DNA of 64,000 bases from Pseudomonas graminis (GTDB taxonomy: Bacteria; Pseudomonadota; Gammaproteobacteria; Pseudomonadales; Pseudomonadaceae), in assembly GCF_002093745.1 (NCBI RefSeq), contig NZ_MTSB01000018.1, forward strand, positions 52,934-116,933, in the 5' to 3' direction. Of the stretch, positions 1-64,000 are shown in pieces. The position numbers and the translations under genes are program-made. Within the stretch, counting starts at the first letter, position 1. Each line of letters begins with the position of its first letter. The notes under the pieces were generated by a model, which worked only from the letters and a program-made list of their open reading frames with translations, was not told the origin of the DNA and made no database searches.

Positions 1-84
1 CGCGATCTGAAAGACGATGAAGAACAGCGCAAAAGGCACCAGGCACAAGAGCGCCAGCCATTTGCCTCGGGAAAATCGGGTCAA
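1..84 (-). CDS. ABC transporter permease, N-terminal fragment
   Basis: Only the first 28 codons are inside the window; the rest lies beyond position 1. The readable start is a TTG at 84-82 that overlaps the stop codon of the upstream hydrolase gene (TGA, 83-81), a coupled arrangement typical of one operon. The peptide opens with a short basic stretch (TRFSRGKW) and then a hydrophobic helix (LALLCLVPFALFFIVFQ), as in inner-membrane permeases of binding-protein-dependent importers. The neighbouring periplasmic binding protein supports an importer role. No permease signature loop is visible in this fragment, so the assignment rests on the helix and the context. Confidence 0.6.
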   Translation of the reverse strand, partial: MTRFSRGKWLALLCLVPFALFFIVFQIA

Positions 85-887
85 TTGAGAATCTCCCGGC
101 AGACCGGCTTGTCATGGGGGACGCCGAGCAGCTCGCAGATCGTGCCGCACAGGTCGGTCTGGCGCGGCGCTGCATCGGCATTCAGGCTGAACGCGTCACC
201 CAGCACGAACAGCGGCACCTCGCGTTCTTCCGTTAGCAGGCCGTTGTGCGAGCGGTCATTGTTCATGCCGTGGTCGGCGGTCACCAGCACCTGATAACCC
301 GCGTCCAGCCAGCGTTGCAGGTAATCCGCCAGAATGATGTCGGCACTTCGGGCGCTGTTGCGGTATTGCGGTGTGTCGAGACCGTGCTTGTGCCCGGCGT
401 CGTCGATATTCATGGGGTGTATCAGCAGAAAGTCCGGCGCGTGCTTCAGGCGCAGGCTCTCGGCGTCGGCAAACAGGTGCGAGTCCGGGTAGTGATCGGC
501 CCAGTAGAACAGCCCGTGCTGAATCGGCAGTTCGGGGGCGTCGGTATAACGGTCTCGTGCTGCGTCGAATGGCGTACGGTTGTACAGCTCGCTGACCCAA
601 TGATAAGCCGCCGCTGCCGTACTCAACCCTGCGTCACGGGCATAGTGAAAGATGCTGCGTTCACGGGACAGGCGCGAGACATTGTTATGCACGATGCCGC
701 TGTCGATGGGCGCGACTCCGGTCAGGATGCATTCGTACAGCGGTCGGGAGAGGGCGGGCAGCTCGCACTCCAGTTTGTAGAGCGCTGCACGACCGGCCGT
801 GTGCCAGGCCTGAAGATGGCCCATCGCGTGGCGGGCCACGTCGTAGTTGAGGCCATCGAGCACGATCAGGATGACGTTGCGTTTCAT
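81..887 (-). CDS. Alkaline phosphatase superfamily phosphohydrolase/phosphodiesterase
   Basis: A protein of about 268 residues with the metal-site motifs of the nucleotide pyrophosphatase/phosphodiesterase branch of the alkaline phosphatase superfamily: an early Asp in VLDGLNYD, a candidate nucleophile Ser in LSRPLYE, DDAGHKHG in the middle, and TADHGMN near the C-terminus. There is no signal peptide, so it should act in the cytoplasm on an imported phospho-compound. The start at 887 (MKRNVILIVLDG) fits the family fold; the frame extends upstream to 920 but adds only non-homologous residues. It lies 78 bp downstream of the binding-protein gene and overlaps the permease gene. Phosphonate or phosphodiester substrates are both possible; the substrate cannot be read from the sequence. 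Confidence 0.75.
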   Translation of the reverse strand: MKRNVILIVLDGLNYDVARHAMGHLQAWHTAGRAALYKLECELPALSRPLYECILTGVAPIDSGIVHNNVSRLSRERSIFHYARDAGLSTAAAAYHWVSELYNRTPFDAARDRYTDAPELPIQHGLFYWADHYPDSHLFADAESLRLKHAPDFLLIHPMNIDDAGHKHGLDTPQYRNSARSADIILADYLQRWLDAGYQVLVTADHGMNNDRSHNGLLTEEREVPLFVLGDAFSLNADAAPRQTDLCGTICELLGVPHDKPVCREILN

Positions 888-965
888 GGGCGACTCGCTC
901 TGGCAAAACGGGCGAGACATGCTCGCCCGGTGGACACGACTTCATCCTTGAGTCGCAGCGGAGGA

Positions 966-2033
966 TCAGTTCATCTCGATGATGACTTGTTCGTTCCACT
1001 TCTGAGGCAGGGCTTTGGACGTTTTTTCCCAGGCGGCTGCGTCTTTGATCGGTGTTACGTTCTTGTACTGTTCATGCGGCAGCAACTTGGCTTGTACGTC
1101 TTCAGGCAATTTGATGTGCTCGGCACGAATCGGACGTGCATTGCCTTTGGCCAAGTTGATCTGACCGGCATCGCTGAACGTGTATTCACGCGCCAGCTTG
1201 GCAGCGTTCGGGTGCTTGGCGTATTTGTTGATGATGGTGGTGTAGCCGGAAATCACCGAGCCGTCCGACGGGATCAGCACGACGTAATCATCAGGCTTGG
1301 TCATCTTGGCCTTGTAGCTCAGGCCGTTGAAGTCCCAGACCACACCCACTTCGATTTCGCCTTTTTCCATGGTCTGGATGGTCGGATTGGCCAGCGAGAG
1401 ACGCTTTTGCTTGGCCAGCTCGGTGAACAGTGCCAGGCCCGGCTCGATGTTGGTTTCATCGCCTTTCATGGCGAAGGCCGCTGCCAGCACGCCGTTTGCG
1501 GCTTGTGCAGCGGTGCTCACGTCACCAATCGAGACTTTGTATTTGCCGGTTTTCAGGTCAGCCCAGCTTTTGGGTATTTCAGAGCCGTGCAGCAGGTTCT
1601 TGTTGACGATGAAGGCGATGGTGCCGGTGTAGGCCAGCGCCCAGTGGCCGTCCTTGTCCTTGGCCCAGTCCGGGATCTGCTCCCAGGTGGTCGGCTTGTA
1701 GGGTTGGGTCACACCTTTTGCAGCAGCAATAGGGCCGAACGCGGCACCGACGTCGCCGATGTCACCGCTGGCGTTGTCTTTCTCCGCCTCGAACTTGGCG
1801 ATCTCCTGGGCCGAACTCATGTCGGTGTCCATATGCTTGAGACCGTATTTGGTTTCAAGGTCTTTCCAGATACCGCCCCAGTTGGCCCAGTCATCCGGCA
1901 TGCCGAGACTGTTGACCGCGCCTTCGGCCTTGGCCGCCGCTTCCAGTGTTTTAAGATCTGTGTCCGCAGCCATGACCAGGGAACTCATTGCCATGGCTGA
2001 ACCGAGGAGTGATGCCAACAAAAGATGTTTCAT
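966..2033 (-). CDS. ABC transporter periplasmic substrate-binding protein
   Basis: A 355-residue protein with a clear Sec signal peptide: basic MKH, then a hydrophobic core, with cleavage probably after VMA at about residue 22. The mature part has the two-lobe layout of type 2 binding proteins of the iron/2-aminoethylphosphonate/polyamine group (ALAYTGTIAFIVNK, PKSWADLKTGKYKVSIGD, GEIEVGVVWDFNG). A good Shine-Dalgarno (AGGAG) lies 6 bases before the ATG. It is the first gene of a minus-strand unit continuing into the hydrolase and permease genes, so it should deliver the ligand that the hydrolase then processes. The ligand is unknown. Confidence 0.82.
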   Translation of the reverse strand: MKHLLLASLLGSAMAMSSLVMAADTDLKTLEAAAKAEGAVNSLGMPDDWANWGGIWKDLETKYGLKHMDTDMSSAQEIAKFEAEKDNASGDIGDVGAAFGPIAAAKGVTQPYKPTTWEQIPDWAKDKDGHWALAYTGTIAFIVNKNLLHGSEIPKSWADLKTGKYKVSIGDVSTAAQAANGVLAAAFAMKGDETNIEPGLALFTELAKQKRLSLANPTIQTMEKGEIEVGVVWDFNGLSYKAKMTKPDDYVVLIPSDGSVISGYTTIINKYAKHPNAAKLAREYTFSDAGQINLAKGNARPIRAEHIKLPEDVQAKLLPHEQYKNVTPIKDAAAWEKTSKALPQKWNEQVIIEMN

Positions 2034-2081
2034 TCGGAGCTCCTGTGAACTTCTTTAGCGGAAGTCTTCATCGCGGATGGT

Positions 2082-2095
2082 TTGGTCTAGATCAG
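2082..2095. promoter_or_regulatory. Putative HutC-type operator before the binding-protein operon
   Basis: On the minus strand the site reads TGATCTAGACCA, which differs at one position from the palindrome TGGTCTAGACCA. It lies about 50 bp upstream of the binding-protein start. HutC-subfamily GntR regulators are known to bind sites of this form (the DasR site has the same core). A near-identical site precedes the regulator gene at 2361. Inference: both are bound by the adjacent regulator. Confidence 0.55.
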
Positions 2096-2360
2096 CAATA
2101 CCTGAGCCAAGTTAGGCGTGTTGCATGACATTTTCGTGTCGGGGATGGCGGAGATTTCCGTTTTTCCCGCGGCCTGGCAGTGCTTCGGGCTAAGCGTAGA
2201 CCATTGCAAAGTTCCTGATTCATTGGGGTTCAAGGCTTTTTCGACGCTGTCTGGCATGGATCGTGATAAGCCATGTCACAGGACGGTCATCTGGCCAGCC
2301 TAGGCTTGCAACGATGGAGTTAACGGCGGTTGCAGCACTGATGTGTGCTCCGCGAGAGGG

Positions 2361-2374
2361 CTGGTCTAGTCCAG
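2361..2374. promoter_or_regulatory. Putative HutC-type operator before the regulator gene
   Basis: CTGGTCTAGTCCAG is a 14-bp palindrome with one mismatched pair (6 of 7 pairs). Its core TGGTCTAGTCCA differs at one base from TGGTCTAGACCA. It ends 12 bp before the preferred regulator ATG at 2387, a position fitting autorepression. Confidence 0.55.
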
Positions 2375-2386
2375 ACGGGTACAGGA

Positions 2387-3106
2387 ATGCGCGAAGATGT
2401 ACCACGAGCGGTTACAACCATCTGCAACGCTCTGCAGGAACAGATAGAACATGGCTTGTTGCCGCACGGCAGCAAACTGCCTGCCGAACGCAAGCTCAGT
2501 GAAGTGTTCGACACCACCCGCATCACGCTGCGTGAGGCGCTTTTGCAACTGGAGGCCCAAGGGCTGATCTACCGCGAAGAGCGGCGAGGCTGGTTCATAT
2601 CGCCGCCGCGCCTGGCTTACGACCTGATTCAGCGCAGTCATTTTCACGCGATGGTCTGCGCGCAGGGAAGGGTGGCACACACTCAGTTGCTTTCGGCGCG
2701 TCTGCAACCGGCTTCAGCCATGATCTGCGAGATGCTGGAGCTGCCCGCGCTGTCGAGCGTGATCCAGATCTGCCGCGCGCGGCGTATCGATCAGCGTCTG
2801 GTGCTTTACGTGGAGCATTATTTGAGGCCGGAACTGTTCCCCGGCATTCTCGAACATGACCTGAACGAGTCGCTCACCGAACTGTACGCACGGGGCTATG
2901 ACATTCACTACGGTCAGGTGCGCTTCGATATCGTGCCCACTGCGTTGCACGCCGAAGCAGCCGCTGCGCTGAAGGTTTCCCTCGGCAGCCCAGGCCTGCG
3001 CATTGCGCGGGTCAACTATGACCGCAATGACCGGCTGATCGACTGCGACCTCGAGTACTGGCGACATGATGCGATTCATGTGCGTGCCAGGGTGAGAGCC
3101 GACTGA
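2387..3106 (+). CDS. GntR family (HutC/UTRA) transcriptional regulator
   Basis: About 239 residues. The N-terminal 70 residues form a GntR winged helix (ICNALQEQIEHGLLPHG, SKLPAERKLSEVFDTTRITL, REALLQLEAQGLIYREERRG). The remainder matches the UTRA ligand-binding fold of the HutC subfamily (VIQICRARRIDQRLVLYVEHYL and a C-terminal DCDLEYWRHDAIHVRAR). The start at 2387 is chosen because it is preceded by an AGGA and begins just before the DNA-binding domain; a longer frame from 2345 would run through the palindrome at 2361. It is divergent from the binding-protein operon, and both starts carry the same palindrome, so it probably represses that operon and itself until the transported ligand binds. 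Confidence 0.82.
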   Translation: MREDVPRAVTTICNALQEQIEHGLLPHGSKLPAERKLSEVFDTTRITLREALLQLEAQGLIYREERRGWFISPPRLAYDLIQRSHFHAMVCAQGRVAHTQLLSARLQPASAMICEMLELPALSSVIQICRARRIDQRLVLYVEHYLRPELFPGILEHDLNESLTELYARGYDIHYGQVRFDIVPTALHAEAAAALKVSLGSPGLRIARVNYDRNDRLIDCDLEYWRHDAIHVRARVRAD

Positions 3107-3596
3107 TCGCTCAGCGTAAATCTCCAGAATACGTAACCCCTCCCCAAGCGTCAGGGCATAGATGTCGCTGTATTCAGGACGTTATTAGTTGTCGGGTTAG
3201 ATGATATGCCCACGCCCCTTATTGTTTTCTGATGCCCCCGGTTTAATAGGTTTTTCCGTGCGTGCGCATGAGTGAACGAATAAGCGATTTAAAAATTTAA
3301 TGAAAAAGTGACTGTAATGGGCGGCGGGGCGAGCGTAATTTGAAAGGTTTTGTGGTCCTGAAATAGCCTGTTCTTATGGCGGTTCTTAAAAAGAAATAAG
3401 TAAAAAAGACAATGTTCATGAAGTATTCTTAGTGTGTTGTGGTAAGTTCTTAGTGCGGCGAGGCGTTGCGCTAGTTGGCAGGTTACTTTGGCGTCTTCTC
3501 CGTGTTCGGGTGCGAGAATGACACGGTGGTCGACAGTTAGAGTGTGAATCGATAATGGCGACTGCTTTCATTTAAGGGATCTATGAGGGCGCTGTA
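3107..3596. other. AT-rich leader region of the ice nucleation gene
   Basis: This 490-bp stretch has no credible ORF. It is visibly richer in A and T than its surroundings (for example 3285-3320 and 3385-3425), which suits a promoter/leader region and could reflect a transferred segment. A GAGGG about 8 bases before the ATG at 3597 is the likely ribosome binding site. I cannot assign a specific promoter with confidence. Confidence 0.45.
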
Positions 3597-6500
3597 ATGA
3601 ATATCGAAAAAGCGTTGGTATTGCGCACGTGTGCAAATAACATGGCCGACCATTGCGGTCTTATATGGCCTGTATCAGGAAGTGTGGAGTGCAAGTACTG
3701 GCAACCTGCAAAAGGGCATGAAAATGGACTGGTGGGCTTGTTATGGGGGGCCGGAACCAGCGCTTTTCTGAGCCTGCACGCTGATGCGCGATGGGTTGTC
3801 TGTGAAGTCGACATTGCAGACCTCATCGTGTTGCCCGAAAACGGAATGGTGAAATTCCATCGTGCGCAGGTCGTTCATGTCGGCGACAAGAGCAGCGCCG
3901 CTCATTACATCTCGATGCACCGGCTCACCTATGTATCGGCCATGCCATCTGCTCCCATAGAGGTCCATTCGTCCGGCGGGGAACGGGTCGTCAGTCATGA
4001 AGTGTTTGATGTGGCACTCGTCGGCACTCCTGACAGCACGGGGCATCTTCTTGCTGTCACCACGCAGACATTGCAGACAGCGACTTACGGCAGCACGCTG
4101 ACTGGCGAAGACCACAGCCAGCTTGTCGCAGGTTACGGGAGCACCGAAACGGCGGGAAATCACAGTGATCTGACGGCCGGATACGGCAGCACCGGCACCG
4201 CAGGCTCAGACAGCTCGCTGACTGCCGGTTATGGCAGCACGCAAACCTCTGGAAGTGATAGCTCGCTCAGGGCCGGCTACGGGAGTACCCAGACCGCTCA
4301 GGAGGGCAGCCATCTGACTGCCGGTTATGGCAGCACCGGGACGGCGGGTCCCGACAGCTCGCTCATCGCCGGCTATGGCAGCACGCAGACCGCGGGAGGC
4401 GATAGCGCACTTACAGCGGGCTACGGCAGCACGCAAACGGCTCAGGAAGGCAGCAACCTGACCGCTGGCTACGGCAGCACTGGCACGGCTGGCTCCGACA
4501 GTTCACTGATCGCCGGTTATGGCAGTACGCAAACCTCGGGCAGCGACAGCTCGCTGACCGCAGGGTATGGCAGTACGCAAACGGCTCAGGAAGGCAGCAA
4601 CCTGACGTCCGGCTATGGAAGCACCGGCACTGCAGGCTCCGACAGTTCACTGATCGCTGGCTATGGCAGTACGCAAACCTCGGGCAGCGACAGCTCGCTG
4701 ACCGCAGGGTATGGCAGTACGCAAACGGCTCAGGAAGGCAGCAACCTGACGTCCGGCTATGGAAGCACCGGCACTGCAGGCTCCGACAGTTCACTGATCG
4801 CTGGCTATGGCAGTACGCAAACCTCGGGCAGCGACAGCTCGCTGACCGCAGGGTATGGCAGTACGCAAACGGCTCAGGAGGGCAGCAACCTGACGTCCGG
4901 CTACGGCAGCACCGGCACTGCTGGCTCCGACAGTTCACTGATCGCGGGTTACGGCAGTACACAAACCTCCGGAGGCGACAGCTCGTTGACCGCAGGCTAC
5001 GGCAGCACGCAAACGGCTCAGGAAGGCAGCAACCTGACCGCTGGCTACGGCAGCACCGGCACTGCTGGCTCCGACAGTTCACTGATCGCGGGTTACGGCA
5101 GTACACAAACCTCCGGAGGCGACAGCTCGTTGACCGCAGGCTACGGCAGCACGCAAACGGCTCAGGAAGGCAGCAACCTGACCGCTGGCTACGGCAGCAC
5201 TGGCACGGCTGGCTCCGACAGTTCACTGATCGCGGGTTATGGCAGTACACAAACCTCCGGAGGCGACAGCTCGTTGACCGCGGGGTACGGCAGTACGCAA
5301 ACGGCTCAGGAAGGCAGCAACCTGACGTCCGGTTACGGCAGCACCGGGACTGCGGGTGCCGACAGTTCACTGATCGCTGGTTACGGCAGTACACAGACCT
5401 CGGGCAGCGACAGCTCGTTGACGGCAGGTTATGGCAGTACCCAGACAGCCCGGGAAGGCAGCACCCTGACCGCCGGATACGGCAGTACCGGGACTGCGGG
5501 GGCCGACAGTTCACTGATCGCCGGTTATGGCAGTACACAGACCTCGGGCAGCGGCAGCTTGCTCACAGCAGGCTATGGCAGCACACAAACTGCCGGGGCT
5601 GACAGTAATCTGACAGCTGGTTATGGAAGTACTGGCACCGCTGGCCATGAGAGCTTCGTCATCGCGGGTTACGGAAGTACGCAGACGGCAGGCCACAAAA
5701 GTACGCTGACTGCCGGCTATGGGAGTACCCAGACTGCAAGGGACGGCAGTGACCTGATCGCCGGTTATGGCAGCACTGAGACCGCTGGCTCAAGCAGTTC
5801 GTTGATCGCCGGGTACGGCAGTACACAGACAGCAAGTTACAAAAGCATGCTGACCGCCGGTTATGGCAGCACGCAGACGGCCAGAGAGCAGAGCGACCTT
5901 GTTACGGGCTATGGCAGCACCTCGACGGCAGGGTCCAACAGTTCGTTGATCGCCGGATATGGAAGCACTCAGACCGCAGGCTTTAAAAGTATCCTGACTG
6001 CCGGTTATGGCAGTACACAAACCGCTCAGGAACGAAGCGACCTGGTCACCGGCTATGGCAGTACATCGACCGCGGGCTATTCCAGCTCATTGATTGCGGG
6101 ATATGGAAGCACCCAGACGGCAGGATACGAGAGCACATTGACCGCCGGTTACGGCAGTACGCAGACCGCGCAGGACAGCAGTTCGCTGACCACTGGCTAT
6201 GGAAGTACCTCCACTGCCGGCTATGCCAGCTCGCTGATCGCCGGTTACGGCAGTACTCAGACGGCGGGCTACGAAAGTACGTTGACCGCTGGTTATGGCA
6301 GCACCCAAACGGCTCAGGAGCGCAGCGACCTGGTCACAGGCTATGGCAGTACGTCGACCGCAGGCTATGCCAGCTCGCTCATTGCGGGCTACGGCAGCAC
6401 TCAGACGGCGGGCTACGAAAGCATCTTGACCGCCGGTTACGGCAGTACCCAGACCGCGCAGGAAAACAGCTCGCTCACCACGGGCTACGGAAGTACATCC

Positions 6501-7376
6501 ACGGCTGGTTATTGCAGTTCATTGATCGCAGGCTATGGCAGCACTCAGACGGCAGGCTACGAAAGTACGTTGACCGCCGGTTATGGCAGTACGCAGACCG
6601 CCGAATACGGAAGCTCACTGACAGCCGGTTACGGCAGCACTGCCACTGCCGGGCAAGACAGTTCGTTGATCGCCGGTTACGGCAGTACCTTGACCAGCGG
6701 AATAAGGAGTTTTCTGACAGCGGGCTACGGCAGTACGCTGATTGCAGGACTTCGCAGTGTTCTTATTGCTGGCTATGGCAGCAGTCTGACATCGGGCATA
6801 CGCAGCACCTTGACAGCCGGCTATGGCAGTAATCAGATTGCAAGTTATGGCAGTTCGTTGATTGCGGGGCATGAAAGTATTCAGGTTGCCGGGCACAAAA
6901 GCATGCTGATCGCGGGGAAAGGCAGTTCTCAAACAGCAGGTTTTCGCAGCACGCTTATTGCCGGTGCTGGCAGTGTTCAGATGGCAGGTGACCGCAGCAG
7001 ACTGATTGCCGGTGCTGACAGTAATCAGACAGCCGGCGATCGCAGCAAGTTATTGGCGGGTAACAGCAGTTACCTGACGGCTGGCGACCGAAGCAAACTT
7101 ACCGGCGGTCATGATTGCACACTCATGGCCGGAGATCAGAGCAAGTTGACCGCTGGAAAGAACAGTGTTCTGACGGCGGGTGCCCGTAGCAAACTTATCG
7201 GGAGCGAAGGTTCTATTCTTACGGCCGGAGAGGACTCAACATTGGTCTTCAGGTTCTGGGACGGTAAACGGTATCGACAACTGGTTGCCCGAACAGGAGA
7301 GAACGGGGTGGAGGCGGATATTCCTTATTACGTGAATGAAGAAAAGGATATCGTCAACAAGCCCGAAGAGGACTGA
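3597..7376 (+). CDS. inaZ: Ice nucleation protein (InaZ/InaK type)
   Basis: A 1259-residue outer-membrane-associated protein that templates ice at temperatures just below freezing. Residues 1-161 form the conserved N-terminal domain (ALVLRTCANNMADHCGLIWP, NGLVGLLWGAGTSAF). Residues 162 to about 1216 are tandem 16-residue coils of consensus AGYGSTxTAxxxSxLx, about 66 in number. The first roughly 54 carry the TxT water-organizing motif; the last 12, from about residue 1026, have Arg/Lys at the turn (SGIRSFL, AGDRSKL) as in the R-coils described for this family. Residues 1217-1259 form the C-terminal cap (FRFWDGKRYRQLVARTGE). The protein ends in KPEED, whereas the InaZ I remember ends with about eight more residues (DDWIEVK). 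The linker between N-domain and repeats is also shorter than in InaZ. The coding frame is intact. Confidence 0.97.
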   Translation: MNIEKALVLRTCANNMADHCGLIWPVSGSVECKYWQPAKGHENGLVGLLWGAGTSAFLSLHADARWVVCEVDIADLIVLPENGMVKFHRAQVVHVGDKSSAAHYISMHRLTYVSAMPSAPIEVHSSGGERVVSHEVFDVALVGTPDSTGHLLAVTTQTLQTATYGSTLTGEDHSQLVAGYGSTETAGNHSDLTAGYGSTGTAGSDSSLTAGYGSTQTSGSDSSLRAGYGSTQTAQEGSHLTAGYGSTGTAGPDSSLIAGYGSTQTAGGDSALTAGYGSTQTAQEGSNLTAGYGSTGTAGSDSSLIAGYGSTQTSGSDSSLTAGYGSTQTAQEGSNLTSGYGSTGTAGSDSSLIAGYGSTQTSGSDSSLTAGYGSTQTAQEGSNLTSGYGSTGTAGSDSSLIAGYGSTQTSGSDSSLTAGYGSTQTAQEGSNLTSGYGSTGTAGSDSSLIAGYGSTQTSGGDSSLTAGYGSTQTAQEGSNLTAGYGSTGTAGSDSSLIAGYGSTQTSGGDSSLTAGYGSTQTAQEGSNLTAGYGSTGTAGSDSSLIAGYGSTQTSGGDSSLTAGYGSTQTAQEGSNLTSGYGSTGTAGADSSLIAGYGSTQTSGSDSSLTAGYGSTQTAREGSTLTAGYGSTGTAGADSSLIAGYGSTQTSGSGSLLTAGYGSTQTAGADSNLTAGYGSTGTAGHESFVIAGYGSTQTAGHKSTLTAGYGSTQTARDGSDLIAGYGSTETAGSSSSLIAGYGSTQTASYKSMLTAGYGSTQTAREQSDLVTGYGSTSTAGSNSSLIAGYGSTQTAGFKSILTAGYGSTQTAQERSDLVTGYGSTSTAGYSSSLIAGYGSTQTAGYESTLTAGYGSTQTAQDSSSLTTGYGSTSTAGYASSLIAGYGSTQTAGYESTLTAGYGSTQTAQERSDLVTGYGSTSTAGYASSLIAGYGSTQTAGYESILTAGYGSTQTAQENSSLTTGYGSTSTAGYCSSLIAGYGSTQTAGYESTLTAGYGSTQTAEYGSSLTAGYGSTATAGQDSSLIAGYGSTLTSGIRSFLTAGYGSTLIAGLRSVLIAGYGSSLTSGIRSTLTAGYGSNQIASYGSSLIAGHESIQVAGHKSMLIAGKGSSQTAGFRSTLIAGAGSVQMAGDRSRLIAGADSNQTAGDRSKLLAGNSSYLTAGDRSKLTGGHDCTLMAGDQSKLTAGKNSVLTAGARSKLIGSEGSILTAGEDSTLVFRFWDGKRYRQLVARTGENGVEADIPYYVNEEKDIVNKPEED
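4079..7245 (+). repeat. 48-bp tandem repeat array of the ice gene (144-bp higher order)
   Basis: About 66 tandem 48-bp units encode the 16-residue coils. Between about 4200 and 5600 a three-unit, 144-bp higher-order period is obvious. The 144-bp blocks 4560-4703 and 4704-4847 read as identical, and the match continues about 30 bp into the next block before the first base change. Blocks from 4848 to about 5280 are also nearly identical. Towards the 3' end (after about 6680) units diverge and the TxT motif is lost. Confidence 0.95.
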
Positions 7377-7717
7377 CCGTCACGGGGCCGGTAATAATAA
7401 TGCACTCACGGTTGATGCAGAGAGTGGCAGGGAGGCAGTATGTTCAAGGATAAAGCGAGCCCCCGTAGTGATCGATTGAATTGACAGGATGTGTCGGCAG
7501 GTTCCCGGACAGGCAAAGCTTACCCCGGATCATTTACATGACGACCCTTGTGCGCAAGATGTTCAGGACGACGCACATTGTCAGCCAGGCAAGGCTGCAT
7601 CCTGTTTCTTTTCTGAAAGCGACCTGTCATTTTCTTTCTGAATTATGAGTCGAATGCCTACGAATCGATTCGCGGGGGCAGCAGACTGCCCCGCGATAAC
7701 GGTTGTGGCTTCAAAGG
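7377..7717. other. Intergenic region between ice gene and apeB
   Basis: A gap of 341 bp between convergent genes. It holds a GC-rich hairpin (7671-7695) next to the apeB stop and a 14-codon ORF at 7440-7484 preceded by GGAGG, for which I see no evidence of function. Nothing else is recognisable. Confidence 0.4.
7671..7695. terminator. GC-rich hairpin between convergent inaZ and apeB
   Basis: CGCGGGGGCAG / CTGCCCCGCG pair with one bulged G around a CAGA loop. It stands 22 bp past the apeB stop. Neither strand has a following T-run, so it is an atypical intrinsic terminator at best. Confidence 0.4.
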
Positions 7718-9007
7718 CTACGGCAGCTCATGGCTGGCATAGAACGCACCCAGGACCTTGACCAGGTGTGCCAGGTCGTGGCTGCCGGCCAGTTCCCGGA
7801 TCGAGTGCATGGCAAACGTCGGCAAACCGATGTCGACCGTACGGATGCCCAGATGGCTGGCGGTGATGGGCCCGATGGTAGAGCCACACGCCATGTCGCT
7901 GCGCACCACGAAACTCTGCACCGGCACTTCTTCAGCCATGCACAGGTGGCGGAAGAAACCGGCAGTTTCGCTGTTGGTGGCGTAGCGCTGGTTGCTGTTG
8001 ACCTTGATCACCGGCCCTGCGTTGAGCTTGGGACCGTGATTGGCGTCGTGCTTTTCTGCATAGTTGGGGTGTATGCCGTGAGCATTGTCGGCAGAAATCA
8101 TCAGTGACTTCTGAATGGTGCGTACGTAGTCCTCGCTGCTGGGCAGCAGGCGCTGGACGATCTGCTCCAGCATCGCGCCATCCGCGCCGCAGGTCGAGGA
8201 TGAGCCGACCTCTTCGTGATCGGTACAGACCAGCAGCGTCGTTTCGTCACTGCCGGTAGCGAGCAGTGCCTGCATGCCGGCGAAACATGACAGCAGGTTG
8301 TCCAGACGAGCGCCCGCCAGGAAGTCGCCATTGAGGCCAACGACTGCTGCGCTCTGGGTGTCGTAAAAGCTCAGCTCGTAGTCAAGCACCACGTCTGCGT
8401 TCAGGCCATGCTCGCGTGCAAGCTGGTCAGTCAGCAGGGCGCGGAAGTCTGCGCGCTCGTCCCCGGCCACTTGCGCCAGAATCGGCGGCAGTTCGGTTTG
8501 CGGGTTGATCGCCCAGCCTTCGTTGGCCGTACGGTTCAGGTGGATCGCCAGGTTGGGAATGACGGCGATCGGCAGTTTGAAGTCGATCAGCTGGCTTTCG
8601 ACCTTGCCGTCGCGGCGGAAGGTCACTCGCCCGGCCAGCGACAGGTCGCGGTCGAACCACGGAGCCAACAGCGCACCGCCGTAGACTTCGACACCCAGTT
8701 GCCAGAAACCCTGACGTTGCAGCTCAGGTTGCGGCTTGACCCGCAGGCACGGGCTGTCGGTGTGCGCGCCGACCATGCGAATGCCGCCGGTCAGGGGTGA
8801 TTGACGGCCCATCCTGAACGCAACAATGGAGGAGTCATTGCGGGTGACGTAGTACTTGCCACCGGTCTCGATGGCCCAGGTGTCACGTTCGTCCAAGCGC
8901 TGAAAGCCCGCAGCGTCGAAGTGTTGCACAAGGGTGGCGGTGGCATGGAAGGGGGTAGGCGAGGCCTTGAGGAAGTCAATGAGGCCTTTGTTCAACTCGT
9001 CGCGCAT
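7718..9007 (-). CDS. apeB: M18 family aminopeptidase
   Basis: A 429-residue cytoplasmic zinc aminopeptidase of the M18 (aspartyl aminopeptidase/ApeB) family, removing N-terminal residues from peptides. Visible metal-site motifs are [13 protein letters not shown] near residue 80 (His-Thr-Asp), DHEEVGSSS near residue 265 (Glu-Glu pair), [12 protein letters not shown] near 313 and the C-terminal [13 protein letters not shown] with its zinc-binding His. Length is normal for the bacterial family. The start [22 protein letters not shown] matches the family N-terminus. It is transcribed alone, convergent with the ice gene and preceded by a structured repeat-like region. Confidence in the family is high. 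Confidence 0.93.
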
Positions 9008-9523
9008 AAATAGCTCCAGACAGCAATGGCGCGAGTTTACCGCATTGGCTCATTTGCTGCCTTGGGTTGCGTTCGTCGTTATGCACATGTCTCCGATACG
9101 GTGCGGCATCATGTCTTGCCCGTAACCACTGGTGCAGATGTGCTTTAGATTTGCTTTTGATCGCGATGGCACTGACGACACAGATTGCGACGTAAGTGAC
9201 GGCTGAGTCCTGACGCTGATCCGGGGGGAACTCGGCAGGACGCCGAGTTAGCTGCACCGGGCCATGGATGGCCCGTTGCAGCGACCCCCGGATCAGTGTC
9301 AGGACGAAGGAACCCGACGAAGTCGGGCCGGAAACGGAGCCAGGGGCTTTGGTTACTTTGGCCCCATCAAAGTAACTCGCCGAGGGGCGAAAAGGTGACT
9401 TGAGTCGTAAACAAACATCACTGACATCGCAAAACCGCTGTGTGACGCGGAGCGTCACGAACAGCACACCCAATGAAGAGCGCTGGCACGAGAATCAGTT
9501 GCGCGGGACAGATCATTGTCTGT
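9008..9523. other. Structured intergenic region between apeB and rluA
   Basis: This 516-bp stretch has no credible gene. Both neighbours are on the minus strand. It contains the long inverted-repeat element described separately (9207-9305), further short hairpins (GGGGC at 9342 with GCCCC at 9360; CCCGAC with GTCGGG near 9313) and a GTGACGC/GCGTCAC palindrome at 9442-9458 resembling the core of the repeats at the right end of the window. It includes the apeB promoter region on the minus strand. Confidence 0.6.
9207..9305. repeat. Long inverted repeat enclosing two hairpins
   Basis: The 21-bp arm at 9207-9227 and its partner at 9285-9305 pair at 20 of 21 positions. Inside are two further stems: AACTCGGC (9229-9236) with GCCGAGTT (9242-9249), and GCTGCA plus CGGGCCA (9251-9264) with TGGCCCG and TGCAGC up to 9282. 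The whole can fold as a three-way junction. Its look fits the dispersed intergenic elements common in Pseudomonas that are often mis-predicted as small ORFs; the family name is not known to me. Confidence 0.7.
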
Positions 9524-10159
9524 TCAGAAGGGCGCAGGGCACTCGAAGGTCAGACGCTCGCCAGTGACCGGATGCGTGAAGCTCAACATGCTCGCGTGCA
9601 GGCACAGACGTGGGTACGCCGCGAGTGCTTCGGGGTGGGCGTACAGGCCATCGCCCAGCAGCGGGTGCCCGATTGCCAGCATGTGTACGCGCAACTGATG
9701 TGAGCGACCGGTAATCGGCGTGAGTTCGACCCGGCAATGACTGGCATGCCGCTCGACAACTTTCCAGAACGTCAGCGCATGCTTGCCGCCATCGTGGTCC
9801 ACCACATGACGCGGCTTGGTCGGCGGATCGTAGCGCAGCGGCAGGTCGATGCTGCCGCTGTCCAGCGAGGGCTGACCCCAGCACAAGGCGGTGTAGGCTT
9901 TTTCGGTTTCGCGATCATGAAACTGGCGCGACAGTTCGCGGTGCGTGTCGGCGTCGCGAGCCAGCAGGATGATGCCGGACGTTTCCCAGTCCAGACGATG
10001 GACAATGCGTGCTTCGGGAAAACCGTTTTCCTGCAGGCGGGTGATCAGGCAATCCTTGTTGTCATCGGCGCGGCCGGGGACGGAAAGCAGCAGGGTAGGC
10101 TTGTCAATCACCAGAACGGCAGCGTCCTGATGAATGATGCGGATGTTCGACAACGGCAT
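9524..10159 (-). CDS. rluA: RluA family 23S rRNA/tRNA pseudouridine synthase
   Basis: About 211 residues, the short RluA form without an S4 domain. It isomerises uridine to pseudouridine in structured RNA; E. coli RluA acts on 23S rRNA U746 and several tRNAs at U32. The catalytic motif HRLDWETSGI carries the Asp nucleophile near residue 60, followed by EKAYTALCWG and the RNA-contact motif PITGRSHQLRVHMLAIGHP. The start at 10159 (MPLSNIRIIHQD) is preferred over the upstream codon at 10189. It lies upstream of minE on the same strand order but is separated by 90 bp. The exact target is inferred from length and motif spacing. Confidence 0.8.
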   Translation of the reverse strand: MPLSNIRIIHQDAAVLVIDKPTLLLSVPGRADDNKDCLITRLQENGFPEARIVHRLDWETSGIILLARDADTHRELSRQFHDRETEKAYTALCWGQPSLDSGSIDLPLRYDPPTKPRHVVDHDGGKHALTFWKVVERHASHCRVELTPITGRSHQLRVHMLAIGHPLLGDGLYAHPEALAAYPRLCLHASMLSFTHPVTGERLTFECPAPF

Positions 10160-10249
10160 GCAACGGCCTCGAAACGCTAGAAACGGCAACGGCGGTATAA
10201 GCGCCGCTTCCGGAGAAGTGCGCCGATACCGCCGTAAGCGACTGCCCGA

Positions 10250-10504
10250 TCAGCGATCAGGCAGGGTGATGTTGAGTTCCAGAATCGAACAGCTGCCCTG
10301 GCTTTCCAGAGCGACCTGAACCTGGTCGGACTCGATATTGACGTATTTACGGATCACTTCCACCAGCTCTTTCTGCAGGGCAGGAAGGTAGTCCGGGGTA
10401 CTCCGCTGGCCACGTTCGTGGGCAACGATGATCTGTAGACGCTCTTTCGCGACCGAGGCCGTGCTTTCTTTTTTGCGGTCACGAAAGAAGTCAAAAATAT
10501 TCAT
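10250..10504 (-). CDS. minE: Cell division topological specificity factor MinE
   Basis: An 84-residue protein. The N-terminal MNIFDFF membrane-targeting and MinD-activating segment is followed by [14 protein letters not shown], the strand/helix that binds MinD, and a C-terminal dimerisation domain rich in Val and Ile. MinE stimulates MinD ATPase and drives pole-to-pole oscillation so that MinC blocks division only near the poles. Its ATG at 10504 is nested with the minD stop (TGATG), and an alternative ATG one codon upstream at 10507 overlaps as ATGA; either gives translational coupling to minD. Confidence 0.96.
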
Positions 10505-11316
10505 CATTTACCCCCGAACAGACGTTCAAAGAATCCTTTCTTATTCACATCCAGGAAACGGTGCTCAAGTGTTTTGCCCAGCAAACGATCAACCGCATCG
10601 CTGTAGGCCTGACCGGCATCGCTCTGATCATCCAGAATGACCGGCACGCCCTGGTTGGACGCCTTGAGGACAGCCTGGGACTCGGGAATCACGCCCAGCA
10701 GGGTCACGGCGAGGATTTCCTTGACGTCTTCCACGCCAAGCATTTCGCCCTTGCTGACGCGCTCAGGGTTGTAGCGAGTCAACAGCAGGTGTTCCTTGAT
10801 CGGGTCCTGGCCCAGTTCGGCGCGACGCGATTTGCTGGCCAGCAGGCCCAGCATGCGGTCGGAGTCACGTACCGACGAGACTTCAGGGTTGGTCACGACA
10901 ATGGCTTCGTCGGCGAAATACATCGCCAGATGAGCACCGGTTTCAATGCCCGCCGGTGAGTCGCAGACCACGTATTCGAACGTTTCCTTCAGCTCCATGA
11001 GGACTTTTTCAACGCCCTCTTTGGTCAGTGCATCCTTGTCACGGGTCTGGCTGGCGGCGAGGACGAACAGGTTTTCGATCTTCTTGTCCTTGATCAAAGC
11101 CTGTTGCAGGTTGGCTTCGCCATTGACCACGTTGACGAAGTCATACACCACGCGACGCTCGCAGCCCATGATCAGGTCGAGGTTACGCAGGCCGACGTCG
11201 AAGTCGACGATGACTGTCTTGTGGCCGCGCAGTGCGAGGCCTGTACCGATGGCGGCGCTGGTAGTGGTCTTGCCCACACCACCCTTGCCGGATGTAACAA
11301 CGAGAATCTTGGCCAA
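10504..11316 (-). CDS. minD: Septum site-determining ATPase MinD
   Basis: A 270-residue ParA/MinD-type ATPase. The deviant Walker [11 protein letters not shown] near residue 11, the [10 protein letters not shown] motif near 40, the SPAGIE motif near 121 and the C-terminal amphipathic helix [12 protein letters not shown] for membrane binding are all present. It recruits MinC to the membrane and is released by MinE. The start is a TTG at 11316 (TTG GCC AAG), with an AGGGG sequence 9 bases upstream; no ATG fits the family N-terminus. A 231-bp gap separates it from minC, wider than in the compact enterobacterial operon, so minDE may have an additional promoter. Confidence 0.96.
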
Positions 11317-11547
11317 GGTGAATCACCCCTAGATGAAAAGGACTTTTAGTCCCTGAAGAGCATCTCGTGACGCAGCGTGGGTCGAAGAATTCTGGAAATC
11401 AACAGGCATGGTCCTGGAAAGCTAGCACCCGGCTACTACTTTCAACTCATATACCGACTGAAAAGCGACGCCTTTCAGGATTTCCTACAGCCTTTGCGAC
11501 CTTTTCGCGGCGAATCAGAGACACTTTGAAAATTGCGGCAGTATCCG

Positions 11548-12288
11548 TTAAAGACGAATGATGTTCAACACATCACCGGAAAGGCTTATCTGGACCGGCG
11601 AACCCCACAACGGATCCCTGCGCAGGTCTTCGGAGACCTTGTATTGCCCGGCAATCGAAACCAGCTCGGCGCTGAGTTGCTGGCAGAAAATCCGTGCCCG
11701 TGTGTCACCCTTGATACCTGCCAGTGCCCTGCCGCGCATCGGGCCGTACACATGGATGTTTCCATCGGCCAGAAGTTCCGCACCCGGACTGACAGGTGCG
11801 ACCACGACCAGATCGCCACCCTGGGCATAAATCTGCTGACCGCCGCGCACCGGCGACGTGATCACCCGGGTCGGCTTGATGACGGGTTCAGGCGGTTTTT
11901 CCGGAATCTTTTTCGGCGCCTCGGCTTCGACCGGGTCGATTACGCGCTCACGTGCGCCGGAGGGCGGCAGCACCGGCAGATCGACGGCGATGGCCGCCGC
12001 AATGTCTTCGATTCGGTTGGCACGAATAGCCAGGGTGCGCAGGCCGTGTTGGCGGCAAATGCGTACCAGGCCCGGCAGGTCTACTGCGCCTTCGTGCGGC
12101 GCCAGTTTGTCGAGTGCCAGGATCAACGGCGTGTTGCTGAAGAAATTGGGGGCCTGCGCCACTTTCGCCGCCAGTTGCCTGTCCAGCGCTTCGAGGTTGG
12201 CTCGAGTCAGCTCCATCACGGTGATGGCGAGCATGCTGCCCTTGAGTTGAAAGACGGGTTCCGGGTTTTGCGATTCAATCTGGCTCAT
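11548..12288 (-). CDS. minC: Septum site-determining protein MinC
   Basis: A 246-residue FtsZ antagonist. The N-terminal domain (about 1-105) binds FtsZ; a Pro-rich linker ([12 protein letters not shown]) follows; the C-terminal beta-helical domain has the MinD-binding RSGQ-like motif here as [16 protein letters not shown] and the [16 protein letters not shown] stretch. It blocks Z-ring formation away from midcell. The start at 12288 ([11 protein letters not shown]) is chosen because a longer frame to 12444 runs into the divergent lpxL gene. It is the first gene of the min group and is divergent from lpxL with 120 bp between. Confidence 0.94.
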
Positions 12289-12309
12289 GGTTGATATACA
12301 CAACAGCTT

Positions 12310-12338
12310 GTCGCTAAAAGTGCCGAGACTTATAGCGA
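12310..12338 (+). promoter_or_regulatory. Candidate sigma70 promoter for lpxL
   Basis: TTGTCG at 12310-12315 and TATAGC at 12333-12338 with a 17-bp spacer, about 70 bp before the lpxL start. Matches are partial (4 of 6 and 4 of 6), so this is only a candidate. Confidence 0.35.
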
Positions 12339-12408
12339 GAACGCCCGCGAGCCGCAAGCGGGTCGAACCGTTGTAGAATGCGCGGCCTTTGTTCTGACGG
12401 AAGCCCAA

Positions 12409-13341
12409 ATGGATCGCCCGCGCTTTAAAGCCAGTTTCCTTCATCCCCGTTTCTGGCCGTTATGGCTGGGGCTGGGGCTTTTATGGCTGGTCGTCCAGTT
12501 GCCGTTTCGGGTGTTGCTGGTCCTGGGTCGCGCCTTGGGCGCTGTCATGTACCGCGTGGCCACTGATCGAAAAAATATCGCGTCGCGCAATCTCGAGCTG
12601 TGCTTTCCTCATTTGCCCGCTGCCGAGCGCAAGCGCCTGCTGAAGGAAAACTTCGCCTCCACGGGGATCGCCTTCTTTGAAATGGCCATGAGCTGGTGGT
12701 GGTCCCGGCAACGACTGGCGAAGCTGGCTCAGGTCGAAGGGCTGGAACACCTGTACACCGCCCATCAGAAGGGCGAGGGTGTGATTCTGATGGCGCTGCA
12801 TTTCACCACGCTGGAAATCGGCGCGGCGCTGCTGGGCCAGCAGCACACCATCGACGGCATGTACCGCGAACACAAGAGCCCGCTGTTCGATTTCATCCAG
12901 CGTCGCGGGCGCGAGCGTCACAACCTCGATTCACTGGCCGTCGAGCGCGATGACGTGCGCGGCATGCTCAAGTTGCTGCGTGCCGGTCGTGCCATCTGGT
13001 ATGCACCGGATCAGGACTACGGCGCCAAACAGAGCATCTTCGTGCCGCTGTTCGGCATCCAGGCAGCCACTGTGACCGCCACCAGCAAGTTCGCCCGGCT
13101 CGGTCGCGCCCAGGTGGTTCCGTTCACCCAGCAGCGCCTGGCTGACGGCAGTGGCTATCGGTTGGTCATTCACCCGCCGCTGGAAGATTTTCCGGGCGAA
13201 AGCGACGAAGCCGATTGTCTGCGCATCAATCAATGGGTAGAAAAGGCGATTACCGAGTGCCCGGAACAATATCTTTGGGCTCATCGACGCTTCAAAAGTC
13301 GACCGGCGGGTGAACCGAAGCTATATAACAAGCATAAATAA
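12409..13341 (+). CDS. lpxL: Lipid A biosynthesis lauroyl-type acyltransferase
   Basis: A 310-residue inner-membrane acyltransferase of the LpxL/HtrB family that adds a secondary acyl chain to Kdo-lipid IVA. An N-terminal hydrophobic helix ([18 protein letters not shown]) anchors it. The catalytic H(X4)E motif is visible as HFTTLE near residue 128, followed by the conserved [11 protein letters not shown] and APDQDYG motifs. The C-terminus [12 protein letters not shown] is typical. Length matches the family. It stands divergent from minC and is followed 32 bp later by the patatin gene on the same strand. The acyl chain length used cannot be read from the sequence. Confidence 0.93.
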
Positions 13342-13373
13342 AAAGCGTCGTTGATCACCGAGGCCCGTTGTAG

Positions 13374-14555
13374 ATGTCAGATCCCGCAGTAGTGAGCCGT
13401 GCTGTCAGTGATATCGAGCCTGTGACCGGGCTCATCCTCTCCGGTGGCGGTGCGCGTGCCGCCTATCAGGTGGGCGTACTCGCAGGCATTGCCGACCTGT
13501 TGCCGCCCGGTTCTCCCAACCCCTTTCCAGTGATCGTCGGCACCTCCGCCGGGGCGATCAACGCCGTGAAGCTGGCCAGTGGCGCGTTGCACTTTCGCAT
13601 TGCCATTCACCAGTTGACCGAGTTCTGGCAGTCCTTTCGCAGCCATCAGGTACTGCGCAGCGACTGGTCGGGTGTGATTCATCAGGCCAGCCGGTTTTTT
13701 GGCCGCAGCCTGATGGGTTTTGGACGAAACATCCCGGTCGCCTTGCTCAACAGTTCTCCGTTACGTGACCTGCTCAACGAGCGACTGGACCTTTCCGGCA
13801 TCGAAGCTGCCATCGAGGCCCATCATTTGCGTGCGGTGGCGGTGACGGCTTTCGGTTATGAATCCGGTCAGGCGGTCACGTTCTATCAGGGGCGCGGCAC
13901 CATCGAACCCTGGCTGCGCCACCGGCGCATTGGTCGTCCGACCCAGCTGACAGTGGATCATCTGCTCGCCAGCTCAGCCATTCCGTTGCTGTTCGCCCCG
14001 GTGATGCTGGATCAGGAGTACTTCGGTGACGGCGCCGTGCGGCAGTCGGCACCGATCAGCCCGGCGCTGCACCTGGGGGCCAATCGCGTGCTGGTGGTGG
14101 GCGTCAGCGGCAACCCGCGCGGGCTTAAAACCGAGAGGCCGGCACCGCGCCCACCCATCGGTACTCAGCCAACGCTGGCGCAGATCAGTGGTCACATGCT
14201 CAACAGCACGTTCATCGATAATCTGGAAAGCGATATCGAGTTGCTGGAAAGGCTGAACCTGGCCAGTTCGTTGCTGCCCGACGACCAGATCAGGCAGCCG
14301 GGCATGGAACCGGTGGAAGTGCTGGTGATTTCCCCAAGCCGTCCGCTGGATGAAATCGCTGCCCGGCACCGCCGCGAACTGCCGCCAGCCTTGCGCACCT
14401 TCATGCGCGGCCCTGGCGCAACCAAGAGCAGCGGCGCCAGCGTCCTGAGTTACCTGTTGTTCGAGTCGGGTTATTGCAGCGAGCTGATAGAACTGGGCCG
14501 TCACGATGCCGTTGCACAGGGCGCCGAACTGAAACGGTTTTTGCGACTGGCGTAG
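13374..14555 (+). CDS. Patatin-like phospholipase
   Basis: A 393-residue patatin-fold lipase. The oxyanion motif GGGARAAYQVG lies near residue 26, the nucleophile elbow GTSAGAIN near residue 60, and the dyad Asp in FGDGAVRQSAP near residue 220, so the Ser-Asp catalytic dyad is complete. No signal peptide is evident, suggesting a cytoplasmic or membrane-peripheral hydrolase of phospholipid or acyl-lipid esters. It follows lpxL by 32 bp and may share its transcript. It ends facing the pirin gene with a hairpin between them. The natural substrate is unknown. Confidence 0.85.
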   Translation: MSDPAVVSRAVSDIEPVTGLILSGGGARAAYQVGVLAGIADLLPPGSPNPFPVIVGTSAGAINAVKLASGALHFRIAIHQLTEFWQSFRSHQVLRSDWSGVIHQASRFFGRSLMGFGRNIPVALLNSSPLRDLLNERLDLSGIEAAIEAHHLRAVAVTAFGYESGQAVTFYQGRGTIEPWLRHRRIGRPTQLTVDHLLASSAIPLLFAPVMLDQEYFGDGAVRQSAPISPALHLGANRVLVVGVSGNPRGLKTERPAPRPPIGTQPTLAQISGHMLNSTFIDNLESDIELLERLNLASSLLPDDQIRQPGMEPVEVLVISPSRPLDEIAARHRRELPPALRTFMRGPGATKSSGASVLSYLLFESGYCSELIELGRHDAVAQGAELKRFLRLA

Positions 14556-14558
14556 CGT

Positions 14559-14594
14559 GACCGAGAAGCCGGATCGAACAGCGGGCTCTCGGTC
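14559..14594. terminator. Hairpin between convergent patatin and pirin genes
   Basis: GACCGAGA at 14559-14566 pairs with TCTCGGTC at 14587-14594, extended by CC/GG pairs. It lies between two convergent stop codons. There is no T-run on either strand, so bidirectional termination is an inference from position. Confidence 0.45.
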
Positions 14595-14614
14595 ATGCCG
14601 GAACAGGCCGGGCG

Positions 14615-15469
14615 TCAAGCCGTCAGACGATCTTCCCGAAAATCACGCAGCGCTTGCTCGATTTCTTCGCGGGTGTTCATCACAAACGGTCCGTATTGCA
14701 CAATCGGCTCACGCAATGGTTTGCCTGCAATCAGCAGCACCCGCGCACCGCCTGCACTGCCGATCTGCAGCTCACCGTCGTCAGACAGACGCGCTATCTG
14801 GCGTGTGTCAATCGACTGGTCGCTGCCTTCAATCTCGATACTGCCTTCATAGACGTACAGCAACGCAAGGTGACCTGCGGGTAACTGCGGGCTGATGCGG
14901 CTGCCTGCGGGCATGTGGAAATCGAAGTACAACGGCTCGGTATCGGGACGCTGCACAGCCCCGGCCTGCCGGACCTGGCCATCGTCAAAGTGACCGGCCA
15001 GAACCACCACATGCACGCCGTCCCGGGTGGTCAGGCGAGGAACGTTTTCCGGCTGGATGTCCTGATAGCTGGCGTCGTTCAGCTTGTTCTTGCCTGGCAG
15101 GTTCAGCCAGAGCTGAAAGCCCCGCATGGTGCCTTCTTCCTGCTCAGGCATTTCGCTGTGAATGATGCCGCGAGCTGCCGTCATCCACTGCACACCGCCG
15201 CCCTGCAGCAGGCCGACATTGCCCATGTGGTCTTCATGACGCATGCGACCTTCGAGCATGTAGGTCACCGTTTCGAAGCCCCGGTGCGGGTGGGGCGGGA
15301 AACCTGCAATGTAGTCGTCAGGCTTGTCCGAGCCGAACTCGTCCAGCATCAGGAACGGATCGAACTGCTCAACGCCTCGGCCACCGAACACGCGTGTCAA
15401 TTTGACGCCCGCGCCATCTGAGGCAGGTTGGCCTGCCTGAACGGACAGCACTTTACGAAATTGAGTCAT
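14615..15469 (-). CDS. Pirin family protein
   Basis: A bicupin of about 284 residues. The N-terminal cupin has the metal ligands expected of pirins: HPHRGFETVTYMLEG (two His), then HEDHMG, and later GIIHSEMPEQEE with the His/Glu pair. Pirins bind Fe(II); bacterial members have been described as quercetin dioxygenases or as regulators of central metabolism, and these cannot be told apart by motif. The start at 15469 (MTQFRKVLSVQAG) is chosen on homology; the frame extends to 15499 without a better signal. It is convergent with the patatin gene. Confidence 0.88.
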   Translation of the reverse strand: MTQFRKVLSVQAGQPASDGAGVKLTRVFGGRGVEQFDPFLMLDEFGSDKPDDYIAGFPPHPHRGFETVTYMLEGRMRHEDHMGNVGLLQGGGVQWMTAARGIIHSEMPEQEEGTMRGFQLWLNLPGKNKLNDASYQDIQPENVPRLTTRDGVHVVVLAGHFDDGQVRQAGAVQRPDTEPLYFDFHMPAGSRISPQLPAGHLALLYVYEGSIEIEGSDQSIDTRQIARLSDDGELQIGSAGGARVLLIAGKPLREPIVQYGPFVMNTREEIEQALRDFREDRLTA

Positions 15470-15592
15470 GGAAAAAGAACACTCCTTATCAGGTGACAAT
15501 GAGTGTCATGGTAGGCCCGCCGGATCGATAAACAGAATCAAATCCCGGAAAGGAATGATCGTATTTATCGATGTTTCGGAGGGCAGTGGGGA

Positions 15593-16003
15593 TCAGTGTT
15601 TGCTGCCCTGTGCCGGAATGGACAGCAATTGCTTTTCCTGATGCCAGTCAAACGGCTCGTCGTTCTGCTCTGCTTCGTAACGACGCTCTTCCAGCGCCTG
15701 ATACAACTCGATCTCGTCATCCGGCATGAAGTGCAGGCAATCGCCGGCGAAGAACCACAGCAGGTCGCGTGGCACCAGATGCGCAATTTGCGGGTAGCGC
15801 TGGATCACCTGGCACAGAATGTCCTGCCCCAGGTACTGACTTTCAATCGGGTCCAGCGGCAGTTGTTCAACCAGTTCGTCGAAGCGCTCCATGAACAAGG
15901 CATGGCTTTCTTCCGGAACCTGCTCGGCCTCGCCCAGCGCGACCAGGATGCTGCGCAGGTGTGCCAGCAGGCCAAGTTGGTAGTCGAGAGTGGCGTCGGC
16001 CAT
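15593..16003 (-). CDS. Conserved hypothetical protein (PA2817-like)
   Basis: A protein of about 136 residues, acidic and helical, with no signal peptide or membrane segment. I recognise it only by place: in P. aeruginosa a small uncharacterised gene of this type (PA2817, from memory) lies beside the large acyl-CoA dehydrogenase. The visible sequence includes LLAHLRSILVALGEAEQ, a central YLGQDILCQVIQRYPQIAH and a C-terminal Glu-rich stretch before FDWHQEKQLL. The start at 16003 (MADATLDYQ) gives the compact form. It sits 78 bp downstream of the dehydrogenase gene on the same strand... the two are probably both on one minus-strand unit, with this gene reading towards pirin. Function unknown. 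Confidence 0.7.
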   Translation of the reverse strand: MADATLDYQLGLLAHLRSILVALGEAEQVPEESHALFMERFDELVEQLPLDPIESQYLGQDILCQVIQRYPQIAHLVPRDLLWFFAGDCLHFMPDDEIELYQALEERRYEAEQNDEPFDWHQEKQLLSIPAQGSKH

Positions 16004-16081
16004 CGGGGGTATCCTCAAATGCAAAAACAGGCGCGAGAGTATAAAGCTCTACGCGCCTGCTGTGTGGTGTGACCTGACAGA

Positions 16082-18529
16082 TCAGCGAATCTTGCCCGCT
16101 GCCTGCGTCAGTTCTTCCTTGTCGAAATCATCCACATCGATCACCACACGACGGGCCGCTTCTGCTGCCCGGAGTGTCTGAACCTCGTCCGCCTGCAACA
16201 CGCCCAAGCGCAATGCAGCATCGATGGCGTGCTCGCCTGCTTCGGGTTTGACCTGGCCACTCTTGAGCGCAACCTGCAGCTTTTTGTGCAGCGGGTAAGC
16301 CGTGCTCAGCAAATCCACTGCATGTTGCAAGGCGCCCACCGGGTCTTGCGCCGATTGTGGGCGATAGCAGCCGGCCAGCAGTTCTTCCAGCGTCGGGTCG
16401 CCCTTGGCGCGGCCCAGAACCTGTGCGACTTCTGCATCCAGCTTGTCCGACGGGCCTTTGTGACGACGGCCAAACGGGAAGACCACTGCCCGCAGCACGC
16501 CGCCCAGCAGTCGGTTGGGGAAGTTGCTGAGGATTTCGTCCATCGCGCGTTCCGAATGCCCGAGGCTTTCTTCCATGGCCCAGCGAAACAGCGGGCTCAT
16601 GTGATCGGGTGAGCCAAGGTCGTGGTAACGCTTGAGGGCCGCCGAGGCCAGGTACATGTGACTGAGAACGTCACCCAGCCGAGCCGACAGGCGCTCGCGG
16701 CGCTTGAGCTCGCCGCCCAGCAGCATCATGCTCAGGTCTGCCAGCATCGCGAACGCTGCCGCCTGGCGATTCAATGCGCGGAAATAGCCTTGGCTGAGGC
16801 TGTTGCCCGGCGCGCTTTCGAAGTGGCCAAAACCGAGGTTGAGGATCAACGTGCTCGCCGCATTGCTCACCGCAAACCCGATGTGCTTGAGCAGCAGGGT
16901 GTCAAATTCGGCCAGCGCCTGCTGTTTGTCTTCACGCCCGGCGAGTGCCATTTCCTTGAGCACGAACGGATGGCAGCGAATGGCACCCTGGCCGAAGATC
17001 ATCAGGTTGCGCGAAAGGATGTTGGCCCCCTCGACGGTGATGAAAATCGGCGCACCCTGCCAGTTACGGCCCAGGTAGTTGTTAGGTCCCATGATGATGC
17101 CTTTGCCGCCATGCACATCCATCGCGTGGCCGATGCATTCGCGGCCGCGCTCGGTCAGGTGGTACTTGAGGATCGCCGACAGTACTGAAGGCTTCTCGCC
17201 CAGATCCACCGCATTGGCGGTCAGCATGCGGGCGCTGTCCATCAGCCAGGCGTTACCGCCGATGCGCGCCAGTGCTTCCTGAATGCCTTCGAACGCCGAC
17301 AGCGGTACGTTGAATTGCTCGCGTACCTTGGCGTATTGCCCGGTGACCAGGCTGGTGTACTTGGCCGCACCCGTGCCCACTGCCGGCAGCGAGATCGAAC
17401 GACCCACCGACAGGCAGTTCATCAGCATCATCCAGCCTTTGCCCAGCATGGGCTGGCCACCGATCAGGTAGCTCAGCGGAACAAACACGTCTTTGCCCGA
17501 ATTCGGGCCGTTCATGAACGCTGCGCCCAAGGGCAGGTGACGACGGCCGATTTCGACGCCCTGTGTGTCAGTCGGGATCAGCGCCAGGCTGATGCCCAGG
17601 TCTTCCTCTTCGCCAAGCAGGTGTTCAGGGTCGTAGGCCTTGAATGCCAGGCCGAGCAGGGTGGCCACCGGGCCAAGCGTGATGTAGCGCTTTTCCCAGG
17701 TCAGGCGCAGGCCGATCACTTCTTCACCCTGCCATTGACCCTTGCAGATGATTCCGGTGTCGGGCATCGCGCCTGCATCGGAGCCTGCCAGCGGGCCGGT
17801 CAGTGCAAAGCAGGGGATGTCTTCACCGCGCGCCAGGCGCGGCAGGTAGTGATTGCGCTGCTCGTCGGTGCCGTAATGCAGCAGCAATTCGGCAGGGCCG
17901 AGGGAGTTGGGGACCATCACGGTGGACGCGAGATCGCCGCTGCGGGTTGCCAGTTTCATGGCAACCTGAGAGTGAGCGTAAGCCGAGAAGCCCTTGCCGC
18001 CGAACTCTTTCGGAATGATCAGGGCAAAGAAACCGTGCTCTTTCATATGCGCCCAGGCTTCGGGCGGCAGGTCCATCGCCTGACCGATTTCCCAATCGCT
18101 GACCATCGCGCAGAGTTCTTCGGTCGGGCCGTCAATAAAGGCCTGTTCTTCTTCAGTCAGCTGGACCTTCGGGTAGGCCAGCAGCTTGTCCCAGTCCGGG
18201 CGACCGCTGAACAGCTCGCCGTCCCACCAGACAGTCCCGGCATCGATTGCGTCGCGCTCGGTTTCCGACATGGGCGGCAACACTTTTTGAAACCAGCTGA
18301 ACATCGGCGCCGTGAAATGTTTACGGCGCAGATCGGGCAGTATCAGCGGTATGAATATAGCCAGCCATAGCAGCCAGAACACCGTCAGCAGCCATCCTGG
18401 CGAGCGGCTGAAAATGCCCATGGCCAGTAAATAGACAGCCACCACGCCAAGCGCCGGGAGCGGGTCGGTACGTCGGTGAGCCAGCCAGGCAATGCCGACG
18501 ACCAGCACTACAATCCACAACAACAGCAT
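16082..18529 (-). CDS. fadE: Acyl-CoA dehydrogenase, FadE type
   Basis: An 815-residue flavoprotein of the large FadE class, which performs the first oxidation of fatty acid beta-oxidation (acyl-CoA to trans-2-enoyl-CoA). The N-terminal 50 residues form two hydrophobic helices (LLLWIVVLVVGIAWLAH and LLTVFWLLWLAIFIPLIL) that attach it to the membrane. The dehydrogenase core follows with DLPPEAWAHMKEHGFFALI, FGGKGFSAYAHSQ and the FAD/substrate motif CFALTGPLAGSDAGAMPDTG near residue 280; MDVHGGKGIIMGPNNYLGR lies near 480. The start at 18529 follows GGAGG with a 7-base gap; the longer frame to 18958 overlaps the divergent GST gene and is not used. It is divergent from that gene. Confidence 0.92.
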   Translation of the reverse strand: MLLLWIVVLVVGIAWLAHRRTDPLPALGVVAVYLLAMGIFSRSPGWLLTVFWLLWLAIFIPLILPDLRRKHFTAPMFSWFQKVLPPMSETERDAIDAGTVWWDGELFSGRPDWDKLLAYPKVQLTEEEQAFIDGPTEELCAMVSDWEIGQAMDLPPEAWAHMKEHGFFALIIPKEFGGKGFSAYAHSQVAMKLATRSGDLASTVMVPNSLGPAELLLHYGTDEQRNHYLPRLARGEDIPCFALTGPLAGSDAGAMPDTGIICKGQWQGEEVIGLRLTWEKRYITLGPVATLLGLAFKAYDPEHLLGEEEDLGISLALIPTDTQGVEIGRRHLPLGAAFMNGPNSGKDVFVPLSYLIGGQPMLGKGWMMLMNCLSVGRSISLPAVGTGAAKYTSLVTGQYAKVREQFNVPLSAFEGIQEALARIGGNAWLMDSARMLTANAVDLGEKPSVLSAILKYHLTERGRECIGHAMDVHGGKGIIMGPNNYLGRNWQGAPIFITVEGANILSRNLMIFGQGAIRCHPFVLKEMALAGREDKQQALAEFDTLLLKHIGFAVSNAASTLILNLGFGHFESAPGNSLSQGYFRALNRQAAAFAMLADLSMMLLGGELKRRERLSARLGDVLSHMYLASAALKRYHDLGSPDHMSPLFRWAMEESLGHSERAMDEILSNFPNRLLGGVLRAVVFPFGRRHKGPSDKLDAEVAQVLGRAKGDPTLEELLAGCYRPQSAQDPVGALQHAVDLLSTAYPLHKKLQVALKSGQVKPEAGEHAIDAALRLGVLQADEVQTLRAAEAARRVVIDVDDFDKEELTQAAGKIR

Positions 18530-18691
18530 AGGTATTCCTCCGTGATGACAGCCGCCTTGGCAGCTACCAAGAACTGGTCGCCGGGCAGTGATGAGGCGAC
18601 ATCGATAGTGACCCCTCGTTGACGAGGAAGTTGCCGCAGGATCGGGGTAGACTGATGGGCGATATTTATCAGCGACTGCGAGGGGAACGCA

Positions 18692-19315
18692 ATGCTTAAA
18701 ATCTGGGGCCGGAAGAATTCCAGCAATGTGCGCAAGGTGCTCTGGATTGCCGAGGAAGTCGGGGTTCCTTACGAAACCCTGGATGCCGGTGGCGCGTTCG
18801 GCCTGGTCAACGAAGCGGCTTACCGCGCGAAAAACCCCAACGGGCTTATCCCCATGATCGAAGATGGCGATTTCGTGCTCTGGGAGTCCAACGCCATCGT
18901 GCGCTATCTGGCCGCGCGCCATGCCCCTGATACTGATCTGTACCCCGCCGATGTCCAAGCCCGCGCCAATGCGGACAAATGGATGGACTGGGCCACGTCG
19001 ACCCTGGCCGCTCCGTTAAGCCCTGTGTTCTGGGGCGTGGTGCGCACGCCGCCCGAGAAGCAGGACTGGCCGGCCATCGAGCAGGGCATAAAGCACCTGC
19101 ATCGCCTGCTGCAAGTGGCGGATGAGGCGCTGTCCCGTCAGCCTTATCTGTCCGGCGAGGCTTTCGGCATGGGCGACATTCCACTGGGCTGTCATGCCTA
19201 CAGCTGGTTTGAAATGCCGATTGAACGTCCGCCGCTGCCTCACCTCCAAGCCTGGTATGAACGTCTCAAGGCGCGTCCGGCTTATCGCAAGGCGGTCATG
19301 AGCCCGTTGACCTGA
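18692..19315 (+). CDS. Glutathione S-transferase family protein
   Basis: A 207-residue cytosolic GST. The thioredoxin-like N-terminal domain (about 1-80) has the catalytic Ser region GRKNSSNVRKVLWIAEE, the cis-Pro motif NGLIPMIEDGD and the glutathione-contacting WESNAIVRYLA. The helical C-terminal domain includes YLSGEAFGMGDIPLG, the N-capping motif with Asp, and the LPHLQAWYERLKARPAY ending. It has a good GAGGGG before the ATG. In P. aeruginosa a GST gene holds the same place between the acyl-CoA dehydrogenase and the ABC genes. Substrate unknown. Confidence 0.9.
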   Translation: MLKIWGRKNSSNVRKVLWIAEEVGVPYETLDAGGAFGLVNEAAYRAKNPNGLIPMIEDGDFVLWESNAIVRYLAARHAPDTDLYPADVQARANADKWMDWATSTLAAPLSPVFWGVVRTPPEKQDWPAIEQGIKHLHRLLQVADEALSRQPYLSGEAFGMGDIPLGCHAYSWFEMPIERPPLPHLQAWYERLKARPAYRKAVMSPLT

Positions 19316-19489
19316 GCCTGTAACAGCGGCTCAACGGCCCATACCTGCTGCTTGATATTTACTATTAACAGATGTGTCTGTACTTGAATGGCTTAGCCAA
19401 GCACCATTGTCGCCTGGCGGATCCTTCACGACTGACCGCCGTTTCCAGCCTGATTCTTTTCCTTTCTCTTGATGGGTACTTCTTCCGAT

Positions 19490-20422
19490 ATGTCTTCCGC
19501 TCTGTCCATTCGGCAGCTCACCAAAACCTACGGCAACGGTTTCCAGGCCTTGAGTGGCATCGACCTGGACGTGGCTGAAGGTGATTTTTTCGCCTTGCTC
19601 GGCCCCAACGGCGCCGGCAAATCCACCACCATCGGCGTCATCTCGACGCTGGTCAACAAGACCAGCGGCACGGTGAACATCTTCGGTCACGACCTGGACC
19701 GCGAGCCTGCCGCGCTCAAGCGCTGCATCGGCGTGGTGCCGCAAGAGTTCAACTTCAACCAGTTCGAGAAAACCTTCGATATCGTCGTGACTCAGGCGGG
19801 CTACTACGGCATCCCGGCGAAAATCGCCAAGGAACGCGCCGAGCATTACCTGACGCAACTGGGCCTGTGGGACAAACGTGACGTGCCTTCACGTTCGCTG
19901 TCCGGCGGGATGAAAAGGCGTCTGATGATCGCCCGCGCGCTGATCCACGAGCCACGGCTGTTGATCCTTGACGAGCCCACCGCCGGGGTGGACATCGAGC
20001 TGCGACGCTCGATGTGGACGTTCCTCACCGAGCTGAACCGAAAAGGCATCACCATCATCCTCACCACGCACTACCTGGAAGAGGCCGAGCAGCTGTGCCG
20101 CAACATCGGCATCATCGATCACGGGGTGATTGTGCAGAACACGGGCATGAAGCAATTGCTCGCGACCCTCACCGTCGAGACGTTTGTACTGGACCTGAAA
20201 GCGTCCTGGCAGACCGCGCCGCAGCTTCCCGGCTTTCCCTGCCGGTTGCTGGACAGCCATACCCTGGAAGTCCAGGTCGACAAGAATGTCGGCATCACCG
20301 CGTTGTTCAGTCAGTTGGCGTTCCAGAACATCGAAGTGTTGAGCCTGCGCAACAAATCCAATCGCCTTGAGGAACTGTTTGTGTCTCTGGTGGAAAAAAA
20401 CCTGGCGAAGGTGGCGCTATGA
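19490..20422 (+). CDS. ABC transporter ATP-binding protein (YadG-like)
   Basis: An ATPase of about 310 residues. Walker A GPNGAGKST, the Q-loop around VVPQEFNFNQFEKTF, the signature LSGGMKRRLMIARAL, Walker B LLILDEPTAGVD and the switch His in TTHYLEEAEQ are all in order. It closely resembles YadG, the ATPase partner of ABC-2 membrane proteins of unknown export substrate. The start is uncertain: 19490 (MSSALSIRQL) is used; 19472 is also possible and neither has a clear Shine-Dalgarno. The last codons overlap the next gene by ATGA, so ATPase and permease are co-translated. Confidence 0.92.
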   Translation: MSSALSIRQLTKTYGNGFQALSGIDLDVAEGDFFALLGPNGAGKSTTIGVISTLVNKTSGTVNIFGHDLDREPAALKRCIGVVPQEFNFNQFEKTFDIVVTQAGYYGIPAKIAKERAEHYLTQLGLWDKRDVPSRSLSGGMKRRLMIARALIHEPRLLILDEPTAGVDIELRRSMWTFLTELNRKGITIILTTHYLEEAEQLCRNIGIIDHGVIVQNTGMKQLLATLTVETFVLDLKASWQTAPQLPGFPCRLLDSHTLEVQVDKNVGITALFSQLAFQNIEVLSLRNKSNRLEELFVSLVEKNLAKVAL

Positions 20423-21207
20423 CCGAGTACAACGGCGAATTGCGCCCCAATCTGGTTGCGCTGAAAACCATCGTTTACCGCGAAGTCCACCGTTTCATGC
20501 GGATCTGGCCGCAGACCTTGCTGCCCCCGGCGATCACCATGGTGCTGTACTTCGTGATCTTCGGGAACCTGATCGGTCGTCAGATCGGCGACATGGGTGG
20601 CTTCACCTACATGCAGTACATCGTGCCGGGGCTGATCATGATGTCGGTGATCACCAACTCCTACGGCAACGTGGTCTCGAGCTTCTTCGGCGCCAAGTTT
20701 CAGCACTCCATCGAAGAGCTGATGGTCTCGCCGGTTTCGCCGCACACCATCCTGATCGGTTACACACTGGGCGGGGTGCTACGCGGACTGATGGTGGGTT
20801 TCATCGTCACGATGCTGTCGATGTTCTTCACTGACCTGCAGGTGCATCACCTCGGCGTGACCATCATCGTGGTCGTGCTGACCGCAACGATTTTCTCGCT
20901 GCTGGGTTTCATCAACGCAGTGTTCGCCCGCAATTTCGACGACATTTCGATCATCCCGACCTTCGTTCTGACTCCGCTGACTTACCTGGGTGGCGTGTTC
21001 TACTCGATCAACCTGCTGCCGCCGTTCTGGCAGACGGTGTCGCTGGCCAACCCGGTGCTGCACATGGTCAACGCCTTCCGCTACGGCATTCTGGGCGTCT
21101 CCGACATCAAGATCAGCATCGCTCTGGCGTTCATGATCGTCGCCACCTTCGTGCTGTACTTCGGTTGTGCAAGGTTGCTGGTGAGCGGGCGCGGTATGCG
21201 TCAGTAA
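20419..21207 (+). CDS. ABC-2 type transporter permease (YadH-like)
   Basis: A 262-residue membrane protein of the ABC-2 family with about six transmembrane helices (for example LPPAITMVLYFVIFGNLI, YIVPGLIMMSVITNSYG, LGVTIIVVVLTATIFSLLGF, LAFMIVATFVLYFGC). The PTFVLTPLTYLGGVFYS motif near residue 195 is characteristic of this permease family. It forms an exporter with the ATPase encoded immediately upstream (ATGA overlap). Its homologue YadH in E. coli has no firmly established substrate. The pair ends the transcription unit. Confidence 0.92.
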   Translation: MTEYNGELRPNLVALKTIVYREVHRFMRIWPQTLLPPAITMVLYFVIFGNLIGRQIGDMGGFTYMQYIVPGLIMMSVITNSYGNVVSSFFGAKFQHSIEELMVSPVSPHTILIGYTLGGVLRGLMVGFIVTMLSMFFTDLQVHHLGVTIIVVVLTATIFSLLGFINAVFARNFDDISIIPTFVLTPLTYLGGVFYSINLLPPFWQTVSLANPVLHMVNAFRYGILGVSDIKISIALAFMIVATFVLYFGCARLLVSGRGMRQ

Positions 21208-21221
21208 CACATTGGTTTCGG

Positions 21222-21238
21222 CCCGCCGGGCTGGCGGG
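21222..21238 (+). terminator. Short GC hairpin after the ABC-2 pair
   Basis: CCCGCC pairs with GGCGGG around a five-base loop, 15 bp after the permease stop. It lacks a T-run, so termination is only suggested by position. Confidence 0.3.
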
Positions 21239-21343
21239 TCGGCTGATTATTCAGCGCGGCTGTTCAGATGCTGCAATACACCATTCCCCCTGATTGCCCG
21301 GCAGTGCGCTAATCCTTAGCGCTTTACGCTTCAGGGAATCATC

Positions 21344-23560
21344 ATGCGCACAGGGATGATCGCGCTTGCATTAGGGCTTGTAGTCCTGCGTTTTCTGCCC
21401 ATTCTGCCGCCCGTCTGGCTGCTGCTGTTGATGCCGACACTGGCATTGATGCTGCTGCCGTTCCGCACCTATCCGTTGGCGTTTTTTCTGTTCGGCTTCA
21501 CGTGGGCCTGTGTGTCTGCGCAATGGGCGCTGAATGACCGCTTGCCGCACAGGCTGGATGGCCAGACGCTGTGGCTGCAGGGCAAGGTGGTTGGTTTGCC
21601 GAGCGTTGCCGATGGCGTGGTGCGTTTCGAGCTGGAAGACCTCCGCTCGCGGCGGGCGAAGCTGCCGGCAAGAATTCGTGTGGCCTGGTATGGCGGCCCG
21701 CCGGTTCAGAGCGGTGAACGCTGGCGTCTGGCGGTCAAGCTCAAGCGTCCAGGCGGGCTGGTCAACCCGGATGCCTTCGATTATCAGGCCTGGCTGCTGG
21801 CCCAGCGCATCGGTGCGACCGGCACGGTGGCAGACGGGCAAAGGCTGGCGACAGCCCGCGGTGCCTGGCGCGATGGCATCCGTCAGCGTCTGCGGGCAGT
21901 CGATGCGCAGGGCAGAGAAGGCGGGCTGGCGGCGTTGGTGCTGGGCGATGGCTCGGGGCTGTCGAGTACCGATTGGCAAGTGCTGCAGGACACCGGCACG
22001 GTGCATTTGCTGGTGATTTCCGGTCAGCACATCGGGTTGCTCGCCGGGGTGGTTTACCTGTTGGTTGCAGGGCTGGCGCGTTGGGGGCTGTGGCCACGAG
22101 CGTTGCCCTGGTTTCCTTCGGCGTGTGCGCTGGCATTCACCGCGGCGCTTGGTTACGGGCTGCTGGCGGGTTTCGAGGTGCCGGTACGTCGTGCTTGCGT
22201 GATGGTGGGCATGGTGTTGCTGTGGCGCCTGCGCTTTCGGCACCTGGGCGTGGTCTGGCCACTATTGCTGTCATTCAATGTGGTGTTGATCGTTGAGCCG
22301 TTGGTAACCCTGCAGCCCGGTTTCTGGCTGTCGTTCTCGGCGGTGGGCATTCTGACTCTAATCTTCAGCGGCCGCCTCGGCGCCTGGCGCTGGTGGCAAA
22401 GCTGGACGCGTGCGCAATGGTTGATCGCCATCGGCTTGCTGCCGATTCTGCTGGCGCTGAACCTGCCAATCAGCCTCAGCGGCCCGTTTGCCAATCTGCT
22501 CGCCGTGCCTTGGGTCAGCGTCATCGTTTTGCCGCCAGCGTTGATCGGCACCCTGCTGCTGCCGGTGCCCGGGGTGGGTGAGGGCCTGCTCTGGCTGGCG
22601 GGCGGGGCGCTGGAGTGGCTGTTCCTGTTTCTTGGCGGGGTTGCCAGCGTGTTACCCGCCTGGTTGCCGAGTGCCATGCCGATGGCGGCGTGGGTGCTGG
22701 GCCTGATCGGCGCCGTTGTCTTGTTGCTGCCAAAAGGCGTGCCGATGCGTCCGCTGGGCTGGCCGTTGTTGTTGCTGTGCGTGTTTCCGCCGCTTGAGCC
22801 GGTGCCGTCGGGGCGGGTCGAAGTGCTGCAACTGGACGTGGGGCAGGGGTTGGCGATTCTTCTGCGCACACGCAATCACACCCTTTTGTATGACGCCGGG
22901 CCGCGCTTTGGTGAGTTCGATATCGGCCAGCGTGTGGTGGTGCCCGCGCTGCGCAAGACCGGTGTTCGTCATGTGGACCTGATGCTGATCAGCCATGCCG
23001 ACTCTGACCATGCCGGTGGCGCTGTGGCCGTTCATCAGGCGTTTCCGGTGGCCCGTGTACTGGGGGGGGAAGTGGCCAGGCTTGCTCCGCAACTCAATGC
23101 TCAACTGTGTGAAAGCGGTGCGCAGTGGATGTGGGACGGCGTGGTTTTTTCCACGTGGCGCTGGGAACAGGCACCTGACGGTAATGCGGCATCCTGCGTG
23201 CTGAGTGTCGACGCCGGTGGCGAGCGTCTGCTGCTGGCGGGGGACATCGATGTTCACGCCGAGCGTGCGGCGCTGGACAGCGGTTTCGATCTTCGCGCCC
23301 ACTGGCTACAGGCGCCGCATCATGGCAGCCGCAGCTCGTCATCCAAACGGTTTCTGCAGGCTGTTGCGCCCACCGGCGTGCTGATTTCACGGGGTCACAA
23401 CAATGCGTTCGGTCATCCGCACCCATTGGTCATGGCGCGCTATCGGTGGCTGGGTATCGCCAGCTATGACAGTGCCGAACTGGGGGCCGTCAGTCTGCAA
23501 CTGGGTGCATTCGGCACGCCGCAGGCCGAGCGTGCGCAACGCCGCTTCTGGCGCGATTGA
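21344..23560 (+). CDS. comEC: DNA internalization-related competence protein ComEC/Rec2
   Basis: A 738-residue inner-membrane protein forming the channel for transforming DNA. The N-terminal DUF4131-like part (about 1-180) starts with two hydrophobic helices; the central Competence domain (about 195-470) has many membrane segments, including ISGQHIGLLAGVVYLLVAGL and the GFEVPVRRACVMVGMVLLW region. The C-terminal metallo-beta-lactamase domain starts near residue 490 (LDVGQGLAILL), with LISHADSDHAGG, LLLAGDID and LQAPHHGSRSSS, so all metal ligands of the putative nuclease appear present. No other competence genes are adjacent; the next genes are exbB-exbD and lpxK, the order I recall in P. aeruginosa. 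Confidence 0.95.
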   Translation: MRTGMIALALGLVVLRFLPILPPVWLLLLMPTLALMLLPFRTYPLAFFLFGFTWACVSAQWALNDRLPHRLDGQTLWLQGKVVGLPSVADGVVRFELEDLRSRRAKLPARIRVAWYGGPPVQSGERWRLAVKLKRPGGLVNPDAFDYQAWLLAQRIGATGTVADGQRLATARGAWRDGIRQRLRAVDAQGREGGLAALVLGDGSGLSSTDWQVLQDTGTVHLLVISGQHIGLLAGVVYLLVAGLARWGLWPRALPWFPSACALAFTAALGYGLLAGFEVPVRRACVMVGMVLLWRLRFRHLGVVWPLLLSFNVVLIVEPLVTLQPGFWLSFSAVGILTLIFSGRLGAWRWWQSWTRAQWLIAIGLLPILLALNLPISLSGPFANLLAVPWVSVIVLPPALIGTLLLPVPGVGEGLLWLAGGALEWLFLFLGGVASVLPAWLPSAMPMAAWVLGLIGAVVLLLPKGVPMRPLGWPLLLLCVFPPLEPVPSGRVEVLQLDVGQGLAILLRTRNHTLLYDAGPRFGEFDIGQRVVVPALRKTGVRHVDLMLISHADSDHAGGAVAVHQAFPVARVLGGEVARLAPQLNAQLCESGAQWMWDGVVFSTWRWEQAPDGNAASCVLSVDAGGERLLLAGDIDVHAERAALDSGFDLRAHWLQAPHHGSRSSSSKRFLQAVAPTGVLISRGHNNAFGHPHPLVMARYRWLGIASYDSAELGAVSLQLGAFGTPQAERAQRRFWRD

Positions 23561-23641
23561 ACGAACGGATATCGATCTCGACGTTCGGCACTTGGCGACC
23601 CTATGTTAGAGTGGCGCCAATTTTTCGAGGGAGTGATCACT

Positions 23642-24319
23642 GTGTGGGAACTGGTCAAATCTGGCGGCTGGATGATGCTGCCGATCATTTTGAGCTCCAT
23701 CGCCGCTGCCGGCATCATTATCGAGCGGCTGTGGACGCTGCGCGCCAGCCGTATTGCGCCGCCGCACCTGTTGGGGCAGGCCTGGCAGTGGATTCAGGAA
23801 AAGAAGCTCGACAGCGAGAAGCTCAAGGTGCTGCGTGCCGATTCACCGCTGGGCGAGATTCTCGCCGCAGGCCTGGCCAATTCCAGGCATGGTCGCGAGA
23901 TCATGAAGGAATGCATCGAAGAAGCCGCCGCTCGCGTCATCCATGATCTGGAGCGTTACCTGAGCGCGCTGGGATCAATTGCCGCAATGGCACCGCTGCT
24001 CGGTTTGCTGGGAACCGTGCTGGGCATGATCGAGATCTTCGGCTCGTTCAACAGTTCGGGCGCAACGGCCAATGCCGGTGTGCTGGCGAGCGGTATTTCC
24101 AAGGCGCTGATCTGTACGGCATCGGGCCTGATCGTGGCGATCCCGGCAATCTTCTTTCACCGTTTTCTGCAAAGCCGCGTCGATGAGCTGGTGGTCGGCA
24201 TGGAGCAGCAGGCGATTCGTCTGGTTGAAGTGGTGCAGGGCGACCGTGATGTCGATCTGATCGACGCCAAAGTCGATCTCAAATCGCTGGCCAGGGCGGG
24301 CGGGGGCAAGAAAAAGTGA
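23642..24319 (+). CDS. exbB: ExbB/TolQ-type proton channel subunit
   Basis: About 225 residues of the MotA/TolQ/ExbB family. A first membrane helix (MMLPIILSSIAAAGIIIERLW) is followed by a cytoplasmic domain and two more helices, one with the conserved MAPLLGLLGTVLGMIEIF and another with ICTASGLIVAIPAIFFHRFL. With ExbD it forms a proton-driven complex that energises an outer membrane or envelope process. The GTG start at 23642 is chosen because it has GAGGGAG just upstream and gives the family N-terminus; an upstream ATG at 23603 has no support. The gene overlaps exbD (GTGA). No TonB gene is nearby, so the energised partner is not evident. Confidence 0.88.
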   Translation: MWELVKSGGWMMLPIILSSIAAAGIIIERLWTLRASRIAPPHLLGQAWQWIQEKKLDSEKLKVLRADSPLGEILAAGLANSRHGREIMKECIEEAAARVIHDLERYLSALGSIAAMAPLLGLLGTVLGMIEIFGSFNSSGATANAGVLASGISKALICTASGLIVAIPAIFFHRFLQSRVDELVVGMEQQAIRLVEVVQGDRDVDLIDAKVDLKSLARAGGGKKK

Positions 24320-24747
24320 AATTTCGCCGCCGCAGACCTCGCGAAAACATCGACATCAATCTGGTCTCCCTGATTGACGTGGTGTTCATCCTGCTGCTGT
24401 TCTTCATCGTAACCACCACCTTCACCCGTGAAACCCAGTTGCGGGTGGACTTGCCGCAATCGGTGACCGGTACGCCGGAGGTGGACGCAGCGGCGAAGCA
24501 CCTGGACATCGCCATCAATGCCGACGGCCTGTTTTCGCTGAACAATCAGCTGTTGCCGAAAAACGATCTGGCGACGTTGATCGAGGCGTTGCAGCGTGAA
24601 TCGGCGGGCGATACCAACTTGCCGCTGTCGATCAGTGCCGATGGCAAGACCCCTCATCAATCGGTGATCACGGCGATGGATGCAGCGGGCAAACTGGGTT
24701 TCAGTCATTTGCGCATGACCACTGTCGAGGCCGCACCGGCTAACTGA
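24316..24747 (+). CDS. exbD: ExbD/TolR-type biopolymer transport protein
   Basis: A 143-residue protein with one N-terminal transmembrane helix ([18 protein letters not shown]) containing the conserved proton-carrying Asp in SLIDVVF, then a periplasmic domain with VDLPQSVTG. It pairs with ExbB encoded just upstream. The start is GTG at 24316, overlapping the exbB stop as GTGA. The stop overlaps the lpxK ATG (TGATG), so translation of exbB-exbD-lpxK appears coupled. In E. coli the gene beside lpxK is the flippase msbA; here the ExbBD pair holds that place, as I recall for Pseudomonas. Confidence 0.9.
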
Positions 24748-25742
24748 TGGCATTTACCGACCGTTTGCTTGATGCCTGGTACAAGGGCCACCCGGCGCTG
24801 ATGCTTCTGCGTCCGCTGGAAAGTCTCTACCGGCGTGTCGTAGACCGGAAGCGGGCGCGTTTTCTGGCCGGCGAAGGCGAGGTCTATCGGGCACCCGTGC
24901 CGGTGATCGTGGTCGGCAACATCACCGTCGGAGGCACCGGCAAGACGCCGTTGATCCTCTGGATGATCGAACATTGCCGCCGCCGCGGGCTTCGCGTGGG
25001 GGTGGTGAGTCGCGGTTATGGCGCCACACCGCCGAGTCTGCCCTGGCGCGTGTTGCCCGCGCAGAGCGCTACCGAAGCGGGGGATGAGCCGTTGCTTATC
25101 GTCAGGCGCAGCGGCGTACCGCTGATGATCGACCCGGATCGCAGCCTTGCCGTGCAAGCGTTGCTTGCCGCCGAGCCGCTGGACCTGATTCTCTCCGACG
25201 ATGGTTTGCAGCATTACCGTCTGGCACGAGACCTTGAACTGGTACTGATCGACGCCGCCCGCGGTCTGGGCAATCGCCGTTGTCTGCCTGCCGGCCCATT
25301 GCGTGAGCCGGTCGAGCGGCTGAACAGCGTCGATGCCTTGCTCTACAACGGTGCCACGGCGGATCGTGACGACGGCTATGCCTTCACCCTCAGGCCGTCC
25401 GCGCTGATCAACCTGCGCAGCGGCGAGCGCCAGCCCGTGGATTACTTTCCGCCCGGTCAGGCTCTGCACGCGGTCGCCGGAATCGGCAACCCGCAACGTT
25501 TCTTCAATACCCTCGAAGGACTACACTGGCGACCGGTGGCTCACGCCTTCGCGGACCATGCGGTCTACAGTGCTCAGGCGCTGACCTTCACGCCCTCGTT
25601 ACCCTTGGTCATGACCGAGAAAGACGCGGTGAAGTGTCGGGCCTTTGCCGCCGACGACTGGTGGTACCTCGCGGTCGATGCAGTGCCGTCTGACGCCTTC
25701 ACCGGCTGGTTCGATGAGCAACTGCTACGTCTTTCTTCATGA
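24747..25742 (+). CDS. lpxK: Tetraacyldisaccharide 4'-kinase
   Basis: A 331-residue membrane-associated kinase that phosphorylates the 4' position of the lipid A disaccharide to give lipid IVA. The N-terminal helix (about 1-25) contacts the membrane. The P-loop [11 protein letters not shown] near residue 56 is clear, followed by [22 protein letters not shown], the [10 protein letters not shown] motif near residue 150 and the late [10 protein letters not shown]. It is the entry gene of a four-gene run (lpxK, Trm112-like, kdsB, murB) serving lipopolysaccharide and peptidoglycan precursors. Confidence 0.96.
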
Positions 25743-25759
25743 TTGCTTCAGGATCTCCT

Positions 25760-25945
25760 ATGGACACCAAACTACTCGACATCCTTGCCTGCCCAGTCTG
25801 CAAGGGGCCATTGAAGCTCAGCGCTGACAAGACCGAACTGATCAGCAAAGGTGCAGGCCTTGCCTACCCGGTTCGGGACGGCATTCCGGTGATGCTGGAA
25901 AGTGAAGCACGCACCCTCACGGCCGACGAGCGACTGGAAAAATGA
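25760..25945 (+). CDS. Trm112 family protein
   Basis: A 61-residue protein with the Trm112/YcaR fold: [16 protein letters not shown] carries one Cys pair, and [18 protein letters not shown] the conserved C-terminal strand-helix. Only one Cys-x-x-Cys is present, as is usual for the bacterial form. In eukaryotes and archaea Trm112 activates methyltransferases; the bacterial role is not settled. It lies between lpxK and kdsB, and its stop overlaps the kdsB start (ATGA). The start at 25760 is used since an upstream codon at 25739 adds only seven unrelated residues. Confidence 0.9.
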
Positions 25946-26706
25946 CAGCAGCCTTTACTGTCGTCATTCCGGCGCGCTATGGCTCCAGCCGGTTTCCCGG
26001 CAAGCCGCTGAAAACCATCGCCGGCAAACCCATGGTTCAGCTCGTCTGGGAACAGGCGCGCAAGAGCAGCGCCGGGCGCGTAGTGGTCGCGACCGACGAT
26101 GCGCGGATTGTCGAAGCCTGTCGTGCGTTTGGCGCTGAAGTACTCCTGACCCGCGAAGACCATAACTCGGGCACTGATCGCCTGGCCGAAGTGGCCACGC
26201 AACTGGGGCTGGCGGCGGATGCGATCGTGGTCAATGTTCAGGGTGACGAACCGATGATCCCGCCTGCGGTGATTAATCAGGTGGCGTCCAATCTGGCAGC
26301 TCACCCTGAAGCCGGCATGGCGACCCTGGCCGAGCCCATTGACGATGTGGCTGCGCTGTTCAACCCGAACATCGTCAAGGTCTCGACCGACATCAACGGT
26401 CTGGCCCTGACGTTCAGCCGCGCGCCATTGCCTTGGGCGCGGGACGCGCTGGCCCGCAACAAAGACCAGTTGCCTGCCGACGTGCCTTACCGTCGCCACA
26501 TCGGTATCTATGCCTACCGTGCGGGGTTCCTGCATGACTTCGTCAGTTGGGGGCCGTGCTGGCTGGAAAACACCGAAAGCCTCGAGCAATTGCGTGCGCT
26601 GTGGAATGGCGTGCGGATTCACGTGGCCGACGCACTTGAAGCGCCGCCCGGCGGTGTCGATACACCGGAAGACCTTGAGCGTGTAAGACGCCTTCTGGAG
26701 GCTTGA
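25942..26706 (+). CDS. kdsB: 3-deoxy-manno-octulosonate cytidylyltransferase
   Basis: A 254-residue cytoplasmic enzyme that activates Kdo with CTP to CMP-Kdo for lipopolysaccharide inner core assembly. The nucleotide-binding N-terminus [14 protein letters not shown] is diagnostic, followed by [26 protein letters not shown] with the metal-binding Asp, and the Kdo-contacting [15 protein letters not shown]. Length is typical. It overlaps the Trm112-like gene by ATGA. Its stop codon overlaps a 12-codon ORF leading to murB, discussed as a possible deletion scar. Confidence 0.96.
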
Positions 26707-26744
26707 TGCAGGTGCTCCGGTCGTCTGGAAAGGTGAGGGCATGA
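26706..26744 (+). pseudogene. 12-codon scar ORF between kdsB and murB (possible ptp remnant)
   Basis: ATG at 26706 overlaps the kdsB stop (TGATG). The frame reads [12 protein letters not shown] and its TGA overlaps the murB ATG (ATGA). Both junctions look like those of a full-length operon gene. In P. aeruginosa, as I recall, a low-molecular-weight protein tyrosine phosphatase of about 154 residues sits here, beginning M-x-V-L. The ORF could be the two ends of that gene joined by an in-frame deletion. A chance short ORF is the alternative. Confidence 0.4.
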
Positions 26745-27760
26745 CCTTGCAGGTTCACTCTTCGGTTTCCCTGAAACCGTTCAATACGTTTGGCGTGAAT
26801 GTGCAGGCGCACCTTTTTGCCGAAGCGCGCAGCGATGACGACGTTCGCGATGCTCTGGCGTACTCGGTCGAGCATGATGTGCCGCTGCTGGTGATCGGCG
26901 GTGGCAGCAACCTGCTGTTGAGCGATGATGTGCAGGCGCTGGTGCTGCGCATGGCCAGTCGCGGCATCCGGATCATTCGTGAAGACTGCCTTGAGGCGAT
27001 TGTAGAAGCCGAGGCAGGTGAGCCTTGGCATCCGTTTGTGCAATCCTGCCTGGAGCTGGGGTTGGCGGGGCTTGAAAACCTCAGCCTGATCCCCGGTACG
27101 GTCGGCGCCGCGCCGATGCAGAACATCGGCGCCTATGGCGTCGAGATCAAGGACGTTTTCCACAGCCTGACGGCGCTGGACCGTGAAACCGGCGAGCTGC
27201 GCGAGTTCTCTCTGGAAGACTGTGCGTTTGGCTACCGCGATAGCGTATTCAAGCATCAGGTCGCGCGCTGGTTGATTCTTCGCGTGCGTTTCAAACTGAC
27301 TCGCGAAGCCCGGTTGCACCTTGAGTACGGGCCGGTTCGCCAGCGCCTGGACGCGCTGGGCATTGATAAACCGACTCCGTTCGACGTCAGCCGAGCCATC
27401 TGTGCCATTCGCAGCGAAAAACTGCCTGACCCTGCGGTATTGGGCAATGCGGGCAGCTTTTTCAAGAACCCGGTGATTGCGGCTGAGCTTTACGCGACGA
27501 TTCAGCGTGAGCATCCAGGCGTGGTCGGCTATCCACAGCCCGATGGCCGAATGAAGCTGGCGGCCGGCTGGTTGATCGAGCAGGCGGGCTGGAAAGGCTA
27601 CCGTGAAGGTGACGCCGGGGTTCATACGCTTCAGTCGCTGGTGCTGGTCAACTACGGACAGGCCACCGGGCTGCAACTGCTTAACCTGGCCCGTCGCATC
27701 CAGGCCGACATCGCCGAGCGCTTTGGTGTCGAGCTGGAGATGGAGCCAAACCTCTACTGA
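26741..27760 (+). CDS. murB: UDP-N-acetylenolpyruvoylglucosamine reductase
   Basis: A 339-residue FAD enzyme of peptidoglycan precursor synthesis, reducing the enolpyruvyl group with NADPH to form UDP-MurNAc. FAD-binding motif VIGGGSNLLLSDD lies near residue 50, SLIPGTVGAAPMQNIGAYG near 115, YRDSVFKHQ near 165 and the catalytic Ser region LGNAGSFFKNP near 235; the late Glu region is in AGVHTLQSLVLVNYG. The length and the YRDSxFK insert are those of the type I (E. coli-like) enzyme. It ends at a strong bidirectional terminator shared with rne. Confidence 0.96.
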   Translation: MTLQVHSSVSLKPFNTFGVNVQAHLFAEARSDDDVRDALAYSVEHDVPLLVIGGGSNLLLSDDVQALVLRMASRGIRIIREDCLEAIVEAEAGEPWHPFVQSCLELGLAGLENLSLIPGTVGAAPMQNIGAYGVEIKDVFHSLTALDRETGELREFSLEDCAFGYRDSVFKHQVARWLILRVRFKLTREARLHLEYGPVRQRLDALGIDKPTPFDVSRAICAIRSEKLPDPAVLGNAGSFFKNPVIAAELYATIQREHPGVVGYPQPDGRMKLAAGWLIEQAGWKGYREGDAGVHTLQSLVLVNYGQATGLQLLNLARRIQADIAERFGVELEMEPNLY

Positions 27761-27784
27761 GGCCTGATCGGCAGACTCAAGATC

Positions 27785-27840
27785 GGACGCAGAGCGTCCA
27801 GAACGGCATTCCGACACTGGAGCATGCGGACCGAGCGTCG
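27785..27840. repeat. Diverged copy of the 129-bp intergenic repeat
   Basis: This stretch contains the palindrome GGACGCAGAGCGTCC (27785-27799) followed by GAACGGCATTCC and ACTGGAGCATGCGGA. It aligns, with scattered changes, to the core of the tandem units at 63341-64000 (GACGCAGAGCGTC, GAACTGCATTCC, ACGCTGGAGCGTGGGGA). It lies between murB and the terminator. Confidence 0.55.
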
Positions 27841-27938
27841 TCCGTACAGGTCTTGCTCGTTCCCGGCTCCAGCGTCGGAGTGCCTTCTGCACAGCGCCGC
27901 TCATTTCAGATAAGCGCAAAGCACTGAATCGCAGATGT

Positions 27939-27976
27939 AAAAAAGCCCCGCCTGTTTGCACAGGCGGGGCTTTTTC
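27939..27976. terminator. Bidirectional intrinsic terminator between murB and rne
   Basis: AAAAAGCCCCGCCTG and CAGGCGGGGCTTTTT form a perfect GC-rich stem around a TTTGCA loop, with A-run before and T-run after, so it can end both the murB transcript (plus) and the rne transcript (minus). Confidence 0.92.
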
Positions 27977-27987
27977 ATGGGCCGGAG

Positions 27988-30900
27988 TTAGACGAGGGGT
28001 TTAGGCTCGTTTTCTTTCCCGGCTTCATGGTGCGGCTGCGTGGCGTGATGCGCTTCAGCCTTTTCCTCGGTGGTCAGCGAAGGCTGGACCGATTCTGCTT
28101 CGGCGGCCGGAGCGCTGGCAGCAGCGGCTTCCTGCTGACGACGCGCTTCTTCTTCACGCTTGCGGCGACGCACTTCACGTGGATCGTTCGGTGCGCGGCC
28201 GGTGCTGCTGACGACCGGCTCAGGCTCAGCCGGAGCGTCGACAATCACAGGCTCCTGTTCTTGCGGTGCAGGCGCCTGCTCCTCGACGGTGGCTTGAGGT
28301 GCGAAGTAAGGAGCAGGCTCCTCTTTCACAGCTTCCGGCTCGGCAACCGCAGCAGGCACTGGCGTTGGCAGTTCGGATGATTCAGTGGCTGGCACTTCCT
28401 CATGGGCCGCGACTTCGACCGGCGCTTGCGGCGCTGGCTCTGGCGTTGGCTTGAACGGCACGACGCGCTCGGCATGCGGCGCTTCGAATTGCTCGGTCGG
28501 TGCAGCAATGGTCGGTGCTTCGACCGCTACCGGCTGGACTTCTACTTCAGGAGCAGGTTGTGCTACCGGAGTATCGACGGCAACCGGGGCTTCGACAGCA
28601 GGCGCTTCAACGACGGGTTCTGCTGCTACCGGCGCTTCTGCGGTCGGTGCTTCATTGACAGTCGTTTCGGGCGCTGGCGTTTCAGCGACTGGCGCTTCAA
28701 CCGCAGGGGCCTCGGCAACAGGCGTCTGTTGCATGGACTCTGCAATCGGAGCGTCCACGGCGCTGTTGGCGCGTTCGGCCTGCTGGTGCGCATCGGCTTC
28801 GGCTGGAGCGCTGATCACGCTGCCTGCTGCAGAGGCGGCCGCAGTGAAACCAAGACCCGCCGACAGATCGGCACTGCCTTCTTCGTTGCCGTTTTCGTCG
28901 GAGCCTTCGATCACATTGCCGTTGGCATCACGTTGACGCTCGCGGCGGTTGCTGCGACGACGCTGACCACGGGAGCGGCGGCGAGGGCGATCGCCTTCGC
29001 TGCCATCATTGCTGTCCTGGTTCTCGTCGTTGGCCTGCTCGTCGTTGAGCAGCACTGGCTCTTCTTCGCTCGCAGGAGCTGCGGCCTGTTCGGCGCGCGG
29101 TTGACGTTCTTCACGAGGCGGGCGTGGCTGACGCTCTTCACGTGGAGCGCGTTCAGGGCGCTCTTCGCGAGCCAGGTCGACAGCCGGGGCTGCGTCCAGA
29201 GGCTCGCGCAGTTCACGAACCGGGCGGTCTTCACGGGCTTCACGCGGCTTGCGCTCGCGAGAGGTGCGGGCCGGACGCTCTTCGCGTGGTGCGGAGTCTT
29301 CGCGGGCTTCACGTGGTTCGCGGGCTGCACGCTCTTCACGAGGTGCGCGTTCCTCACGAGGCGCACGCTCTTCGCGTGGGGCGCGTTCGGCACGTTCTTC
29401 GCGAGGCGCGCGTTCTTCACGGGGCTTGCGCTCTTCGTCACGACGATTGTTGCGGCCACGGCTCTGTTGACGACCGTTGCGACGCTCTTCGTTACGGGCC
29501 GGGCGCTGTTCGGCAGCAGGCTTTTCGACCACTACCGGTGCAACAGGCTCTTCTTTGGTCGCAAACAGGCTGACCAGAGACTTCACCAGGCCTTTGAACA
29601 GGCTTGGCTCGTGAGCGACAGGTGCTGGCGTCGGGGCAGGAGCAGCCGCCTCTACCGGCACGGGTGCATTGGCACGCGCCGGTGCCGTCTTGACGGCGGC
29701 TTCCTGGCGAACCAGGGTGCGGGTTGCGGCGGCCAGCGGTGCAATTTCTTCCACTTCGGCAGCAGCAGCGGCTATTTCGTAGCTGGTCTGGCTGTTGTGT
29801 GCTTCAGGGCTGTCATCACGCAGACGCTGAACCTCGAAGTGCGGGGTTTCCAGCTGATCGTTCGGCAGGATGATGATGCGCGCACGGGTGCGCAGTTCGA
29901 TCTTGGTGATCGAGTTGCGTTTTTCGTTGAGCAGGAACGCAGCGACCGGGATCGGCACCTGAGCGCGTACTTCTGCCGTACGGTCTTTCAGGGCTTCTTC
30001 TTCGATCAGGCGCAGAATGGCCAGCGACAGCGATTCGACGTCACGGATGATGCCGGTGCCGTTGCAGCGCGGGCAGACGATGCCGCTGCTTTCACCCAGC
30101 GATGGACGCAGGCGCTGACGGGACATTTCCAGCAGGCCGAAGCGCGAGATGCGGCCGACCTGAACGCGGGCACGGTCGGCTTCCAGGCTTTCGCGGACTT
30201 TTTCTTCCACGGCGCGCTGGTTCTTGGCCGGCGTCATGTCGATGAAGTCGATGACGATCAGGCCGCCGATGTCGCGCAGACGCAATTGACGGGCGATTTC
30301 TTCAGCCGCTTCAAGGTTGGTCTGCAGTGCGGTTTCTTCGATGTCGCTGCCTTTGGTGGCGCGCGCCGAGTTGATGTCGATGGACACCAGGGCTTCGGTC
30401 GGATCAATGACGATGGAGCCGCCGGAAGGCAGTTCGACCACGCGCTGGAAGGCGGTTTCGATCTGACTTTCGATCTGGAAACGGTTGAACAGCGGAACGC
30501 TGTCTTCGTAGAGTTTGATCTTGCTGGCGTACTGCGGCATCACCTGACGGATGAAGGTCAGGGCTTCTTCCTGGGCTTCGACGCTGTCGATCAGCACTTC
30601 GCCGATGTCCTGGCGCAGGTAGTCGCGGATGGCGCGGATGATGACGTTGCTTTCCTGGTAGATCAGGAAAGGTGCCGAGCGGTCGAGGGATGCTTCCTTG
30701 ATGGCGGTCCACAGCTGCAGCAGGTAGTCGAGGTCCCACTGCATTTCTTCGCTGCTGCGGCCAAGGCCGGCGGTGCGAACGATCAGGCCCATGTCGGCTG
30801 GAGCGATCAGGCCGTTGAGCGCTTCGCGCAGTTCGTTGCGCTCTTCACCTTCGATACGGCGCGAGATGCCACCGGCACGAGGGTTGTTGGGCATCAGAAC

Positions 30901-31275
30901 CAGATAACGGCCTGCCAGGCTGATGAAGGTGGTCAGGGCTGCGCCCTTGTTGCCACGCTCTTCTTTCTCGACCTGAACAATGACTTCCTGGCCTTCGCTC
31001 AGGACGTCCTTGATGTTCACGCGGCCTTCAGGTGCTTTCTTGAAGTACTCGCGGGAGATTTCCTTGAGGGGCAGAAACCCGTGGCGCTCAGAGCCGAAAT
31101 CGACAAAGGCAGCCTCGAGGCTGGGTTCGATGCGAGTGATCCGGCCCTTATAGATGTTGGCCTTCTTCTGCTCGCGGGCACCTGATTCGATGTCCAGGTC
31201 GTAGAGGCGCTGGCCGTCTACCAGTGCAACACGCAACTCTTCGGGTTGAGTTGCGTTAATCAGCATTCTTTTCAT
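27988..31275 (-). CDS. rne: Ribonuclease E
   Basis: A 1095-residue endoribonuclease that initiates mRNA decay and processes rRNA and tRNA. The catalytic half (about 1-510) has the S1 region ([20 protein letters not shown]), the metal-binding Asp motifs [15 protein letters not shown] and IVIDFIDM, and the zinc-link CPRCNGTG with Cys401 and Cys404. After it, [17 protein letters not shown] near residues 556-572 is an amphipathic membrane-targeting helix. Residues about 602-735 are Arg-rich tandem repeats of the REERAP type, expected to bind RNA or helicase. The Ala/Pro/Val-rich tail ends with a conserved-looking [11 protein letters not shown] motif near residue 1025. The start at 31275 ([13 protein letters not shown]) is the family N-terminus. 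A long leader precedes it. Confidence 0.97.
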
Positions 31276-31990
31276 GTAGTACCGTCGGTTTCCGGGCTGC
31301 CGGAAACGGCGTTCGGCACACACGACTTCTCACGGTCGGTGTCAGGGCACGTCAGGAGTGCTTGAACACTCCAGTGTCTAGCGAGGTCCTCGCCCAGAAG
31401 GGGCGGAGGGTCGCGACTACGTTTCCTGCTTGCTGTGGTGGCATAAGACACCCTTTCAGCAAAAGCTTTGTCAGGAGGAGGAATCGACCATCGGTAGCGG
31501 ACGAGATGAAGCGTCTAGAACAAGCCTTGTGCTACACATTCCGATGGTTGTGCGTCTCCACCCTACACGTATCCCTGATAATTCGGGTGCTGCCGCGCGC
31601 AGAATCCGCAGCGGGTTGGCATTTACCGCAGCCTTCGATAGGGAAGGCTGCGCATCATGGCTTGAGGCGTTGTTCCCGAAGCATTCGCTCGTAGCGTCTG
31701 AAAGCGACTGCACTTTGTGAACTGGCCATGAACTGTCCGCACCGGCAGCGAGCTGTCTGCTCTGCTGTCAGGCGTGTTTCCGGCCTCATGTCACCTGCGC
31801 TCGTAACGTTTTCAGCGTGCTCCGTTGTCACCGAACACTGCGTAGGACGGCCTCCCGTCCTTGTGAATTGCGTTGGTCAGGGCCGGTTGTCAACCGTTGA
31901 TCCGCTGTCCGGCCGCTTTTGGCGGCGTTCGCGACTATAGCAGCAATCATTAAGTGCTTCAAATCCATAAAAATTGTTATGATTTGCCGC
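31276..31990. other. Long gene-free region with the rne leader
   Basis: This 715-bp gap separates divergent rne and rluC. E. coli rne has a 5' leader of about 360 nt through which RNase E represses its own mRNA, and a comparable leader could occupy 31276 to about 31650 here. I see short stems (CCTTC/GGAAGG near 31632; GCCGC/GGCGGC near 31912) but cannot fold it with confidence. Short ORFs on both strands show no family features. Just before rluC, TATGAT at 31978-31983 resembles a -10 box. Confidence 0.5.
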
Positions 31991-32947
31991 ATGACGAATA
32001 TTGCCCCTCCAACCCCCGGCGTCCAGCTGGTTGAGGTTGCGCCGGAACTTGCCGGTCAACGCATCGATAATTTTCTGATCACTTATCTCAAGGGTGTGCC
32101 CAAGACCTTGATTTACCGCATTGTGCGTAAAGGCGAAGTGCGCGTGAACAAGGGCCGGACAAAGCCTGAATATAAGCTGCAGGCAGGCGATATCGTGCGT
32201 ATTCCCCCTGTGCGCGTGCCTGAGCGCGACGAGCCCGTGCCGGTTGCACAGGCGTTGCTGCAGCGCCTCGAGGCTGCGATTGTCTATGAAGACAAGGCGC
32301 TGATCGTGCTCAACAAGCCTGCGGGTATTGCCGTGCATGGCGGCAGTGGCCTGAGCTTTGGTGTGATCGAAGCCTTTCGCCAGTTGCGCCCGGATGCCAA
32401 GGAGCTCGAGCTGGTGCATCGCCTTGATCGCGACACCTCCGGTCTGTTGATGATCGCCAAAAAGCGCAGCATGTTGCGCCACCTGCATGAAGCCCTGCGC
32501 GGCGACGGCGTCGACAAGCGTTACATGGCGCTGGTTCGCGGCAACTGGGCGACTGCCCAGAAGCAGGTCCGCGCGCCGTTGCTCAAGAGCAATCTGCGTT
32601 CCGGTGAGCGCATGGTCGAGGTCAACGAAGAAGGCAAGGAAGCGCTGACGATCTTCAAGGTGCTGCGCCGCTTCGGTGATTTCGCCACCATGGTCGAAGC
32701 CAAGCCGGTCACCGGCCGGACTCACCAGATCAGGGTGCATACCTTGCACGCCGGTCACGCCATTGCCGGCGACACCAAGTACGGCGACGAGAACTTCAGT
32801 CGCGAAATCCGCGATCTGGGTGGCAAACGGCTGTTTCTGCATGCTTACATGCTGACCGTGCCAATGCCTGATGGCAGCAAACTGAATGTACAAGCGCCCG
32901 TCGATGAGATGTGGGCAAAGACAGTGGAGCGTCTGAGTGCGTCGTGA
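31991..32947 (+). CDS. rluC: 23S rRNA pseudouridine synthase RluC
   Basis: A 318-residue pseudouridine synthase. An S4 RNA-binding domain (about 18-80; [31 protein letters not shown]) precedes the catalytic domain with [18 protein letters not shown] carrying the Asp nucleophile and [21 protein letters not shown]. coli RluC modifies U955, U2504 and U2580 of 23S rRNA. The start at 31991 ([16 protein letters not shown]) matches P. aeruginosa RluC as I remember it; a more upstream start is possible in the same frame. It is divergent from rne and overlaps the HAD gene downstream by 11 bp. Confidence 0.93.
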
Positions 32948-33599
32948 TTACGATCTGTTGATTTTTGACTGGGACGGCACGCTTGCCGATTCCGTCGGCC
33001 GAATCATTCTGTCCATGCGGTCAGCGGCCATCGAGATGGGGTTCGAGGTTCGCGATGACCCGGCAATCAAGGGCATTATCGGTCTGGGCTTGCCCGAAGC
33101 GATTCGCACCCTTTATTCGCAGATCGATGAGGGGCAGATCATCGGGTTCCGGCAGCATTACGCTGACAGCTACATGGCACTGGATAACGTGCCTTCGCCA
33201 TTGTTTGAAGGTGTCGTGGAGTCAATGCAGGCATTTCGCGAGGACGGCTATCATCTGGCTGTGGCCACCGGAAAGGCGCGTCGCGGGCTTGACCGGGTGC
33301 TGAAGGCCAATGGCTGGGCGGATTATTTTGATATCACCCGCGCTGCCGATGAAACGGCCAGCAAGCCTGATCCATTGATGCTGAACGAGATCATGGCGCA
33401 TTGCGGTGTGACGCCGCAGCGCTCGCTGATGATTGGTGATGCTTCGTTCGATTTGCTGATGGCGCGCAATGCCGGCATGGATTCGGTCGCGGTGGGTTAT
33501 GGCGCGCAACCGCTTGAATCGCTGCGTCAGTTCGAACCCCGGCTGGCGATTGAACATTTTTCCGAGCTGCGCACCTGGTTGAACCGGCGCAGCGTCTAG
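32937..33599 (+). CDS. HAD-IA family hydrolase
   Basis: A 220-residue phosphatase of the haloacid dehalogenase superfamily. Motif [13 protein letters not shown] with the nucleophile Asp is at the N-terminus, motif II is [11 protein letters not shown], motif III Lys in [11 protein letters not shown] and motif [18 protein letters not shown]. The helical cap lies between motifs I and II. It resembles phosphoglycolate phosphatase and related enzymes, but the substrate cannot be assigned. The start is GTG at 32937, within the end of rluC, so the two are translationally coupled. sppA follows 23 bp after its stop. Confidence 0.88.
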
Positions 33600-33622
33600 T
33601 TTTCGGTGAGGTTGAGAGAAGC

Positions 33623-34621
33623 ATGTCTGATGAATGGAAAGCACCCGTTTCGCAACGTGCGGACGAGGGCGTCAATGGCAGGGAAGAGGCTAAAAGCTGG
33701 AAGCTTCTTGAAAAAACGTTGCTGGCCAGTGTCCAGGAGCAGCGTCGTGCGCGTCGCTGGGGAATTTTCTTCAAGCTGCTGACGTTCACGTTTCTGTTTG
33801 TGGCAGTGGTGCTGCCGATGCTGGATTTTGAGGGCGGTGCTTCGCGTCGCTCCAGCCATACCGCGCTGATCGACGTGCAGGGTGTGATCGCCGACAAGGA
33901 GTCGGCCAGTGCCGACAATATTGTCACTGCGTTGCGCGACGCGTTTGAAGATGAGAAGACCAAGGGCGTGATTCTGCGCATCAACAGCCCGGGTGGCAGC
34001 CCGGTGCAGTCCGGTTATGTGTACGACGAGATTCGTCGTCTGCGTGCTTCGAAGCCGGACATCAAGGTCTATGCCGTGATCACCGATCTGGGTGCCTCCG
34101 GCGCTTACTACATCGCCAGTGCGGCCGATCAGATCTACGCCGACAAGGCGAGTCTCGTGGGCTCCATAGGGGTGACGGCGGCCGGTTTCGGCTATGTCGG
34201 CACGATGGAAAAGCTGGGTGTGGATCGTCGTACCTACACCTCGGGCGAGCACAAGGCATTTCTTGATCCGTTCCAGCCACAGAAGGCTGATGAAACGCAA
34301 TTCTGGCAGGGCGTGCTGGACACCACTCACCGCCAGTTCATTGCCAGCGTCAAGCAGGGTCGTGGCGATCGTCTGAAGGACAAGGATCACCCTGAACTGT
34401 TTTCCGGTCTGATCTGGACGGGTGAGCAGGCGGTCGGTCTGGGTCTGGTGGACGGCCTGGGCAGTGCAAGCTATGTGGCGCGCGATGTGATCAAGGAAAA
34501 GAATATCGTCGAATACACCGTCGAAGAGTCGCCTTTTGATCGCTTCTCCAAGAAGCTGGGCACCAGTATTGCCGAGCGAATTGCCATGCTGGTGGGCTTC
34601 AATGGCCCGACGCTGCGCTGA
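33623..34621 (+). CDS. sppA: Signal peptide peptidase SppA (S49 family)
   Basis: A 332-residue inner-membrane serine protease that cleaves leftover signal peptides. One transmembrane helix (FFKLLTFTFLFVAVVLPML, about residues 48-68) anchors it with the catalytic domain outside. The S49 core shows RINSPGGSPVQSGYVYDEI, the nucleophile Ser in LGASGAYYIASAADQIYA and the general-base Lys in YTSGEHKAFLDPF. Length is that of the short, half-size form, which works as a larger oligomer. A strong terminator follows. Confidence 0.92.
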   Translation: MSDEWKAPVSQRADEGVNGREEAKSWKLLEKTLLASVQEQRRARRWGIFFKLLTFTFLFVAVVLPMLDFEGGASRRSSHTALIDVQGVIADKESASADNIVTALRDAFEDEKTKGVILRINSPGGSPVQSGYVYDEIRRLRASKPDIKVYAVITDLGASGAYYIASAADQIYADKASLVGSIGVTAAGFGYVGTMEKLGVDRRTYTSGEHKAFLDPFQPQKADETQFWQGVLDTTHRQFIASVKQGRGDRLKDKDHPELFSGLIWTGEQAVGLGLVDGLGSASYVARDVIKEKNIVEYTVEESPFDRFSKKLGTSIAERIAMLVGFNGPTLR

Positions 34622-34647
34622 TACACGCTGATACCGCTGTCGGCCTG

Positions 34648-34682
34648 AAAAGCCCTGACCACATTGCTGGTCAGGGCTTTTT
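34648..34682 (+). terminator. Intrinsic terminator after sppA
   Basis: AAAAGCCCTGACC pairs with GGTCAGGGCTTTT around ACATTGCT and is followed by a T-run. As sppA and maf are convergent it may serve both strands (A-run on the left). Confidence 0.9.
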
Positions 34683-34705
34683 GTTGATGCGCAGGTCCGA
34701 AGGGG

Positions 34706-35284
34706 TCAGGGAATGCTGACGCCTTCCTTTATAAGCATGTCCACCAGGCGAATCAGTGGCAGGCCTATCAGGCTGGTGGCGTCGCTGCCCTCCGTGCTGC
34801 GAAACAGGCTGACACCCAGGCCTTCGGCCTTGAAGCTGCCGGCGCAATCGTAGGGCTGCTCGGCGTGCAGATAGCGCGTGATGCGGGTCTGGTCGAGCTC
34901 GCGCATGTGGACCGTGAACGGCACACAGTCGACCTGGCATTCGCCGGTCGCGCTGTTGAGCAGGGCCAGGCCGGTCAGGAAGGTCACACGGGTGCCGCTG
35001 GCGGCGGTCAGCTGTTCCAGCGCGCGTTCGAATGTATGCGGCTTGCCCAGAATGCGGCCATCGAGTACGGCCACCTGGTCGGAGCCGATGATCAGGTGCT
35101 GCGAATATTCGCCTGCCAGCGCTTCGGCCTTTTCTCGGGCCAGGCGCTGTACGAGGTCGTGTGCCGTCTCGCCCGGACGATGGCTTTCATCGATATCCGG
35201 AGACCTGCAGGTGAAGGGCAGGCGCAGGCGGGCCAGCAGTTCGCGGCGATAAGAGGAGCTGGAAGCAAGGAGCAGGGAAGGCAT
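34706..35284 (-). CDS. Maf/YceF family nucleotide pyrophosphatase
   Basis: A 192-residue cytoplasmic house-cleaning enzyme. The Maf N-terminus LLLASSSSYRRELLARL, the substrate motif DIDESHRPGE, the catalytic Asp region IIGSDQVAVLDGRILGKP and the late CAGSFKAEGLGVSLF are present. The latter sequence type and the location opposite the yceD-rpmF cluster match YceF, which hydrolyses m7GTP. The start at 35284 (MPSLLLASS) is the family start; the frame extends to 35359 into the divergent promoter region. It is convergent with sppA and divergent from yceD. Confidence 0.9.
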   Translation of the reverse strand: MPSLLLASSSSYRRELLARLRLPFTCRSPDIDESHRPGETAHDLVQRLAREKAEALAGEYSQHLIIGSDQVAVLDGRILGKPHTFERALEQLTAASGTRVTFLTGLALLNSATGECQVDCVPFTVHMRELDQTRITRYLHAEQPYDCAGSFKAEGLGVSLFRSTEGSDATSLIGLPLIRLVDMLIKEGVSIP

Positions 35285-35390
35285 GCGGTTCTCCGTGGGC
35301 TGAGCGTTGATTCTAAAGAGTGGCCGGAGTGACGAACAGGCCTGAATTTCCTTTGACATGCCAAGGGGGCATCCCTAGAATGCTGCGCCT

Positions 35391-35918
35391 ATGTTGAATG
35401 ACCCGATTCCATCTCACGTTGACCCGCGCAAATTGTCTGATCGCGGCACTACCCTTCAGGGTGAAGTGCTGCTGGGCGATTTGAAGAGACTCTGCGACCC
35501 GCTTGCCGACACTGTCGGTACGGTGCAGGCGAAGTTCATTTTCGAGCGTGACGAACGCCGTTCTGTGGTTATCCACAGTTCGATAGACGTCCCGGTCAAG
35601 ATGGTTTGCCAGCGTTGTCTTGAGCTGGTGACCCTGCCGATCCACAGCGAATGCAGTTATGCGGTGGTGAAGGAGGGTGCGAATACCCAGTCGTTACCGA
35701 AAGGTTATGACGTGCTGGAACTGGGCGAAGATCCATTGGATCTGCTGGCATTGATCGAGGAGGAGCTATTGCTCGCCTTGCCCATTGTGCCTGCTCATCA
35801 TCCTGAAGAATGCCAGCAACCGGCGGGTCTCGATGAGCCCGAACCGAGCGTGGACGAGGTAACGCGGTCCAACCCGTTCAGTGTATTGGCGCAGTTAAAG
35901 CGTGACCCAAACGTTTAG
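35391..35918 (+). CDS. yceD: DUF177 (YceD) family protein
   Basis: A 175-residue protein of the DUF177/YceD family, always found just before rpmF. It contains the paired motif VKMVCQRCLELVTLPIHSECSYAVV near residue 65 and an acidic C-terminal region (LGEDPLDLLALIEEELLLALP, HHPEECQ). In plants a homologue takes part in 23S rRNA/L32 biogenesis; the bacterial role is thought to concern rRNA or L32 synthesis. The next gene starts 13 bp downstream. Confidence 0.9.
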   Translation: MLNDPIPSHVDPRKLSDRGTTLQGEVLLGDLKRLCDPLADTVGTVQAKFIFERDERRSVVIHSSIDVPVKMVCQRCLELVTLPIHSECSYAVVKEGANTQSLPKGYDVLELGEDPLDLLALIEEELLLALPIVPAHHPEECQQPAGLDEPEPSVDEVTRSNPFSVLAQLKRDPNV

Positions 35919-35931
35919 GAGTTAATCAATT

Positions 35932-36114
35932 ATGGCTGTTCAGCAGAACAAAAAATCCCGCTCTGCCCGTGACATGCGTCGTTCGCACGACGCTCTTGAG
36001 GCAAGCACTCTGTCGGTAGAAAAGACCACGGGTGAAATTCACCTGCGTCACCACGTATCGCCAGAAGGCGTATACCGTGGTCGTAAAGTGATCGACAAGG
36101 GCGCTGACGAGTAA
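35932..36114 (+). CDS. rpmF: 50S ribosomal protein L32
   Basis: A 60-residue ribosomal protein. The N-terminus [20 protein letters not shown] and the C-terminal [15 protein letters not shown] are diagnostic of L32 without the four-Cys zinc motif (none of the Cys pairs is present). Its Shine-Dalgarno region TTTAGGAGT (35914-35922) can pair with the RgsA-like RNA linker. The start of plsX is only 4 bp after its stop. Confidence 0.97.
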
Positions 36115-36118
36115 TTTC

Positions 36119-37141
36119 TTGTCCGCTCCGATCATCGCGATCGACGCAATGGGCGGGGACTTCGGTCCCCGCAACATTGTTCAGGCAAGCCTCGCGTGCC
36201 TGACAGCTACGCCCTCGCTTCATCTGACCCTTGTTGGTCAAGCCTCCCTTATTGAAGAACTGATTGCCCGCCATGATGGTGTGGATCGCTCGCGCCTGCG
36301 TGTTGTCGAGGCTGGCGAAATCATTGCCATGGACGAACGTCCTTCGCAGGCCCTGCGCGGCAAGCCTGACTCTTCCATGCGCGTGGCCCTTGAGCTGGTA
36401 GCGAGCGGGCAGGCCCAAGCCTGTGTAAGTGCTGGCAATACCGGTGCGCTGATGGCGCTGTCCCGGTATGTGCTAAAGACGTTACCCGGCATTGACCGGC
36501 CCGCGATGATCGCAGCCATTCCCACCCGGACGGGCCATTGCCAATTGCTGGACCTGGGTGCAAATGTCGATTGCAGCGCCGAGGCGCTCTATCAGTTTGC
36601 AGTGATGGGTTCGGTTCTGGCCGAGACACTTGGGGTCGTCAGGCCCAGGGTTGCCTTGCTCAACGTGGGTACGGAAGACATCAAGGGCAATCAGCAGGTC
36701 AAACGTGCTGACGGTCTGTTGCAGGACGCTGTCGGGCTCAACTACATCGGCTACGTTGAAGGCGATGGCGTGTACCGCGGTGAGGCTGATGTGGTGGTGT
36801 GTGACGGGTTTGTCGGCAACGTGATGCTCAAGTCGAGCGAAGGGTTGGCGACAATGATCGCCGAGCGAATCGACACGCTGTTCAATCGGAATCTGCTGAC
36901 CAAGGCTGTCGGAGCGCTGGCCTTGCCATTGCTGAACCGCCTGCGGACCGATCTGGCGCCTGCCCGTCACAACGGTGCCAGTTTGTTGGGGTTGCAGGGT
37001 ATTGTGGTAAAAAGCCACGGTTCTGCCAGTGTTTCAGGGTTTCAGAGCGCGATTCAGCGGGCGCTGACCGAGGCTCGCGAAGAGCTGCCACAGCGCCTCA
37101 AGGGGCGGCTTGAAGCGGTATTCCAGGACGACCAGACCTGA
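36119..37141 (+). CDS. plsX: Phosphate acyltransferase PlsX
   Basis: A 340-residue enzyme that converts acyl-ACP and phosphate to acyl-phosphate, the donor for the first acylation of glycerol-3-phosphate. N-terminal [17 protein letters not shown], the central [32 protein letters not shown] and [18 protein letters not shown] are family motifs. The start is a TTG at 36119, 4 bp after the rpmF stop; the next in-frame ATG (36149) would cut into the conserved AMGGDFG. Note that fabH does not follow plsX, in contrast to E. coli; fabD is next after 116 bp. Confidence 0.95.
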
Positions 37142-37257
37142 AAATGTGACGCATCAGACCGGTCAGTCATCCAACCGATCAGTCATGTAAACTTGAATTC
37201 CTGCGTTCGGCCTGTCCGGACGCTCATTTTGACGACAATAATTCAGAGGCCTGTCAA

Positions 37258-38196
37258 ATGTCTGCATCCCTCGCATTCGTCTTCCCGGGTCAAGGATCGC
37301 AATCGCTCGGCATGCTTGCCGGACTGAGCGAGCAGCATCCGTTGATCCTGGACACTTTCGAGCAGGCTTCCGAAGCCCTTGGCTATGACCTGTGGGCGCT
37401 GATCCAGAGCGGCCCTGTCGAGTCGCTCAATCAGACTGACAAGACCCAGCCGGCCATCCTCACCGCTTCCATCGCCTTGTGGCACGTGTGGCTGGCGGAG
37501 GGCGGAGCGATCCCTGCTTTTGTTGCCGGTCATAGTCTGGGTGAATACAGTGCGCTGGTCGCTGCGCAAAGCCTCAGCCTGACCGATGCGGTCAAGCTGG
37601 TCGAGCGTCGTGGTCAGTTGATGCAGGAAGCCGTGCCGGCCGGTCAGGGTGGCATGGCCGCGATTCTGGGCCTTGATGACGCCGACGTCATGGCTGCCTG
37701 CGCTGAAGCCGCGCAGGGCGAGGTTGTCAGTGCGGTGAATTTCAACTCGCCGGGCCAGGTGGTGATCGCCGGTTTCGCCGAGGCGGTCAAGCGTGCCATG
37801 GAACTGTGCAAGGCTCGCGGGGCCAAGCGTGCATTGCCTCTGCCGGTCAGCGTGCCTTCGCACTGCGAACTGATGCGTCCGGCTGCCGAGCGCTTCGCCG
37901 AGGCTGTCGAGGCCATCGAATGGCAGGCGCCGGAGATCGCACTGGTGCAGAACGTCAGCGCCAGCGCGGCCAGTGATCTGGCAACGCTCAAGCGTGATCT
38001 TCTGGAGCAATTGTACAAGCCAGTCCGCTGGGTCGAGTCCATTCAATGCCTGGCAAGTCGCGGTGCGACCCAACTGGTGGAATGCGGGCCGGGCAAAGTC
38101 CTGGCCGGCCTGAACAAGCGTTGCGCCGACGGCGTGATGACTTACAACCTTGATACCCCCGAAGCCTTTGCCGCCGCGCGCGCGGCACTGGCCTGA
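37258..38196 (+). CDS. fabD: Malonyl-CoA:ACP transacylase
   Basis: A 312-residue enzyme loading malonyl groups onto ACP. FVFPGQGSQSLGML at the N-terminus, the nucleophile motif GHSLGEYSALVAA with Ser near residue 92, the malonate-binding Arg in ERRGQLMQEAVP near 117 and the catalytic His in VSVPSHCELM near 201 are all visible. Length and order are typical. fabG follows 15 bp later, with its Shine-Dalgarno immediately after the fabD stop. Confidence 0.97.
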   Translation: MSASLAFVFPGQGSQSLGMLAGLSEQHPLILDTFEQASEALGYDLWALIQSGPVESLNQTDKTQPAILTASIALWHVWLAEGGAIPAFVAGHSLGEYSALVAAQSLSLTDAVKLVERRGQLMQEAVPAGQGGMAAILGLDDADVMAACAEAAQGEVVSAVNFNSPGQVVIAGFAEAVKRAMELCKARGAKRALPLPVSVPSHCELMRPAAERFAEAVEAIEWQAPEIALVQNVSASAASDLATLKRDLLEQLYKPVRWVESIQCLASRGATQLVECGPGKVLAGLNKRCADGVMTYNLDTPEAFAAARAALA

Positions 38197-38211
38197 TTAG
38201 GAGAAGCCTGC

Positions 38212-38955
38212 ATGAGTCTGCAAGGTAAAGTGGCACTGGTGACCGGTGCCAGTCGCGGTATTGGTCAAGCCATTGCTCTTGAGTTGGGACGCAACGGTGC
38301 GGTCGTTGTAGGTACCGCGACTTCCGAGTCCGGCGCCGAGCGCATCAGCGCGACGTTCAAGGAAAACGGCATCGAAGGCTTCGGTCTGATGCTGAATGTC
38401 TGCGACGCCGAGTCCGTTAATTCGGTCCTGTCGACCATTCAGGAGCGCGTCGGCGCACCGTTGATTCTGGTCAATAATGCCGGGATAACCCGTGATAACC
38501 TGATGATGCGCATGAAAGATGACGAATGGTATGACGTCGTAGACACCAACCTGAACAGCCTTTTCCGGCTGTCCAAGGGCGTTTTGCGTGGCATGACCAA
38601 AGCCCGTTGGGGGCGTATCATCAGCATCGGTTCGGTTGTGGGTGCCATGGGCAACGCCGGTCAAGTAAACTATGCTTCCGCGAAAGCCGGTCTGGAAGGT
38701 TTCAGCCGGGCGCTGGCCCGTGAAGTGGGCTCGCGTGCGGTCACCGTTAACTCGGTGGCGCCGGGCTTCATCGACACCGACATGACGCGCGAGCTGCCAG
38801 AGGCGCAACGTCAGTCACTGATTACCCAGATCCCCCTGGCTCGCCTGGGGCAGGCTGAAGAAATCGCACATGTGGTCGCTTTTCTTGCTTCGGAAGGCGC
38901 AGGTTACGTTACCGGGGCAACAATTCCCGTTAACGGCGGCATGTACATGAGCTGA
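38212..38955 (+). CDS. fabG: 3-oxoacyl-ACP reductase
   Basis: A 247-residue NADPH-dependent SDR that reduces beta-ketoacyl-ACP in each elongation round. The cofactor motif TGASRGIGQAIA, NNAGITRDNLMMRM, the catalytic Ser in SIGSVVGAMGN and the YASAKAG dyad with Tyr and Lys are in place. The C-terminal VTGATIPVNGGMYMS is the usual ending. Its ribosome binding region contains ATTAGGAG (38196-38203), complementary to the RgsA-like RNA linker. It is followed by a 191-bp gap that includes a strong acpP promoter. Confidence 0.97.
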   Translation: MSLQGKVALVTGASRGIGQAIALELGRNGAVVVGTATSESGAERISATFKENGIEGFGLMLNVCDAESVNSVLSTIQERVGAPLILVNNAGITRDNLMMRMKDDEWYDVVDTNLNSLFRLSKGVLRGMTKARWGRIISIGSVVGAMGNAGQVNYASAKAGLEGFSRALAREVGSRAVTVNSVAPGFIDTDMTRELPEAQRQSLITQIPLARLGQAEEIAHVVAFLASEGAGYVTGATIPVNGGMYMS

Positions 38956-39066
38956 TGTGACGATCTGTTTCAAAAAAATGTCATACGAGCTGTCTAAAAT
39001 CCGTTATAAAGCTGCAATCTATGAATGGGCAAAGGTACGGTTGGGGACAAGGGAAGAGCGTTTAGC

Positions 39067-39094
39067 TTGAAATACGCAAAACCTCTTCTATACA
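39067..39094 (+). promoter_or_regulatory. Sigma70 promoter for acpP
   Basis: TTGAAA at 39067-39072, a 16-bp spacer and TATACA at 39089-39094. Transcription from here would give a leader of about 46 nt. A dedicated promoter fits the very high demand for ACP within the fab cluster. Confidence 0.7.
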
Positions 39095-39146
39095 CTTACC
39101 CACTGGCCAGATGCCTGAACATTTCCACTAGGAGTTAAAACTAGGT

Positions 39147-39383
39147 ATGAGCACCATCGAAGAGCGCGTCAAGAAAATCGTTGCCGAGCAACTTGGCGTC
39201 AAAGAAGAAGAGGTTGTCAACACTGCTTCTTTCGTTGAAGACCTGGGCGCTGACTCCCTGGACACCGTCGAGCTGGTTATGGCTCTGGAAGAGGAATTCG
39301 AGACCGAAATCCCTGACGAAGAAGCGGAAAAGATCACTACCGTTCAAGCAGCAATCGACTACGTCACTAGCCATCAGGCTTAA
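39147..39383 (+). CDS. acpP: Acyl carrier protein
   Basis: A 78-residue acidic four-helix carrier protein. The 4'-phosphopantetheine attachment site is Ser37 in [18 protein letters not shown]. The protein starts [18 protein letters not shown] and ends TSHQA. It carries growing acyl chains for fatty acids, lipid A and other acyl products made by neighbouring genes. The leader contains CCACTAGGAGTTAAAAC (39125-39141), which includes the Shine-Dalgarno and is complementary, with small gaps, to the linker of the RgsA-like RNA; published work, as I recall, reports acpP as a direct RgsA target in P. aeruginosa. A terminator follows. Confidence 0.98.
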
Positions 39384-39412
39384 GATTTGTAATCGCTGAC
39401 TGCTGTCACGGG

Positions 39413-39447
39413 AAAACCGCACTGCTTTAACCGGCGTGCGGTTTTTT
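39413..39447 (+). terminator. Intrinsic terminator after acpP
   Basis: AAAACCGCAC pairs with GTGCGGTTTT across a 13-base loop, followed by a T-run. It would make acpP largely monocistronic, with read-through into fabF. Confidence 0.85.
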
Positions 39448-39497
39448 CTTTAGAAAACGCTGTGATTGTTCCGTAAACAAGAGAGAAGGAGAGTCCT

Positions 39498-40742
39498 GTG
39501 TCGCGTAGACGCGTCGTGGTCACCGGGATGGGCATGCTTTCGCCACTGGGCAATGACGTGCCCAGCAGTTGGCAAGGCATTCTGGCGGGCCGCAGTGGCA
39601 TTGGCCTTATCGAGCACACGGACTTGTCAGCCTTCACCACCCGCTTCGGCGGTTCGGTCAAGGGGTTCAACGTCGAGGAGTACCTGGCGCCCAAAGAAGC
39701 GCGTCGGCTCGATCTCTTCATTCAGTATGGCCTGGCGGCCAGCTTTCAGGCGGTGCGTAATGCCGGCCTTGAAGTCACGGATGCCAACCGTGAACGCATC
39801 GGCGTGGCCATGGGTTCGGGCATCGGTGGTCTGACCAACATCGAAAACAGCAGTCGTCTGCTGCACGAGCAAGGCCCTGGACGGATTTCGCCGTTTTTTG
39901 TGCCGGGCTCGATCATCAACATGATTTCCGGTTTCCTGTCTATCCATCTGGGTGCGCAGGGGCCTAACTATGCCATCGCGACGGCGTGTACCACGGCGAC
40001 TCACTGCATCGGCATGGCGGCACGCAACATTGCCTATGACGAAGCGGACGTGATGATTGCCGGTGGCGCTGAAATGGCAGCCTGCGGTCTCGGTCTTGGC
40101 GGTTTCGGCGCGGCGCGTGCGCTGTCGACACGAAACGACGACCCGACCCGTGCCAGCCGTCCCTGGGACAAGGGCCGTGATGGCTTTGTTCTGTCCGACG
40201 GTGCCGGTGCGATGGTGCTTGAAGAGCTCGAACACGCCAAGGCGCGCGGCGCGACCATCTATGCCGAGCTGGTCGGGTTTGGCATGAGCGGCGACGCGTA
40301 CCACATGACTTCGCCACCCGATGATGGCGCCGGTGCTGCACGCTGCATCGTCAATGCGCTGCGTGACGCCAAGGTCAATCCTGATCAGGTGCAATACATC
40401 AACGCACACGGTACGTCGACGCCTGCGGGCGATCTCGCCGAAGCGTCGGCCATCAAGTCGGTCTTCGGTGATCACGCCTATAAACTGGCAGTCAGCTCGA
40501 CCAAGTCGATGACTGGCCATTTGCTGGGTGCCGCCGGGGCCGTCGAGGCTATTTTCAGTGTGCTGGCGATGGTTGATCAGGTCGCGCCGCCGACCATCAA
40601 CCTGGATGAGCCAAGCGAAGGCTGCGATCTGGACTTCGTGCCCCACGAAGCGCGTCGGATGCCGATTGATGTCGTGCTGTCGAACTCCTTCGGTTTCGGT
40701 GGCACCAATGGCTCGCTGGTATTCCGCCGGTTCACAGAGTAA
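39498..40742 (+). CDS. fabF: 3-oxoacyl-ACP synthase II
   Basis: A 414-residue condensing enzyme extending acyl-ACP by two carbons and needed for temperature control of unsaturated chains. The Cys-His-His triad is visible: nucleophile Cys in [13 protein letters not shown] near residue 163, His in [12 protein letters not shown] near 303 and His in [16 protein letters not shown] near 340. The start is GTG at 39498, after GAAGGAGAG. Its stop overlaps the pabC start by one base (TAATG), so pabC is coupled. Confidence 0.96.
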
Positions 40743-41557
40743 TGCCCGAGTGGGTTGATGGTCGGCCTGCAGGCCAGCTGTCTGTCAAGGACAGGGGGCT
40801 GGCGTACGGTGATGGAGTGTTCGAAACCATCGCCGTGAAGGCTGGCCGACCATTGCTCTTTGAGCGCCATCTGCAGCGCTTTGAAGCAGGCTGTCAGCGC
40901 CTGATGATACCGGTTGATCAGGCGCTGGTACGTGCGGAAATGTCCCTCTTTGCCGCCGAGCTCGGCGACGGCGTCATGAAGCGGATGCTGACCCGCGGCG
41001 ACAGCCAGCGCGGTTACGCACCCGCCCCTGATTCTCAGCCACGCCGGATTCTTCAAGGCAGCGCTTCGCCGGCTTACCCTGCTGCGCATGCCGAGCAAGG
41101 TGTGCGCCTGTTTGCCTGTCAGACCCGTCTGGCCGAACAGCCGCTGTTGGCCGGGCTCAAGCACCTGAATCGTCTGGAGCAGGTCATGGCGCGCTCCGAA
41201 TGGCGCGACAATGAGCATGCCGAGGGCCTGATGCGCGATACCTCGGGGCGCTTGATCGAAGGTGTCTACAGCAATCTGTTTCTGGTCAGCGAAGGCCGTT
41301 TGCTGACCGCCGACCTCAGCCGTTGCGGGGTCGCAGGCGTGATGCGTGCCGAGTTGCTGGATCAGGCACGAAATCTGGGTCTGACTGTCGAAATCCGTGA
41401 CTTGCACTTGCCTGACCTTGAATCGGCAGACGAAGTGTTTCTATGCAATAGCGTCTACGGCGTCTGGCCTGTGTGCGGTTTTTCAGCGCTGAACTGGGCG
41501 GTTGGTCCGCTCACCCGTAAACTGCAAGGTATTGCTCGCACCCTTCTGGATATCTGA
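40742..41557 (+). CDS. pabC: Aminodeoxychorismate lyase
   Basis: A 271-residue PLP enzyme of fold type IV that releases pyruvate from aminodeoxychorismate to give p-aminobenzoate for folate. YGDGVFETIAVKAG near residue 22, the PLP Lys in LKHLNRLEQVMAR near residue 140 and the Glu/cofactor motif LIEGVYSNLFLV near 175 are visible. It lies between fabF and mltG with almost no gaps, the standard gamma-proteobacterial order. Confidence 0.93.
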   Translation: MPEWVDGRPAGQLSVKDRGLAYGDGVFETIAVKAGRPLLFERHLQRFEAGCQRLMIPVDQALVRAEMSLFAAELGDGVMKRMLTRGDSQRGYAPAPDSQPRRILQGSASPAYPAAHAEQGVRLFACQTRLAEQPLLAGLKHLNRLEQVMARSEWRDNEHAEGLMRDTSGRLIEGVYSNLFLVSEGRLLTADLSRCGVAGVMRAELLDQARNLGLTVEIRDLHLPDLESADEVFLCNSVYGVWPVCGFSALNWAVGPLTRKLQGIARTLLDI

Positions 41558-41560
41558 TCT

Positions 41561-42694
41561 GTGATCCGAAAATTATTGGTGTTGCTGGAAACTGCCATTG
41601 TTCTGGCGGGCCTGCTGCTCGGCTTTGCGTTCTGGCAGCAGAACAAGGCTCTGGAGCAGCCACTCAACGTGGCTCAAGAGCAACTGCTGGACGTGCCGGC
41701 CGGTTCGACGCCGACGGGTGTTCTCAACCGTCTGCAGGCCGATGGCGTGATCAAAGACGCGTTCTGGTTGCGGCTCTACTGGCGCTTCAACCTGTCGGGG
41801 CAGTCACTGCACAGCGGCGAATACCGCATGGTGCCGGGCATGAACGTCAAAGGCCTGCTCGATGTCTGGAAGCGCAAAGAAGTCGTGCAATACAGCGTTA
41901 CCCTGGTCGAAGGCTGGAACTTCCGTCAGGTCCGCGCCGCGCTGGCCAAACAGGCCAAGCTCGATCAGACGCTTGCAGGCTTGTCCGACAGCGAGTTGAT
42001 GGCGAAAATCGGCCATCCCGACGTGTTCCCTGAAGGCCGTTTCTTTCCTGATACCTATCGCTATGTGCGCGGCATGAGCGACGCCGAGCTGCTCAGGCAG
42101 GCTTATGCCCGCCTGGAAGAAGTGCTGGATGAGGAATGGAACGCGAGATCGTCAGAGGCGCCTTATTCCACGCCTTATCAGGCGCTGATCATGGCCTCGC
42201 TGGTCGAGAAGGAAACCGGCGTGCCTCAGGAGCGCGGTCAGATCGCAGGCGTTTTCGTGCGTCGCTTGAAGCTGGGCATGCAGTTGCAGACCGACCCCAC
42301 GGTGATCTACGGCATGGGCGAGCGCTATAATGGCAAGCTGACCCGCGCCGACCTCAAGGAAGCCACGCCTTACAACACCTATGTCATCGCCGGTATGCCA
42401 CCGACACCGATTTCGCTGGTAGGGCGCGAAGCCATTCATGCCGCGCTCAACCCGGTGTCTGGCAGCAGCCTGTATTTCGTGGCCAAGGGCGACGGCAGTC
42501 ATGTATTTTCGGACGACCTGGACGCTCATAACGCAGCGGTGCGTGAGTACCAGATCAAGCGCCGTGCAGATTATCGCTCCAGCCCTGCGCCCGCTGCTGC
42601 ACCTGCGGTGACGCCTGAAACCGGCTCGCCTGCTGCGCAGCCCGACACCAAGACCGAGCCAGACGCGCCGCAATCCGGGGCTGATGCGCAATGA
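41561..42694 (+). CDS. mltG: Endolytic murein transglycosylase MltG
   Basis: A 377-residue inner-membrane lytic transglycosylase that cuts nascent glycan strands and helps set their length. One N-terminal helix (LLVLLETAIVLAGLLLGFAF) anchors it; a LysM-like region follows (AGSTPTGVLNRLQADGVI); the YceG catalytic domain shows MASLVEKETGVPQERG with the catalytic Glu, LQTDPTVIYGMG and TPYNTYVIAGMPPTPI. The start is GTG at 41561, 3 bp after pabC. The C-terminal 40 residues are Pro/Ala-rich and low in complexity, an extension beyond the E. coli protein. Confidence 0.93.
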   Translation: MIRKLLVLLETAIVLAGLLLGFAFWQQNKALEQPLNVAQEQLLDVPAGSTPTGVLNRLQADGVIKDAFWLRLYWRFNLSGQSLHSGEYRMVPGMNVKGLLDVWKRKEVVQYSVTLVEGWNFRQVRAALAKQAKLDQTLAGLSDSELMAKIGHPDVFPEGRFFPDTYRYVRGMSDAELLRQAYARLEEVLDEEWNARSSEAPYSTPYQALIMASLVEKETGVPQERGQIAGVFVRRLKLGMQLQTDPTVIYGMGERYNGKLTRADLKEATPYNTYVIAGMPPTPISLVGREAIHAALNPVSGSSLYFVAKGDGSHVFSDDLDAHNAAVREYQIKRRADYRSSPAPAAAPAVTPETGSPAAQPDTKTEPDAPQSGADAQ

Positions 42695-42710
42695 TGAAAA
42701 CTAAGGATGA

Positions 42711-44325
<1,615 letters not shown>

Positions 44326-44359
44326 ACTGAGCGTTATCCGGAACCTTCGAGGTGTTGTC

Positions 44360-44716
44360 ATGAGTCTGCCGCTTAACACAGGTCCACGTAATGGCATTCT
44401 GTCCTTGACCATCAAGGACAAATCCGTGCTGTACGCGGCGTACATGCCGTTCATCAAAAATGGCGGCCTGTTCATTCCTACCAGCAAAAGCTACAAGCTG
44501 GGCGATGAAGTGTTCATGCTGCTCAACCTGATGGATGAGCCAGAAAAGGTTCCTGTGGCGGGGAGGGTGACCTGGATCACGCCGAAAGGCGCGCAGGGCA
44601 ACCGGACCGCTGGCGTCGGTGTGCAATTCAACGATGGCGACAACACCGCCCGCAACCTGATCGAAACCCATCTGGTCGGTGCTCTCAAGTCCGATCGTCC
44701 AACCCATACGATGTAG
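44360..44716 (+). CDS. pilZ: Type IV pilus assembly protein PilZ
   Basis: A 118-residue single PilZ-domain protein required for type IV pilus assembly. The sequence shows NGILSLTIKDKSVLYAAYMP, VFMLLNLMDEPEKVPVAGRV and RTAGVGVQFN. The N-terminal RxxxR motif needed for cyclic-di-GMP binding is not visible, in line with the P. aeruginosa PilZ prototype, which does not bind the nucleotide. It lies between holB and tatD, as in P. aeruginosa. Confidence 0.93.
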   Translation: MSLPLNTGPRNGILSLTIKDKSVLYAAYMPFIKNGGLFIPTSKSYKLGDEVFMLLNLMDEPEKVPVAGRVTWITPKGAQGNRTAGVGVQFNDGDNTARNLIETHLVGALKSDRPTHTM

Positions 44717-44730
44717 TTGTGCCCTTGCCC

Positions 44731-45516
44731 ATGCTTGTAGATTCTCACTGTCACCTTGATCGCCTTGACCTCACCCAGCACGATGGCTCCCTGGATGCAG
44801 CCCTTGAGGCCGCGCGGGGCAGAGGGGTGGGGCATTTTCTGTGCATCGGCGTCAGCGCCGACAATGCGGGCGCTGTCAAGGCGCTTGCCGAACGCTATGA
44901 CGATGTAGACTGCTCGGTCGGCATTCATCCGCTGGACGTCAAACCGGGTGAAATGCCCCCGCTGGACTGGCTGCTCAAGGAACTGGACCACCCGCGTGTG
45001 GTGGCGATTGGTGAAACCGGTCTGGATTACCACTACGAGCCCGAGGCCGCCGAGCTGCAACAGGCGTCCTTCCGGGTGCATCTTGAAGCGGCCAGAATCA
45101 CTGAAAAGCCGGTGATCATCCATACCCGCGGCGCTCGCGCCGACACCTTGAGCCTTCTGCGTGAAGCGTCCCTGCCTTGGGCGGGCGTGCTGCATTGCTT
45201 TACCGAAGACTGGGAAATGGCCAGGGCGGCGCTGGACCTTGGTTATTACATCTCGCTGTCGGGTATCGTCACGTTTCGCAACGCCGACGCCCTGCGTGAT
45301 GTGGCCAGGCAGGTGCCCGCGGATCGTCTGCTGGTCGAGACCGATTCGCCTTACCTCGCTCCCATTCCCTATCGGGGCAAGCCCAATCTGCCGCAGTACG
45401 TACGTGAGGTGGCAGAGTTTCTGGCAATGTTACGCGGCGAGTCTTATGAGCGCTTTGCCGAGCAGACCACCGCCAACTTTGCTCGCCTGTTCCCGCTGGC
45501 ACATCTTCAAACCTGA
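44731..45516 (+). CDS. tatD: TatD family metal-dependent hydrolase
   Basis: About 261 residues of the TatD (YcfH-type) DNase family, a TIM barrel with two metals. The N-terminal VDSHCHLDRLDL, AIGETGLDYHYEPEAAELQ with the metal Glu, VIIHTRGA, GVLHCFTEDWEMA and LVETDSPYLAPIPYRGKPN mark the active site. The start is set at ATG 44731, directly before VDSHCHL; a GTG at 44719 adds four residues and cannot be excluded. It is the last gene of the fab-tmk-holB run. Confidence 0.92.
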   Translation: MLVDSHCHLDRLDLTQHDGSLDAALEAARGRGVGHFLCIGVSADNAGAVKALAERYDDVDCSVGIHPLDVKPGEMPPLDWLLKELDHPRVVAIGETGLDYHYEPEAAELQQASFRVHLEAARITEKPVIIHTRGARADTLSLLREASLPWAGVLHCFTEDWEMARAALDLGYYISLSGIVTFRNADALRDVARQVPADRLLVETDSPYLAPIPYRGKPNLPQYVREVAEFLAMLRGESYERFAEQTTANFARLFPLAHLQT

Positions 45517-45536
45517 GAAGGCGATAAATCGCGGGC

Positions 45537-45653
45537 AAAAAAAACCCGGATTCTGGGGGGTGAAGCCGGGTCAAGACCATTAGGAGTAAACAAAGGCACG
45601 CGGTCCGTTGGTGCCTTTGCAGGCGCCTCATTTGGGGGGAATGAGGCGCCAGC
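45537..45653 (-). ncRNA. rgsA: RgsA (P16)-like small regulatory RNA
   Basis: The tatD-lysE gap encodes a minus-strand RNA of about 117 nt. Its predicted parts are hairpin 1 with an 11-bp perfect stem (GGCGCCTCATT / AATGAGGCGCC) and a C-rich loop, hairpin 2 (CAAAGGCAC / GTGCCTTTG), an unpaired linker (TTTACTCCTAATGGTC), and a terminator stem (CCCGG-TTC / GAA-CCGGG) followed by eight T. A sigmaS-like -10 lies just upstream. In P. aeruginosa the RpoS-dependent sRNA RgsA (PA2958.1) occupies the gap between PA2958 and the tatD homologue PA2959, which this position matches. Ends are approximate; the name rests on location and architecture, not on alignment. Confidence 0.78.
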
Positions 45654-45656
45654 GCT

Positions 45657-45667
45657 TTAAGTATTGA
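45657..45667 (-). promoter_or_regulatory. SigmaS-type -10 element for the RgsA-like RNA
   Basis: On the minus strand TCAATACTTAA matches the sigmaS extended -10 consensus KCTATACTTAA at all but one position. The -35 region 17 bases upstream (CTGGAC) is weak, as is common for sigmaS promoters. It places the start about 7 nt on, near 45653. Confidence 0.65.
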
Positions 45668-45851
45668 CCAGGATGGACAGCCGTCCAGTGCCCGATGGTC
45701 GTTTTTTAAACAGTTTTGGAATACTAAAACGGTTCTTGAGTCCTGGATAAACGCAAGAGGGCGTGCCAATCAACGATCAATCGTACGCCCCTCTGTGCTG
45801 CGCGTCCTGATCATCGCTACACATACGTCATTGGGCTGGTCGAGGTTGTCA

Positions 45852-46505
45852 GTGGAGTTTTCCAACGGTTTTCTGTTGAGTCTGTCGTTGTGTCTGGATA
45901 TCGGTCTGGCCAATATCGCCATGATCACGTTGTCCATGCAGCGTGGCTTTTCCAAAGGTCTCTGGCTGGGGTTGGGGACATGCGTCGGCGATCTGGTGTA
46001 TGCCGTTCTGGCCATGCTCGGTATGGCGGTGCTTCTTCAGTATGAGGCTGTGCGCTACGTGCTCTGGCTCGGCGGAACCGCCGTTCTGGCCTGGTTCTGT
46101 TTCAGGATGATCATGAGTGCAACCGCTGTCAGCGCGGGCCTCGGTGATCAGGCGGTCGGGACCGAGAAGTCCGGTCTGGCGCTGTTTCTGCGCGGGATCT
46201 TCCTGGCCATGTCGTCGCCCAGCGCCATTCTCTGGTTCGCGGCGGTCGGCGGCGCACTCATCGCCCGGCAAGGGTCGGATCTGGCCAGTGCCTCCACGTT
46301 CCTGGCCGGTTTTGTCGCAGCAGGCGTGGTCTGGTCGATCACCTTATGCGCACTGGCCCATCAGGGTGGACGATTCATGGGGGAACGAATGCTGCGCTGG
46401 TCTTACATCGCGTCAGCGTTGATCTTCGCCTATTTCACGCTGTATGTCGTGATCACCGGGTACATGGAGTTTGTCGCCGCATCCCCCTCGCTGCCCGCTC
46501 TTTAA
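45852..46505 (+). CDS. LysE/RhtB family amino acid exporter
   Basis: About 217 residues with roughly six transmembrane helices of the LysE superfamily: FLLSLSLCLDIGLANIAMI at the N-terminus with the conserved start of the fold, then MQRGFSKGLWLGLGTCVGDL, LWLGGTAVLAWFCFRMI, and IFLAMSSPSAILWFAAVGG with the Ser-Pro-x-Ala turn. The GTG start at 45852 is chosen because GAGG stands 6 bases upstream and gives the normal N-terminus; an upstream frame to 45795 adds residues that overlap the sRNA promoter area. Substrate unknown. Confidence 0.85.
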   Translation: MEFSNGFLLSLSLCLDIGLANIAMITLSMQRGFSKGLWLGLGTCVGDLVYAVLAMLGMAVLLQYEAVRYVLWLGGTAVLAWFCFRMIMSATAVSAGLGDQAVGTEKSGLALFLRGIFLAMSSPSAILWFAAVGGALIARQGSDLASASTFLAGFVAAGVVWSITLCALAHQGGRFMGERMLRWSYIASALIFAYFTLYVVITGYMEFVAASPSLPAL

Positions 46506-46647
46506 CCTGGCAGTCGGTGCGTGTACTCGCGCATGCCGGTTCATTCAGAGTCGGATTCATATAGCTCGAAAACATCGATGATCCGTGCAATTTAGCGCCG
46601 ATTGGGCATAATACCCGGCTTCGATTTCGATCCTGACAGACCTCCTC

Positions 46648-47310
46648 ATGCAGAAAGAACCTCGTAAGGTCCGTGAATTTCGTCGCCGTGAGCAGGAAAT
46701 TCTCGACACCGCGCTAAAGCTTTTCCTGGAGCAGGGTGAAGACAGCGTCACCGTCGAGATGATCGCGGACGCCGTCGGCATTGGCAAAGGGACCATCTAC
46801 AAGCACTTCAAGTCCAAGGCGGAAATCTACCTTCGCCTGATGCTCGACTACGAGCGTGATTTGAACGAACTGCTGCATTCTGCCGACGTCGACAAGGACA
46901 AGGAGGCGCTTTCGCGGGCCTACTTCGAATTCCGCATGCGCGATCCACAGCGCTATCGCCTGTTCGATCGCCTGGAAGAAAAAGTGGTCAAGGGCAATCA
47001 GGTGCCAGAGCTGGTCGAAGAGCTGCACAAGATCCGCGCCTCCAACTTCGAACACCTGACGCTGCTGATCAAGGGCCGCATCACCGAAGGCAAGCTTGAA
47101 GACGTTCCGCCTTACTACCACTACTGTGCTGCCTGGGCGCTGGTGCATGGCGCGGTTGCGCTGTACCACTCGCCGTTCTGGAGCAACGTGCTGGAAGATC
47201 AGGAAGGCTTTTTCAACTTCCTCATGGACATTGGCGTGCGCATGGGCAACAAGCGCAAGCGTGACATCGACGTGTCTGCAGAACCCAAGCCTGCCCCCGC
47301 TGCGGAATAG
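46648..47310 (+). CDS. TetR family transcriptional regulator
   Basis: A 220-residue regulator. The N-terminal HTH (FRRREQEILDTALKLFLEQG, VTVEMIADAVGIGKGTIYKH, FKSKAEIYLRL) is a clear TetR domain. The C-terminal helical domain probably binds a ligand (FEHLTLLIKGRITEGKLED, HYCAAWALVHGAVALYHSPF); its nature is unknown. The protein ends with a short basic and Pro/Ala tail. CATAAT at 46604 is a weak -10 candidate. No obvious regulated partner is adjacent apart from the exporter upstream and the lipoprotein downstream. Confidence 0.9.
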   Translation: MQKEPRKVREFRRREQEILDTALKLFLEQGEDSVTVEMIADAVGIGKGTIYKHFKSKAEIYLRLMLDYERDLNELLHSADVDKDKEALSRAYFEFRMRDPQRYRLFDRLEEKVVKGNQVPELVEELHKIRASNFEHLTLLIKGRITEGKLEDVPPYYHYCAAWALVHGAVALYHSPFWSNVLEDQEGFFNFLMDIGVRMGNKRKRDIDVSAEPKPAPAAE

Positions 47311-47432
47311 TACGCCGGCCAGGTTTGAAGAGGTGCTTCCAGGCTTTGCTGCGGCCCGCCTCAGAGATGGCGCGGAAGCTGCATCCGACGACCATTCGCC
47401 GGTTTTCCGTCACCGGCATCTGGGAGGGGATG

Positions 47433-48035
47433 ATGCGTAGCCTGGTTCTGCTGCTCGCGCTTATAGCGTTGAGCGGCTGCATGAAAGTCAGTGACATGGG
47501 CGAAGGTGTTCGCGAGCAGTTCAGCGACGCAGGTCTGCTCGACCACAGCAATACCCGCCGCACTGCCAACTGGCGCGTGCAGCCCGACTCCTTTATCTAC
47601 ATCGCTCAAGGCGCTTTCGTGCCGCCAGGCAATGCCTACCCGCGTCCCAATGTCGTGGCCGAGGAGGCGTTCAAGGGCTTTGTCGAATATTTTCCGATGG
47701 TCCGCCGTGCGCGTGCCCCGCTGGGGCTGGACGAAGCCATGACCGAGGCGCGCAGTGCCGGCGCGCATTATCTGCTCTATACCCGTTTCGCCAAGGCAGA
47801 TGACCGCATTGGCAATGGTGATCAGTGGGCCGATCAGGAAGCGGTCGATCGCCTGGGCGTCGACAGTGGTGTCATTCAGCTCATGCTGATCGAGACCAGC
47901 ACCCGTTACCTCATCGACAGCGCCCGCATTCGCAGCCGTGGCGGATTGCTGACGCTGTACGACACAAGCCCCGAAGATTTGCTCGGTCCGCCCCTTGAAG
48001 ACTACGCTCGTACACTCTTAGGCGTTGAGCGCTAG
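47433..48035 (+). CDS. DUF4823-type lipoprotein
   Basis: About 200 residues with a lipoprotein signal: MRSLVLLLALIALSGCMK, the lipobox LSGC placing the lipidated Cys near residue 16. The mature part contains the Trp-rich TANWRVQPDSFIYIAQGAFVPP and a C-terminal LIDSARIRSRGGLLTLYDTSPEDLL. The start at 47433 follows GGGAGGGG; the ATG just before it at 47430 would also give the signal. The family name is recalled from the conserved neighbourhood; its function is unknown. Confidence 0.78.
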   Translation: MRSLVLLLALIALSGCMKVSDMGEGVREQFSDAGLLDHSNTRRTANWRVQPDSFIYIAQGAFVPPGNAYPRPNVVAEEAFKGFVEYFPMVRRARAPLGLDEAMTEARSAGAHYLLYTRFAKADDRIGNGDQWADQEAVDRLGVDSGVIQLMLIETSTRYLIDSARIRSRGGLLTLYDTSPEDLLGPPLEDYARTLLGVER

Positions 48036-48056
48036 AACCGGCTTCAGGAGAATCGA

Positions 48057-48617
48057 GTGACAGATCCAGACAAGGCAGGCGATCTGTTTGCGCAGATCCC
48101 CAAAACCAAGGGGTTGCCGCCTGTTCACCTATGGAATCCGGATTTTTGTGGTGACATCGACATGCGTGTCGCCCGTGACGGGACCTGGTATTACCAAGGG
48201 ACGCCGATTGGCCGCAAGCCGATGGTCAGGCTGTTCTCGACCATCATGCGGCGCGACGGGGATGATTATTTTCTTGTTACGCCGGTAGAGAAAGTCGGCA
48301 TCAAGGTCGACGATGCGCCTTTTATCGCAATCAGCCTCGAAGTATCGGGGGAGGGCGAGGCGCAGGTGTTGCGCTTTCGAACCAATGTTGACGACGAGAC
48401 CGAAGCCGGGCCGGACCATCCGCTCCGTGTCGTGACGGATCCCCACACCGAAGAGCCGGCGCCGTATGTCCATGTGCGGAGCAATCTCGACGCCCTGATT
48501 CACCGGAATGTGTTCTACCAACTGGTCGAGCTGGCAGTGTCACGCGAGATTGACGGACAGCAGTGGCTGGGCGTCTGGAGCCACGGAATATTTTTCCCCA
48601 TTGGCCTTGAGCCTTGA
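48057..48617 (+). CDS. DUF1285 domain-containing protein
   Basis: A 186-residue cytoplasmic protein of the DUF1285 family. It shows LPPVHLWNPDFCGDIDMRVARDG near residue 20 and TWYYQGTPIGRKPMVRLFSTI, with VEKVGIKVDDAPFIAI in the middle. The start is GTG at 48057, after AGGAG. It follows the lipoprotein gene by 21 bp and probably shares its transcript. No experimental role is known to me for the family. Confidence 0.85.
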   Translation: MTDPDKAGDLFAQIPKTKGLPPVHLWNPDFCGDIDMRVARDGTWYYQGTPIGRKPMVRLFSTIMRRDGDDYFLVTPVEKVGIKVDDAPFIAISLEVSGEGEAQVLRFRTNVDDETEAGPDHPLRVVTDPHTEEPAPYVHVRSNLDALIHRNVFYQLVELAVSREIDGQQWLGVWSHGIFFPIGLEP

Positions 48618-48702
48618 AAAAAACGCTTATTCGCCCGCTCGAATTGCCTGGTGGCGGTGCGGCGGTTAAAGTGCCGCTCCCTGATTTCCCTGAGGTTTTT
48701 GC

Positions 48703-49716
48703 ATGAGCCAGTCCTTTGATATCGCTGTCGTCGGCGCAACCGGTACTGTCGGCGAAACCGTTGTTCAGGTTCTGGAAGAGCGTAATTTTCCGGTAGGGAC
48801 TCTGCACTTGCTGGCAAGCATCGACTCTGCCGGTCATTCGGTGCCGTTTCGAGGCAAGAATGTGCGCGTACGTGAAGTCGATGCGTTTGACTTCAGTACC
48901 GTCCGGATGGCGTTCTTTGCGGCCGGCCCGGCGATCAGTCGCAGCCACGCCGAAAAGGCAGTCGCCGCAGGCTGCTCGGTTGTCGATCTTTCAGGCGCCT
49001 TCACGTTTGCGCAGGCACTCAATGTCGTGCCGGAAATCAATACTACGCTGTTGGAGAATAATGGCGTCGCGCCATGTCTGGTGGCCAGCCCGAGCGCGGC
49101 TGCCACGGCGGTTGCGCTGGCCTTGGCCCCGTTGCGTGCGCTGATGGATATCCGGTCCGTGACGGTCACGGCGTGTCTGGCGGTGTCGGCACTGGGGCGC
49201 GAAGGCGTCAGTGAACTGGCGCGCCAGACCACTGAGTTGTTGAATGTCCGCCCTCTGGAAACCCGCTTTTTTGATCGTCAGATGGCGTTCAACGTACTGG
49301 CCCAGGTCGGTACACCCGATGAATCGGGGCACCTCCCGCTGGAAAGGCGTCTGGTCAATGAGCTGCGCGAACTGCTCGCGCTGCCGTCGCTGAACGTATC
49401 GGCCACTTGCATTCAGGTGCCGGTGTTTTTCGGCGACAGTTTTACTGTTGCGCTGCGAACGGCCGGGCCGGTGGATGTGACGGCGGTCAATGCTGCACTT
49501 GAAGCCGCTGCCGGAGTCGAACTGGTTGAGGCCGGTGATTACCCGACGCCGGTGGGCGATGCGGTAGGGCAGGATGTGGTCTATGTAGGCCGGGTCCGCT
49601 CCGGAACAGACGATCCTGAACAGCTCAATCTGTGGCTGACGTCGGATAACGTGCGTAAAGGCGCTGCGCTCAATGCTGTGCAGGTTGGCGAATTGTTGAT
49701 AAAAGACTATGTGTAA
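48703..49716 (+). CDS. Aspartate-semialdehyde dehydrogenase-like protein (Usg type)
   Basis: A 337-residue protein with the Rossmann N-terminus of aspartate-semialdehyde dehydrogenase (IAVVGATGTVGETVVQVLEE) and the dimerisation domain. The active-site stretch reads ASPSAAATAVALALAPL, so the catalytic Cys of the real enzyme (found in a N-C-S/T-T motif) is replaced by Ala, and the downstream catalytic region is also poor. This is the pattern of Usg-like proteins, which lie next to truA/fimV and are thought to be non-catalytic homologues. It precedes fimV by 110 bp. Confidence 0.85.
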   Translation: MSQSFDIAVVGATGTVGETVVQVLEERNFPVGTLHLLASIDSAGHSVPFRGKNVRVREVDAFDFSTVRMAFFAAGPAISRSHAEKAVAAGCSVVDLSGAFTFAQALNVVPEINTTLLENNGVAPCLVASPSAAATAVALALAPLRALMDIRSVTVTACLAVSALGREGVSELARQTTELLNVRPLETRFFDRQMAFNVLAQVGTPDESGHLPLERRLVNELRELLALPSLNVSATCIQVPVFFGDSFTVALRTAGPVDVTAVNAALEAAAGVELVEAGDYPTPVGDAVGQDVVYVGRVRSGTDDPEQLNLWLTSDNVRKGAALNAVQVGELLIKDYV

Positions 49717-49825
49717 AAGATACTTGGCAACACTGTGAATAAATGTTTTAGCGGCGACACGCCTTACACCCAAATGCAGGACTACCTCTCCGGATATCGG
49801 GGAATCTTTAAACAAGGGATGGGCT

Positions 49826-52648
49826 ATGGTTCAGGTTCGTAAACTGGTATTAGCAATCGCTGCGGCTTCAGCGCTGTCATCGGGAATGGCGCAGGCGCTG
49901 GGGCTCGGGGAATTGTCGGTCAAGTCGACCCTGAATCAGCCATTGGTAGCGGAAATCGAGTTGACTGATGCGCAAGGGCTCAATGCTGCGCAAATTGTCC
50001 CCAGCCTGGCAACTACCGCCGACTTTGCTCAGTTGGGGGTCTCCCGTCAGGAGTTGCTCAACGATCTTTCGTTTACCCCGGTCATCACTCCCAATGGCCG
50101 AAGTGTCCTGCGCATTACGTCCAGCAAGCCGGTGCGTGTGCCTTATGTGAAGTTTCTGGTTCAGGTGCTCTGGCCAAACGGCCGACTGGTACGTGACTAC
50201 AGTCTTTTACTGGACCCGCCCAAGTATTCCCCTGAAGCAGCGGCCGCCGCAGCTGCTCCTGCCCCGGCACCCGCAGCGGCCCCGGCAGCTCCCGCGCAGT
50301 TGGCGACCGTGGAGCCATCGGCAGAAGCGTCGGCGCCCGAGGCACCAGCCCCTGCACCTGCCGCCCCCGCAGCGGCGTTGCCACCGCCTGCCGCCGACAA
50401 GCCATCGCAATACGTGACAGCCAATAACGACACGTTGTGGGAAATTGCCGCAAAGGTGCGTACAGGCGGAACCGTCCAGCAGACCATGCTGGCGATTCAG
50501 GCGCTTAACCCGGATGCGTTCATCGGTGGCAACATCAACCGCTTGAAAAAGGGCCAGGTGCTGCGTTTGCCGACACCTCAGCAAACGGCTGCGCTGCCAC
50601 AGCCCCAAGCGATTGCCGAAGTCTCCCGACAGTACAGTGCCTGGCGCGAAGGCCGTCGTCTGCCTGCTGGCCCGCGTCAGGTTGACGCCACCCGGCGTGA
50701 TCGCGCGGGCGCGGCACCCTCCAAGGTCGATACCGCTGACAACCTCAGCCTGGTGTCGGCGGGCAGCAAGCCTGCAGCCAAAGGCGCAGCAGGTGACAGC
50801 GATCTCGGCAACAAGCTGGCGGTGGCTCAGGAAGCACTCGACACCACACGCCGTGACAACGCCGAGCTGAAAAGCCGGATGAATGATCTGCAAAGCCAGC
50901 TGGACAAACTTCAGCGTCTGATCGAACTGAAAAACGGTCAACTGGCCAAGATGCAGGCAGCTGGAGCCGCTGTGCCGCCTGCTGCTGCAACCCCTGATGC
51001 AGCCACGCCGGCCAATGCGGCGGTGCCTGCTTCGCTGGTGGATGCCAATGGTGCTCCGGTCAAACCGGCTGGCGAGGTTGCGCCTGAAGATGCGTTGCCT
51101 GCAGGCGCGGCTCAGGTGGCGACTCCGGCGGCGGATCAGCCGCTGGCCGTTGAGCCGGTGGTCGTTCCCGAAGAAGAGGACACGCTGCAGAAAATTCTCG
51201 ACAACCCGGTGCTGTTGGGTCTGATCGGGGGCGCGGCGCTGCTGATACTGGCCTTGCTGCTGCTGTTTCTGGCCCGTCGTCGTGCAGCGAAGGCTGAGGC
51301 CGAGAAACACAAACGCATGGCGCGGGCACTGGCTGAAGAGTCCGAGTTCGTTTCAGACATGGACATGGATGCACCGCAAGCCAGCTTCGACGGGCTTGAT
51401 GTGCCGCCGCCGAACGTCCGCATGGGGGCCGGTTCTGCTGCGGCCGCAGCGGCAGCGCGCGAGCGTCCTGCCGATGCGCTGGTTCAGGCCGAGATTCATA
51501 TCGCGTATGGCCGCATGAATCAGGCCATCGAGTTGCTCGAGGAAGCCGTCAAGGAAGATCCGCAGCGTGATGATATCCGCCTCAAACTGATGGAAATCTA
51601 CGCCGAGCAGGGTAACAACAAGGCCTACGCCGCTCACGAGCGCAAACTGGTGGCTGCGGGAAAGCCTGAAGCTGAGGTCGAGCAGCTGCAAGAACGTCAC
51701 TCGACCCTGAAGCCCGAGGCGCCAGTTGTTGCGCCGCTGGTTTCTGAAGCTGCTCCGGCGTCGGCAGCACCTGCTGTCGCCGCGGCGGCTGCCGCAGCCA
51801 GTGCTGCTGCACTGGCTGCGGAGCTTGATGCCAAATACGTTGAAGAGCTGCTTGCCGATAACTCGGAGGACGAGGTTGCTGAGCCAGAGCCCGTTGCGGT
51901 GGCCGAGCCGGAAGCTTCGCCGCTGGCTGCAGAGCCTGTCGAAGATCCGGACCCGTTCGACCATGATTTCGATTTGAGCCTGGACGAGTTCGAGGAAACG
52001 CCTGCGGCTGACGTGTCCACCGTGAATGACGTCGATGAGCTGATGCTGGACGAGCCGAGCATATCGGCGGTGCCTGACGATGATGAACTGAGCTTCGAGT
52101 CGATCATGCGCGAGCAGGAGGAAGCGCGCGCCGCGTCGACGCCTGACGAGCTTGCCGATTTCGATCTGGACCTGTCCGAAGAAGATCCGGCGCTCAAGAA
52201 CGAAGATGATTTCCTGCTGGGTCTTGGCACTGACCCGGTCGAACCTGTCGAGACCCCGGCTGTTCCACCGATCAGTGACGACCTGGAGTTGCCTGAGGAC
52301 TTTGATCTGTCACTGGCCGATGAGATTGAAACCGATCAGGCAAGTCAGGCGTTTGCGACCGAAATCGATGACGTCAACGCCGAACTGGATCGTCTTTCGC
52401 AGAACCTGGAGCATCCGCCCCTCGACGAGCCAAGGTTTACCGCCGAAGACGCGGCTGCGCTGGATGACGAGCCGGATTTCGATTTCATGGCCGGCACTGA
52501 CGAGGCGGCGACCAAACTGGATCTGGCGCGTGCCTACATCGACATGGGCGATGCAGACGGGGCGCGTGACATTCTCGATGAGGTGGTCACCGAAGGGGAT
52601 GACGGGCAGAAAAGTGAAGCGCGGGAGATGCTTTCGCGACTGGTCTGA
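49826..52648 (+). CDS. fimV: Pilus motility and polarity protein FimV
   Basis: A 940-residue inner-membrane protein needed for twitching motility and for polar placement of the type II/IV machinery. After a signal peptide (LAIAAASALSSGMAQA) come the periplasmic N-terminal FimV domain (LGELSVKSTLNQPLVAEIEL), a LysM-like peptidoglycan-binding region (YVTANNDTLWEIAAKVRTGG, about residues 195-245) and a coiled coil (DTTRRDNAELKSRMNDLQ). A single membrane helix (LLGLIGGAALLILALLLLFL, about 462-485) separates it from a large acidic cytoplasmic domain with TPR-like helices (ADALVQAEIHIAYGRMNQA) and the conserved C-terminal motif KLDLARAYIDMGDADGARDI. The cytoplasmic domain is rich in Asp and Glu. 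Confidence 0.94.
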   Translation: MVQVRKLVLAIAAASALSSGMAQALGLGELSVKSTLNQPLVAEIELTDAQGLNAAQIVPSLATTADFAQLGVSRQELLNDLSFTPVITPNGRSVLRITSSKPVRVPYVKFLVQVLWPNGRLVRDYSLLLDPPKYSPEAAAAAAAPAPAPAAAPAAPAQLATVEPSAEASAPEAPAPAPAAPAAALPPPAADKPSQYVTANNDTLWEIAAKVRTGGTVQQTMLAIQALNPDAFIGGNINRLKKGQVLRLPTPQQTAALPQPQAIAEVSRQYSAWREGRRLPAGPRQVDATRRDRAGAAPSKVDTADNLSLVSAGSKPAAKGAAGDSDLGNKLAVAQEALDTTRRDNAELKSRMNDLQSQLDKLQRLIELKNGQLAKMQAAGAAVPPAAATPDAATPANAAVPASLVDANGAPVKPAGEVAPEDALPAGAAQVATPAADQPLAVEPVVVPEEEDTLQKILDNPVLLGLIGGAALLILALLLLFLARRRAAKAEAEKHKRMARALAEESEFVSDMDMDAPQASFDGLDVPPPNVRMGAGSAAAAAAARERPADALVQAEIHIAYGRMNQAIELLEEAVKEDPQRDDIRLKLMEIYAEQGNNKAYAAHERKLVAAGKPEAEVEQLQERHSTLKPEAPVVAPLVSEAAPASAAPAVAAAAAAASAAALAAELDAKYVEELLADNSEDEVAEPEPVAVAEPEASPLAAEPVEDPDPFDHDFDLSLDEFEETPAADVSTVNDVDELMLDEPSISAVPDDDELSFESIMREQEEARAASTPDELADFDLDLSEEDPALKNEDDFLLGLGTDPVEPVETPAVPPISDDLELPEDFDLSLADEIETDQASQAFATEIDDVNAELDRLSQNLEHPPLDEPRFTAEDAAALDDEPDFDFMAGTDEAATKLDLARAYIDMGDADGARDILDEVVTEGDDGQKSEAREMLSRLV

Positions 52649-52669
52649 TCGACATTTATCCACACCCGG

Positions 52670-52689
52670 ACGGCCGCTTATGCGGCCGT
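52670..52689 (+). terminator. Hairpin after fimV
   Basis: ACGGCCGC pairs perfectly with GCGGCCGT around a TTAT loop, 21 bp after the fimV stop. Only a short T stretch follows. Confidence 0.55.
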
Positions 52690-52776
52690 TTGCCGTTCAG
52701 CCGTCGGTGTGAGTAGCGTGTTTTTTCTGCGGCCCTATAATGGCCGACTTTTCGCGAACCGACAGGCTGTAACACT

Positions 52777-53631
52777 TTGGCGAACATAGATAACCCGGCG
52801 GCCGAAATGGCAGCCGAGGGCTTTTCCCGAATCGCACTGGGCGTCGAGTACAAGGGCTCGCGTTATTGCGGCTGGCAGCGTCAGGCTTCCGGGGTGCTCA
52901 CCGTGCAGGAAACGCTCGAGGATGCGCTGTCCAAAGTGGCCGCATCACCTGTTTCGTTGATGTGTGCCGGGCGTACCGATGCTGGTGTACACGCCTGCGG
53001 GCAGGTGGTGCATTTCGATACCCGAGCCGAGCGTTCGCTGAAGGCCTGGGTCATGGGGGCAAACATCAACCTGCCTCACGACGTCAGCGTCACTTGGGCC
53101 AGGGTCATGCCTGCCCACTTTCATGCGCGCTTCAAAGCCATCGCTCGCCGCTATCGCTACGTGATCTACAACGATCAGATCCGTCCTGCGCATTTGAATC
53201 AGGAGATCACCTGGAATCATCGCCCGCTGGATGTGGAGCGCATGGCCCAGGCAGCCGGCTTTCTGGTCGGCACTCATGACTTCAGTGCCTTTCGTGCCGG
53301 GCAGTGCCAGGCCAAATCGCCGGTCAAGCAGTTGCATCATTTGCGCGTGACCCGCCACGGCAAGATGATCGTGATCGATGTGCGCGCCAACGCATTTCTG
53401 CACCACATGGTGCGCAACATCGCTGGCGTACTGATGACGATAGGCACCGGCGAGCGTCCGGTCGAGTGGGCGCGCGATGTGCTCGAGAGCCGGGTTCGAC
53501 GCACCGGTGGCGTGACGGCTCATCCTTACGGGCTTTATCTGGTGCAAGTCGAGTATCGCGACGAGTTCCCGTTGCCCGAGCGTTACATCGGTCCGCACTT
53601 TCTTACCGGTTTTACGGAATTGGACGGCTGA
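52777..53631 (+). CDS. truA: tRNA pseudouridine(38-40) synthase
   Basis: A pseudouridine synthase of up to 284 residues acting at positions 38-40 of the tRNA anticodon arm. The N-terminal strand GVEYKGSRYCGWQRQ, the catalytic Asp motif CAGRTDAGVHACGQVVHF near residue 66, FHARFKAIARRYRYVI and FLHHMVRNIAGVLMTIGTG are all present. The start is TTG at 52777; an ATG at 52807 would shorten it by ten residues. Its neighbours fimV and trpF are the same in P. aeruginosa. Confidence 0.94.
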   Translation: MANIDNPAAEMAAEGFSRIALGVEYKGSRYCGWQRQASGVLTVQETLEDALSKVAASPVSLMCAGRTDAGVHACGQVVHFDTRAERSLKAWVMGANINLPHDVSVTWARVMPAHFHARFKAIARRYRYVIYNDQIRPAHLNQEITWNHRPLDVERMAQAAGFLVGTHDFSAFRAGQCQAKSPVKQLHHLRVTRHGKMIVIDVRANAFLHHMVRNIAGVLMTIGTGERPVEWARDVLESRVRRTGGVTAHPYGLYLVQVEYRDEFPLPERYIGPHFLTGFTELDG

Positions 53632-53691
53632 CGATCCGGATAGCATTTGCTAACATCCGGGACTTTCCGAAAGGTCTGAGGTTTTCACCAT

Positions 53692-54312
53692 ATGCCAGCC
53701 GTTCGCAGCAAGATCTGCGGGATTACCCGCATAGAAGATGCGCTGGCCGCTGTCGAGGCCGGGGCCGACGCGATTGGCCTGGTGTTTTACCCCAAAAGTC
53801 CGCGTGCCGTGACGGTACTGCAGGCGCGGGCAATCATTGCCGCCTTGCCGCCATTCGTGACCACCGTCGGGCTGTTCGTCAATGCCAGTCGCTGCGAGCT
53901 CAACGAAACGCTGGATGCCGTTGCTCTGGATATGCTGCAGTTTCACGGCGATGAAACGCCGGAAGCGTGCGACGGCTACCATCGTCCTTACATCAAGGCC
54001 CTGCGGGTCAAGGCGGGCGATGACATAGCGCAGGCTTGTCGCGCTTATCGCAACGCACGCGGCGTGTTGCTCGACACCTATGTAGAAGGCGTGCCGGGCG
54101 GCACCGGAGAAACCTTCGACTGGGCGTTGATTCCGGATGACCTGGACAAACCGGTCATTCTGGCGGGCGGGCTGACCTCGGCCAACGTGGCGCAGGCCAT
54201 CGCTCAGGTCCGGCCTTATGCGGTGGATGTCAGTGGCGGCGTCGAAAAGAGCAAAGGCATCAAGGATCGCGAAAAGATCCTGGCGTTCATGAGTGCGGTC
54301 CAGGGCGTCTGA
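53692..54312 (+). CDS. trpF: Phosphoribosylanthranilate isomerase
   Basis: A 206-residue TIM-barrel enzyme of tryptophan synthesis converting PRA to CdRP. The catalytic Cys is in [12 protein letters not shown] near residue 7; [28 protein letters not shown] and [15 protein letters not shown] with the phosphate site and the catalytic Asp in [17 protein letters not shown] are visible. It is a monofunctional TrpF, separate from trpC, as is usual in Pseudomonas. A 248-bp gap without recognisable features leads to accD. Confidence 0.96.
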
Positions 54313-54560
54313 TGTGACGGTTGCGCTTCGGCCGCCGTCCATAAGCCTGTTCCGCCACAAGACATGCGGGTCGAATCAAGTAAGCGAGGGTGCCTGTGTG
54401 CGCCGTCGTCGTTGTGAAGAAGCGGAGTGAGGGAATGTGCAGGTCTGGCCTGGGGTCGATCGCCGTTCCTTGATCATCGTCCATACGAATTTAGCTGAGG
54501 GCGTACGACTGGCGTGTATCGTCGGCCGTTCAAGCCACACCGGTACTGGAGATAGAAAGC

Positions 54561-55481
54561 ATGAGCAACTGGTTGGTAGACAAACTGATCCCATCGATCA
54601 TGCGTTCCGAGGTCAAGAAGAGCTCGGTCCCTGAAGGCCTCTGGCACAAATGCCCTTCCTGTGAAGCGGTGCTTTATCGCCCCGAGCTGGAAAAGACCCT
54701 CGATGTCTGCCCCAAGTGCAACCATCACATGCGTATCGGTGCGCGTGCGCGCCTGAACATCTTCCTGGATGTCGAAGGCCGTGCCGAACTGGGTGTCGAC
54801 CTGGAGCCGGTAGACCGTCTGAAGTTCCGTGACGGCAAGAAGTACAAGGACCGCCTGACGGCTGCACAGAAGCAGACCGGCGAAAAGGATGCGCTGATTT
54901 CCATGAGCGGCACCTTGCTGGGGATGCCTGTGGTGGCGTCGGCCTTCGAGTTTTCCTTCATGGGTGGTTCGATGGGCGCCATCGTCGGCGAGCGTTTCGT
55001 TCGTGCCGCCGACTACGCGCTGGAAAATCGCTGCCCGATGATCTGCTTTGCCGCTTCCGGCGGTGCGCGCATGCAGGAAGCGCTCATCTCCCTGATGCAG
55101 ATGGCCAAGACCTCGGCTGTTCTGGCGCGTCTTCGTGAAGAAGGGCTGCCGTTCATCTCCGTATTGACCGACCCTGTTTACGGCGGTGTTTCCGCGAGTC
55201 TGGCCATGCTGGGTGACGTCATTGTTGCCGAGCCCAAGGCGCTGATCGGTTTTGCCGGTCCTCGCGTCATTGAACAAACCGTTCGCGAGAAGCTGCCGGA
55301 AGGTTTTCAGCGCAGCGAGTTCCTGCTGGATCACGGTGCTATCGACATGATCATTGCGCGCAGTGAGCTTCGACCACGTCTGGGCAATCTGTTGGCGCAG
55401 ATGATGAACCTGCCGACTCCTCGTTTTGTTGCTCCGGTCATCGAGCCTATCGTCGTTCCGCCGGCACCCGCCTCGATATGA
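54561..55481 (+). CDS. accD: Acetyl-CoA carboxylase carboxyltransferase subunit beta
   Basis: A 306-residue subunit that, with AccA, transfers carboxyl from biotin to acetyl-CoA, producing malonyl-CoA for FabD and elongation. The N-terminal four-Cys zinc finger ([17 protein letters not shown] and CPKCNHHM) lies near residues 27-50. The carboxyltransferase crotonase-fold domain has [34 protein letters not shown] and [17 protein letters not shown]. Its stop overlaps the folC start by ATGA, so folC is coupled. Confidence 0.97.
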
Positions 55482-56782
55482 CCCCGGGGTCCCTGGGCGA
55501 CTGGCTTGCTTATCTGGAGCAACTGCATCCTTCCGCCATCGACATGGGGCTGGATCGCTCCCGACAGGTAGCGCAGCAGTTGGGACTGCTGCGTCCCGCG
55601 CGTCAGGTGATCACGGTGACCGGCACCAATGGCAAAGGGTCGACCTGCGCTTTTTTGGCAGCCTTGCTGCAGTCCCGGGGTCTGAAAGTCGGTGTTTACA
55701 GTTCGCCGCACCTGATTCGCTACAACGAGCGGGTGAAGGTGCAGGGCCTCGAGGCGACCGATTCTGAACTGTGCGATGCCTTCGCCGCGGTTGAAGCGGC
55801 CCGTGGCGATGTCACCCTGACGTATTTCGAAATGGGCACACTGGCAGCGTTCTGGCTGTTCGAGCGCGCACAGCTCGATGTGGCTGTTCTGGAAGTCGGC
55901 CTGGGCGGGCGTCTGGATGCCGTGAACCTGGTTGATTCGGACATCGCGCTGGTCACCAGCATCGGTGTCGATCATGCCGAGTACCTGGGTGATACCCGTG
56001 AGTCTGTCGCGTTCGAAAAGGCCGGTATCTTCCGCTCCGGCTGTCCTGCGTTGTGCGGTGACCCCGCGCCACCGGAGCCTCTGTTGGCGAAAGCGCGTGA
56101 GCTGGGTTGCCCGTTGCTGTTGCGGGGTCAGGATTTCGATCTTTCGATAGGGCATGACAGCTGGAGCTGGCGTGGCCTTGTGGAGGGTGAGCAGGTCGAG
56201 CTGCACGATCTTCCGCTGCTGGACCTGCCAATGCAGAACGCCGCACTGGCGCTTCAGGCGTTTGCCTCGCTGGGTTATCCGGTGTCATCGAAAGCAGTGG
56301 GGCAGGTTCTGGCTAACACCCGGCTGGCTGGCCGTCTCGACCGTCGGACCGTCTTCTGGCAAGGCAAGCCGCTCAGTCTGCTGCTGGATGTAGGCCATAA
56401 CCCTCATGCTGCGGATTTTCTGGCGCAACGCCTGGCTCGCCGCGCGGTGGCCGGCAAGCGTCTCGCCGTGTTCGGCCTGCTCAGCGACAAGGACCTTGAT
56501 GGTGTGGTCATGCCGCTGTCGCCGGTCATTGATGAATGGGCGGTTGCGCCGCTGCCCACGTCGCGCAGCCGCTCCGCTGAAGAGTTACATTCGGCGCTGG
56601 AGAACCTTGGGGCTCGCGTGACGTCCTATCAGAGTGTTGCGCTGGCATTGGAGGCTCAGTGCGCGCACGCCACGCCCGATGACGAGATTCTGCTGTTCGG
56701 TTCATTTTACTGTGTTGCCGAGGCCCTGGAATGGTTGGCCCGGCACACCGATGAGGACGCTGCAAATGGCTTTGCTGGATAA
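55478..56782 (+). CDS. folC: Folylpolyglutamate/dihydrofolate synthase
   Basis: A 434-residue ligase of the Mur-ligase family that adds glutamate to dihydropteroate and extends polyglutamate tails. The P-loop [16 protein letters not shown] near residue 45, the folate-site [27 protein letters not shown] with the metal-binding Glu and the conserved [16 protein letters not shown] are visible. It overlaps accD by 4 bp and its last codons overlap the SPOR gene by 17 bp. Confidence 0.96.
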
Positions 56783-57437
56783 CGTATTCAAGCAGCGAAT
56801 GGTTGGAGCGCTGGTGCTGATCGCGGTAGCGGTCATTTTCCTGCCCATGCTTTTCACGCGTGAAGATGAGACGCGCCAGGTGCAGGTCGAGGCGCCTTCT
56901 GCGCCTCAGGCCCCGGCAGCTTCGCAAGTACGGGTCGATCCGGTGCCGGTTCCCGAACCTCAGGTTCTGCCTCAGGAGCCTGTGCCGGGCGAGGGTGACG
57001 CAGGTGGTAGCAGCAATCAGCCGCCGTCGATGCCTATCGCGCCAGCTCCTGCTACCCAGGCCGCACCCTCGGCTGCTGCGACTCCTGCACCCAAGCCGGC
57101 CGCCAAGCCTGCCCCCGCACCTGCGGCCACCCCGGCCCCGGCTGCACCTGCGGCCCCCGCCAAACCTGCTGCGCCGGCTGGCGTCGATGCCAACGGCCTG
57201 TCGATCAGCTGGTCGGTTCAATTGGCGAGCATGTCCAACCGGGCCAATGCCGATAACCTGCAAAAGACCCTGCGTACCCAAGGCTATAACGCCTATATTC
57301 GCACCGCCGATGGCGTGAATCGGGTGTTTGTCGGTCCGTTGATCGAGCGCGCCGAAGCCGATCGCCTGCGCGATCAGCTCGACAAGCAGCAGAAGCTCAA
57401 AGGAATTGTGGTGCGCTTTCAGCCAGAACGCGGCTGA
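56766..57437 (+). CDS. SPOR domain-containing protein (DedD-like)
   Basis: A protein of about 223 residues of the DedD type. After a short cytoplasmic N-terminus ([10 protein letters not shown]) there is one membrane helix (MVGALVLIAVAVIFLPMLF), a long Pro/Ala-rich periplasmic linker (about residues 35-145) and a C-terminal SPOR domain (SWSVQLASMSNRANADNLQK, VNRVFVGPLIERAEAD). SPOR domains bind septal peptidoglycan lacking stem peptides, so a role in division is expected. The start at 56766 lies inside the end of folC and gives the family N-terminus. It is followed by a strong hairpin. Confidence 0.9.
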   Translation: MALLDNVFKQRMVGALVLIAVAVIFLPMLFTREDETRQVQVEAPSAPQAPAASQVRVDPVPVPEPQVLPQEPVPGEGDAGGSSNQPPSMPIAPAPATQAAPSAAATPAPKPAAKPAPAPAATPAPAAPAAPAKPAAPAGVDANGLSISWSVQLASMSNRANADNLQKTLRTQGYNAYIRTADGVNRVFVGPLIERAEADRLRDQLDKQQKLKGIVVRFQPERG

Positions 57438-57476
57438 CCGTCCGGCGCCTCGAGGCTTGGCTGCGAAGGAAAATGC

Positions 57477-57509
57477 TGCCTGCCGGTAATCGCTGCTTAC
57501 CGGCAGGCA
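57477..57509 (+). terminator. Perfect 13-bp stem hairpin between the SPOR gene and cvpA
   Basis: TGCCTGCCGGTAA at 57477-57489 pairs perfectly with TTACCGGCAGGCA at 57497-57509 around TCGCTGC. It lacks a T-run, so it may be a terminator or a regulatory structure. The TTACCG of the 3' arm also forms the -35 of the candidate cvpA promoter. Confidence 0.5.
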
Positions 57510-57525
57510 GGCGCTCTGCTAAAAT
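57497..57525 (+). promoter_or_regulatory. Candidate sigma70 promoter for cvpA-purF
   Basis: TTACCG at 57497-57502, a 17-bp spacer and TAAAAT at 57520-57525, followed by a GC-rich segment. It lies 31 bp before the cvpA start. The -35 hexamer lies in the 3' arm of the hairpin above. Confidence 0.5.
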
Positions 57526-57555
57526 GCGCCGCCTTATCTGTCTGCAGGCTGCAAC

Positions 57556-58143
57556 GTGCCATTTACTCCGGTTGACTGGGCAATTCTGGGAATTGTCGCC
57601 ATCTCCGCCCTGATCAGTCTGAAACGCGGCTTCGTAAAAGAAGCACTGTCGTTGACGACGTGGATCATTGCAGGTGTTGTGGCCTGGATGTTTGGGGCAG
57701 GGCTGTCGCTGTATCTGGTCAATTACATAGACACACCGTCGGCCCGCGTCATTGCGAGCTGCACCATTCTTTTCGTCGCCACCCTGCTGGTGGGCGCCAT
57801 GGTCAACTTTCTGATAGGCGAACTGATTCGCGTCACCGGGCTTTCCGGGACCGATCGTTTTTTGGGTATGGTCTTCGGCGCAGCGCGCGGAGGCCTGCTT
57901 GTCGTTGTAGCGGTGGGGCTGTTGAGCCTCGGGCCGGTACAACAGGATCAATGGTGGCAGCAGTCCAGGCTGGTGCCGCAATTTCTCATGGTCGCTGACT
58001 GGTCGAAAAACCTGATTCTCGGGATGTCCAGCAAGTGGCTTGCCAGCGGCATCAGCGTACCCGCTGATCTGCCGTTCAAGGAACAGATCCTGCCGTCTAC
58101 ACCACAGCAGGATGTGCTCGGTAAATCCAGTTCCACTAAGTAG
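57556..58143 (+). CDS. cvpA: CvpA family protein
   Basis: A 195-residue inner-membrane protein of the CvpA (colicin V production) family with about four helices: VDWAILGIVAISALISLKRG, ALSLTTWIIAGVVAWMFG, TILFVATLLVGAMVNFLIG and GMVFGAARGGLLVVVAVGLL. The KRGFVKEA motif after the first helix is conserved. It is required for colicin V export in E. coli and affects envelope stress in others. The start is GTG at 57556. It lies 12 bp upstream of purF and is co-transcribed with it, the usual arrangement. Confidence 0.93.
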   Translation: MPFTPVDWAILGIVAISALISLKRGFVKEALSLTTWIIAGVVAWMFGAGLSLYLVNYIDTPSARVIASCTILFVATLLVGAMVNFLIGELIRVTGLSGTDRFLGMVFGAARGGLLVVVAVGLLSLGPVQQDQWWQQSRLVPQFLMVADWSKNLILGMSSKWLASGISVPADLPFKEQILPSTPQQDVLGKSSSTK

Positions 58144-58155
58144 GGGTTGTGTCGC

Positions 58156-59664
58156 ATGTGTGGCATCGTCGGTATCGTCGGCAAGTCGAACGTCAATCAG
58201 GCGCTGTATGACGCGCTTACCGTCCTCCAGCACCGCGGCCAGGACGCTGCCGGTATCGTAACCAGCCACGATGGCCGGTTATTCCTGCGCAAGGACAACG
58301 GATTGGTGCGTGATGTGTTTCATCAGCGCCATATGCAGCGCCTGGTCGGGCATATGGGCATCGGTCATGTGCGTTATCCAACGGCGGGCAGTTCGACGTC
58401 GGCCGAAGCTCAGCCGTTCTACGTCAACTCGCCTTACGGCATCACGTTGGCGCACAACGGTAACCTCACCAACGTCGAGCAACTGGCCAAGGAGATTTAC
58501 GAATCCGATCTGCGCCATGTGAACACCAATTCCGATTCGGAAGTGCTGCTCAACGTCTTCGCCCATGAGCTGGCCGTGCGTGGCAAGTTGCAGCCTACCG
58601 AAGAGGACATCTTCGCGGCGGTAACAGACGTGCATAATCGCTGCCGTGGCGGGTATGCGGTCGTGGCGATGATCACCGGTTACGGCATCGTCGGTTTCCG
58701 CGACCCGGACGCCATTCGCCCTATCGTGTTCGGCCAGCGTCACACCGACGAAGGTGTCGAGTACATGATCGCGTCGGAAAGCGTTTCGCTGGACGTACTG
58801 GGTTTTACCCTGATTCGCGACCTGGCACCGGGCGAAGCGGTCTACATCACCGAAGACGGCAAGCTGCATACCCGTCAGTGTGCGGCCAACCCCAAGTACG
58901 CCCCGTGCATCTTCGAACACGTCTATCTGGCGCGTCCGGATTCGATCATCGACGGTATCTCGGTCTACAAGGCGCGTCTGCGCATGGGCGAGAAACTGGC
59001 CGACAAGATCCTGCGCGAGCGTCCGGATCACGACATCGACGTGGTCATCCCGATTCCGGACACCAGCCGTACCGCTGCGCTGGAGCTTGCCAACCACCTG
59101 GGCGTCAAGTTCCGCGAAGGTTTCGTCAAGAACCGTTACATCGGCCGGACCTTCATCATGCCGGGGCAGGCTGCGCGCAAGAAATCCGTGCGCCAGAAGC
59201 TCAACGCCATCGAGCTGGAGTTCCGCGGCAAGAACGTGATGCTGGTGGACGACTCCATCGTGCGTGGCACGACCTGCAAGCAGATCATTCAGATGGCCCG
59301 CGAAGCCGGTGCCAAGAATGTCTACTTCTGCTCGGCGGCCCCGGCCGTGCGCTACCCTAACGTCTACGGCATCGACATGCCGAGTGCTCACGAGCTGATT
59401 GCCCACAACCGCTCCACCCAGGATGTTGCCGACCTCATCGGCGCCGACTGGCTGGTCTATCAGGACCTGAATGACCTGATCGAAGCGGTCAGTGGCAGCA
59501 AGAAGATCAAGATCGACAACTTCGATTGCTCGGTCTTCGACGGCAAGTACGTGACCGGTGACATCGACGAGCATTACCTGAACCGGATCGAGAGCGCACG
59601 TAACGACGCCTCCAAGATCAAGACTCAGGCGGTGAGCGCGATCATCGATCTGTACAACAACTAA
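58156..59664 (+). CDS. purF: Amidophosphoribosyltransferase
   Basis: A 502-residue enzyme making phosphoribosylamine from PRPP and glutamine, the first step of purine synthesis. Removal of Met exposes the catalytic Cys of [12 protein letters not shown]. The glutaminase domain (about 1-240) has [24 protein letters not shown] and [11 protein letters not shown]; the phosphoribosyltransferase domain has the PRPP loop [17 protein letters not shown] near residue 360. The start at 58156 is used because it gives this mature N-terminus; three codons upstream in frame are not needed. Confidence 0.97.
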
Positions 59665-59684
59665 TCGGACAAGGAGTAGGCGGC

Positions 59685-60896
59685 ATGACTCAGGAATGGG
59701 ATGCAGGTCGGCTGGACAGCGACCTTGAAGGCGTGGGTTTCGATACCCTCGCCGTACGTGCCGGGCAACACCGCACACCGGAAGGCGAGCATGGCGACCC
59801 CATGTTCTTCACCTCGAGCTATGTATTCCGCACGGCTGCCGATGCCGCCGCGCGCTTTGCCGGTGAGGTGCCGGGCAACGTCTACTCGCGTTACACCAAC
59901 CCGACCGTGCGTTCTTTCGAAGAGCGCATCGCCGCGCTGGAAGGTGCAGAGCAGGCGGTCGCCACGGCCACCGGCATGGCGGCGACACTGGCGGTGGTCA
60001 TGAGCCTGTGCAGTGCGGGAGACCACGTTCTGGTGTCGCGCAGTGTGTTTGGCTCGACCATCAGCCTGTTCGACAAGTATTTCAAGCGGTTCGGCATCGA
60101 GGTGGATTACGTTCCGCTCGCGGACCTGAGCGGTTGGGAAGCGGCGATCAAGGCCAACACCAAAATGTTGTTCGTGGAGTCGCCCTCCAATCCACTGGCC
60201 GAGCTGGTGGACATCGCCGGCCTGGCCGAGATCGCCCACGCCAAAGGCACAATGCTGATCGTCGACAACTGCTTCTGTACGCCGGCCTTGCAGCAACCGC
60301 TGCTGCTGGGGGCGGATATCGTCGTGCATTCGGCCACCAAGTTCATCGACGGCCAGGGCCGTTGCATGGGGGGTGTGGTCGCCGGTCGCAGCGAGCAGAT
60401 GAAGGAAGTGGTCGGTTTTCTGCGCACCGCCGGGCCGACACTCAGCCCGTTCAATGCATGGATCTTTCTCAAGGGCCTCGAAACCCTGAACCTGCGGATG
60501 CGCGCGCACTGCGCCAACGCACAGGCGCTGGCCGAGTGGCTGGAACAGCAGGATGGAATCGAGAAGGTTCATTACGCCGGGCTGAAGAGCCATCCGCAGC
60601 ATGAACTGGCCAAGCGTCAGCAAAAGGGCTTCGGGGCGGTGGTGAGCTTTGAGGTCAAAGGCGGCAAGGATGGCGCATGGCGCTTTATCGATGCCACCCG
60701 CCTGATCTCGATCACTGCCAACCTGGGCGACAGCAAAACCACGATTACTCACCCGAGTACCACGTCCCACGGTCGTCTGGCGCCGCAAGAGCGTGAAGCC
60801 GCCGGGATTCGTGACAGCCTGATCCGTGTGGCGGTGGGCCTTGAGGACGTCGCCGACCTTCAGGCCGACCTTGCGCGCGGTCTGGCGGCGTTGTGA
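59685..60896 (+). CDS. metZ: O-succinylhomoserine sulfhydrylase
   Basis: A 403-residue PLP enzyme of the Cys/Met metabolism family that makes homocysteine from O-succinylhomoserine and sulfide, bypassing cystathionine. The substrate/cofactor motifs [36 protein letters not shown], the PLP Lys in [18 protein letters not shown] near residue 212 and [16 protein letters not shown] are visible. It follows purF by 20 bp, as in P. aeruginosa. The metZ assignment rather than metB or metC rests on this context and on resemblance. Confidence 0.92.
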
Positions 60897-61699
60897 GTGA
60901 CCCGGTGAGTGCTGAAACAGGTCAGCCGTGGGCGCTGACATTTGCCGGCACCCACAACGGTCGTGTGGCGCTGGTGACCGGTGCCGCTCGCGGTATCGGG
61001 CTCGGTATCGCGGCATGGCTGATTGCTGAGGGCTGGCAGGTGGTGCTGACCGATCTGGATCGCGCCCGCGGCTCGAAAGTGGCCGGTGTGCTGGGCGATA
61101 ACGCCCTGTTCATCGCGATGGACGTCGCCAGCGAAGAACAGGTCGCCCAGGGCGTGGCTGAAGTGCTCAGGAAGTTCGGTCGCCTGGATGCGCTGGTGTG
61201 CAACGCGGCGGTTGCCGACCCGCACAACACCACCCTCGAAAGCCTCGATCTGTCGCACTGGAACCGGGTGCTGGCGGTCAATCTCGGCGGGCCGATGTTG
61301 TTGGCCAAGCATTGCGCCCCTTATTTGCGTGCGCACTGCGGCAGCATCGTCAACCTGACGTCCACGCGCGCCATGCAGTCCGAGCCTGATACCGAAGCCT
61401 ACGCGGCCAGCAAAGGAGGGCTGATGGCCCTGACGCATGCGTTGGCAATCAGCCTTGGGCCGGAAATCCGGGTCAATGCGGTCAGCCCTGGCTGGATCGA
61501 TGCGCGTGACCCTTCTTTGCGTCGAGCCGAACCCTTGTCCGAGACCGACCATGCCCAGCATCCTGCCGGCAGGGTGGGGACGGTTGAAGACGTGGCGGCA
61601 ATGGTCGCCTGGTTGCTGTCGCGAAATGCCGGTTTCGTGACGGGCCAGGAGTTTGTTGTGGACGGCGGCATGACGCGGAAGATGGTCTACGCCGAATAG
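60893..61699 (+). CDS. SDR family oxidoreductase
   Basis: A 268-residue short-chain dehydrogenase. The cofactor motif [16 protein letters not shown] near residue 27, [11 protein letters not shown], the catalytic Ser in [15 protein letters not shown] and the YAASKGG Tyr-Lys dyad are visible; the ending [15 protein letters not shown] is typical. Its GTG start at 60893 overlaps the metZ stop. The first 22 residues precede the Rossmann core and are poorly conserved; the next likely start would trim them. Substrate unknown. Confidence 0.88.
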
Positions 61700-61761
61700 T
61701 TGGGCGCAGTGTCTTGGAATTGGCGCTGTGTTGTTCTTTTGATGTGTGGTAGAGAGTGTGC

Positions 61762-61792
61762 GATTGAAGTGGTTTTTCAAAAAACTTCAATC
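61762..61792 (+). terminator. Hairpin after the SDR gene
   Basis: GATTGAAGT at 61762-61770 pairs perfectly with ACTTCAATC at 61784-61792, with an inner TTTTT/AAAAA pairing. It separates the metZ-SDR unit from the tRNA promoter. Confidence 0.5.
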
Positions 61793-61798
61793 AGGCTA

Positions 61799-61827
61799 TT
61801 GACTTAGGTTCGTTAGGTGCGTAAATT
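61799..61827 (+). promoter_or_regulatory. Sigma70 promoter of the tRNA cluster
   Basis: TTGACT at 61799-61804, a 17-bp spacer and TAAATT at 61822-61827. A GC-rich discriminator (TCGCGGCC) follows, as expected for a stringently controlled stable-RNA promoter. It lies 21 bp before tRNA-Val. Confidence 0.75.
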
Positions 61828-61848
61828 TCGCGGCCTCAACGAAGCAAA

Positions 61849-61924
61849 GGGTGATTAGCTCAGCTGGGAGAGCAGCTGCCTTACAAGCAGCGGGTCGGCG
61901 GTTCGATCCCGTCATCACCCACCA
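61849..61924 (+). tRNA. tRNA-Val (TAC)
   Basis: A 76-nt cloverleaf: acceptor GGGTGAT pairs with ATCACCC, D arm AGCTCAGCTGGGAGAGC, anticodon loop CTTACAA with anticodon TAC, T arm GGCGGTTCGATCCCGTC, and an encoded CCA. Confidence 0.97.
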
Positions 61925-61983
61925 TCGTTGAGTTTGAAAGCTGAAGTATGAGGGCTTTCAAATGCAGAAACCGTATACAATGC

Positions 61984-62060
61984 GCAGCGGTAGTTCAGTC
62001 GGTTAGAATACCGGCCTGTCACGCCGGGGGTCGCGGGTTCGAGTCCCGTCCGCTGCGCCA
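61984..62060 (+). tRNA. tRNA-Asp (GTC), copy 1
   Basis: A 77-nt cloverleaf: acceptor GCAGCGG pairs with CCGCTGC, anticodon loop CTGTCAC with anticodon GTC, T-loop GGTTCGAGTCC, and encoded CCA. Confidence 0.97.
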
Positions 62061-62175
62061 TATTTGTACAGATCGGGTTATCCGGATCTGCGATTGAAAA
62101 ACCCAAGGGTCTTTTAGTCATGTGTACAGGAAGCAAACTATAGAAGGTTTGTTTCAAACAGGTTTACAGCGATGC

Positions 62176-62252
62176 GCAGCGGTAGTTCAGTCGGTTAGAA
62201 TACCGGCCTGTCACGCCGGGGGTCGCGGGTTCGAGTCCCGTCCGCTGCGCCA
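62176..62252 (+). tRNA. tRNA-Asp (GTC), copy 2
   Basis: Identical in sequence to the copy at 61984-62060, and preceded by the same ATGC. The spacer between the copies is 115 bp. It is followed by the cluster terminator. Confidence 0.97.
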
Positions 62253-62295
62253 TACACCGTTTCAAGGCCCTTGAACTCCTTGAAGCAAACAAGAA

Positions 62296-62318
62296 AGCGA
62301 CCCCAGGGTCGCTTTTTT
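62296..62318 (+). terminator. Intrinsic terminator of the tRNA cluster
   Basis: AGCGACCC pairs with GGGTCGCT around CA and is followed by a run of T. It ends the tRNA-Val/Asp/Asp transcript 44 bp after the last tRNA. Confidence 0.9.
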
Positions 62319-62486
62319 GTTGTCTGCGTTTTGGTCGGTTTCAAGGAAGGTTTGTTCACAGGATCAGGTCGTGTGGCCAAATCCTTTTGAACTGTACGTT
62401 GATACCACGTCTCCCTTGTTGCAGACTTACCGCCATTTCCCAGTTCGCAGTCTTGCTGGCAGACTCTTCCTTCCTCAGGATTTTCG

Positions 62487-63308
62487 ATGTTTAAGCTATT
62501 GAACCTTCGCACCGCATGCTGGGCCGCTGTCCTGTTGACGGCAGCAGGCTGTTCGTCGCCGAAACAGGCGATTTATGATCACGAGCATTTCGACGACGCC
62601 GGAACGTTCTCGCGCAGTTACCCGGCGACCGACGTGGCGTATTGCGAGGCGGGGCGGCGTGCTTTGCTGAGCCAAGGCTACATCATTACCAGCAACGACC
62701 CGAAGATGGTCGCCGGTCGCAAGAGCTTTCAACAGACCGGTGATACTCACATCGAGATCAGTTTCAATCTGGTGTGTGCGGCCGACATGAAGGATGGCAA
62801 CTCCACCATGTTCGCCAACGCGCTGCAGGACCGTTATGCACTGAAGAAGACCAACAACTCGGCAAGCCTCGGGGTAGGGGTGCTGGGTTCGGTGTCGATG
62901 CCAATCGGCTCCACCGATGATTCGATGGTCAAGGTGGCCAGCGAAACGGTGTCGTCGGCGAAGTTTTACGAGCGCTTTTTCGGGCTGGTGGAAAACTTCC
63001 TGCCGCCGGAGGTGAAGAAGGCTGCGCATATCGTTGAAAAACCCAAGGCTGACCTGGGTGTTCCTGACACGGCACCTGCCGCAGCGGAGCCGGCCAAAGC
63101 TGCCGAACCGGCCAAGCTGGCCCCGGCACCTAAACCTGAAGAAACGACACTCAAGACCGAGCCCGCTGCCGTGTCGACACCGCCGGCTTCAAGCGAGCCC
63201 ATGCCTGCGCCTGCCGAGCCTGCATCCTTCAAGGCAGAAACAGTCGACGCGCCAGCGGCAGAGCCCGCAGAAAGCATCACGCCTGCTGAGGCTGCGCCTG
63301 CGCAATAA
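62487..63308 (+). CDS. DUF2242-type lipoprotein
   Basis: A 273-residue lipoprotein. The signal peptide (MFKLLNLRTACWAAVLLTAAGCSS) ends in a lipobox with the lipidated Cys near residue 22. The folded part (about 25-180) has DHEHFDDAGTFSRSYPATD, CEAGRRALLSQGYIITSND and SFQQTGDTHIEISFNLVCAA, which resembles the DUF2242 family. The last 90 residues are Ala/Pro/Glu low-complexity repeats, probably a spacer to peptidoglycan. Function unknown. The tandem repeat array begins 32 bp after its stop. Confidence 0.8.
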   Translation: MFKLLNLRTACWAAVLLTAAGCSSPKQAIYDHEHFDDAGTFSRSYPATDVAYCEAGRRALLSQGYIITSNDPKMVAGRKSFQQTGDTHIEISFNLVCAADMKDGNSTMFANALQDRYALKKTNNSASLGVGVLGSVSMPIGSTDDSMVKVASETVSSAKFYERFFGLVENFLPPEVKKAAHIVEKPKADLGVPDTAPAAAEPAKAAEPAKLAPAPKPEETTLKTEPAAVSTPPASSEPMPAPAEPASFKAETVDAPAAEPAESITPAEAAPAQ

Positions 63309-63340
63309 TGGAATGCGTCTTCATGAGTGTGCGCCGCTCT

Positions 63341-64000
63341 GCGTCCTCTTGCGACGCAGAGCGTCGTGAACTGCATTCCCACGCTGGAGCGTGGGGACGA
63401 TAATCATAGGTGCCCAGAGAACATCTATCGTGCCCATGCTCCGCATAGGCATGCCGGTCTGAGCGCTCCGCGTCCTCTTGCGACGCGGAGCGTCGTGAAC
63501 TGCATTCCCACGCTGGAGCGTGGGGACGATAATCATGGGTGCCCAGAGAACATCCATCGTGCCCATGCTCCGCGTGGGCATGCCGGTCTGAACGCTCTGC
63601 GTCCTCTTGCGACGCGGAGCGTCGTGAACTGCATTCCCACGCTGGAGCGTGGGGACGATAATCATGGGTGCCCAGAGAACATCTATCGTGCCCATGTTCC
63701 GCGTAGGCTTGCCGGTCTGAGCGCTCTGCGTCCTCTTGCGACGCAGAGCGTCGTGAACTGCATTCCCACGCTGGAGCGTGGGGACGATAATCATGGGTGT
63801 CCAGAGAACATCTATCGTGCCCATGCTCCGCGTGGGTATGCCGGTCTGGACGCTCTGCGTCCTCTTGCGACGCAGAGCGTCGTGAACTGCGTCCCCACGC
63901 TGGAGCGTGGGGACGGGACGGTAATCATGGGTGCCCAGAGAACACCTATCGTGCCCATGCTCCGCGTGGGCATGCCGGTCTGGACGCTCTGCGTCCTCTT
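63341..64000. repeat. Tandem array of 129-bp palindromic units
   Basis: Marker GCGTCCTCTT recurs at 63341, 63470, 63599, 63728, 63857 and 63991: four intervals of 129 bp and a last one of 134 bp with a 5-bp insertion. The array runs off the window. Each unit holds three stems: CTCTGCGTC with GACGCAGAG, TCCCCACGC with GCGTGGGGA, and TGCCCA with TGGGCA. Units differ by a few bases. Since 129 is a multiple of three, a periodic minus-strand ORF (43-residue period) is open through it, but I regard that as a by-product. Confidence 0.93.

Follow-up and report, generated by a model that had tools for sequence, protein, structure and literature searches.

The Small RNA RgsA in a Pseudomonas Genome and the Distribution of its Pairing Core within the Pseudomonadales

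The enterobacterial RNA SdsR (RyeB), an RpoS-dependent, Hfq-bound sRNA of stationary phase, may be considered, sequence comparison aside, an analogue of the Pseudomonas RNA that is the subject of this study, RgsA (P16). The name RgsA was given by Gonzalez (2008), who describes its dependence on RpoS, its position next to tatD, and a conserved upstream sequence (URS). According to Park (2013; PMC3709562), RgsA in P. syringae DC3000 is RpoS-dependent as judged by reporter, qRT-PCR, and ChIP, and it is enriched with Hfq; deletion of rgsA increases sensitivity to peroxide and slightly raises heat resistance, with virulence unaffected. The same paper notes that the Rfam family carries 87 extra nt upstream of the RgsA start. 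Its methods give the P16 locus tag as PSPTO_5560, its results as PSPTO_5660. An Hfq peak at the 3' end of RgsA appears in a report on P. aeruginosa (PMC6890931).

The targets of RgsA are described in reviews that cover Lu 2016 and Lu 2018, according to which RgsA acts with Hfq to repress fis and acpP by pairing through positions 71–77 and also lowers rpoS. The same review passage on Lu 2016 mentions a site at 141–175 and an RNA length of 197 nt, so that the numbering is uncertain. Two further RNAs, RsmY and RsmZ, rise like RgsA with the Gac system. They differ from it in carrying several GGA motifs that titrate RsmA, whereas RgsA has one and reportedly does not relieve hcnA.

I will refer to the whole stretch of DNA analyzed here, 64,000 nt of a Pseudomonas genome, as the window. 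It encodes RgsA, a stress-induced sRNA already studied in Pseudomonas. The locus itself is therefore known, and so is the main point concerning it, since Park (2013) studied RgsA in P. syringae itself. The initial annotation of the window had proposed an RgsA-like sRNA and had named a covariance search as one means to check it. That search, with the Rfam model RF00628 (RgsA/P16), found a match on the minus strand at 45546–45738 that spans the whole length of the model (positions 1–194) and scores 194.6 bits (E = 2.2e-47), against a gathering cut-off of 88.4 bits. The match is the only one in the 5.69-Mb genome, and the family was found in 295 of the 298 genomes searched from that genus. The high score, taken with this near-universal presence, points to Pseudomonas as the source of the window. 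One genome of the genus (G294; 6.1 Mb, 100% complete) has no RgsA match, owing either to a contig break or to a true loss. Another (G020), labelled as the same species as the window genome, has a match of 162.9 bits as compared to 194.6 and a different acpP leader as well, differences larger than expected within one species.

The window copy is like the described RgsA in sequence, structure, promoter, tatD neighbor, and size, and unlike the Rfam consensus in having one U fewer in the flank of the linker discussed below. What had been stated of Pseudomonas RgsA when the window was first annotated (RpoS dependence, the tatD neighbor, the size) agrees with Gonzalez (2008) and Park (2013), and the 5' end then proposed, 45653, lies 2 nt from the position of about 45651 obtained by carrying over the offset of Park (2013). 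The RNA is placed at 45537–45653 on the minus strand (about 117 nt), on the basis of the RF00628 match, the fold, and the start so carried over. Simple scans for sigma70 promoters and terminators did not report the site, so it is indeed easy to overlook, as had been said of it. Other RNAs are also encoded in the window: the rne-II leader (RF01756) on the minus strand at 31285–31572 (286.5 bits), a TwoAYGGAY motif (RF01731) on the plus strand at 9197–9315 (51.6 bits, the cut-off being 43), and three consecutive tRNA genes, two with identical scores, on the plus strand at 61849–62249.

The predicted fold of the 117-nt RNA has an energy of −49.2 kcal/mol, as compared to a mean of −29.96 for shuffled sequences (z = −5.56), and none of 200 dinucleotide shuffles was as stable. 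Among 25 dereplicated sequences from the Pseudomonadaceae, 14 of the 24 consensus pairs have both sides changed in at least one sequence with pairing kept. The hairpins first observed in the window are thus real, and far from what chance would give. Hairpin 1 (45622–45650, minus strand) has 11 perfect pairs and a C-rich loop, CCCCCCA; hairpin 2 (45590–45620, minus strand) has a perfect stem of 9 pairs plus a G-U and carries GGA in its loop. Both are supported by the fold and by covariation in the Pseudomonadaceae. Next comes the linker ACUCCUAAU (45579–45587, minus strand; as RNA ACTCCTAAT, the complement of those positions), a near-invariant and mostly unpaired stretch that serves as putative seed and contains an anti-Shine-Dalgarno word. 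It is continued by GGUCUU (45573–45578, minus strand), near-invariant across the order, and by an intrinsic terminator (45537–45572, minus strand) with a C-rich loop and a run of eight T (45537–45544), recognized from the sequence and the fold. The window RNA thus has the two hairpins, linker, Rho-independent terminator, and length of about 120 nt by which RgsA is recognized, with the linker and the T run where the initial annotation put them. Its description of the linker as exposed holds for the most part: the mean unpaired probability over the nine bases is about 0.84, with a drop to 0.43–0.44 at the two C of CUCC, which can pair with the GG that follows.

The same features were followed in a set of 53 relatives, dereplicated so as to be less than 90% alike (25 from inside the family Pseudomonadaceae, 28 from outside). 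The linker is unpaired on average at 66%, as compared to 43% for the whole RNA, and at more than 50% in 44 of the 53 sequences. C-rich loops are kept too: 49 of them have CCCC within the first 48 nt, and 44 have it in the region that forms the terminator. Mean column identity over the set is 39%, while the core remains near-invariant: the sequence CTCCTAATGGTCTT is found exactly in 23 of the 25 sequences inside the family and 16 of the 28 outside. The core counts lean upwards because the loci were found by core spelling (101 of 102 were located through a list of such spellings and anchored on the best motif resembling CAATACTT, and one, L094 of genome G355, was left out as lacking a recognizable core). 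The RF00628 model itself spans about 87 nt of promoter DNA, and in its outer helix positions 39–43 are paired with GGUC of the core; this helix cannot form in the RNA, because positions 39–43 are not transcribed. A small peptide was considered and rejected: read by eye, the frame opened by the ATG of the core reaches the terminator without meeting a stop.

The sequence upstream of the RNA contains an RpoS-type −10 region and a conserved URS, both characteristic of RgsA. The −10 region is TCAATACTTAA (45657–45667, minus strand), one base from the sigmaS consensus (KCTAYACTTAA), as had been pointed out. At the −35 position lies CTGGACG (45682–45688, minus strand), kept in the Pseudomonadaceae and reduced to TGGA outside. 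The URS, GTATTCCAAAACTGTTTAAAAAACGACC (45697–45724, minus strand), named by Gonzalez (2008), gives a sharp consensus in the 25 sequences from the Pseudomonadaceae and an AT-rich trace only in the 28 from outside. The promoter profile shows the −10 motif as conserved both inside and outside the family; it was, however, anchored on that motif, so its conservation there leans upwards as well and is not independent support. On the 3' side the convergent gene tatD (ORF at 44719–45516, plus strand) adjoins the T run at a distance of about 20 nt, the neighbor that had been expected, and is kept in some other families. On the 5' side a divergent ORF (46648–47310, plus strand) encodes a TetR-type regulator.

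Counted from 45653, the linker occupies positions 67–75. If the numbering in the reviews is that of the roughly 120-nt RNA, then the linker probably overlaps the region 71–77 needed for repression of fis and acpP. I have little doubt that the locus is rgsA, the gene for an Hfq-bound RNA of about 117 nt, transcribed with sigmaS, whose linker would block the translation of growth genes, and that the family predates Pseudomonas. On entry into stationary phase, RNA polymerase with sigmaS would transcribe the RNA, whose two hairpins and terminator would display the largely single-stranded linker ACUCCUAAUGG; the linker would then base-pair at the Shine-Dalgarno region or in the early codons of growth genes and so block their translation. 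The known targets, fis and acpP, would be among them. Of this account, the analysis itself establishes what the RNA is, how it folds, how conserved and how widespread it is, and that it is complementary to acpP; the roles of RpoS and Hfq and the regulation of both genes are taken from the literature. I infer that pairing by the linker operates in the window strain and outside Pseudomonas as well.

The gene acpP (78 aa; ORF at 39147–39383, plus strand) lies in the window itself, 6 kb from rgsA, and its ribosome-binding region CCACTAGGAGTTAAAAC (39125–39141, plus strand) is complementary to the linker. In several other Pseudomonas the acpP leader reads CCATTAGGAGTGAAAAC, a near-perfect complement. 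Pairing energies were calculated for 28 of 30 genomes (G056 had no RgsA locus in the set and G395 no CUCC) against translation start sites, which for every species were the 672 of the window genome, found by a simple gene caller in 864 kb of the 5.69 Mb, in stretches chosen partly for gyrB and the window. Ranked in this way, acpP comes second or third of 672 in 7 of 10 Pseudomonadaceae and at 36, 27, and 29 in the other three, and its pairing stands out from that of decoy linkers (p ≤ 0.04) in 9 of the 10. The window strain is among the lower cases, with acpP at rank 36, or 51 in a wider test. A weaker predicted target is rpmF, whose ribosome-binding region is GTTTAGGAGTTAA (35913–35925, plus strand): it ranks from 4 to 81 in the 10 Pseudomonadaceae, with p ≤ 0.04 in 5, and in the window strain at 51, or at 43 in the wider test, to which it was added by hand. 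For fis the site falls in the early codons, so that it ranks 6 of 673 when 70 coding bases are considered and 317 of 672 with 20. Outside the family, p ≤ 0.04 against decoys was reached by acpP in 6 of 18 genomes, rpmF in 1 of 16, and gyrB in 1 of 17.

Searches by sequence alone brought out no general excess of sites. The sequence ACCATTAGGAGT, with up to two mismatches, occurs in the window at 4 places including rgsA, as compared to 1.65 expected, a count not significant by itself since 10 of 100 shuffles reach it. Over the whole genome, complements of the core with up to three mismatches number 4, one of them at rgsA, while the reversed control gives 18, hence no overall excess; the start of a 102-aa frame (L227) is among these places. 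The pattern YTAGGAGTKAA, picked after rpmF and acpP had been seen, has 3 occurrences genome-wide, at rpmF, at acpP, and at a place with no obvious gene; the control has 4.

The strongest predicted partner of the linker is gyrB, which first surfaced in the whole-genome list of core complements. Its start region would pair with the core through AAGACCAUCGGGAGU at −23.4 kcal/mol, rank 1 of 672, the second best partner having −19.0. It ranks from 1 to 5 in 9 of the 10 Pseudomonadaceae and 26 in the tenth, with p ≤ 0.04 in 9 of them. The conservation of this site is not independent, because GACCATCGGGAGTGA doubles as the end of the upstream frame, which I take to be recF. Complementarity makes gyrB a candidate target of RgsA, and no more. 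It was rejected as a proven one: when linkers were shuffled with CUCC kept, 14 of 200 attained an equal best energy among the 672 start sites, the coding of recF confounds conservation, and the pairing stood out in 1 of 17 genomes outside the family. A literature search on RgsA together with gyrB gave nothing related, judged by title.

That 14 of 200 shuffled linkers equal the best partner bears also on the notion that the linker is a general anti-Shine-Dalgarno decoy, pairing weakly with many mRNAs or mimicking the 16S tail and having no particular targets. The presence of the anti-Shine-Dalgarno word CUCC and the mean pairing energy of −10.2 kcal/mol over the 672 start sites are in keeping with it. 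I nonetheless consider it unlikely, since the conserved stretch AAUGGUCUU reaches well past CUCC, beyond what pairing with a Shine-Dalgarno sequence needs, since the high rank of acpP recurs in most of the Pseudomonadaceae, and since the reviews describe a specific regulation of fis and acpP.

It is a little less probable still that RgsA acts chiefly through binding of RsmA/CsrA to the GGA of hairpin 2 and not through pairing by the linker. GGA does occur in the hairpin 2 part of 43 of the 53 relatives, and in members resembling that of Zooshikella the hairpin is GUACGUAGGAUUGUGUAC, near the CsrA consensus. However, the most conserved part of the RNA is the linker, not GGA; the 117-nt window RNA carries its only GGA in the hairpin 2 loop, whereas an RNA that titrates RsmA would have several exposed copies; in several families AAGGA seems, by eye, to be paired within a stem; and overexpression of RgsA leaves the repression of hcnA unrelieved, according to Gonzalez (2008). 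Loci L103–L105 and those similar to them are peculiar in this region. The GGA context of their hairpin 2 resembles a CsrA site, and the loop sequence UAGGA could pair with the UCCUA in the linker, making possible a pseudoknot that hides the seed.

RgsA is not limited to Pseudomonas. A search of 145 genomes from the GTDB order with RF00628 gave matches in 40 (E ≤ 0.001), of which 7 exceeded the Rfam cut-off. Most of the matches (35 of 40) are outside the Pseudomonadaceae and spread over 17 family codes; 3 of the 35 exceed the gathering score, and the other 32 fall below it with E-values from about 1e-3 to 1e-18. Several of the weak matches have an altered core (G395, G423, G429, G300, G329), and that in G355 has none. 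In a sample of the class, 2 of 369 genomes matched, both from the Pseudomonadaceae, with 6 candidates scored per genome under stricter filters that may miss weak members. An unaltered copy of the core ACTCCTAWTGGTCTT is present in 77 of the 390 genomes scanned from the order, 60 of them outside the family, as compared to 5 for the reversed control; one contig (C1 of G864) has two exact cores about 41 kb apart.

An exact 20-mer scan of named genomes found at least 117 stretches, and among the matches listed are stretches from Microbulbifer, Haliea, Halioglobus, Endozoicomonas, Zooshikella, Aestuariicella, and Sessilibacter, with a small number from Pseudomonas and Atopomonas. Among the 117 loci listed, located by the core only, 111 have a −10-like motif (ATACT or ATAATT) in the expected stretch, 104 a strict terminator, and 99 both, whereas at random places the motif occurs in 11% and the terminator in 0.6% (each alone). 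Gene neighbors were considered at 37 loci of the order: holB, pilZ, or tatD lies on the 3' side in 16 and a divergent TetR homologue on the 5' side in 16, with either kept in 26 (3 of these in the Pseudomonadaceae) and neither in 11, figures to be read without a random-locus control. Outside the family a window neighbor is kept at 23 of 34 loci, and in 19 genomes there the distance between acpP and the RNA is no more than 14 kb in 8 and at least 55 kb in 4, the two being on different contigs in the remaining 7. Most but not all of the loci outside the family, then, have the core, the −10 motif, the terminator, and the neighbors.

That these loci are unrelated RNAs sharing a short motif by chance or convergence is very improbable, for although their hairpins align poorly outside the family, in line with the low column identity, and 11 of 37 loci have no tested neighbor in place (neighbors being without a random-locus control), the order of parts, −10, and terminator are alike in 99 of the 117 listed loci (a few of them Pseudomonas or Atopomonas), full-length RF00628 matches occur, neighbors are kept in 26 of 37 loci, and the reversed pattern is found in 5 genomes as compared to 77 for the core. 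The RNA is therefore regarded here as older than Pseudomonas, since the core occurs in many families of the order with the same pattern of promoter, loop, and terminator. None of the titles listed in literature searches concerned RgsA outside Pseudomonas, a weak negative. The order-wide family with its nearly fixed pairing core, along with the candidate targets, is what this study newly adds to a known RNA.

A broader proposal, rather doubtful as a whole, may be put as follows. RgsA would go back far in the history of the Pseudomonadales, with a core of about 15 nt that has hardly changed, and would be encoded near acpP-holB-pilZ-tatD in many lineages; in Pseudomonas the core would pair also with the start of gyrB and more weakly with that of rpmF, and entry into stationary phase would lower gyrase, Fis, and fatty-acid synthesis together. 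If this is true, a single RNA would brake both supercoiling and growth, and, should gyrB be confirmed as a target, an RNA would tie RpoS to DNA supercoiling. The distribution matters more than the locus in the window. It has been hidden by the Rfam cut-off and by a model that contains the promoter, and it offers a natural experiment on what fixes the seed of an sRNA.
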